Below, in pieces: positions 1 to 27,490 of a stretch of DNA of 27,490 nucleotides. The translations under genes and the position numbers were made by a program. The first letter of the stretch is position 1; each line of letters starts with the position of its first letter. This DNA is from a virus. The notes under the pieces are model-generated. The model searched no databases. It saw nothing but the letters and a program-made list of their open reading frames with translations, and was not told the DNA's origin. Where the stretch lies: IMG/VR virus record IMGVR_UViG_3300025159_000682, positions 1 to 27,490 of that record. One strand, 5' to 3'.

Positions 1-2
1 CC

Positions 3-608
3 GGGGTGGCTGAGGCGTGCCTCGATCCGATCATCAGCACCGAGCTGGATTCGCTGTCCGAGCTCGACACCCAGATCGGGATCACGGGCACGCCGGATGC
101 AACAGTGTTTTGGCGTGGAGACAACACATGGGCAGCGCCTGTTGGTGGCGGCGACCCCTGGACTCGTGCAGCCATAGCAACCGATATTACTACCACGTCA
201 AACACAGTATATTCAGCGGCATCTGCGCTCAATTTTACAGCGGCTGTTACTACAAACTATCGCGTCCGTTGCCTCCTCTTGACGAGCGCAGTCGTAAGTA
301 CGACTGGAGTACAGATCCAGATTCAAGGACCAGCGAGTCCGACAGAGATTTCGTGGACAAGAGAATATAACAACGCCTCGAATACTGCCCTCACAACAAA
401 CCACAGTAATGCGTTTCACACTTCGTCTACTGATGATGGTGCAGCAGGTTCGGCCGCAACGGCTAATCTTCGAACAGTCCACCAGCTCAACATGATCCTC
501 TTCAATGGAGCAAACTCTGGTACAGTAGCCTGGGCCGTTCAGAGTGAGGTATCTGGTTCAGGTGTTACCCTTCATGCTGGCTCATGGTGTGAGCGGATGA
601 CGTTTTGA
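3..608 (+). CDS. Phage tail/fibre-type structural protein, 5' end cut by the window
   Basis: The frame is open to the left edge, and the apparent GTG at 6 is probably internal, so the gene is likely partial. About 200 residues are visible. Near residue 35 is an FWRGDNTWA element. Similar F-x-RGD-x-TW motifs are common in phage tail-fibre and minor structural proteins, where they often join an N-terminal stalk to a C-terminal beta domain. The remainder is rich in Ser, Thr, Ala and Asn, and predicted beta character fits a trimeric fibre tip. It ends with TGA overlapping the ATG of the next gene (TGATG), so the two are translated together. Function is inferred from the motif, composition and position upstream of the internal virion genes. 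Adhesin specificity cannot be read. Confidence 0.6.
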   Translation, partial: GVAEACLDPIISTELDSLSELDTQIGITGTPDATVFWRGDNTWAAPVGGGDPWTRAAIATDITTTSNTVYSAASALNFTAAVTTNYRVRCLLLTSAVVSTTGVQIQIQGPASPTEISWTREYNNASNTALTTNHSNAFHTSSTDDGAAGSAATANLRTVHQLNMILFNGANSGTVAWAVQSEVSGSGVTLHAGSWCERMTF

Positions 609-1015
609 TGGAATATGAAATCAGCATCATCCCGCCGATTGCTTTGAGCAAGCACGAGCTAACACTTTTGCAACGAGCTTTGGCAACGGATTTTACAGGT
701 ACCGACGTAGCGAAACTAATGCACTTAGCCGTTGATAACAAGGTGCAAATCTGGCGCTTTCGTGCACAGGACGCGCACGGTATACTTGTGACGATGATAA
801 ACGAACTGGCGTATGGCACTGAGTTGTACGTCTGGTTGCTGGCGGGCCGCAATATGGTAATCTATTGGCAGGTCCTCATCGAGACCCTCGACAAGTTTGC
901 TCGCGCTATGGGCTGCCGTCTCATTCGTAGTCAAAGCATCCCTGGCGTAGCTCGGTTCTTACAAGCCCACGGTTTCTCCCCTGCATACATCGTTTTGATA
1001 AGGGAGGTCAAGTAA
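608..1015 (+). CDS. Small virion-operon protein, gp13-like with GNAT-like C-terminus
   Basis: This 135-residue protein starts at an ATG that overlaps the previous stop; an in-frame TTG at 605 is a less likely start. The second half (helix, then GCRLIR, a loop with PGVARFL, then HGFSPAYIVL) has the pattern of the C-terminal part of a GNAT acetyltransferase fold. T7 gp13 and related podovirus proteins are similar in size, sit at the same place before gp14, and are often reported as GNAT-like. Acetyl-CoA binding residues are not clearly present, so an assembly or scaffolding role is as likely as catalysis. It ends with TAA overlapping the next ATG (TAATG), behind a strong AGGGAGG ribosome-binding site. 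The assignment is by position and fold pattern only. Confidence 0.5.
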   Translation: MEYEISIIPPIALSKHELTLLQRALATDFTGTDVAKLMHLAVDNKVQIWRFRAQDAHGILVTMINELAYGTELYVWLLAGRNMVIYWQVLIETLDKFARAMGCRLIRSQSIPGVARFLQAHGFSPAYIVLIREVK

Positions 1016-1917
1016 TGGGAGGTGGGTCAACTCGAACGCAAGCTACTTCTTCGGAGATCCCTCCGGAGTTCAGGCCATACTTTGAGCGGCTCTTTGGAAG
1101 ATCAGAACAGGCAAGCCTTGGCGCGCCTGCAGGTCCTCCACCTGGACCCATCCTTGCACCCGTAAACCCGATTCAGGAGGAGTCCCTTCAAGGCTTCGAG
1201 TCGGTTGCGAGGGGGACACCAGACTTTTCAGGTCCATTGTACCAACAGGGCCTTGCTACGCTGGGTGGGGCCTACCTCTCGCCAGAGAGTAATCCGTTTC
1301 TGGCCTCCACAATCCAGGCGGGAATTCGGCCAATTTTTGAGAACCTCCAGGCAAATATCCTACCTGGTCTTGAGAGCCGCGCCATTCAGCAAGGCGCCTT
1401 TGGCGGTGCAAGGCCCGGACTAGCCGCGGGTCAAGCGGTGGCGGGGGCATCGCAGGGTGCGTTCGATATTGCCTCGCGCATCGCGAATGAGAACTATCAG
1501 CGCGAGCGGGGACTTCAGCTTCAAGCACCGCAACTCCTTGAATCCGGGTTGCGTTTCTCGCAGCTCCAGCCCCAACTTTTGGGGCAGGTCGGCGACATTC
1601 GGCGTCAGTTGGCTCAAGAGCAGATTGATGCTGAAAGACAAGCGTTTCGCGAAGCACAAGCGGCACCGTTTGAACCGCTATTTCCTCTTGCAACTATTCT
1701 TCAAGGAGGAAATCTCGGGACGGTCGGCAGAACCACTTCGACTGGCGGTCCTTCTGGAGTGGCGCAGGGCATTACCGGTGCTCTCGGTGGTGCGGCGCTC
1801 GGTGCTGGTGTTGCGGACGTAGGTGGGTTTGGGGGTGAGTCAAGCTTTGGCATAAACAACGCGATGCTCTCGGCAATCATCGGTGCGCTGCTTGGGGGCG
1901 CAGGAGGGACTCTGTAG
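1015..1917 (+). CDS. Internal virion / DNA-ejection protein, gp14-like
   Basis: This 300-residue protein is rich in Gly, Ala and Gln. It begins with an MGGGS segment and a Pro-rich linker. Around residues 95-145 it has an alpha-helical core containing NPFLAS, ILPGLES and GAFGGARPGL; this pattern recurs in phage structural proteins annotated as internal core or DNA-transfer proteins. A Gln-rich amphipathic helix covers about 160-215. The C-terminal 60 residues are a Gly/Ala-rich hydrophobic segment ending in AIIGALLGGAGGTL, which could insert in a membrane. This suits an ejected protein such as T7 gp14 that lines the outer-membrane part of the ejection channel. The gene directly abuts the next one (stop at 1915-1917, ATG at 1918). 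The role is inferred from composition and gene order. Confidence 0.55.
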   Translation: MGGGSTRTQATSSEIPPEFRPYFERLFGRSEQASLGAPAGPPPGPILAPVNPIQEESLQGFESVARGTPDFSGPLYQQGLATLGGAYLSPESNPFLASTIQAGIRPIFENLQANILPGLESRAIQQGAFGGARPGLAAGQAVAGASQGAFDIASRIANENYQRERGLQLQAPQLLESGLRFSQLQPQLLGQVGDIRRQLAQEQIDAERQAFREAQAAPFEPLFPLATILQGGNLGTVGRTTSTGGPSGVAQGITGALGGAALGAGVADVGGFGGESSFGINNAMLSAIIGALLGGAGGTL

Positions 1918-3498
1918 ATGTCGGTTGGACAGATTCTTTCTGGCTCATCGCCCTTCCATTTTCTGCGTCCTGAAGAACGTGAGGAGCATCTTCGCGCAAG
2001 GAACAGGGGCGACGTGGTGCGGGTAGCACAGTTGGAGAAAACTGCCTACGAACGATTCGCTAATTCCCAACGCCAAGCGCTTGCCGACGTAGCTCTGCCC
2101 TCTCGTCCAACAGCGAAGGCTGGAGGGCTTCAGCAGCAACAGATTGATCTAGGCGTCTTGGCTGACCCAAACCAGCTAAGCCAGTTCTATAGTACAGTTG
2201 GGCAAGGAGCCGGCTCAGCCCTGAGTACAATTCTGAGCGGACTTGGCAGAACTCAGACAGGACAAGCCATTGGACAAGGGCTGAGCCGAATCGGAAACGC
2301 TGCGTACCCATCGTTAGAGCGGGCATATGCAGCCGTAGGAAATATCAATAGAGAAGATATCGGGAGGGCGCTTATGGGAGCGTCGTCGTTGTTGGCGGAG
2401 ATTGGAGTAAGTCCCCAGCTTGCAGAGGCTCCTGCAGAGGCTCAAAGTCTGATGCCGCCTCCTGCACCTAGACCTGTTCGGGGGGGCGCGGCCATAGCGA
2501 AGCCGGCTGAGCCGAAAGCCATTCCAGAGGCTCTCTCGCCAACAAGCCGTGCGGCGTTGATGGAGGTGTCTGAGCCAGTTGATCCTGCTGCAATCGCCGC
2601 CGCACAAGGCCGCTCCCCTGCTCAGCAACGCATCATGGACATTCTCGAGCAGCTTACAGGCGCTCGCGGAGGCATCGAACCTCCCGAAAAGGCCAACTTC
2701 TCCGAACGCCTTGCGAGGTTCCTCTCGGCCGCGGCCCTTGGGGCGCAACGAGGCTTGCAGAATGAAGAGGGCGCGACTGCGGCGGTACTTAGCGGCGCTG
2801 GCGGATTTGGTCTTGGAGCCGTGTCGGAGTTGAAACGAGAAGAGCGGCTTCAAGCAGAAAAGTTCAAATCAGCTCAAGAGGAATCGAAGTTCAAGGCGCT
2901 TCAACTCGAAATGCTGGGCGCGACGAATTTGGCCCAGCTTGATGCGAGGGATAGAGCGCTTGTACTGCAGGCTGAGGCAAACGCCATTCGTGCCTATTCA
3001 GCACGAAACGCGGCGATGACGGGTGATGCAAGGCGGCAGGCTTACCAAAGCACAACCATCTTGAATGCTTACAAAACTGAGTTGGAGCGATTTCGCGTCA
3101 ACGATCGCCTCCTCGGCGTGAACGCTTCTGCTGATTCCAAGGCCGCTGCCCGAGCAGCGTCTTTCCAAGCTGCTCCGGAGGTGATGAAGCCGGCAATTCT
3201 CGTTACGATGTTGGTGGAGCAAGGGAATTTGCCAGAACTTCGTCAAGCGGCACTGAATCGCGCGCTCAACGGAGATTCGGCAAAGGGAATCAGCCCTGGC
3301 ATCGACCCAACCGGGGAAACGTATCGGAATCGTCTCGTGCTGCTACGCCAGCAAGGTGCTTTTGAAGAGGCGCGTGCTTTTGAAAAAGAGATCATTGCAG
3401 ATGAAATTGCACGCATGGTGCTTGAAAATCCTAACTTGGCCGAGAACGTGTTTAGGATATACCAACAGGAGCAGCTACAATCCTTGGGTAATAGATGA
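1918..3498 (+). CDS. Internal virion protein, gp15-like position
   Basis: This 526-residue protein is mainly helical. An N-terminal segment with an HFLRPEEREEHLRARNRGD helix is followed by a Gly/Ala-rich region (about 85-165), a Pro-rich linker (about 175-210) and long Ala/Gln/Glu-rich helices (about 290-420) that look like coiled coil. No enzyme motif is visible. T7-like phages encode three consecutive internal core proteins, of which the middle one (gp15) is a long helical protein of 600-750 residues; this one is somewhat shorter. A ribosome-binding site GGAGGG lies 9 bases before the ATG. The stop overlaps the start of the giant gene downstream (ATGA at 3495-3498). The call rests on context and secondary-structure impression. 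Confidence 0.5.
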   Translation: MSVGQILSGSSPFHFLRPEEREEHLRARNRGDVVRVAQLEKTAYERFANSQRQALADVALPSRPTAKAGGLQQQQIDLGVLADPNQLSQFYSTVGQGAGSALSTILSGLGRTQTGQAIGQGLSRIGNAAYPSLERAYAAVGNINREDIGRALMGASSLLAEIGVSPQLAEAPAEAQSLMPPPAPRPVRGGAAIAKPAEPKAIPEALSPTSRAALMEVSEPVDPAAIAAAQGRSPAQQRIMDILEQLTGARGGIEPPEKANFSERLARFLSAAALGAQRGLQNEEGATAAVLSGAGGFGLGAVSELKREERLQAEKFKSAQEESKFKALQLEMLGATNLAQLDARDRALVLQAEANAIRAYSARNAAMTGDARRQAYQSTTILNAYKTELERFRVNDRLLGVNASADSKAAARAASFQAAPEVMKPAILVTMLVEQGNLPELRQAALNRALNGDSAKGISPGIDPTGETYRNRLVLLRQQGAFEEARAFEKEIIADEIARMVLENPNLAENVFRIYQQEQLQSLGNR

Positions 3499-6400
3499 CT
3501 AAGATCGACATTCCTTTTGACGAGGAAGAACGCTCTCGGCGCCCTCGGTATTCGGCCCTGCCTGAGCTTGAGGCGCTGGGCCAAGCTGCGTATGCCTCTC
3601 CGCCTCGACCGACTTTGGCGGACCAGCTCAGTTTCTCCGAAGGTGCCTTCAAATCATTCATTTACGGCCTTGGCCCTTCCCTTCTCCATATCGACCCATC
3701 ACCTGAGCTTGCTCGTTTTCAGGCCGAACACCCGATTGCCGCGCTCACGTCGGAGGTGGCCGGCACGCTTTTGCCCTATTCAATTCCGTTTCTTGGTCAA
3801 GGTGCGGTGGGGCTCAAGCTTGCATCGAAGCTTCCACTTCTAGGGCGCGTTGTAAAGACGGCCGAGGGGTTAGCGACGGCCGCGCCGGGCCGATCGGTGG
3901 CGTTGAGGGAAATGGCCCGATTCGCACCCCTTGAGGCGGCCCGTGTGGGCGCGACGGCCGCCCTAAACCCCGACAAGACCACCGAGGCGCTTACATCGGC
4001 CATCCTCAACGAGGTGCTCATTGGCGGCATCTCGGGCGGCTTGGCGTCGATTGCAGGGGGTGCGCCGTTCCGGGGACCTGAGATTAGGGGCGAGGCCAAG
4101 ATCCAGGAGAAGTTCCCCGATTGGAACAGGCTTGCCCCGAACCAATTGAAGCTGGCAAAGATCGGTGAATACTTTGTCAAGCATCCGCAGAAGGAACTCG
4201 GCGATTATTACCCTGTACTAAAGGAGGCGGCGGGGGAACTGCGCGATGAAGTGCTCGTTCAAGCGCCACGACCTCGTGTAGAGGCGATGGTCAAACGGCT
4301 CGCGGATGTAGATATTGCGCGAGGCAGCAATAATGCCAAGCGGGCGAACTCGATTTTTGGCGCCGAAGGGAAGCTGAGTCGAGGAATTCACATCCGTAAA
4401 CTCGTCGTTGGCAGTGGTGAGGGAAACTTCAATAAGCAAACTACTCTCGATGAGGTAATGGCACAGGTGGGAGGGTTGACGGACGATCAGCTCAGTCACA
4501 TGCAATTTCCTCGCCATGTCGAAACTCTTACCGAGGGTGGACGAGATAAATTCCTAACGGACTTGGCCGAGATGGGGTTGCAACCTATTAGTCGTGCAGC
4601 CGAAGGCCGTACTGGTGCGGCCATCGGTAATACGGCTTGGATAGCTAAAGAAGCAGATGGTCTCTACGTCGTCGTCAAGCGTGTCGCTAAGCGGCCAAGG
4701 CGCGAGAAGGCGGGAGATCGCTACCTCTTCTTCAAGACTGACAACCCCAAGATGTTTTTTCCTAATCAGGGTGGGCAGCTTGAAAAGACGATGGAAACGT
4801 ACTTCGCCACCGCGCGGGCTATCTCTAAGACGCCGGTCGAGCACCAAACCCCGTTGACAAACTATGCTGATCGTGTGATGAATGTGTTTACGAGAAACAC
4901 TGATTTGCGAGGTGTTCCCGGCGAGCTCAGGTCCGAAGTGGTCGCGCGTGCCTTGGTGAGGGTTCATCCGAGGCTAGAACCCGCCGGAACCGCCATCAAG
5001 GAATTTTCCAAAGTCACGTCGCGGTGGGTTGCTGATGCAAAGAAATTTGTCGCGCCTGGGCTTCATCGGTACTCTGCACACCCACTGGCGCAGCGAACGC
5101 ACCTCTTTGCGCAGGCCCTGTTCAATCGGGCGGGGGCCTTGGCGGAGCAGGAGATTTACGGTCACGAAGTTTTTTCTAAGACTGGAAACCTCTTTTCGAG
5201 TTTGTTTAGGCCGCCGAAACGGGCCGGATCTATCGACGACATGATCGAGAAAGTTTGGGAAAAGGGACCTAAGGCCGTTGAACAAATCAACGAAGCACAT
5301 GTTGCTCAGATGCCCGTTGGAGAAATGGTCGAAGAAGGGTTCGACCCAACAGTGGTCAGTCTTTACAAAAAACTTGGCCCACTTGACGAGAAGATGACGC
5401 AGTACATTGAGGCAACGGATCTTTACGTTGAGGGCGTGACTCCACTTCGACCATTGCCCTTTCATTACCATATTTCTCGTACTTGGAGAGGGTCGAATCG
5501 GTTGCCGGTTTATGCTGAGGGTGATAAGGGTCGTGTTGTGGGGTATGGCTCTGGTTATTCACGAAACCAGGCTTTGCAAGAGGCCGAATCCGTAAAGCGC
5601 ATGGCTGAGAAGCTCGAGCCAGGTAAAAAGTTCGAGTACGATACATCTGGACAGTCAATATTCCAGGTGGGCCATGAGGACGATTTGAAGCACGCCATCA
5701 AGATCAATCCTGGCGACCCACATACACAGGCTTGGTATAAGGCGAGGCGCTTGGCCGTTAGGGAACCTCTTCGGTTCAACGAGCGGACGGGTGCTCTTGG
5801 CTTCACTACGCGATTGACGAAAGATGAGTTCAAGAAGGCCCTTTACGGCAACGTTCATGAAACCTATCGCTACATGGCACAGCGATTGGTGCAAGGTAAA
5901 GCCTTCGACGACTTGTCGATTCTGAAGAAGGAAGCGCCCCTACTGTACAATGACCTAAGTGAATCCATCATGTCCTATGGCGGAGTCAAGGGCCCCTTTG
6001 CTAAGAAGGTTGATGACGCGATCGACAGCCGACTTGAGCCAGTCTTGGGGGGCAATTCCGCGTCGGAGATTGCGCGCAGGATGAATAGGGCAATGTTCGA
6101 TTGGACACTTGGGTTTGGTGATTTAGGCTTTGTCGCGCTGAACGCTGCATCGCCGATTCAAACGGTGTTGCCCGAGATTGCGTGGGTTCTTTCAGCCCCG
6201 CCGGAGCGTCTGGCTCAATACTATGCGACTGGCATGGTTATTGGGAGGGATGGAATGCCACGCAGCGTCGGTTATGTTGAGCCTCTTCGTATTCTCTGGC
6301 GCGCAATCAAGTCTATGGCGAGTCCAGATGAAGATTTGCGCGAAGCCTTCAACAAGGCAGTGAAGTTTCGCGTCATTGATAAGAAGTTCATCGAGGAGTT

Positions 6401-7604
6401 TGCTGGGGCGGCGTCGGAGAGAGCTCTTCGTATCAAAGATGCCTTTTCAGGAAAGACTGGGTTCACCAAATACCTTACTAACCTCATAGAATTTCTCCCG
6501 GCCAAGAGCGAAGAGCTGTCAAGAGGGGTTGCCTTTACATCAGGTTATCATGTTGGGCGAGATTTCTTTGGGCTAAAGGGCGATGCGCTGTTTGAATTTG
6601 CCTCGAACCTTACGAATAGAACGATGTATCTGTATACGACTGCGGATCGTCCGCGGGTCTTGACTGGCGCTGTAGGAACAGCGTTTGGGTTGTTCAAGAA
6701 TTGGCCCATGCACTATCTGGCCAATCTTGGAGTCTATGGTGGCGACGCCATGCGGGGAAACATGGCCCCGCTGCTGTGGGCCGGAATCGGGACTGGCATG
6801 GTGGCGGGGGCGGCCGGCGTACCACTCTATGGTGTAGCCGATGCCTTCTCGCGTTTGGCCAGTGATAAGTCGTTGATGCAGAATCTTTACGACGCTTTTG
6901 GCTACGGCGATGAACCAAATGCCTTCGTAGATGCGCTATACTATGGCGCGCCATCACTTTTGGGTGTAACGTTGCAGGGGCGCGCGGCAGCACCTGGATC
7001 TGCAATGGTCAGGGATCTTTCGCTGTTGTCAGACTTTGTCATGGCAGACCGCTTGCAAGCAGCGTATGAGTTGGCACCCGCCGCTTACGATGCGTGGTTT
7101 ACGACAGGCCGACATCCAGTGAACTCACAGAGCGTTAGGGATCTGTTCGTTCGTGCATTCGCGCCCCGCACGATTATAAAGGCTCTTTCGTTTACAGAGG
7201 ATAACGCCTATCGGAGCTTGCATACTGGGAATAGGCTGATCTCTAACACGACGCTCCCTGAGTATCTCGCTCATGTTTTCGGCTTTACGCCCATTGAGTT
7301 CGACAAATACCAGGATATATCGAACGAACTCTGGACTGACCAAAATAAGAGGCGCGAGGTTGTACAGACTTATGGCGCGGCCCTAGCTGAAGCGTGGAAC
7401 ACACGAGATGCTCGTCTTGGCCAGGATATTATACGAAGGGCGATGCTACAAGCAGCACCGATTTCATCTGTCATGCGCTCAGCTAAGGCTCGGGTGGCTA
7501 AACAAAACGAGGATCTTATCGAACGGCAGTTCTCCACTTATCCGAGGGCGCAACTTCAGAAGAGCTTGCTCGGTCCCGGGGCCTTAATTTCAAGGCAGCC
7601 TTAG
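3495..7604 (+). CDS. Giant internal virion / DNA-injection protein, gp16-like
   Basis: This is the largest protein in the window at 1369 residues. By size and place it matches T7 gp16, the ejected protein that spans the cell envelope and helps draw DNA into the cell. I do not see the lytic transglycosylase motif found at the N-terminus of T7 gp16. Hydrophobic stretches lie near residues 90-118, about 170-190 and about 1088-1115 (ALLWAGIGTGMVAGAAGVPL); the last could cross a membrane. The region before it (LTNRTMYLYTTADRPRVL, then FGLFKNW) resembles segments found in other very large phage virion proteins. The start overlaps the previous stop by 4 bases. Function is inferred; no catalytic domain is recognised. 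Confidence 0.55.
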   Translation: MTKIDIPFDEEERSRRPRYSALPELEALGQAAYASPPRPTLADQLSFSEGAFKSFIYGLGPSLLHIDPSPELARFQAEHPIAALTSEVAGTLLPYSIPFLGQGAVGLKLASKLPLLGRVVKTAEGLATAAPGRSVALREMARFAPLEAARVGATAALNPDKTTEALTSAILNEVLIGGISGGLASIAGGAPFRGPEIRGEAKIQEKFPDWNRLAPNQLKLAKIGEYFVKHPQKELGDYYPVLKEAAGELRDEVLVQAPRPRVEAMVKRLADVDIARGSNNAKRANSIFGAEGKLSRGIHIRKLVVGSGEGNFNKQTTLDEVMAQVGGLTDDQLSHMQFPRHVETLTEGGRDKFLTDLAEMGLQPISRAAEGRTGAAIGNTAWIAKEADGLYVVVKRVAKRPRREKAGDRYLFFKTDNPKMFFPNQGGQLEKTMETYFATARAISKTPVEHQTPLTNYADRVMNVFTRNTDLRGVPGELRSEVVARALVRVHPRLEPAGTAIKEFSKVTSRWVADAKKFVAPGLHRYSAHPLAQRTHLFAQALFNRAGALAEQEIYGHEVFSKTGNLFSSLFRPPKRAGSIDDMIEKVWEKGPKAVEQINEAHVAQMPVGEMVEEGFDPTVVSLYKKLGPLDEKMTQYIEATDLYVEGVTPLRPLPFHYHISRTWRGSNRLPVYAEGDKGRVVGYGSGYSRNQALQEAESVKRMAEKLEPGKKFEYDTSGQSIFQVGHEDDLKHAIKINPGDPHTQAWYKARRLAVREPLRFNERTGALGFTTRLTKDEFKKALYGNVHETYRYMAQRLVQGKAFDDLSILKKEAPLLYNDLSESIMSYGGVKGPFAKKVDDAIDSRLEPVLGGNSASEIARRMNRAMFDWTLGFGDLGFVALNAASPIQTVLPEIAWVLSAPPERLAQYYATGMVIGRDGMPRSVGYVEPLRILWRAIKSMASPDEDLREAFNKAVKFRVIDKKFIEEFAGAASERALRIKDAFSGKTGFTKYLTNLIEFLPAKSEELSRGVAFTSGYHVGRDFFGLKGDALFEFASNLTNRTMYLYTTADRPRVLTGAVGTAFGLFKNWPMHYLANLGVYGGDAMRGNMAPLLWAGIGTGMVAGAAGVPLYGVADAFSRLASDKSLMQNLYDAFGYGDEPNAFVDALYYGAPSLLGVTLQGRAAAPGSAMVRDLSLLSDFVMADRLQAAYELAPAAYDAWFTTGRHPVNSQSVRDLFVRAFAPRTIIKALSFTEDNAYRSLHTGNRLISNTTLPEYLAHVFGFTPIEFDKYQDISNELWTDQNKRREVVQTYGAALAEAWNTRDARLGQDIIRRAMLQAAPISSVMRSAKARVAKQNEDLIERQFSTYPRAQLQKSLLGPGALISRQP

Positions 7605-7647
7605 GTGTGGCTGGTTCGCCGGGAACCGTCAAGACAGGAGGCTGAAC

Positions 7648-7734
7648 GTGGGACACAAAGGCAAGGGTAAGGGCAAGGATAAGCCAATGCCGAAGGGCGG
7701 TAAAGGCAAGGGCGGCAAAGGTTACGGCCGCTAA
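7648..7734 (+). CDS. 28-residue Lys/Gly-rich basic peptide
   Basis: GTG start with an AGGAGG ribosome-binding site 6 bases upstream. The product is 28 residues: MGHKGKGKGKD, a short KPMPKGG middle, and a KGKGGKGYGR tail. It contains 10 Lys and 11 Gly, has one acidic residue, and should be disordered and strongly cationic. It is the last gene of the virion operon, 43 bases after the giant ejection protein. Its composition suggests nucleic-acid or membrane contact, for example a small virion-associated DNA-binding peptide. The alternating K-G codons could also be a simple-sequence artefact, but the strong ribosome-binding site and clean stop argue for a gene. No family is recognised. Confidence 0.6.
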   Translation: MGHKGKGKGKDKPMPKGGKGKGGKGYGR

Positions 7735-7816
7735 ACCCGTCATCCTTCAATAACGAAGGAGATCAGCTCAAAGACAAGCCAGAATTTGGGATAGGCCGAT
7801 TGTAATCCTTGAACCT

Positions 7817-7851
7817 GATCGGGAGTGAAGGACCTTACTTCACTCCCGATC
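7817..7851. terminator. Convergent-operon hairpin
   Basis: Perfect 14-bp inverted repeat, gatcgggagtgaag (7817-7830) and its complement (7838-7851), with a 7-base loop. It lies between the rightward virion operon and the leftward replication operon. The helicase stop codon lies in the loop, so one arm encodes the protein's last residues. There is no good T-tract on either side, so it may act as a bidirectional stop or as a 3'-end-protecting structure rather than a canonical intrinsic terminator. Confidence 0.6.
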
Positions 7852-9070
7852 TCGTTATAGTGATGGGGGTGTAAAACATAAAAGGCTCATCCCCTTCGCG
7901 AACGATCCACTGCATTTTTACGAGGCTGTCGAGCAACAGTTGGACAACGTGGAGGGGTACATCAGCAGCGAGCTCTTGTCGCAAGCGGTGCTCTGGCACA
8001 GGTTTAGCCGTTATGCGATATAGGGACTCGACAAGGCTGCGACCCAGCTTGAGCTGGTCATAGAACTCGTTCGCACCGATACTTGAGACTGCGTGTTGCA
8101 TAAAGGATTCAGCCTCAAGGAGGACGGCCTTGGCGATTTTGACCTCCTCTAACGTTATGATCCTCTCATCGCTTCGGGCCGCAGCAAAAATCATACAAAG
8201 TTTGCTAAAATGAGCCATTCGCCGCTCGCAATAGTAAAGCAACCGCGGGTCCTTAGGAGCTGGCGGAAGTCCATCCTCTTTCCATCGCTCTAGTGCATCG
8301 GCCGCGTCTGCCTCCCATTCGTACTCGCCAGTTATGTGAAGCATGGCTTCGAAGTCGTGGATTAGTTGCTTACGGACGTTTTCGTTGAAGTTGGTCTTGG
8401 GCGCGCGATCGACGCCACGCTTCTTGAGTTCGGTAGGTACTACGATACGCTCCTCGCTATAAACCATGACCAGGCGTGAAGGGAACCCACCTTCAAGGGT
8501 TTGATCTGAGAATCTTTCCTTGAGCTGCTTTGGAGTCATTCCGCCTGCCATGACGAGGCAGGGGTTCTCTAGGTGGTTCTCACCTGAGGTTTTGGTCGAG
8601 TAATCGCGGACAATGGGGTTGTCGTAGAGGTCAGCTAAAAACGACATAAACTGCTCGTCGTTTTTCTTCAAAAATACGGCCATCTCATCAATCAACGCAA
8701 CGAGGGCCATATGACGTTCGGAGGTGCCATTCATGTTGACGATTTGCACCGAGCCTTCGAGCTTTTCATAGAAGGCTTCTTTAGTTACGTCGGTGGGAGT
8801 CAACTTGAGTACGGACGCCTTCGATGCAGGAACAAGAATTTGATCCCGCACAATCTTCAACGCCGTGGACTTACCACTGGCCGGTGGGCCTATAAGCAGC
8901 ACGTAGAGATTTGGGTATTGCGTTTGGCCCTCCACGTCCATATAAGCCCGGCGCTGGAGAGCACCGCTTACGGCACAAATTCCTGCCCATAGGCGAAAGA
9001 TTCGTGGGCTCTTGACACCTTCAGTAAATTGAAGGTATGTCGAGATCCAGTCCTCGAGAATACGGCTCAA
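7835..9070 (-). CDS. Phage replicative helicase/primase-type ATPase, DUF3987-like
   Basis: This 411-residue P-loop protein has Walker A GPPASGKST at about 61-69 and Walker B LVALIDE at about 123-129. The N-terminal helical part (EDWISTYLQFTEG, then AGICAVSGALQRR) is typical of DUF3987-type proteins, which in phages usually stand in for a replicative helicase or primase-helicase. The C-terminal ~80 residues (KPVPEHRLRQEL onwards) look like a winged helix. I chose the TTG at 9070 because GAGGAG sits 7 bases before it and it lies 11 bases after the polymerase stop; the longer open frame upstream only shadows the polymerase gene. It is the last gene of the leftward replication operon. No separate primase domain is visible in the window, so priming is unexplained. 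Confidence 0.75.
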   Translation of the reverse strand: MSRILEDWISTYLQFTEGVKSPRIFRLWAGICAVSGALQRRAYMDVEGQTQYPNLYVLLIGPPASGKSTALKIVRDQILVPASKASVLKLTPTDVTKEAFYEKLEGSVQIVNMNGTSERHMALVALIDEMAVFLKKNDEQFMSFLADLYDNPIVRDYSTKTSGENHLENPCLVMAGGMTPKQLKERFSDQTLEGGFPSRLVMVYSEERIVVPTELKKRGVDRAPKTNFNENVRKQLIHDFEAMLHITGEYEWEADAADALERWKEDGLPPAPKDPRLLYYCERRMAHFSKLCMIFAAARSDERIITLEEVKIAKAVLLEAESFMQHAVSSIGANEFYDQLKLGRSLVESLYRITAKPVPEHRLRQELAADVPLHVVQLLLDSLVKMQWIVREGDEPFMFYTPITITRSGVK

Positions 9071-9081
9071 CTTGCAACTCC

Positions 9082-10569
9082 TCAGATCGCGATGTCGAGA
9101 ATGCTTACCTCTTTGCGGCGCACAAGCGCAGCGTTTGGGGAGCCACGAGGAGCCATATCGTCCTTGCACCAGGTATAGCCAACTTTGATCTCTACGGGAA
9201 CGCGAAGTGCTCGACCGTGGATAAAGATGGGGTTGTTCATAAGAGCAAGAACGCAATCGTGAACTTCATCATCGTTCTCATCGAACTGATAAACGAAGGA
9301 GTCATGGACCTGGTTGAGAACCTGAATACGGCCTTCGTGCAGATCCAGTTCTTGCCAAACCTTCATCAACCCAAGATCTAGGTTATCTACAATAATGGAC
9401 TGTGGGGTGTATGCAACCGCCTCGCGCAAAGTTGCATCGTCATGAAGACGGCCGAAGAAATAGCGCTGCCGACCATAGGAGGTGGTGAGTTTTCCGCTTG
9501 CTTGAATCAGCTCCTGCACGTTGTGATGATAGCGACGGATGCCAGAGAAGACTTCAAAATAGCCGCTCTGAAACTCCTCAGCAATGTCCTTCTCTATTTT
9601 GAGGTGTTTTGCGATCGTGAAGGGTGTGGCAACGTAGTTACTAGCATGTCCACCACGCTTGGCAAGATCTCGTCGAGAGAAATGGCGGTAAAATATCTGT
9701 TCCGCCAGCGCCTTATCCCTTTTGTCATCACCAGTCCATACCACATCCTTCCAGACGAGTCTCGCAGTGAAAGTATGCAAATCCCCGGATTCGCAAGCGG
9801 CGATGTAAGCTTCATCACGAGCCAGATACGCGACTGCGCGGGATTCTGCTTGAGCCAAGTCAATCTCAGCCAGTTTCTTACCTGGGTCAGCAACGAACAT
9901 CCTCCTCATCTTATTAGTAATGTTTTGAAAGTTGGTGCCTGTGCCGAAGGCGTTTTTATTCGACGCCCACCGACCCGTTTCAGTCATCTTCGGGCGGTAG
10001 CCGCAGCGCATTCGCCCGTCAGAATCTACACCAAGTTTGAGGATACCGATGAGCTTGGCTATGTCACGCAGCTTGAGAATGCAATTGATGAAGGGTTCAG
10101 TGTAAAAATAGATCTCGCGCAACTTCTCAAGCGCCTCTCGATCGGTCGTTTGACGCCTTTCGCCCTTGACGTTTTTGTATTGAATTGGGAGCTGCATGAA
10201 ATCGTAAAAAAACGACATCAATTGCTTTGGTGACGCCTGGTTGAGCCCGCTTCCCCAAAGAGCCTCTGCAAGGCGTTGAAGGATTGAATCGACCCTGGTA
10301 AATTGTTTGTCTAGGTTGTAGAGATTCTCAGCACGCGCGGCCTGATCAATCAAAAAGCCCCGCGCCATCATCGCTAGCGCGGGGCCTTGCATAGCAAAGT
10401 CGAAGCGGTAAGTACGTTCTGTTATAGGCATCAACTGCTGGTCAAGAATGCCATTTATCTCGGCAGTGAGACAACAGTCGAGGCCACAATAGATCCAATC
10501 TTGCTCCTCAGGATTGAACTTCGATGTCTCCCCCGGCGCCAGTGATCCAGTGTTGATTACCTTCGCCAT
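9082..10569 (-). CDS. Family A DNA polymerase, polymerase-domain polypeptide
   Basis: This 495-residue product covers the palm, fingers and thumb of a family A polymerase but not the exonuclease body. Motif A is EIDLAQAESR (catalytic Asp about 237). Motif B is RDLAKRGGHASNY (Arg about 300, Lys about 304, Tyr about 312). Motif C is QVHDSF, the catalytic Asp being in HDS. The GRWASNKNAFGTGTNFQNI stretch before motif A is also typical. Residues 27-31 read YCGLD and match the Exo III motif Y-x3-D (T7 gp5 Asp174), so the protein begins inside the proofreading domain. Exo I and II lie on the separate UDG-exonuclease protein two genes upstream. The ATG at 10569 follows GGGGG by 7 bases and overlaps the preceding gene by 62 bases. 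The fingers helix has His where T7 has Tyr526, and Val where Gly is usual. Confidence 0.9.
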   Translation of the reverse strand: MAKVINTGSLAPGETSKFNPEEQDWIYCGLDCCLTAEINGILDQQLMPITERTYRFDFAMQGPALAMMARGFLIDQAARAENLYNLDKQFTRVDSILQRLAEALWGSGLNQASPKQLMSFFYDFMQLPIQYKNVKGERRQTTDREALEKLREIYFYTEPFINCILKLRDIAKLIGILKLGVDSDGRMRCGYRPKMTETGRWASNKNAFGTGTNFQNITNKMRRMFVADPGKKLAEIDLAQAESRAVAYLARDEAYIAACESGDLHTFTARLVWKDVVWTGDDKRDKALAEQIFYRHFSRRDLAKRGGHASNYVATPFTIAKHLKIEKDIAEEFQSGYFEVFSGIRRYHHNVQELIQASGKLTTSYGRQRYFFGRLHDDATLREAVAYTPQSIIVDNLDLGLMKVWQELDLHEGRIQVLNQVHDSFVYQFDENDDEVHDCVLALMNNPIFIHGRALRVPVEIKVGYTWCKDDMAPRGSPNAALVRRKEVSILDIAI

Positions 10570-10891
10570 TGTTAGGCCCCCGTTTGATAATGTAGCGGAA
10601 CTCGACAGGGATCTTAGCAAAAGGAGCCATCTTGAGTAGATAACTCGTAGATGGTCCAATGCCGTGATCTGCGTAAACGACCAAACGCTCGCACCTACGC
10701 ATCACAAGATGTTCGGCATAAGATAGTGCCGTTGGCGCGAGCTTTTGAACGTGCTCATACATAAGGTCGCCGTTGATTGGGACTTCCCCGCGCAGAAAGG
10801 AGTCCCGAAGCACTTTGAGCCTGTATCGTCGCATCAAGCTCTGGTGTGCGGCGGGCGGGCACGAAACGTAGACGACAGGATGGTTAGTCAT
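10508..10891 (-). CDS. Deoxyribosyltransferase-fold-like protein inserted between the polymerase halves
   Basis: This 127-residue protein has a start, PVVYVSCPP, and a later segment, RLVVYADHGIGPSTSYLL then KIPVEFRYI, that match the layout of nucleoside 2-deoxyribosyltransferase-like phage families (DUF4406/DUF7768 type: beta strand plus P-rich loop, then G-x-S near a helix). The usual Glu in the second motif is not obvious, so catalysis is doubtful. The ATG at 10891 overlaps the stop of the UDG-exonuclease gene by 8 bases, and the C-terminus overlaps the polymerase start by 62 bases. It is therefore translated between the two parts of the split polymerase. No homing endonuclease, intein or intron feature is visible. 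A nucleotide-metabolism role is a guess. Confidence 0.6.
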   Translation of the reverse strand: MTNHPVVYVSCPPAAHQSLMRRYRLKVLRDSFLRGEVPINGDLMYEHVQKLAPTALSYAEHLVMRRCERLVVYADHGIGPSTSYLLKMAPFAKIPVEFRYIIKRGPNNGEGNQHWITGAGGDIEVQS

Positions 10892-11972
10892 CTTTATCTT
10901 CCATCTTACGTCCACGAGATCGCTCAAGCTTCCAGGCCACCTCGTCGGTGTAGACACTGCCCATGAAATGAAGGTCTTTTGGGAGTTCGGGCTGGATAGC
11001 GTGGTGTTTGATCTGCGTGTCCTCGCGGAAGTTACGTGGAGACATTTTGAAAACTGTGCGAAGCCAAATAGTGTCGTAGACACCACCCTGCATCAGCTTC
11101 GGCACGTCTGACTCAACTATGTGCTTGCACCAGAGGTAAGCAGCCTTCTCTTCCTCGAAGGTCGGCCAATAGTTGTAATTCGGCTTAGTCGTATCATGAA
11201 AAGGTACAACGATGCCGATGGACTTATTCACGGCGAAGCCGATACAGCGCAAGATTCTTGGCCGTCTAGTCTCAATGTCAACGCTAAGGAGTTGGCAATG
11301 TGGCATGTAAGTGGCCTCGAACGTGTACAGGTCTTCGATCGTGGGTGCTATCCACAACTCCCGCTCAGGCCGCCGAATTCCATCGAAGGTTGCGTGGCGT
11401 TTAGCCTTCAATAAGTCCGCGAGGACTGATGTGCGAACTTCATAATTGCGGAGGACGTGTGCGGGATGGAAGGTTGGAACGATTTTAGCGGGCACCAAGG
11501 TAGCGAAGTTGACATATCCTCTGGCCTTAGTAATTTTGGGGATGGTCAAGGTCAGAGCCCACAAGGCCGTATTGCCCATAGGTACAATGACACGAGGCTT
11601 GAACGCCTCCAGCTCGGCCCGAAGTCGATCGAGGCTGTAACAATATTCGGGCCTGACGTATTTGCCAGGCTCTACAGGCGGTAAAGGATAGTCGGCAGGA
11701 AGATCGGATTTACTACAACAGATGTTCCCAACCTTGTTATCTGGCAACTTGAAGTTGAAAACATTCGCAATGAGGGACTCTGACCGAAGAATACCTGCGT
11801 GGTGGAGGAGAGAATTGAACTCTTGACCAGATGAACCAACCAATGGTCGCCCCTGCTCAACCTCATCAATACCTGGAGCTTCGGCAACAAAGGCCATTTC
11901 GTTCGAGACGATTGGGAATTCAGATGGGACGATTGGATCATCTGTTGGTTTTGGCAAGTGCTCATGTGTCAC
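10884..11972 (-). CDS. Uracil-DNA glycosylase - 3'-5' exonuclease fusion (SPO1 polymerase-like N-terminal half)
   Basis: This protein has about 362 residues. Residues 1-190 form a UDG-superfamily domain (family 4/5 style): EAPGIDE at about 31-37, RPLVGSSGQEF, PRVIVPMGNTAL, and TFHPAHVLR at about 167-175. The two N-terminal cysteines of Fe-S family 4 enzymes are missing, while CC (about 85-86) and a later Cys (about 111) remain. Residues from about 225 form a DnaQ/PolA-type exonuclease: Exo I SVDIETR (Asp about 232, Glu about 234), Exo II GVYDTIWL (Asp about 300), then DTQIKHHA and SVYTDEVAWK. The chain stops just before the place where Exo III should be; that motif is on the downstream polymerase. 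SPO1 carries UDG, exonuclease and polymerase in one chain. GTG 11972 fits the AAAAGG site; TTG 11990 is possible. Confidence 0.8.
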   Translation of the reverse strand: MTHEHLPKPTDDPIVPSEFPIVSNEMAFVAEAPGIDEVEQGRPLVGSSGQEFNSLLHHAGILRSESLIANVFNFKLPDNKVGNICCSKSDLPADYPLPPVEPGKYVRPEYCYSLDRLRAELEAFKPRVIVPMGNTALWALTLTIPKITKARGYVNFATLVPAKIVPTFHPAHVLRNYEVRTSVLADLLKAKRHATFDGIRRPERELWIAPTIEDLYTFEATYMPHCQLLSVDIETRRPRILRCIGFAVNKSIGIVVPFHDTTKPNYNYWPTFEEEKAAYLWCKHIVESDVPKLMQGGVYDTIWLRTVFKMSPRNFREDTQIKHHAIQPELPKDLHFMGSVYTDEVAWKLERSRGRKMEDKDD

Positions 11973-13338
11973 GATCGTCACCCTTTTCAAGCTTGTTCAA
12001 CCAAGCTGAGTGGGCCGCCTGCAATGACAGCTCCACACACTCGGGGTTGATATCGGCGCCAAGGATTCGACCAGCACCGCACTGAATACCGGCGACAAGC
12101 GCAGATCCGGCCCCACAGGTGGGGTCGAACAATGCCGTAGACTTATCTATGAGCATCGAGAAGAACTTCGCGAGCATACCAGCTGGTTTTTCAGACAAAT
12201 GGCGCGATTTGGTCTTCTCTAGGGGCCAGGTTACAACGTTTGGTACGGCCCTTACAATCTTGCGGTCGCCCTTGGTGATGAGCAGCGCAGTTTCATAGAC
12301 TTGGCGCGGGCCTCTTTGTGGGTCTGGCAAAATGCCGCGGAGATCAGACTTGAACCAGATCAAAGGAAATGGGTTTACTGTAAGGCCAACTCCCTCAAAT
12401 GCCTCCACCGTCTCAGTGTAGTATTTCATTGAGAACCAAAACATGATGTGAGCATCTGGTTGCAATAGCTTGTCTTGATTCTCAACTAGCGTGGAAAGGA
12501 GCTTGAAATAGACCTCGGGAGTGTCTTCGTACTTTACGGACTCCCAATTGTCTGCCGAACCCTGTTCAGATTCGTTGTGGTAGATGCCGTAAGGGAAATC
12601 ACAGTGTAAAAAGTTGAATCTGTACCCGCCAAATTCCTCACACACCTTCTCGAAACTTTTCTCGATGACCGGAACATGCTGCTGAAATTTTCTCTGGATG
12701 GTCGAACCGGCAGTGATGGCGTTGTCGAAGATTTGATCCATCTCATCTGATTCGAGATCAGTCGCGTGGTCGTCTGGCATCGCGGCCATCATCTTTTGTA
12801 CATCTGCGTCGATTGCGCGGGCTCGGCGCCGCTCAAGAATGTTGTATGCGGCGGAGAAAGTCTCACACCTTTCTAGCTCAATGTCGCCGCGTCGGATAGC
12901 CTCCATGATTTCGAGTCTCTTCACTACGGGTGCGCGTGAGAGGCCGATAGCCTCAGCACACTTATCAATCGTGAATGAAGGATCGAGACCCTTTCGGAAC
13001 TGAAAATACTCATCAACTGCGCCGGCCTCTTCCTGCCATGTAAGGTCGCTGCGCTTGATGTTTTCTTCGAGCTCAATAAGCCTAAGATCGCCTGGCTCCA
13101 TCTCGTCGGAGAACTGACATGGAACGAGCACATCCTCGGTGTAAATCTTTCGTAATGCAAGAAGCCGTCTGTGGCCCGCAACGAGGACATACTCGCGTGT
13201 GATGACGAGAGGATGGATTAGGCCAAGACGGCGAATAGAATCAGCAAGGGAATCTATGTCACGAAAGTTTTTTCTCTGCCTGCCCTCCGATACTACGATC
13301 CGACCCAGCGCAACCTGGTGAAATTCTCCGCTTGTCAA
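11962..13338 (-). CDS. ParB-like N-terminal domain fused to a DNA methyltransferase
   Basis: This 458-residue protein has a ParB/Srx-type domain at residues ~1-110, with GRIVVSEGRQRKNF, a DSLADSI-x2-LGLIHPL segment and the AGHRR signature at about 54-58. A helix-turn-helix follows (about 124-151, DKCAEAIGLSRAPVVKRL). The C-terminal half (about 215-458) is a beta-class amino-methyltransferase (N6-adenine or N4-cytosine): motif IV DFPYG at about 247-251, the HLSEKP element at about 380-385, and SAM-binding DPTCGAGS at about 405-412. The Pro-Tyr part of motif IV is intact; the residue after Asp is Phe rather than Pro. I prefer the TTG at 13338, which follows GAGGAG by 6 bases, over the TTG at 13368. 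It overlaps the next gene slightly. Likely roles are self-DNA modification or ParB-directed methylation; the target is unknown. Confidence 0.82.
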   Translation of the reverse strand: MTSGEFHQVALGRIVVSEGRQRKNFRDIDSLADSIRRLGLIHPLVITREYVLVAGHRRLLALRKIYTEDVLVPCQFSDEMEPGDLRLIELEENIKRSDLTWQEEAGAVDEYFQFRKGLDPSFTIDKCAEAIGLSRAPVVKRLEIMEAIRRGDIELERCETFSAAYNILERRRARAIDADVQKMMAAMPDDHATDLESDEMDQIFDNAITAGSTIQRKFQQHVPVIEKSFEKVCEEFGGYRFNFLHCDFPYGIYHNESEQGSADNWESVKYEDTPEVYFKLLSTLVENQDKLLQPDAHIMFWFSMKYYTETVEAFEGVGLTVNPFPLIWFKSDLRGILPDPQRGPRQVYETALLITKGDRKIVRAVPNVVTWPLEKTKSRHLSEKPAGMLAKFFSMLIDKSTALFDPTCGAGSALVAGIQCGAGRILGADINPECVELSLQAAHSAWLNKLEKGDDRDT

Positions 13339-13528
13339 GACCTGCTCCTCTCGTGTAGCTGTACACAACCAGTTCGTCGCTGATGGCAGTTAGGCGCTGG
13401 CGAGCCTTGTGCCACTCGTCGCGCGTATAAAACTCGGACGTTTCTAGTAGCTCGCCTGGAAGTTTCCAAGTTACTACCCAAGAACCGGCTTCAGTTCTCT
13501 CAACGGCAATGAAGGCGATACGTTCCAT
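13259..13528 (-). CDS. Small protein of unknown function overlapping the ParB-methyltransferase start
   Basis: This frame encodes 89 residues. The ATG at 13528 follows GAGGAA at a normal distance and fills the only room between the methyltransferase and the upstream terminator-like hairpin. The N-terminal 60 residues look like a genuine protein (beta-rich: ERIAFIAVERTE, SWVVTWKLPGE, then EFYTRDEWHKARQRL). The last ~27 residues overlap the methyltransferase gene and are of low complexity. I recognise no family. The 80-base overlap is larger than others here, so either this C-terminus is a readthrough tail or the methyltransferase starts later. Confidence 0.5.
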   Translation of the reverse strand: MERIAFIAVERTEAGSWVVTWKLPGELLETSEFYTRDEWHKARQRLTAISDELVVYSYTRGAGLDKRRISPGCAGSDRSIGGQAEKKLS

Positions 13529-13543
13529 TTGTTTCCTCACAAA

Positions 13544-13585
13544 GCAGGGGGGCCGAGGACAACGGCAAAACCTCGACCCCCCTGC
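13544..13585 (-). terminator. Intrinsic-terminator-like hairpin (leftward)
   Basis: The 15-base arms at 13544-13558 and 13571-13585 have a 12-base loop. The single DNA mismatch becomes a G-U pair in the leftward RNA, so the RNA stem is continuous. A short T-run follows. It lies just downstream of the SSB-like gene and just upstream of the small gene before the ParB-methyltransferase, so it could attenuate transcription between the recombination and replication parts of the operon. Confidence 0.55.
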
Positions 13586-13618
13586 CGGGGCACCAGATTA
13601 GACTTAGATTATCTAACC

Positions 13619-14065
13619 CTATGCCACCTTGGAAAAGCCCTGAATCCGGGCCAGGTTCACGCTCGGGTCGCGCTGAGCAGGTTCGTGGCCGACATAGACG
13701 TTGACCATCGAGCCGACCGCTTCACTGAGCGCCTGCTTGAACGTCCGCCCCTCGAGGCTGATTCCGCACGCCGCGAGAAAGTCCTTGACGTAGTTGAGCG
13801 CATCCTGATCCTTGACCCAGAAGCTGTGCGTCAGCTTGAGCCCTTTGATCTCCTTGACCTTGGCAAACTCGCGCAGAGCTTCCGCATCCACGTCAGTACC
13901 CGCGGAGACGATGCCGAAGACCACTTCGATACCCTTGGTCTTCTTCTTCGAGGAGGTAACCTCCTTGAAGCTCTTCATCTGCGCAGTATACGTTCCGATG
14001 GGTTGCGTGACGCGCTGCACGGAGGTTACATCGGTGTTCAGGAGATCTGCAAAGTTGGCACTCAT
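13619..14065 (-). CDS. Probable ssDNA-binding protein, DUF669-like
   Basis: This 148-residue protein has an N-terminal part (QPIGTYTAQMKSF, then KKKTKGIEVVFGI) that resembles DUF669-type phage proteins. These have an OB-like fold and are often found next to Sak4-like ATPases, where they act as ssDNA-binding partners. The middle (HSFWVKDQDALNYVKDFLAACGI) and end (GSMVNVYVGHEP, then LARIQGF) fit the same family layout. There is no acidic C-terminal tail like that of bacterial SSB. The gene follows the ATPase gene by about 30 bases, with AAGGAAA before the ATG, and is followed by a hairpin. The match is by pattern, so SSB function is likely rather than certain. Confidence 0.55.
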   Translation of the reverse strand: MSANFADLLNTDVTSVQRVTQPIGTYTAQMKSFKEVTSSKKKTKGIEVVFGIVSAGTDVDAEALREFAKVKEIKGLKLTHSFWVKDQDALNYVKDFLAACGISLEGRTFKQALSEAVGSMVNVYVGHEPAQRDPSVNLARIQGFSKVA

Positions 14066-14095
14066 GGCTGTTTCCTTACTTGGGTTTGTGTTAGG

Positions 14096-14980
14096 TTACT
14101 TGTTTCCTTCGCCTCTAGCAGCTTTTCGAGCTAGGGTGAAGTAGGTTGCGAGTCCGCCCTTACCGCCGTTGAGCTGGATCTCGCGAGGAATGATGAGGGG
14201 CGAGGGGTTCTTGAGTTCGATCTCTTCGTCCGAGGTAGTCTCAATGACGTGAAGCTGACCGCGCGTTCGGCAACGCAGCACTGCATTGAAGTATCGACCT
14301 ACCTTTGGTGGGAGCTTGTTGCCAAGGGCGCTTGGATAAGCCTTCGCATCACCTGCATCGACGGATTGAATCTTCACTTCGCCCCTAGAGTTGGTCACCT
14401 CAATTTGCTTCTTCGGCGCGATGTGAGCAATATGAGCAGTCATCAAGACGTTGCATTTGACAGAATTCGAGAACAACAACTCGAGCGTCTTTTCCTGCAT
14501 CTCCATTGCCGGGCCATAGAATCCCCAATCGGACTCGAGCAACGCCTCATTAGCGGCCTTGACGTAGTGAAGGCAAGCCACTCCCATCATCGTCAGCGAG
14601 TCGCAGACGAAGAGGGTGTTCGCTTCCCAACTCATGATCGAGCCATAGGATTTGCCATCAGAGACCCAATTGTCGAGAAGCCTCATTCCTCTAGCATAGG
14701 CCGCATTTGGATCGTTCTTTGCGATCATGGGGATGGGAGGGCCGTTGGAGATGGGCTTCATCTTGTCGGTCAGTGTCTCAAAAATGATCCTATCACGCTT
14801 GTCGGGGTCGAGATATCCGTGGAGGATGTCTAGCCCGTTGTCCCAATCCTGAATGAACACGCGCTCAACAACGTTTTCATTGAGCAACGCAGCGATTGTG
14901 CCAGTTTTGCCAGAGCCGGAGTCGCCGACGAGTAGGATCTTTGCAATGTCCGCGGCGTGGTGGTCGCTAAAGCTTGCCAT
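14096..14980 (-). CDS. RecA-fold ATPase, Sak4-like (AAA_24)
   Basis: This 294-residue protein starts MASFSDHHAADIAKILLVGDSGSGKT; the Walker A is GDSGSGKT at about 19-26. Walker B is TLFVCDSLT (Asp about 127). The segment NVLMTAHIAHI matches the sensor strand typical of phage Sak4 / AAA_24 proteins, a minimal RecA-like class that anneals ssDNA together with the phage SSB. The ATG at 14980 lies 4 bases after the stop of the nuclease gene; the longer open frame upstream is only a shadow of that gene. Its neighbours (Cas4-type nuclease and SSB-like protein) make a recombination or replication-restart module. Confidence 0.75.
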   Translation of the reverse strand: MASFSDHHAADIAKILLVGDSGSGKTGTIAALLNENVVERVFIQDWDNGLDILHGYLDPDKRDRIIFETLTDKMKPISNGPPIPMIAKNDPNAAYARGMRLLDNWVSDGKSYGSIMSWEANTLFVCDSLTMMGVACLHYVKAANEALLESDWGFYGPAMEMQEKTLELLFSNSVKCNVLMTAHIAHIAPKKQIEVTNSRGEVKIQSVDAGDAKAYPSALGNKLPPKVGRYFNAVLRCRTRGQLHVIETTSDEEIELKNPSPLIIPREIQLNGGKGGLATYFTLARKAARGEGNK

Positions 14981-14984
14981 TGTG

Positions 14985-15911
14985 CTACGCCTCTCTGCTG
15001 ATGAGTGGGTTCCACTCTCGTTTAGTGAAGTCTTGTGGCGAGCCAGTAAGCCACTGGTCGCGCGTGGAGGGGTCCTTCGAGCATATATCCCTAAAAGTGC
15101 ATCCTCCCCACTTGTCGCACGACTCAAGGTTCATAGGCCAAAAACCCTTCTCCGCATATTGTTCGGCCATCTTTAGCCACTCACCAGTGTTATCCATCCA
15201 CTCGTGAAGCTGGTTTGGCGTTCGAGTGATAAATAGCCTTACGAAGCGGTTGAAGTTGACCTTTAGCTCGATCCCGTCAATCATGGCTGTACGTGTTCCG
15301 CCGCCCGGCAGGATCGTAGAAGAGCCGAGGATATAGCCGTTGAGCTGGTTGTTGGGGCTGAATCGCTTAGTGAAGTTTTGATCAAGCCCACTCTTCGTGG
15401 ACTTTATGTCTGAGATGATGATGTCACCCTGAAACTTCACAACTCTATCAATGTGACCACACCAGAAATAGGGTGTTCCATCTGGAGATTCGAGTGGGAG
15501 GGCGAATCGAAACGATAGTTCTACTGCTGGCTCACCGTTGCTCAAGATAAGGGTCTCGGCAGGGTCATTGCGGAAGAGGTCTAAGTACCAAATAACCCCT
15601 CTGGCAAGGTTGAAGTGGTTATAAAGCGTATCTCCCGTAGCCCACTGACCCTTTGTGTTGAGGCAAAATCGAACGGTCTGTAGCATTGCGTCGTCGTAGT
15701 CGACTCCCTTTGCACGAAGCCTGTGATACTTCTCGATAGCCTTGTGCACGGCGATGCCAAAGTCTAGTTGAGCCTTTGCTCTCACCGCTACCCACTGGTC
15801 GAGAATCGTGTATTGGTACTTCCGCGGGCATTCCTGAAACAGCTTGAATGAGGTCGAGTCCCATGCGATCTGCAAACGTGGCAGCTTCTCAGAGAACATG
15901 GACTCATCCAT
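14985..15911 (-). CDS. Cas4/AddB-type PD-(D/E)XK nuclease with Fe-S cluster cysteines
   Basis: This 308-residue protein begins with DSTSFKLFQECPRKY, the family's usual opening with the first cluster Cys (about 28). FGIAVHKAIE follows (His about 56), then GHIDRVVKF (Asp about 155), the DIK triad segment ISDIKST (Asp about 168, Lys about 170) and NNQLNGYIL (Gln about 189). The C-terminus carries three Cys spaced C-x5-C-x5-C (about 265, 271, 277). The four Cys match the Fe-S site of Cas4 and AddB nucleases. In phages without CRISPR these enzymes process DNA ends for recombination. The ATG at 15911 overlaps the previous stop by 8 bases; the stop lies 4 bases before the Sak4-like gene. Confidence 0.85.
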   Translation of the reverse strand: MDESMFSEKLPRLQIAWDSTSFKLFQECPRKYQYTILDQWVAVRAKAQLDFGIAVHKAIEKYHRLRAKGVDYDDAMLQTVRFCLNTKGQWATGDTLYNHFNLARGVIWYLDLFRNDPAETLILSNGEPAVELSFRFALPLESPDGTPYFWCGHIDRVVKFQGDIIISDIKSTKSGLDQNFTKRFSPNNQLNGYILGSSTILPGGGTRTAMIDGIELKVNFNRFVRLFITRTPNQLHEWMDNTGEWLKMAEQYAEKGFWPMNLESCDKWGGCTFRDICSKDPSTRDQWLTGSPQDFTKREWNPLISREA

Positions 15912-16221
15912 TGTCGTCGCTCCCGAAGTATTCCTTCTTGAGGATCTCATCAAGACCCTCGACTTGAAGATCAAGAAAATCTTCCATAGAAGTGTCTTTC
16001 TTGATACCCTTGGATGTCTTGACCTTGCGGCCCTGGGTCTTGGCGGTACGGTCTTCCGCGGCGAAGCGGCCGCGTACTTGACGCATCTCTTCAATTAGGC
16101 GAGCTACCTCTGCGTCATTGAGGTCTACTGGGTCCTTAGCAAAGAGTTCATTGATCTTCGCTTTGGAGGCTGCCTCTATTTCTTCGAGGTTTCTAGGATC
16201 GGGGAGCTCTTCGCTTGCCAT
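15904..16221 (-). CDS. Small acidic helical protein preceding the nuclease
   Basis: This 105-residue protein is charged, and its N-terminal half is helical (ASEELPDPRNLEEIE and LFAKDPVDLNDAEVARLIEEM). A lysine-rich patch lies at about 60-75 and an acidic end (EDFLDLQVEGLDEIL) follows. It resembles conserved hypothetical proteins often found next to phage Cas4-like nucleases; I know no function. It overlaps the nuclease start by 8 bases and the preceding zinc-ribbon frame by 46. The context suggests a nuclease or replication partner. Confidence 0.65.
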   Translation of the reverse strand: MASEELPDPRNLEEIEAASKAKINELFAKDPVDLNDAEVARLIEEMRQVRGRFAAEDRTAKTQGRKVKTSKGIKKDTSMEDFLDLQVEGLDEILKKEYFGSDDNG

Positions 16222-16427
16222 TGTTCTAGCTCCTTGATTTTTGCTTTGAGGGAGTCTCTACAGTACCATAACCGGGCCGAACTGTCAAGAGGTTTGACAA
16301 ATACGGCCCCGCTCAAGTCGAACTGTACTTCGTATCCTCCGCAGCCTCCGCACTCTGGGCATTCGAGGCCGCAGATTTCTCCGAATCCAGCGCAGCCACT
16401 GCAATCGACTGTATCAACATAGGACAT
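16176..16427 (-). CDS. Small zinc-ribbon protein with DnaJ-like Cys/Gly repeats
   Basis: This 83-residue protein starts MSYVDTVDCSGC. Within 45 residues it has CSGCAGFGEIC then CPECGGCGGYE, the CxxCxGxG pattern of DnaJ-type zinc-binding modules. The C-terminal half forms a short helix (SLKAKIKELEQWQ). The ATG at 16427 is preferred over a TTG six bases upstream, though the ribosome-binding site GAGG is between the two optimal distances. It overlaps the acidic gene downstream by 46 bases. Zinc binding is likely from the Cys pairs; the partner is unknown. Confidence 0.55.
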   Translation of the reverse strand: MSYVDTVDCSGCAGFGEICGLECPECGGCGGYEVQFDLSGAVFVKPLDSSARLWYCRDSLKAKIKELEQWQAKSSPILETSKK

Positions 16428-16579
16428 ACACAATGAGCCTCACATCGCCAACAGTCAAGGCAGATTGATAAGTTGGAACATTGATGACCGGCTTGACGAC
16501 CGGCACCACCGTCTCGCGAGCGACCTACCACTATGACTTTTGAACAGATCGGGTGTTTTGAACATCTTATCCGCCTCAC
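16313..16579 (-). CDS. Possible Cys-rich small protein overlapping the zinc-ribbon gene
   Basis: The GTG at 16579 overlaps the stop of the ribbon-helix-helix gene (GTGA), the coupling seen elsewhere in this operon. The first ~50 residues, outside the overlap, contain HPIC, then HQCSNLSICLDCWRCEAHCVC, a zinc-finger-like cluster. The C-terminal ~38 residues run through the zinc-ribbon gene and are low in complexity. It fills an otherwise empty 145-base gap. It could be real with an out-of-frame overlap, or only its first half may matter. Confidence 0.4.
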   Translation of the reverse strand: MRRIRCSKHPICSKVIVVGRSRDGGAGRQAGHQCSNLSICLDCWRCEAHCVCPMLIQSIAVAALDSEKSAASNAQSAEAAEDTKYSST

Positions 16580-16797
16580 CAGGATACGTCCGGCTTAGGC
16601 AAACCCTGAACAGGTGAGTCCAACCCATGATCTTGCTGAAGGTGACTTGCGGCAGTGCGCTGAAGTTGCTCAACGTGATGCCGAATCATTGCACGAAGGC
16701 CGCGGTTCAGACCAAGTGCGCTGTAAAACTCCTTAAGACGTTCGTAGTCGGAGTGGTAAATGCGCACGGTAATCTTGATAGTCTTCTCCTTACTCAT
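16576..16797 (-). CDS. Probable ribbon-helix-helix DNA-binding protein
   Basis: This 73-residue protein has an N-terminal half reading as a beta strand (KTIKITVRIY) followed by two helices (HSDYERLKEFYSALG and NRGLRAMIRHHVEQL). That is the arrangement of Arc/CopG-type ribbon-helix-helix regulators, which bind DNA as dimers through the strand. The C-terminal tail is Gln/Pro-rich and probably disordered. The gene starts 3 bases after the membrane micropeptide gene and ends by overlapping a possible Cys-rich frame. It is the most likely transcription regulator in this operon. The fold call is by pattern; there is no target site evidence. Confidence 0.5.
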   Translation of the reverse strand: MSKEKTIKITVRIYHSDYERLKEFYSALGLNRGLRAMIRHHVEQLQRTAASHLQQDHGLDSPVQGLPKPDVSW

Positions 16798-16800
16798 GGC

Positions 16801-16881
16801 TTATTTTCTACCCCCAAATAGTTGAACGAGCCACTCGTACAGAATAACCAACACGGTGAAGAAAATTACGTCGCCGATCAT
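16801..16881 (-). CDS. 26-residue single-pass membrane micropeptide
   Basis: MIGDVIFFTVLVILYEWLVQ then LFGGRK. Residues 4-21 are hydrophobic and the tail is basic, so a membrane helix with a cytoplasmic C-terminus is expected. The ATG overlaps the stop of the 50-residue frame upstream (ATGA at 16878-16881), and AGGTGG lies 8 bases before it. It could be a holin-like or superinfection-exclusion peptide, but size alone cannot distinguish these. It is too short for routine gene finders. Confidence 0.5.
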   Translation of the reverse strand: MIGDVIFFTVLVILYEWLVQLFGGRK

Positions 16882-17030
16882 GATCGCCACCACCTGCGCA
16901 CGATGCCGCCACAGCCGCGCAGGCAGAGTCCTCCCGGCCAACCATCGTGCCGGCCGACGACGCAGCGCGGGTCGCAGTAGCGGAGCCGGCCGAAGAGGTT
17001 CACCGCGGCGCCAAGCACGCGGCCGATCAT
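16878..17030 (-). CDS. 50-residue Cys/Gly/Arg-rich small protein
   Basis: Both ends are coupled: its ATG overlaps the stop of the 30-residue membrane peptide upstream and its stop overlaps the ATG of the 26-residue peptide downstream (ATGA at both junctions). The sequence starts MIGRVLGAAVNLFGRL, then RYCDPRCVVGRHDGWPGG and LCLRGCGGIVRRWWRS. Four Cys plus a His could hold zinc. The N-terminus is amphipathic. No ribosome-binding site of its own is visible, so it depends on coupling. No family is recognised. Confidence 0.4.
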   Translation of the reverse strand: MIGRVLGAAVNLFGRLRYCDPRCVVGRHDGWPGGLCLRGCGGIVRRWWRS

Positions 17031-17119
17031 GGCTGCACAAGAGCTGCGACGAGCGCAGCAATGGCAGACACCGTGCAGATCGTGATCCAGATCAAGAAGA
17101 ACCAGCTCCAATATGTCAT
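17027..17119 (-). CDS. 30-residue membrane micropeptide
   Basis: MTYWSWFFLIWITICTVSAI then AALVAALVQP. It is almost wholly hydrophobic, with aromatic residues at the N-terminal side, so one membrane helix is expected. AAAGGA precedes the ATG by 6 bases. The stop overlaps the ATG of the 50-residue frame (ATGA). It lies about 740 bases downstream of the endolysin in the same operon, so a holin or holin-like role is possible, though at 30 residues it is shorter than known holins. Confidence 0.5.
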   Translation of the reverse strand: MTYWSWFFLIWITICTVSAIAALVAALVQP

Positions 17120-17145
17120 GGTTTTTCCTTTCGCGGCGTCTGTCA

Positions 17146-17391
17146 TCAAGAATCCAGGTCGGCGATAGGCGGACTCTCCGCACGTCGCTCCATTACATCA
17201 GCGTACTCGCGCAGCATCCTTGCCACATCGGCACGCTCGCCGTTGGAGACGTGCGTCAAGAAGCCAGGCTCCCAGGTGAAAAGCATCACGCAGAAGCCGA
17301 CGCGCCCGCGCAGATCGGTCTCATTGACCCCAGCACCGATCCACGTAGTCATGCTCCACTTCGCAGTAGTCACGCTCCACTTCGCACTCAT
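17146..17391 (-). CDS. Small conserved-looking phage protein with HVSN motif
   Basis: This frame encodes 81 residues. The N-terminus (AKWSVTTAKWSMTTW) contains a short repeat, AKWSxTT. The core (RVGFCVMLFTWEPGFLTHVSNGERADVARMLREYADVMERR) resembles small proteins of unknown function in phages and bacteria that contain a YVSN-type motif before a helix. The ATG overlaps the stop of the 58-residue gene upstream (ATGA). I infer a cytosolic protein; the role is not known. Confidence 0.6.
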   Translation of the reverse strand: MSAKWSVTTAKWSMTTWIGAGVNETDLRGRVGFCVMLFTWEPGFLTHVSNGERADVARMLREYADVMERRAESPPIADLDS

Positions 17392-17564
17392 GGCTCCAGC
17401 CCCGCTTCGTAGCGGCGGTACTCGGCGACACGGAACTTCTCTGCGCCCAGCGCGCAGTGGATGCTGATGCGCTTCTCGTCTTCGGTGTTGCAACGAGAAG
17501 GGAAACACCGGCTCATCGGGTACCAATGCTCAAGACTGCCGTACTGCATCCTTTCTAGGCTCAT
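17388..17564 (-). CDS. 58-residue small protein
   Basis: MSLERMQYGSLEHWYPMSRC at the start, then three further features: two more Cys (in SRCN and IHCALG), a charged middle, and a helical end with KFRVAEYRRYEAGLEP. Ribosome-binding site GAGGAG lies 9 bases before the ATG, overlapping the previous gene's stop region. The stop overlaps the next ATG. It is an unrecognised family, but coupling on both sides supports a real gene. Confidence 0.5.
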   Translation of the reverse strand: MSLERMQYGSLEHWYPMSRCFPSRCNTEDEKRISIHCALGAEKFRVAEYRRYEAGLEP

Positions 17565-17570
17565 GCCTCA

Positions 17571-17855
17571 TCACTCCTCTAAGCCCGCAAGCTGCCGGCG
17601 CAGGCGAACTATTTGGTCCAGGCTCGGAACTGGGTTGCTCGCTGCGCTTCGATTCCCCACTCCATCCTCCACGACGGCAGTATAAATAGCGCCTGGTGTC
17701 CTTTGAATGGTCCACAAGGTAAGCCCATTAGGGACCTCAGGAGCACAGCCCACCTCTACGCCATCTTTCAACAAGCACACGCGAGCCACATCCGCATCGG
17801 CCGGAGCAATGGTCACACAAGTCAAGATAGATGCCAGCAAAACTGGCGCCATCAT
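17571..17855 (-). CDS. Small exported protein downstream of the endolysin
   Basis: This 94-residue protein has a clear signal peptide (MMAPVLLASILTCVTIAPADA, cleavage after ADA likely). A mature domain follows with two Cys (RVCLLKDGVEVGC) that could form a disulfide. The TLWTIQRTPGAIYTAVVEDGVGNRSAASNPV stretch has a fibronectin-III-like pattern. A C-terminal helix ends LRRQLAGLEE. It begins 1 base after the endolysin stop, with AGGGAG at 9 bases. A spanin-like or periplasmic accessory lysis role is possible, but there is no lipobox with the usual residue before Cys (ILTC has Thr), so an o-spanin call is not supported. Confidence 0.6.
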   Translation of the reverse strand: MMAPVLLASILTCVTIAPADADVARVCLLKDGVEVGCAPEVPNGLTLWTIQRTPGAIYTAVVEDGVGNRSAASNPVPSLDQIVRLRRQLAGLEE

Positions 17856-17856
17856 G

Positions 17857-18210
17857 TCATTTCACTCCCTGATGTTCGACAGAAAAGTGTCGGCCATCAG
17901 GTCTGTTTATAAAATCTCCACCCCATCGACACAGCGGGTGTTGAGCCTTCCACCATTCCCCGAGTTTGACATAATCGTCGGAATTTTGCAACCACCTTTC
18001 ATCCTCGTACAGATCTAAATCAATTGCGAGCCTTAGAGTATGAAGGCTCTTGGCAATACCAACTCCTGCAGCAGCATTCGCATCAGCCTCCGCTTGGCTG
18101 CGGCCCACTTGATCTATGGCACACTCGTAACCGAATTCAAAGGCTTTCAGGACTAATCTTGCGGCCATGTTGCTAAACATCACCCGTTTCTGGCGCAGCG
18201 TTAGCGGCAT
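17857..18210 (-). CDS. Endolysin: M15-family peptidase (T5 endolysin type)
   Basis: This 117-residue protein carries the complete M15 metal site: SLHTLRLAIDL gives zinc ligands His57 and Asp64 (H-x6-D). PDGRHFS gives the catalytic Asp105 and the third ligand His108 (D-x2-H). The spacing is as in T5 endolysin, an L-alanyl-D-glutamate peptidase that cuts the peptide stem of peptidoglycan. A WGGDF segment between them is also typical. It is compact and has no cell-wall-binding domain, as in phages of Gram-negative hosts. No signal peptide is visible, so a holin is needed. ATG 18210 is chosen because GGGGAG lies 6 bases before it; ATG 18216 abuts that site. The neighbouring exported protein and membrane micropeptides could be lysis partners. 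Confidence 0.82.
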   Translation of the reverse strand: MPLTLRQKRVMFSNMAARLVLKAFEFGYECAIDQVGRSQAEADANAAAGVGIAKSLHTLRLAIDLDLYEDERWLQNSDDYVKLGEWWKAQHPLCRWGGDFINRPDGRHFSVEHQGVK

Positions 18211-18433
18211 CTTCATCTCCCCTCACCTTCTTGATGATCCACACCTCATTCTTGTCGCGGGGCGAGATTCTCAACATGAGATCTTTGAACTCCGTGCGGG
18301 TCTGTCTCACAACGTAGAGTTTGCGCCGAAGTGCATCTCCATTGTTACACTTGACACGCTTTCCCCACTTTGCAGCAAGCGCCTCTTCGAGTAAGCGCTC
18401 AAGTTCCCTACTAGAGGCATTGATGTAGGGCAC
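18173..18433 (-). CDS. Small basic phage protein of unknown function
   Basis: This 86-residue protein starts at a GTG that overlaps the previous stop by one base (TAGTG). It has a helical N-terminus (NASSRELERLLEEALAAKWG), then RRKLYVVRQTRTEFKDLMLR and VWIIKKVRGD, a charged alternating pattern often seen in small phage proteins. The C-terminus overlaps the endolysin start by 38 bases. No family is recognised with confidence. The long open frame upstream of the GTG only shadows the next gene. Confidence 0.55.
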   Translation of the reverse strand: MPYINASSRELERLLEEALAAKWGKRVKCNNGDALRRKLYVVRQTRTEFKDLMLRISPRDKNEVWIIKKVRGDEDAANAAPETGDV

Positions 18434-18909
18434 TAATTCAATTCTTTCGCGAGGATGTGGGCCGACAAAGAAGTGGCGGCGGTCGGGTGCACTACCCCGA
18501 AGATTTGGCCAGGCTGCAAGACAATCCCGGTGTTTGCCCATAGAGAGGAGGCGGGCCCGATGAGCAAATCGCTTACAGCAATGTCGGCCACTGGAATGTC
18601 GTAGCGCCCAATATAAAACGATGGATTTCCAAGCATCTGCACGTTCACTCCACCAATGCCAGCTCCGAATACCCCGTTTCCTCCTTCCCCTACACCTCCC
18701 CAATTGAAAACGTTAGCCTGGTTGGCCAAATCGGAATTTGCAAAAATGAGGCGCGGAGCGCCACTAGTTTCGTTTTGGAAGTTGAGAATATACACTGGGC
18801 GCTTTCGGGCCAAAATTCGTATAACTGAGCACCTAGCAGCGACGGCTGTATAGACTATTCTCGCTGCAGCAATGTGTCCCAAGGCAAACATGTGGTCAAA
18901 ACCTGACAT
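18433..18909 (-). CDS. Probable minor virion or head-tail surface protein
   Basis: This protein has about 158 residues. After a hydrophobic helix (HIAAARIVYTAVAA) it becomes beta-rich, with a Gly/Asn-rich middle (NWGGVGEGGNGVFGAGIGG) and a C-terminal end PGQIFGVVHPTAATSLSAHILAKEL. That end is the pattern of small phage virion proteins that give a beta-sandwich with a late V-L-L strand. ATG 18909 is placed 9 bases after AAGGA; ATG 18915 is only 3 bases away. It lies next to the exported beta-helix protein, so a host-surface function is plausible. This is an inference only. Confidence 0.45.
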   Translation of the reverse strand: MSGFDHMFALGHIAAARIVYTAVAARCSVIRILARKRPVYILNFQNETSGAPRLIFANSDLANQANVFNWGGVGEGGNGVFGAGIGGVNVQMLGNPSFYIGRYDIPVADIAVSDLLIGPASSLWANTGIVLQPGQIFGVVHPTAATSLSAHILAKELN

Positions 18910-18937
18910 TTTCATTCTTCCTTATGGTTTGGTTACT

Positions 18938-20740
18938 TTACAAAGCGGTCCAGGTTGTACCGTCGCAGCGGCACAAGACCTCGAAAGCGCCTGTTGTGGT
19001 CGGATTGCAGTCGGTGGCGCTGTCACCGTCGCTGATGGAAAGAATCATCCCTTGATTACCTGACTCACAAGGCACGAGGGACAGATCCTCAAGAAGACCT
19101 CTGGGATAAACGGCGCCTTGATGCGCGACTCGAGATTGATTGCCTATGATTGTTTGCATCGCGAATGACTCGTTTGACCAGCAAAATCCGCTAAACCCGC
19201 CACCTGTGCCCGCATCCGCGACAGGCGTGCCACTGGTACTTGCGAGATCAAACAAGTTACCAGAAAAGATGTTGCGCATACCGTTGTTACCGGCAGCGTC
19301 TATTGGCGAGAGCGTAGCTGGATTGTCGAGCACGATTGGGCACAAAAATCCTCCACCCGTTTGCCCCTCAAAGTTTGCAGGTACCCAGCGGTGCCAGATA
19401 TTGTTGGCTATTACGTTGCCACTGTTGCAGTTGCCAGTACTGCCGTCTGGGTACTCACAAGTAACACCAGTGTTCGTGAAATTTATGCCCCGAGAGATGC
19501 AGTAGCTGCGATCGTCACAAGAGAATACGTTGTTGGCGATGTTAGCGAAGTTGTAGCCTTGTATTTCAATTTGCGTTCCACTACGGTCGCATGTTGCATC
19601 GCCGGTTCCGCTACCTGTGCAACAGTCAAATGGCTCATTGAGGGCCGTACAGCACATGTGGTTAGGGTTGGTAAGGATACAACCTCTCGCTGTCGTGCGG
19701 GCTCCGTTACCGATCCAGGTATTTCCGGTAAGCTGGAGGTATGCACCCGCCTCAAGATCTCTCTGCCCGCCGGCCATTGGCAGCAGCAAAACGCCCCAGA
19801 AATCTCCAGACAACCCTTTCATGGAGAAGGTGTTGTTGGTGGCGCGAACTCCATCGGCCAGATACTTTACGAACATTCCTTTAGTTGTGGGTCTAAGCGA
19901 AGGATCTTCCTCGGTTGGTGAAAAGATCATCGAACCAGAGACCCAACAGTCCTTGCAGAAATGAAACTCAAGACCTCTTCCAGATCCGGCCACCTTACAA
20001 TTGGTGAGCCAGACGCGGCGCGATGGGTAGTCTCCGCCATTGGTGACTCCCCTCCACTCATCACCGTTTACCCAAATGGCGCGGCAGATTTGGCCGTTGA
20101 TCTCTGAATAATCGCCGTGAAGATCGTCGCAGGTGATTTGACTAGTAATAATCTGAACATCTTCCGCCTCTTGAATCTTAAGGGTGGCGGTGAGGGCCTG
20201 ATCGTCACAGAGGTCTGTTGTTGGGTTGCACAGATCATGCATTGCTATAGTCATGTTGTGAAAGAGGATGTTGCTGGAAGGTACAGGCCCTCCAACAGCA
20301 TCATCATCCCGTCCGTAGACGCGAATCATAGACATTCTGAATGGCGTTGCGAAGTCCTTAGAATTGTAGCTCCACTCAAGTATCGTTCTGTCGTATCCTG
20401 CACCTGCGAAGAAGATATCTGATCGCTCAAAGATTTCAAAACATCCCTGATCTGTGCTCATCGTGCCTGGAGTACATGTGAAGGTGAAGGTGCCGGATGG
20501 AATCATCACGAGGCAGCCGTTAGTGCAGGTAGCGCTCGCAATCACCTCAGCCAAACCGCTCGTTGTTGAACTGGGATACTGGCTAGGAATGAGCGTTACG
20601 CGCTGGATGCTAGAGTTGTTGATGTATGACTCTAGCGTAACGCCAGAATCTAAGATGATGCGCTTGTCGTCTATGGTAATTTGTGCGCTGGCCAACTGCG
20701 CGAAGAGCGCAAAAATCCCAACCAACACTGCGATTCTCAT
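18938..20740 (-). CDS. Exported cysteine-rich parallel beta-helix (pectate-lyase-like) protein
   Basis: This 600-residue protein has a signal peptide (MRIAVLVGIFALFAQLASA, cleavage before QIT). The body shows repeats with NN, GN and N-T-x-W-x-GN steps (VRATNNTFSMKG, LQLTGNTWIGNG, IANNVFS, VIANNIW, NIFSGNLFD), the pattern of right-handed beta-helix tailspikes and polysaccharide lyases. About 27 cysteines occur, several paired (CC), mostly in the second half, so disulfides in an oxidising compartment are likely. The end (CRCDGTTWTAL) resembles tail-fibre tips. The longer open frame upstream is rejected because ATG 20740 with AAAGGAAA is at the right distance. Phage spikes normally lack signal peptides, so this could be a secreted enzyme acting on the host envelope. 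No catalytic residues are assigned. Confidence 0.7.
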   Translation of the reverse strand: MRIAVLVGIFALFAQLASAQITIDDKRIILDSGVTLESYINNSSIQRVTLIPSQYPSSTTSGLAEVIASATCTNGCLVMIPSGTFTFTCTPGTMSTDQGCFEIFERSDIFFAGAGYDRTILEWSYNSKDFATPFRMSMIRVYGRDDDAVGGPVPSSNILFHNMTIAMHDLCNPTTDLCDDQALTATLKIQEAEDVQIITSQITCDDLHGDYSEINGQICRAIWVNGDEWRGVTNGGDYPSRRVWLTNCKVAGSGRGLEFHFCKDCWVSGSMIFSPTEEDPSLRPTTKGMFVKYLADGVRATNNTFSMKGLSGDFWGVLLLPMAGGQRDLEAGAYLQLTGNTWIGNGARTTARGCILTNPNHMCCTALNEPFDCCTGSGTGDATCDRSGTQIEIQGYNFANIANNVFSCDDRSYCISRGINFTNTGVTCEYPDGSTGNCNSGNVIANNIWHRWVPANFEGQTGGGFLCPIVLDNPATLSPIDAAGNNGMRNIFSGNLFDLASTSGTPVADAGTGGGFSGFCWSNESFAMQTIIGNQSRVAHQGAVYPRGLLEDLSLVPCESGNQGMILSISDGDSATDCNPTTTGAFEVLCRCDGTTWTAL

Positions 20741-20757
20741 GAAAAAGTTTCCTTTCT

Positions 20758-20973
20758 TTAGGGCTGAAATGGCTCGCCGGTGCAGCCACCACAACCGGCC
20801 GGGTAGGCCGTACACGAGTCTTGAGGGTTGCAGCAAACGTCACCGATGCTGTTGCGACAGCAACAAAGGGGTTGCTCGGGGTCACCAGGATTTCTGCTAG
20901 TAGCTGATATGATTATATAGGCCGAGATGATCCAAACGGAGATAAGAAGGCTGTAAAGTAGAGACGATTTCAT
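20758..20973 (-). CDS. Membrane-anchored Cys-rich small protein
   Basis: This 71-residue protein has a hydrophobic N-terminus (SLLYSLLISVWIISAYIII) that acts as a signal anchor or uncleaved signal. A short domain follows with eight Cys in about 30 residues: LCCC, VCC, SC, and GCGGC. The spacing is that of a disulfide-rich knob. AGAGGG lies 8 bases before the ATG. It precedes the Cys-rich beta-helix gene by 17 bases, so the two are co-expressed and both enter the envelope. No family is recognised. Confidence 0.6.
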   Translation of the reverse strand: MKSSLLYSLLISVWIISAYIIISATSRNPGDPEQPLCCCRNSIGDVCCNPQDSCTAYPAGCGGCTGEPFQP

Positions 20974-21040
20974 CGGTGAATCCCTCTAAAAAATTTCGGC
21001 CGCCCGCTCATCCATTTGGGGCTGGACTTTTGAAGAAAAA

Positions 21041-21094
21041 GCTCGGCCACAGAGGGTGAGTGCCGCATCGTAAGATGCTCCTCTGTGGCCGAGC
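21041..21094 (-). terminator. Strong leftward intrinsic terminator
   Basis: A perfect 15-bp stem (gctcggccacagagg with its complement) encloses a 24-base loop. The loop holds a second small hairpin (gcatc-gtaa-gatgc). In the leftward direction it is followed by TTTTTCTTC. It lies downstream of the 164-residue gene and upstream of the Cys-rich gene, so it separates two transcription units. Confidence 0.8.
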
Positions 21095-21155
21095 AGTTTG
21101 GGAAAAAAGACCGTTTGGCTCCCGCGGGTTATCGAAGCCTTCGGGGGAACGGTCG

Positions 21156-21199
21156 GCTCCCCGCTCAATTCCTTCGGTCAGCTCCCCGCTCAATTCCTT
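21156..21199. repeat. Two-copy direct repeat after the 164-residue gene
   Basis: The 19-base unit gctccccgctcaattcctt occurs at 21156-21174 and 21181-21199, with a period of 25. The right copy overlaps the stop codon of the 164-residue gene. Together they fill the gap before the terminator. Confidence 0.75.
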
Positions 21200-21692
21200 A
21201 GGCGACGGTGCTCTTCATGAAGTCCTTCGCGGCGGCATTCTTCGCCTTGACGATGGTCTCGGCGCGAGCGCGGAGGGACGGGTTCTTCTCGAGGATCTCG
21301 CGCGCGACGGATGCGAGGCGCTCGTTGTCAATGTCCTTGGTCTTGACACCTTGCTGGCGCAGCGCCTTCTTCGCCAGCATCTTGGCGAGGGTGATGGCTT
21401 GAGTCTCGATTGGATCGGCCGACTTGAACCCACCCACGCGAACCCCAAAGTCGTAGCTGATGACGTACTCGTCGAGCTCCTTTTGGAGAACCTGGGGATC
21501 GGCGTTGCCCTTCTCGATCGCCTCCTCGATGACCTTGCGGAAGTTGTTCGAGAGATTCTCGCGGTAGGTCTGGTTCAGCACGTCTGCGTCGTTCTGGCGC
21601 AGACGGTAGCCATCGTAGAAGGGAAGAGAGAATTTCAGAGACACTCCCTTGATAGTGAGCTCACCGACCGGGGCGTCCTGTTGGATTTCCAT
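21198..21692 (-). CDS. Conserved phage protein of unknown function with DPIE segment
   Basis: This 164-residue protein starts with a beta segment (GVSLKFSLPFYDG), then VLNQTYRENLSNNFRKVIEEA, an acidic-basic helix, VRVGGFKSADPIETQAITLA, and a C-terminal helix. From memory, the N-Q-x(5)-N-x3-NN helix, then G-G-x(4)-DP-x-E, recurs in a widespread phage family of unknown function. It is flanked by its own promoter-like region and terminator, so it is a single-gene unit. It shares the DPxE-plus-basic-helix plan with the protein at 26812-27258. Confidence 0.6.
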   Translation of the reverse strand: MEIQQDAPVGELTIKGVSLKFSLPFYDGYRLRQNDADVLNQTYRENLSNNFRKVIEEAIEKGNADPQVLQKELDEYVISYDFGVRVGGFKSADPIETQAITLAKMLAKKALRQQGVKTKDIDNERLASVAREILEKNPSLRARAETIVKAKNAAAKDFMKSTVA

Positions 21693-21751
21693 GACATAGG
21701 CTCCTTTTTGGGGTTGGGTATGGCGCGTTGCGCGCCGTGGGAACGGTTGAG

Positions 21752-21780
21752 ATCATTGCACGGCGGAAATGGAATTGCAA
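21752..21780 (-). promoter_or_regulatory. Candidate promoter for the 164-residue gene
   Basis: Reading leftward, TTGCAA (21780-21775) and AATGAT (21757-21752) are 17 bases apart, each with 4 of 6 matches to the sigma-70 consensus. A GGCGCG-TTG-CGCGCC hairpin (21722-21736) lies in the leader just before the gene. Confidence 0.3.
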
Positions 21781-21787
21781 GCCCTCG

Positions 21788-21818
21788 GTATGGCAGGTTT
21801 TAGCGAAACACGCCATAC
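21788..21818. other. Inverted repeat downstream of the 107-residue gene
   Basis: GTATGGC and GCCATAC enclose a second short stem (GTTT/AAAC) with a TAGCG loop. There is no T-tract, so it may be an mRNA 3'-end structure or an operator for the promoter next to it. Confidence 0.4.
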
Positions 21819-21831
21819 AACAGGGTTGATT

Positions 21832-21885
21832 CACTTGATTTCCTCTTCACTCGATTTCCTCTTCACTCGATTTCCTCTACACTCG
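21832..21885. repeat. 16-bp tandem repeat, about 3.4 copies
   Basis: Copies start at 21832, 21848, 21864 and (partial) 21880, with unit cactcgatttcctctt and one or two changes per copy. Leftward each unit reads GAGGAAATCGAGTGAA. The array begins inside the end of the 107-residue gene and includes its stop codon. Confidence 0.85.
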
Positions 21886-22186
21886 TTGCACCGTGAGGCT
21901 TGTCGGCTTTATATACCTCGACAAACCAGATGTTGGGTTGCGCGCCTGTTGACGAAGTGAAGACGGTGATATAGTCGTAGGGCGATTTCCCACGCAAGGG
22001 GTCGCCGAACGGGCGAGTCTTCCGTGTTTGCTCGCGATCCCTCAGTCGCGCCGCATAAATACGCTGCCGAAACTGCTTCGCCTCCCTCTCTGAACTGAAG
22101 AAGACCCGAACGCCTTTAGGGCTCTCAAGCGCTCGATCAAGAATTGCCTTTGCATCAGCGAGCGACTCGGCCGGTGGTCTACCCAT
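21863..22186 (-). CDS. Small basic protein, conserved-looking
   Basis: This 107-residue protein has an N-terminal ESLADAKAILDRALESPKGVRVFFSSEREA, then KQFRQRIYAARLRDRE, and SPYDYITVFTSS and IWFVEVYKADK, the latter a beta-rich end. I have seen this pattern in small phage proteins that follow zinc-finger genes; it has no known function. GGAGGA precedes the ATG, which overlaps the previous stop by 8 bases. The last codons lie in the tandem repeat. Confidence 0.6.
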   Translation of the reverse strand: MGRPPAESLADAKAILDRALESPKGVRVFFSSEREAKQFRQRIYAARLRDREQTRKTRPFGDPLRGKSPYDYITVFTSSTGAQPNIWFVEVYKADKPHGATSVEEIE

Positions 22187-22406
22187 TTTTCGATCCTCCC
22201 ACAGCTGCAGCTGCGTCTAGCGCCGAACGAAATCGGCTTGACCACTTGCGCTGGTCTGCTGGTTCAGCTCCGTACTCTTTGGCAAAAACCTCTCTCGACT
22301 CCTTGCCGCCTTCGCCGTGGAAGATCCCTTGACACCAGCAGTCACAATCTGGACCCTTAGCGTAGTGACAGGCATCGCCACAAACTCTGATCTTGGACTT
22401 GCTCAT
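22179..22406 (-). CDS. Small Cys-rich protein (C-x3-C...CxCxC type)
   Basis: This 75-residue protein contains VCGDACHYAKGPDCDCWCQG then IFHGEGGKESREVF. The arrangement of five Cys with two His and the HG end is a recurrent small phage zinc module; its function is not known. The ATG overlaps the stop of the UvrD-like helicase gene (ATGA at 22403-22406), so it is coupled to it. Confidence 0.6.
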   Translation of the reverse strand: MSKSKIRVCGDACHYAKGPDCDCWCQGIFHGEGGKESREVFAKEYGAEPADQRKWSSRFRSALDAAAAVGGSKNG

Positions 22407-23884
22407 GAGATCCTCCCCGTCGTGTAGATGTACCGCAAATCTTTGCGGGCTCGCGTGATTGCGACGTAGCGTAGGTTGGATTCCTGTTGAATCTGCTCAG
22501 GGCTTGTGGCGTAGCGCGAGGGGATCAAGAACTCATCGAGGAAATGTACCGTATCCCACTCAAGGCCCTTAGCCTTATGAATCGAACTCAAGGTGACGCG
22601 ACCAACAGGGTTATCCTCGAAGAGACGCTCGATACCTTCGCAGATTTGCTCCACCTTAGCCGTCTGGGTCAAACCCCCAATCAAGGCTCGGATAGATTCG
22701 ACCTTATCCTCAAGCATGGTGAGTTGCTGCTCTTTGTCGCGCCCCCCACCGAGGTAGTTGGACTGGTTGACGTAGTAGATATCCAGGGCGTCGAGGACCA
22801 AATCCCGACTCGCCCCCTTCGGCACCTTGAGCTTCTTGATCAGCGTCGTGAGACCTTTTCCAATGTCGCGGCCCCTGACCTGAACGGCGATACCAGCACG
22901 GATGAATGAGAAGGCTGTACGAATCAAAGGGGCCACGTTGCGGCAGAGAATAGATGAACCGGCCGGCAAGTCCTTAGGGCTCCAGGATGCTTGCCTCTCA
23001 ACTGAGCCCTCGATCGCGTCCTTTGCCCAGCGGATGGCGGGGACGATGCGCTGCGCCTCACGAATCACTTCCTTGGAGCAACGAAAGCAAATCGTGAGAG
23101 GAAGCTCGTGTGCATCCCAGGTCGTCTTGATCTTGTCGATACTTGTGTAGTCGCCGCCCCTGAAGGCATAGATGGCTTGATGCCGGTCCCCTACGGCAAT
23201 GATCCGGCCCCCTACCATGTGGTACAGCGCTCCCCTATTCATGGCGCTCACGTCTTGAGCCTCGTCGACGAATACAGTGTCGAACGTGGGAAGGTACTCG
23301 GGAAAGAAGATTGCCGAAAGGTAGATCTGGTCGTCGAAGTCTATGAAGCCCGACTTCAATCCGACCTTCGTACTGAGACGAAGGAGGTCCCGAGCCACGT
23401 TGACATCTCCGTCACGAATGTAGAGGTTGTGCATTTCGGCGAGCTGGGTCCACTCCCCAACTTCGTCTGGGACCAGCGAAAGATCTGGGTAGTCGGGAAC
23501 GATGCCATAAGCCTTGGCGAGACCAACCAGCCGCACCACATCAGGATAGTCGTCGAACTCGAGCCTCATCGTGTCCTCGAGGAGCTTTCGGCACTTGTAA
23601 GCCTTCACGTCCAGCTTGCGAGGAATTCCCTTCATGCAGGCTCGATGACAAAAGGCATTGATTGTGCGAGACTCGCAGTTGAACGGAAGTTTGTCTCCGA
23701 GCGTTTTGGCAATGTCCTTGTTGAAGGCACAGGCCGCGATGGTTTCGAGGCTCGGTAGCTCGTTGGCAGTGACTACCATCGTAGAGGTTTTGCCTGTACC
23801 TGCCAAAGCATTCTGGACAAGCGACACGTTGGGGTGGGACTTGACGAATTGGACAATCTCGTTTTGCTCATCAGTGAGCTGCAT
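22403..23884 (-). CDS. UvrD/PcrA-like SF1 helicase
   Basis: This 493-residue protein has all key motifs: motif I AGTGKT (about 28-33), motif II VDEAQD (about 206-211), motif III GDRHQAIYAFRGG (about 232-244), motif V HKAKGLEWD (about 436-444) and motif VI RYVAITRARKDL (about 472-483). A short N-terminal Q-motif (TDEQNEIV) comes first. It is shorter than bacterial UvrD (about 720), lacking large 1B/2B insertions. It unwinds DNA in repair or replication restart. The ATG at 23884 is chosen because the longer open frame upstream overlaps the zinc-finger gene. It is in a different operon from the replication block. Confidence 0.88.
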   Translation of the reverse strand: MQLTDEQNEIVQFVKSHPNVSLVQNALAGTGKTSTMVVTANELPSLETIAACAFNKDIAKTLGDKLPFNCESRTINAFCHRACMKGIPRKLDVKAYKCRKLLEDTMRLEFDDYPDVVRLVGLAKAYGIVPDYPDLSLVPDEVGEWTQLAEMHNLYIRDGDVNVARDLLRLSTKVGLKSGFIDFDDQIYLSAIFFPEYLPTFDTVFVDEAQDVSAMNRGALYHMVGGRIIAVGDRHQAIYAFRGGDYTSIDKIKTTWDAHELPLTICFRCSKEVIREAQRIVPAIRWAKDAIEGSVERQASWSPKDLPAGSSILCRNVAPLIRTAFSFIRAGIAVQVRGRDIGKGLTTLIKKLKVPKGASRDLVLDALDIYYVNQSNYLGGGRDKEQQLTMLEDKVESIRALIGGLTQTAKVEQICEGIERLFEDNPVGRVTLSSIHKAKGLEWDTVHFLDEFLIPSRYATSPEQIQQESNLRYVAITRARKDLRYIYTTGRIS

Positions 23885-24095
23885 TTTGTTGCCTTTCTCT
23901 ACGCAGGAGGTTCCAAAATTTTCCGGAGCAGGCAGTTGAACAAAACTGGCTGCGTTCCGGGCGCTTGGTCCTGTATGATCGGCCGCACTCGAGGCATGGT
24001 CCAAAGGATCTGACGGGTTTTGTGTAGTACCATGGCCGGCTGGGGCCTGTAAAGAACTGCCGGCCTGGCCCGGTGTAGTACTTAGAAGTCGCCAT
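23871..24095 (-). CDS. Small treble-clef-like zinc protein with aromatic repeats
   Basis: This 74-residue protein has an N-terminus with a repeat-like YYTGPGRQFFTGPSRPWYYT stretch, an aromatic/Gly/Pro pattern. PCLECGRSYRTKRPERSQFCS then TACSGKFWN follow: C-x2-C and C-x3-C, as in treble-clef or HNH-associated zinc sites. No HNH catalytic His/Asn are evident. GAGGTGA precedes ATG 24095 by 5 bases. It overlaps the UvrD start by 14 bases. Confidence 0.55.
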   Translation of the reverse strand: MATSKYYTGPGRQFFTGPSRPWYYTKPVRSFGPCLECGRSYRTKRPERSQFCSTACSGKFWNLLRRERQQNAAH

Positions 24096-24558
24096 GCGAC
24101 TCACCTCGTACCTTAGGGCGGACGGGATCGCAGGAGTAAATCGGCTTCTTCTTTGTCAAAGCAGTCACGGCCTTCGCTGCTTGTTCGAGCCTGATGACGT
24201 TCTCGGCCCTTTCCTCCTCGGTCAACTCCACCTCTCGATATTCGGTGATCTCGCACTTGAAGGCACCTTGAAGTTCATAGACTGCGGTGATGCCGTTCAG
24301 ATCCAGTGTACCTTCGAGGTTGACGCTGGGCGGCTCACCTTTCGCGATGAGGGGGCCAAAGATTCCCTTGCAGGTTCGGATGGCTTCGACCCGCTTGGCG
24401 TCGATGTCTGCGAACATGAAATGGCTGAAGTGGATCGTATTGGCCCAGTTGTCTACGTAGAAGCTGTCTACGTAGTCGAGGTCGAGCCCTTGTTCGACTA
24501 GGGAATCGACAATGGGGCCAATCTTTTTGATGTATTCGAGTCTTTCCTTGGGATTCAT
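24082..24558 (-). CDS. Protein of unknown function, acidic
   Basis: This 158-residue protein starts NPKERLEYIKKIGPIVDSLV, then shows an alternating acidic/hydrophobic core (YVDNWANTIHFSHFMFADID) and a beta segment with EGTLDLNGITAVYEL. The C-terminal part is charged. Ribosome-binding site AAGGAAA lies before ATG 24558, whose A overlaps the stop of the membrane micropeptide (ATGA). I do not recognise the family. Confidence 0.6.
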   Translation of the reverse strand: MNPKERLEYIKKIGPIVDSLVEQGLDLDYVDSFYVDNWANTIHFSHFMFADIDAKRVEAIRTCKGIFGPLIAKGEPPSVNLEGTLDLNGITAVYELQGAFKCEITEYREVELTEEERAENVIRLEQAAKAVTALTKKKPIYSCDPVRPKVRGESHGDF

Positions 24559-24635
24559 TTTTTGTTTCCTTCGTAGATGATGGCGATGATGGAAAGGATG
24601 GTGCAGAGTACGAGGGACGCAATAATACCCCTCAT
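24555..24635 (-). CDS. 26-residue membrane micropeptide
   Basis: MRGIIASLVLCTILSIIAII then YEGNKK. Residues 4-20 form a membrane helix; N-terminal Arg and a short polar C-terminal tail follow the positive-inside rule. The stop TGA overlaps the ATG of the next gene (ATGA at 24555-24558), and the start directly follows the stop of the 23-residue frame (TGAATG). Its role is unknown. Confidence 0.45.
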   Translation of the reverse strand: MRGIIASLVLCTILSIIAIIYEGNKK

Positions 24636-24707
24636 TCAAGGTCCTCTGCGGGCGACGTTTCTGTCGAAGCGGAGGTGCAGTTTTATGTGGTGTCCGTCAA
24701 TCATCAT
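24636..24707 (-). CDS. 23-residue small peptide
   Basis: MMIDGHHIKLHLRFDRNVAR then RGP. The ATG overlaps the stop of the 72-residue gene upstream (ATGA), and the stop abuts the ATG of the micropeptide. It is basic, with three His. Coupling is the only support, so it may be just a translational relay. Confidence 0.35.
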   Translation of the reverse strand: MMIDGHHIKLHLRFDRNVARRGP

Positions 24708-24922
24708 TTCTCGTTATCCTTTCTCTCGCTGTGAAACGAAAGGCCCGCCTTGTTCGCGGCCTTGAGGGCACGCGCGATGGCGCGCTGCTGGTGGTAAACC
24801 TCCCACCGCTCACGAAAGGTAGCGGTTGGGAAGGCGGCCAGAAACGCCCGAACCGCTGCGGCTGGCGACCAAGGGGCCGGGATGTGGCGGTAGATCCAGT
24901 TGGAGATTTCGCCTGGTGTCAT
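24704..24922 (-). CDS. Small basic helical protein
   Basis: This 72-residue protein has an N-terminus (TPGEISNWIYRHIPAPWSPA) that is Pro/Trp-rich. Two helices follow (AAVRAFLAAFPTATFRERWEV and QQRAIARALKAANKAGL). It is cationic. AGGT lies 11 bases before the ATG. No family is recognised; the positive helices may bind nucleic acid. Confidence 0.5.
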   Translation of the reverse strand: MTPGEISNWIYRHIPAPWSPAAAVRAFLAAFPTATFRERWEVYHQQRAIARALKAANKAGLSFHSERKDNEK

Positions 24923-24931
24923 GGGGTAGTT

Positions 24932-25228
24932 TTACCTAAAACGGGGACTGTCTTCGTCGGTGCAGGAACACTCACGAAGAGGCATTTTGTGAACTACGCA
25001 GACACAATCCTGGTAGAAGAGGTGCTCGTGTCGATGAACCCAGCGAACCCAGCGAACCCAGCGAACCGATCCAGATTCGCTCTTTGAGAGGATCTTCTGG
25101 CCTCTATAAGTGGTGCCGATCGGGATAGAGCCTCCACAGAAGTCGCAGACGTGAGGCTTCCGCGCGGCCTTGGTGCGGAGAGGCCAGTAGTGGCACGCGA
25201 CGTGATCTGGTTCGTAGTTGTCGGTCAT
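24932..25228 (-). CDS. Zinc-binding small protein with tandem RWV repeat
   Basis: This 98-residue protein has HVCDFCGGSIPIGTTYRGQK (C-x2-C, then I-x2-G-x2-Y, as in treble-clef or LIM-like sites), later C-x-C and C-x-C pairs (DCVCVV and ECSCTD) and several His. Residues about 56-64 are (RWV)3, coded by a 9-bp tandem repeat on the DNA. It ends 9 bases before the 72-residue gene. Metal binding is likely; its function is unknown. Confidence 0.55.
   Translation of the reverse strand: MTDNYEPDHVACHYWPLRTKAARKPHVCDFCGGSIPIGTTYRGQKILSKSESGSVRWVRWVRWVHRHEHLFYQDCVCVVHKMPLRECSCTDEDSPRFR
25035..25067. repeat. 9-bp tandem repeat inside the zinc-protein gene
   Basis: The unit agcgaaccc occurs three times in a row (25042-25068), with a partial unit before it. 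It is in frame and gives the RWV triplets, so its length can change by slippage without a frameshift. Confidence 0.8.
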
Positions 25229-25231
25229 GGT

Positions 25232-25477
25232 TCAGTTCTCCTCATACGCGACGAGTGAATTGAGTGGAAGGAATCGACCCCCGGCCGTCTCCACCATGTG
25301 ACCGATCCAGATGTTTTTGCCATCGACTCGGATGGGGCCGAAAGCAACAACGGTAGCGTCTTCCTGGGACGCGACAAGCGTCTCTGCGTTGATGGAGATG
25401 ATTCGAACGCGAGTCCCTTTGAGCGGCGGAGGCCATCCCATCGGAGTCCAATCGCGGAGGGTAGTCTTGATGATCAC
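25232..25477 (-). CDS. Small beta-rich protein, GTG start
   Basis: This 81-residue protein has the GTG at 25477, which overlaps the stop of the coiled-coil gene (GTGA), behind AGGAG at 5 bases. The sequence has TRVRIISINAETLVASQEDATVVAFG then RVDGKNIWIGHMVETAGGRF, a small beta-barrel-like pattern ending LNSLVAYEEN. The open frame upstream of GTG is a shadow. No family is recognised; an SH3-like fold is possible. Confidence 0.55.
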   Translation of the reverse strand: MIIKTTLRDWTPMGWPPPLKGTRVRIISINAETLVASQEDATVVAFGPIRVDGKNIWIGHMVETAGGRFLPLNSLVAYEEN

Positions 25478-25680
25478 GACTTCTCCTCTTCTTCTTGAAG
25501 GGGGCGAACGTAGTTGGGCTGATCCTCGCCGGCCACTTGGCGAAGTGACCAAGCCTTAGCTTCGGCTTCAAGGCCAAGCAACTCGCGCACGAGCTCGGCG
25601 ATTCTTTGGAGCGCTTTTAGTTCGGCGTCTCTGGCCGCCTCGAGCTCGGCCTTGAGTTTGCGGATGGTCCTGGTGCTCAT
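25474..25680 (-). CDS. Small coiled-coil protein
   Basis: This 68-residue protein is rich in Ala, Glu, Leu and Arg over positions 5-50 (IRKLKAELEAARDAELKALQ, then IAELVRELLGLEAEAKAW), with heptad-like leucines. The tail is acidic (QEEEEKS). GAGGAA before ATG 25680 overlaps the stop of a 32-residue gene. It is a likely oligomeric helix bundle; its role is unknown. Confidence 0.55.
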   Translation of the reverse strand: MSTRTIRKLKAELEAARDAELKALQRIAELVRELLGLEAEAKAWSLRQVAGEDQPNYVRPLQEEEEKS

Positions 25681-25681
25681 T

Positions 25682-25780
25682 CTACTTCCTCAGTTGTTTG
25701 CGTAGCCAGTTGATGATCGAGGGGCGCCACGTACCGGACTTGAGCAGCTTCTCGAGCGCCTTGATCTCATTGTCGCTCAT
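25682..25780 (-). CDS. 32-residue basic peptide
   Basis: MSDNEIKALEKLLKSGTWRP then SIINWLRKQLRK. It is a basic amphipathic helix with a short break. ATG 25780 lacks a strong ribosome-binding site. The stop is 1 base from the next ATG. A promoter-like pair overlaps its start, so it may be only partly transcribed. Confidence 0.4.
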   Translation of the reverse strand: MSDNEIKALEKLLKSGTWRPSIINWLRKQLRK

Positions 25781-25797
25781 TCGACCACGTTTGTCAA
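25769..25797 (-). promoter_or_regulatory. Candidate promoter overlapping the 32-residue gene start
   Basis: Leftward TTGACA (25797-25792) is a perfect -35 and is followed after 17 bases by GACAAT (25774-25769), 4 of 6 for -10. Transcription from it would begin within the peptide gene and serve the following operon. Confidence 0.3.
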
Positions 25798-25811
25798 CCC
25801 GCTGGAAAATT

Positions 25812-25839
25812 CCCCAGACCTTCAGCCTTCAGTCTGGGG
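25812..25839 (-). terminator. Hairpin with short T-tract (leftward)
   Basis: CCCCAGAC and GTCTGGGG form an 8-bp stem with a 12-base loop; AATTTTCC follows leftward. It is the second of two hairpins between the 83-residue gene and the next operon. Confidence 0.5.
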
Positions 25840-25863
25840 CTGGATTCCAGGGTACCAGCTGAA

Positions 25864-25893
25864 ACGGCCGGAGGTGGCGGTCCCTCCGGCCGT
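25864..25893 (-). terminator. Hairpin after the 83-residue gene
   Basis: A perfect 11-bp stem (acggccggagg with its complement) encloses an 8-base loop, 20 bases after the stop codon. A short TTTC follows leftward. Its GC-rich arms and location fit a terminator, working with the second hairpin. Confidence 0.55.
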
Positions 25894-25913
25894 CTCGGGA
25901 ATGGGAGAGCGGC

Positions 25914-26165
25914 TTAGTCTGTGGGCTGCTCGTTGACGAGCCTCTGGGCCTCTTCGCCACACTCTGTGGCGGCGCGGATGATGCGGATGGCAGATTTGTG
26001 AACCTCGTTGTCCGGGGTTTCAAGCATTTGCGCGAGCAAAAGTGAGAGGCTTGCGAGCGCCTCGGCCCTCGGGGCGGGGACTGTGATGGTTAGGTGGATG
26101 AGGGTCCAATGCGCGTTTTCTGGACTTCGCGCCACGCTGTCGATGGTAGAATTCGCGAGGATCAT
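25914..26165 (-). CDS. Small helical protein of unknown function
   Basis: This 83-residue protein begins ILANSTIDSVARSPENAHWT, then a beta strand (LIHLTITVPAPR), then helices (LASLSLLLAQMLETPDNEVHK and IRIIRAATECGEEAQRLVNE). AAGGA lies 11 bases before the ATG. It stands alone between hairpins and a non-coding region. No family is recognised. Confidence 0.5.
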   Translation of the reverse strand: MILANSTIDSVARSPENAHWTLIHLTITVPAPRAEALASLSLLLAQMLETPDNEVHKSAIRIIRAATECGEEAQRLVNEQPTD

Positions 26166-26260
26166 GGGGGTTGCTTCCTTGTGGTTGGGGTGACCGAACC
26201 TGAGGGATTGTACCGTATGGGGGGTGGCGTGTCAATGGGCTTGGGTGCGCTGAGGAGCTT

Positions 26261-26288
26261 AGGTTACCGACCGTAGGTTACCGACCGT
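26261..26288. repeat. 14-bp direct repeat, two copies
   Basis: aggttaccgaccgt occurs twice back to back at 26261-26274 and 26275-26288. It lies upstream (leftward sense) of the 83-residue gene and may be a binding site for a dimeric factor. Confidence 0.8.
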
Positions 26289-26398
26289 ACCGCCCTCCCG
26301 TCCGTCCGCTCGGCCGGGTGGCGGAGGGTTGGGTGGGTCGGAGGCCCCTTGCAAGATTCGGGCCGACGGGACGTTGCGGGGTTAGGGGCCTCGTGCGG

Positions 26399-26426
26399 CT
26401 CATTTCCCTCATTGGTCTCATTGCAC
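26399..26426 (+). repeat. CTCATT 9-bp repeat array, arm 1
   Basis: CTCATT recurs at 26399, 26408 and 26417, each followed by three variable bases; the last unit continues as CTCATTGCAC. Confidence 0.8.
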
Positions 26427-26565
26427 GGGTGGGGGCCCGTTTCGGGCGGGGGCCAAAACCCTCGGCGGCGTCTTCTTCTTATAGGGAAAAGGGGGGGGGA
26501 GATCCCCTAAGGGCGCCGCGCTAGCAACCCTCATGCCAACCCGGCACGGTGGACGGGGCGGATTA

Positions 26566-26602
26566 GTGCAATGAGGCGAATGAGGCAAATGAGGCAAATG
26601 AG
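26566..26602 (-). repeat. CTCATT 9-bp repeat array, arm 2 (inverted)
   Basis: On the minus strand CTCATT occurs four times at 9-bp spacing (plus-strand AATGAG at 26570, 26579, 26588 and 26597), and the last unit again reads CTCATTGCAC. It mirrors arm 1 across a 139-base gap. Confidence 0.85.
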
Positions 26603-26762
26603 ATCGCTAATCCCGCGATATTGCGTTCCTAGCACGCACCATGCCGTCCCTTCGGTCTGGCTCCCCGCCGCGCGGCCACACAAGAGGCGCGAAACCCACG
26701 GCCCCTGCGGCCAAAAATCCCCCACAGGGCGCGAACCTTGGGGCAGCGTTTTGCCAAAAGAA

Positions 26763-26795
26763 ACGGCCCGGCAGTGGGTGAGCCTGCCGGGCCGT
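26763..26795 (-). terminator. Leftward intrinsic terminator of the rightmost gene
   Basis: A perfect 12-bp GC-rich stem (acggcccggcag with its complement) encloses a 9-base loop. Leftward it is followed by TTTCTTTTGG. It lies 16 bases after the stop codon of the 148-residue gene. Confidence 0.8.
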
Positions 26796-26811
26796 CCGGG
26801 GGGCGCAACGC

Positions 26812-27258
26812 CTAGTCGGAGATCTTGTCGAACCCCACGTTGTGGAGTCGCACCATGTTCTCCGCCCACGCCTTGACGGCCGCCGGTTCGCCAAGCTTCT
26901 TCGCCTTGACGATGGCGTTCAGCCCGGCCCAGTCCTTGATCGTCGCGGGCTTCTTGATTTTCGCGAGCGCGGCGACGCGATCCCGCGCGGTCTTGAAGAC
27001 GGGCTCGACTCGAGCGCCGAACCCTCCGGCCGGGACGGTCCCCGCCATCAGCGCAGCATGGCGCCGCTTCGATCCTTCAAGAAGCTTCGCAGGGTCCGCA
27101 CCCGCATCGTCCACCGATTGCTTGAGCCCGTAGGCGACAAGGTACTCGGCGACTGCGGCGGGAATCGATTTCCCGCTGAGCGTCACCGAGCCTTTCACCT
27201 CGACCGTGGTATCGGGAATGTGGCCAGTTTTGAATCGTCGGAATTCAACCGTTGTCAT
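26812..27258 (-). CDS. Conserved-looking phage protein, early gene at the right end
   Basis: This 148-residue protein begins TVEFRRFKTGHIPDTTVEVKG, then SIPAAVAEYLVAYGLKQSVDDA, a GAxAxK linker and AALMAGTVPAGGFGARVEPV, followed by a basic helix. The YLVAYGLKQS-x-DDA helix recalls small phage proteins of unknown function (YL-x-YG-x-KQ-x-x-NDA type), where a G-G-R-x-DP segment follows. GAGGTG precedes the ATG by 5 bases. A promoter-like pair and an operator-like palindrome lie just upstream. It has its own terminator. I take it as an early regulated single-gene unit. Confidence 0.55.
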   Translation of the reverse strand: MTTVEFRRFKTGHIPDTTVEVKGSVTLSGKSIPAAVAEYLVAYGLKQSVDDAGADPAKLLEGSKRRHAALMAGTVPAGGFGARVEPVFKTARDRVAALAKIKKPATIKDWAGLNAIVKAKKLGEPAAVKAWAENMVRLHNVGFDKISD

Positions 27259-27270
27259 TGCAGCACCTCA

Positions 27271-27289
27271 TGCACCGTTGATTGGTGCA
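27271..27289. promoter_or_regulatory. Operator-like palindrome upstream of the rightmost gene
   Basis: TGCACC and GGTGCA are 7 bases apart (19 bp in all). On the minus strand it contains CACCAATCA, the same 9 bases as in units 3 and 4 of the right-end array, and lies 12 bases before the ATG of the 148-residue gene. Confidence 0.55.
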
Positions 27290-27294
27290 GCGTC

Positions 27295-27323
27295 AGTTTG
27301 GCAAACGGCGCGCCCGGCGTCAA
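27295..27323 (-). promoter_or_regulatory. Candidate promoter of the rightmost gene
   Basis: Leftward TTGACG (27323-27318, 5 of 6) and CAAACT (27300-27295, 3 of 6) are 17 bases apart. The palindrome at 27271-27289 falls at the expected transcription start, as an operator would. Confidence 0.35.
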
Positions 27324-27359
27324 GGGAAAAATTCCTACCCCAACCACCATGCGCCCCGA

Positions 27360-27384
27360 ACTGGATCGGCCCCACTGGATCGGC
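27360..27384. repeat. 11-bp direct repeat next to the palindrome array
   Basis: actggatcggc occurs at 27360-27370 and 27374-27384, directly before the first palindrome. Confidence 0.7.
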
Positions 27385-27385
27385 T

Positions 27386-27460
27386 CTACACCAATTGGTG
27401 TAGCCTACACCAACCTGTGTCCCCTACACCAATCAGTGTAGCCTACACCAATCAGTGTAG
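27386..27460. repeat. Four tandem 18-bp palindromes with 19-bp period
   Basis: Units start at 27386, 27405, 27424 and 27443. Unit 1 is a perfect palindrome, CTACACCAATTGGTGTAG. Units 3 and 4 are CTACACCAATCAGTGTAG. Unit 2 is a degenerate copy with intact left half. The array is likely a binding region for a phage regulator or initiator. Confidence 0.9.
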
Positions 27461-27490
27461 CCCACCTCAACCGAATCCACCCCCACCCCC

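Follow-up and report, generated by a model that had tools for sequence, protein, structure and literature searches.

A phage family-A DNA polymerase encoded in two genes and divided through its proofreading domain

Described split enzymes and the present locus

Split phage polymerases, and split enzymes that reassemble from their parts, are already established. The family-B polymerase of Aeromonas phages 25 and 44RR is encoded as two proteins, gp43A and gp43B, and in phage 25 the halves co-purify and polymerize (PMC2988022). In phage Aeh1, mobE interrupts the gene for NrdA, and the split enzyme reassembles with full activity (PMC2988022). In the OM43 phages MEP401 and MEP402, PolA is found in two ORFs with a small ORF between them, an arrangement that was interpreted as a possible intron (PMC10580990). 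An undivided polymerase, in which uracil-DNA glycosylase (UDG), exonuclease and polymerase domains follow one another on a single chain, has been described in phage PaBG (PMC7412058).

The locus described here shares something with each of these. The single-chain UDG-exo-PolA enzymes (phrog_17; the SPO1/PaBG type; Microcystis phage Mel-JY34, MW202489) have the same domain order and motifs and form the neighbouring clade on the polymerase tree, but they are one chain, with mostly 16–20 residues (mode 17) from a Trp-Lys pair to the Tyr of Exo III, whereas the present clade has two genes with conserved new ends. The gp43A/gp43B pair is likewise a phage polymerase in two genes, but it belongs to family B, occurs in a few related phages, and has a seg homing endonuclease or an untranslated insert in its gap. 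MEP401 and MEP402 resemble the locus in that two ORFs, with a small one between, encode a family-A polymerase; there, however, the cut falls inside the polymerase domain. Aeh1 NrdA differs in being a ribonucleotide reductase with a homing endonuclease in the gap. Finally, Klenow/Pol I (1kfs, 8oo6, 1kln) has the same exonuclease-polymerase arrangement and supplies the best Foldseek matches of the joined model discussed below (TM 0.74–0.76 by target length), but it is one chain, lacks a UDG, and has Phe762 where the split clade has His. The divPolA1/2 proteins (PMC11348598) were considered as the same thing and rejected, since one has all three exonuclease aspartates replaced and the other has no exonuclease domain. 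In the open-access literature that was searched, neither this clade nor a family-A polymerase with its cut between Exo II and Exo III was found described, and no earlier account turned up of a polymerase split fixed across so many diverged lineages.

In the window (the whole stretch of 27,490 nucleotides that was analyzed, from an IMG/VR virus record), all of the features given here lie on the minus strand. The first gene, P0001 (10884..11972), encodes 362 aa from a GTG start, with a TTG at 11990 as a possible alternative. Its family-4-like UDG domain occupies residues 19–180 (11433..11918; PF03167, 1.6e-16) and is followed by Exo I (D232-I-E234; 11271..11279) and by Exo II (QGGVYD, with Y299-D300; 11073..11090), in which the Asn of the motif is Gly. 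The protein stops 62 residues past D300, before Exo III is reached, with a C-terminal tail of 14 residues past Trp-Lys that ends in K-D-D (10887..10928). From its superfamily domain and motifs, the N-terminal domain can be assigned to the family-4 uracil-DNA glycosylases; the His of the HPx motif is found in 48 of 56 lineages of the clade. In a PDB sequence search, the UDG-exonuclease profile of the clade matched type-4 UDG structures and no exonuclease structures, the matches being UDGs and the UDG part of one phage polymerase.

The second gene, P0002 (9082..10569; 495 aa), starts 26 residues ahead of Exo III (Y27-C-G-L-D31; 10477..10491) and contains the whole of a family-A polymerase. The polymerase domain (PF00476, 4.5e-41) covers residues 83–467 (9169..10323), the Asp of motif A and that of motif C are present in 56/56 lineages, and His308 takes the Klenow Phe762 position in motif B (9646..9648; also His in 56/56). 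The segment ahead of Exo III, MAKVINT... (10498..10569), is conserved across the clade and is predicted to be a docking strand. The ATG at 10569 is favoured over an upstream TTG because the proteins of relatives begin at the same alignment position as MAKVIN.

The two halves are in different frames and 314 bases apart. In place of the one polypeptide of the phrog_17 type there are thus two ORFs with a gene between them, and the full DEDDy set (Asp-x-Glu, Asp, Tyr-x3-Asp) is present in the window but shared out over two proteins. An earlier note, made from the letters of this DNA, had read the locus as a polymerase split into two proteins through its proofreading domain, the first ending before Exo III and the domains otherwise in single-chain order. 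That description holds in its coordinates, strand and motifs: P0001 has no complete exonuclease, and the proteins are colinear along phrog_17 (UDG-exo-pol DNA polymerase), P0001 covering columns 481–788 and P0002 columns 807–1237, with about 18 columns absent at the cut.

Distribution, ancestry and the new protein ends

Viral contigs were scanned with a four-member profile of each half, and the best 80 loci were taken for each (for the polymerase, the best 80 of 524 related stretches). The UDG-exonuclease and polymerase halves are separate ORFs in at least 157 of the loci examined, always in that order. Of these, L239 and L245 are members of the single-chain group with their break at another position, and a few loci come from overlapping stretches of one contig. 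The cut falls at the same place in at least about 155 fetched loci, representing 56–57 lineages at <75% identity, a recurrence that rules out chance. Where only one half was found, a contig end mostly lay near the match, and one such locus (L012) is a distant match. When single-chain enzymes were used for the scan, nearly all of the best 80 loci were single-chain, and no re-fused members inside the split clade were seen among the loci examined.

The GTDB genomes yielded just two split members, MAG contigs that are assigned to Acidobacteriota in both cases. The clade does include a sequenced isolate, the Caulobacter phage Kuura (OQ067476), in which Kuura_029 (the UDG-exonuclease) is followed by two small genes and then by Kuura_026 (DNA polymerase). 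The Kuura paper lists the polymerase without using the word "split" (PMC9959647), and Kuura_029 is annotated as hypothetical. The earlier note had proposed looking for the same split in related phages, and it is indeed found there, in the 155 or so loci including Kuura. The sequences indicate that the split is real, conserved and ancient, and not peculiar to the window phage.

On a tree of the polymerase domain from 57 split and 46 fused lineages (<75% identity), the two sets are separated by one branch (SH-aLRT 99), with one state change. The root of this tree is not independently fixed; since the most distant outgroups are fused, the simplest reading of the sequences is that the split arose once, from a single-chain UDG-exo-pol ancestor. 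L098 and L252, which branch deeply, share the termini of the rest of the split clade.

A simple cut does not account for these termini. In split pairs, the first protein continues for about 14 residues past Trp-Lys and the second has about 22 ahead of the Exo III Tyr, compared to the 16–20 that join the two points in single chains, so that both ends are longer and have gained conserved residues. The first protein ends in K-[KR]-[DE]-[DE], with Lys at −4 in 45/56 lineages and acidic residues at −2 in 52/56 and at −1 in 51/56, and the second begins Mx[IV][IV]xT across the clade. The tail residues are kept while their codons and the stop codons vary, and alignment of the sequences indicates that both new termini are conserved at the protein level. 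A translated Shine-Dalgarno site was considered as the origin of the KKDD/KRDE tail and rejected, because the residues are constant while the K, R, D and E codons vary and the stop codons differ; Shine-Dalgarno-like strings occur near the end of the first gene in 35/56 members, and the other 21 have none there.

The divided proofreading site

Would a proofreading site cut in two still be kept? Across 56 lineages, the Exo I Asp and Glu are each present in 56, the Exo II Asn and Asp each in 55, and the Exo III Tyr and Asp each in 56. The two exceptions, both in Exo II, are the window (Asn to Gly) and L015 (Asp to Glu). The median dN/dS for close pairs is 0.10 for the UDG, 0.105 for the Exo I–II part and 0.066 for the Exo III–polymerase part, and the distances of the exonuclease and polymerase halves correlate (r 0.58; 0/2000 permutations as high). 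Conservation of the site, low dN/dS and correlated halves are what a shared active site predicts and a lost one does not, and since all parts of the site are conserved across the clade, the two proteins very probably join to rebuild it. Of the two possibilities named in the earlier note, the data thus favour assembly in trans over lost proofreading.

How the halves might fit together was modelled with a relative, L058, in which the stops and spacer can be read through in frame; it stood in for the window, whose halves are out of frame. The AlphaFold2 model of this chain, built from 69 aligned rows and with the spacer acting as an artificial linker, has a pLDDT of 86.8 and a pTM of 0.83. Both halves are mostly above 90 pLDDT, and residues 334–439 (the spacer) are disordered. 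The expected pTM for mutually unplaced halves would be about 0.53, a rough estimate from the larger half's share of the chain (508/950), and by comparison the value of 0.83 indicates that the relative placement of the L058 halves is confident. The strand RIID at the start of the polymerase half is present in the joined model only; in the half folded alone, the first 40 residues score lower and the strand is absent. The C-terminal tail of the exonuclease half is placed without confidence.

The top Foldseek match of the joined model is Klenow (1kfs_A, TM 0.74). TM by target, joined and alone respectively, is 0.76 and 0.60 for 1xwl, 0.77 and 0.59 for 3eyz_A, 0.76 and 0.60 for 2bdp_A, and 0.81 and 0.65 for 3po4_A. 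Overall, TM to whole Bst and Taq Pol I chains rises from 0.57–0.65 for the polymerase half alone to 0.76–0.81 on joining. The exonuclease half thus seems to sit as it does in Pol I, in a comparison that concerns a relative and not the window; its linker favours contact, the Pol I fold is one that AlphaFold2 has learned, and the alignments of the two runs differed. As modelled, then, the joined L058 chain reassembles the Pol I fold.

The reading preferred here, with a probability of roughly 0.83, is that of an obligate two-subunit family-A replicative polymerase with a composite proofreading site. The gene structure, the monophyly of the clade and the conservation of both halves and their site are observed; docking between the subunits, catalysis, transcription as one unit and the activity of the window phage's enzyme are predicted. 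One subunit would consist of the UDG and most of a DEDDy 3'-5' exonuclease domain, with the metal ligands of Exo I and II. The other would provide the last exonuclease helix, with the Tyr and Asp of Exo III, and the polymerase domain. The two would be translated next to each other, probably off a single transcript, and the N-terminal strand of the second subunit, ahead of Exo III, would dock against the first, giving a Klenow-like enzyme with a proofreading site formed by residues of both chains. Presumably, one break in the Exo II–Exo III loop of a single-chain UDG-exo-pol ancestor gave rise to the arrangement, which would have been kept since, while small genes, often of nucleotide metabolism, came and went in the gap.

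The window itself could be a local exception within a proofreading clade, its complex holding the UDG near the polymerase but its composite exonuclease being inactive. The window is the sole lineage of the 56 in which the Exo II Asn (Klenow N420) is missing, replaced by Gly, and the same protein, Gly included, is encoded by an independent contig, IMGVR 3300025319_000829 (L001). The substitution makes the activity of the window pair less certain than that of its relatives. On the other hand, the window keeps all five DEDDy residues, of which the Exo II Asn is not one, and such a local loss is considered unlikely.

Could proofreading instead have been lost altogether, with the polymerase half working alone and the UDG-exonuclease half serving as a separate repair protein or persisting as a relic? 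The polymerase half of L058 folds confidently by itself (pLDDT 92), the Exo II substitutions in the window and in L015 would be in line with this, and the Pol I enzymes of Taq and Bst do lack working proofreading. However, Exo I and II would be superfluous for a lone UDG and Exo III for a lone polymerase, and yet, across both genes, 55–56 of 56 deeply diverged lineages retain the acids of all three motifs along with the Exo III Tyr, and dN/dS is about 0.1 in the exonuclease half. Lost proofreading is therefore distinctly improbable, and the composite site remains the preferred reading.

The gap between the two genes

A further alternative is that an intron, intein or programmed frameshift joins the chains after all, giving a mature single chain. 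Introns and homing endonucleases do often reside in phage replication-enzyme genes (PMC2988022, PMC10580990), and one spacer in the clade (that of L122) holds an HNH nuclease. Yet the stretch between the UDG-exonuclease stop and Exo III measures about 65 nt in L168 and up to about 1.9 kb in other members, and the spacers are filled with unrelated complete genes. In L168 there is no spacer, stop and start overlapping as TGATG, so the split needs no intron or insert, and an insert still present is ruled out as its cause. Rfam gave no intron match for the window or for any of 14 further loci, no intein features were evident by eye at either new end, and both ends are conserved, up to the stop codon on one side and from the start codon on the other. 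Together with the different frames of the window halves, this makes a rejoined chain very improbable. An assembly or sequencing error that broke one gene, a chain-joining frameshift being what the earlier note had named as fatal to its reading, is ruled out because the split is carried both by the independent contig L001, which matches the window over 9485 bases at 99.86% (13 mismatches, no indel), and by Kuura, besides some 150 other contigs.

What, then, is in the gap? In the window it is a gene of 127 aa (10508..10891), DUF7768-like and of the nucleoside-deoxyribosyltransferase-like group (a weak DUF7768 match; clade profile E 8e-12). Its overlaps, of 8 bases with the UDG-exonuclease gene and 62 with the polymerase gene, suggest a single transcript and translational coupling. 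Genes of the DUF7768/DUF1937 deoxyribosyltransferase-like group, to which the window gene belongs, occupy the gap in 26/56 lineages. Over the whole clade, the gap contents comprise DUF7768, DUF1937, a nucleoside deoxyribosyltransferase match, MazG, DUF3310, DUF6378, a GGACT protein and, once, the HNH nuclease. A homing endonuclease was thus rejected as the regular gap resident. DUF7768 was not found by name in the literature searched. In the fused set, DUF7768/DUF1937-type genes occur only upstream of the polymerase gene, in 5/46 loci, three of them directly adjacent or overlapping. Taken with the gap position in the split set, this makes the slot just ahead of the polymerase ORF look conserved.

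With one subunit left out or exchanged, the divided enzyme could serve as a natural system for removing or replacing proofreading, and it raises the question why an active site is maintained in divided form. A speculative reading, considered unlikely, is that throughout the clade the replicase is an obligate heterodimer in which proofreading, along with uracil removal, may be switched as the exonuclease subunit docks and undocks, in a manner coupled to the nucleotide-metabolism gene often present in the gap; the divided site would then do useful work and be more than a relic that is tolerated. Recognition of the pair also corrects annotation: in Kuura, where the exonuclease half is called hypothetical, the polymerase would read as lacking proofreading.

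Downstream of the polymerase gene, the window has a DUF3987 helicase/primase-like ORF (7835..9256; profile matches), the true start of which is probably below 9256. A similar ORF is also found 3' of the polymerase in two other loci, L010 and L014.

Genes in the gap between the polymerase halves, and the gene upstream of both

Between the two halves of the polymerase, the window carries a gene resembling nucleoside deoxyribosyltransferases (DUF7768/DUF1937; 10508-10891). Such a gene occupies the gap in 26 of the 56 split lineages; in the fused relatives, where the enzyme is a single polypeptide, it was found solely upstream of the polymerase gene. In one split locus (L122), the polymerase gap contains an HNH endonuclease with a zinc-finger-like region (6031-6630 of that locus), which is possibly a homing element within a gene that was already split.

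Immediately upstream of the UDG-exonuclease gene, a ParB-like N-terminal domain is fused to an N6/N4 DNA methyltransferase (window 11962-13368). Genes annotated as methylases or as ParB-like are also found upstream of the single-chain relatives in Mel-JY34, MW202489 and the Desulfofustis phage.

Residues in the polymerase and exonuclease motifs

At the position of Klenow Phe762 in motif B, the polymerase has a histidine (His308, window 9646-9648), as do all 56 split lineages (56/56) and 37 of the 38 single-chain relatives in which the position could be read. Discussion of position 762 in virioplankton PolA concerns Phe, Tyr and Leu (PMC6302109). The Exo II motif of the window (11073-11090) is the sole case among the 56 lineages in which Gly replaces Asn, and the codon of this Gly, GGT, is at least two base changes away from Asn.

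Breaks at other sites

Two loci from the single-chain group are themselves interrupted. In L239 (4923-7607), the polymerase is broken within the palm, at profile positions ~215-218, a different site from that of the window's clade and one that recalls the OM43 phages. In L245 (679-3380), the UDG and the exonuclease-polymerase are separate ORFs, the break falling between UDG and Exo I.

Large proteins elsewhere in the window

The 1369 aa product of 3495-7604 had no Pfam match. That of 18938-20836 (632 aa) matched neither Pfam nor PHROG, and its gene lies on the same strand as the replication genes.
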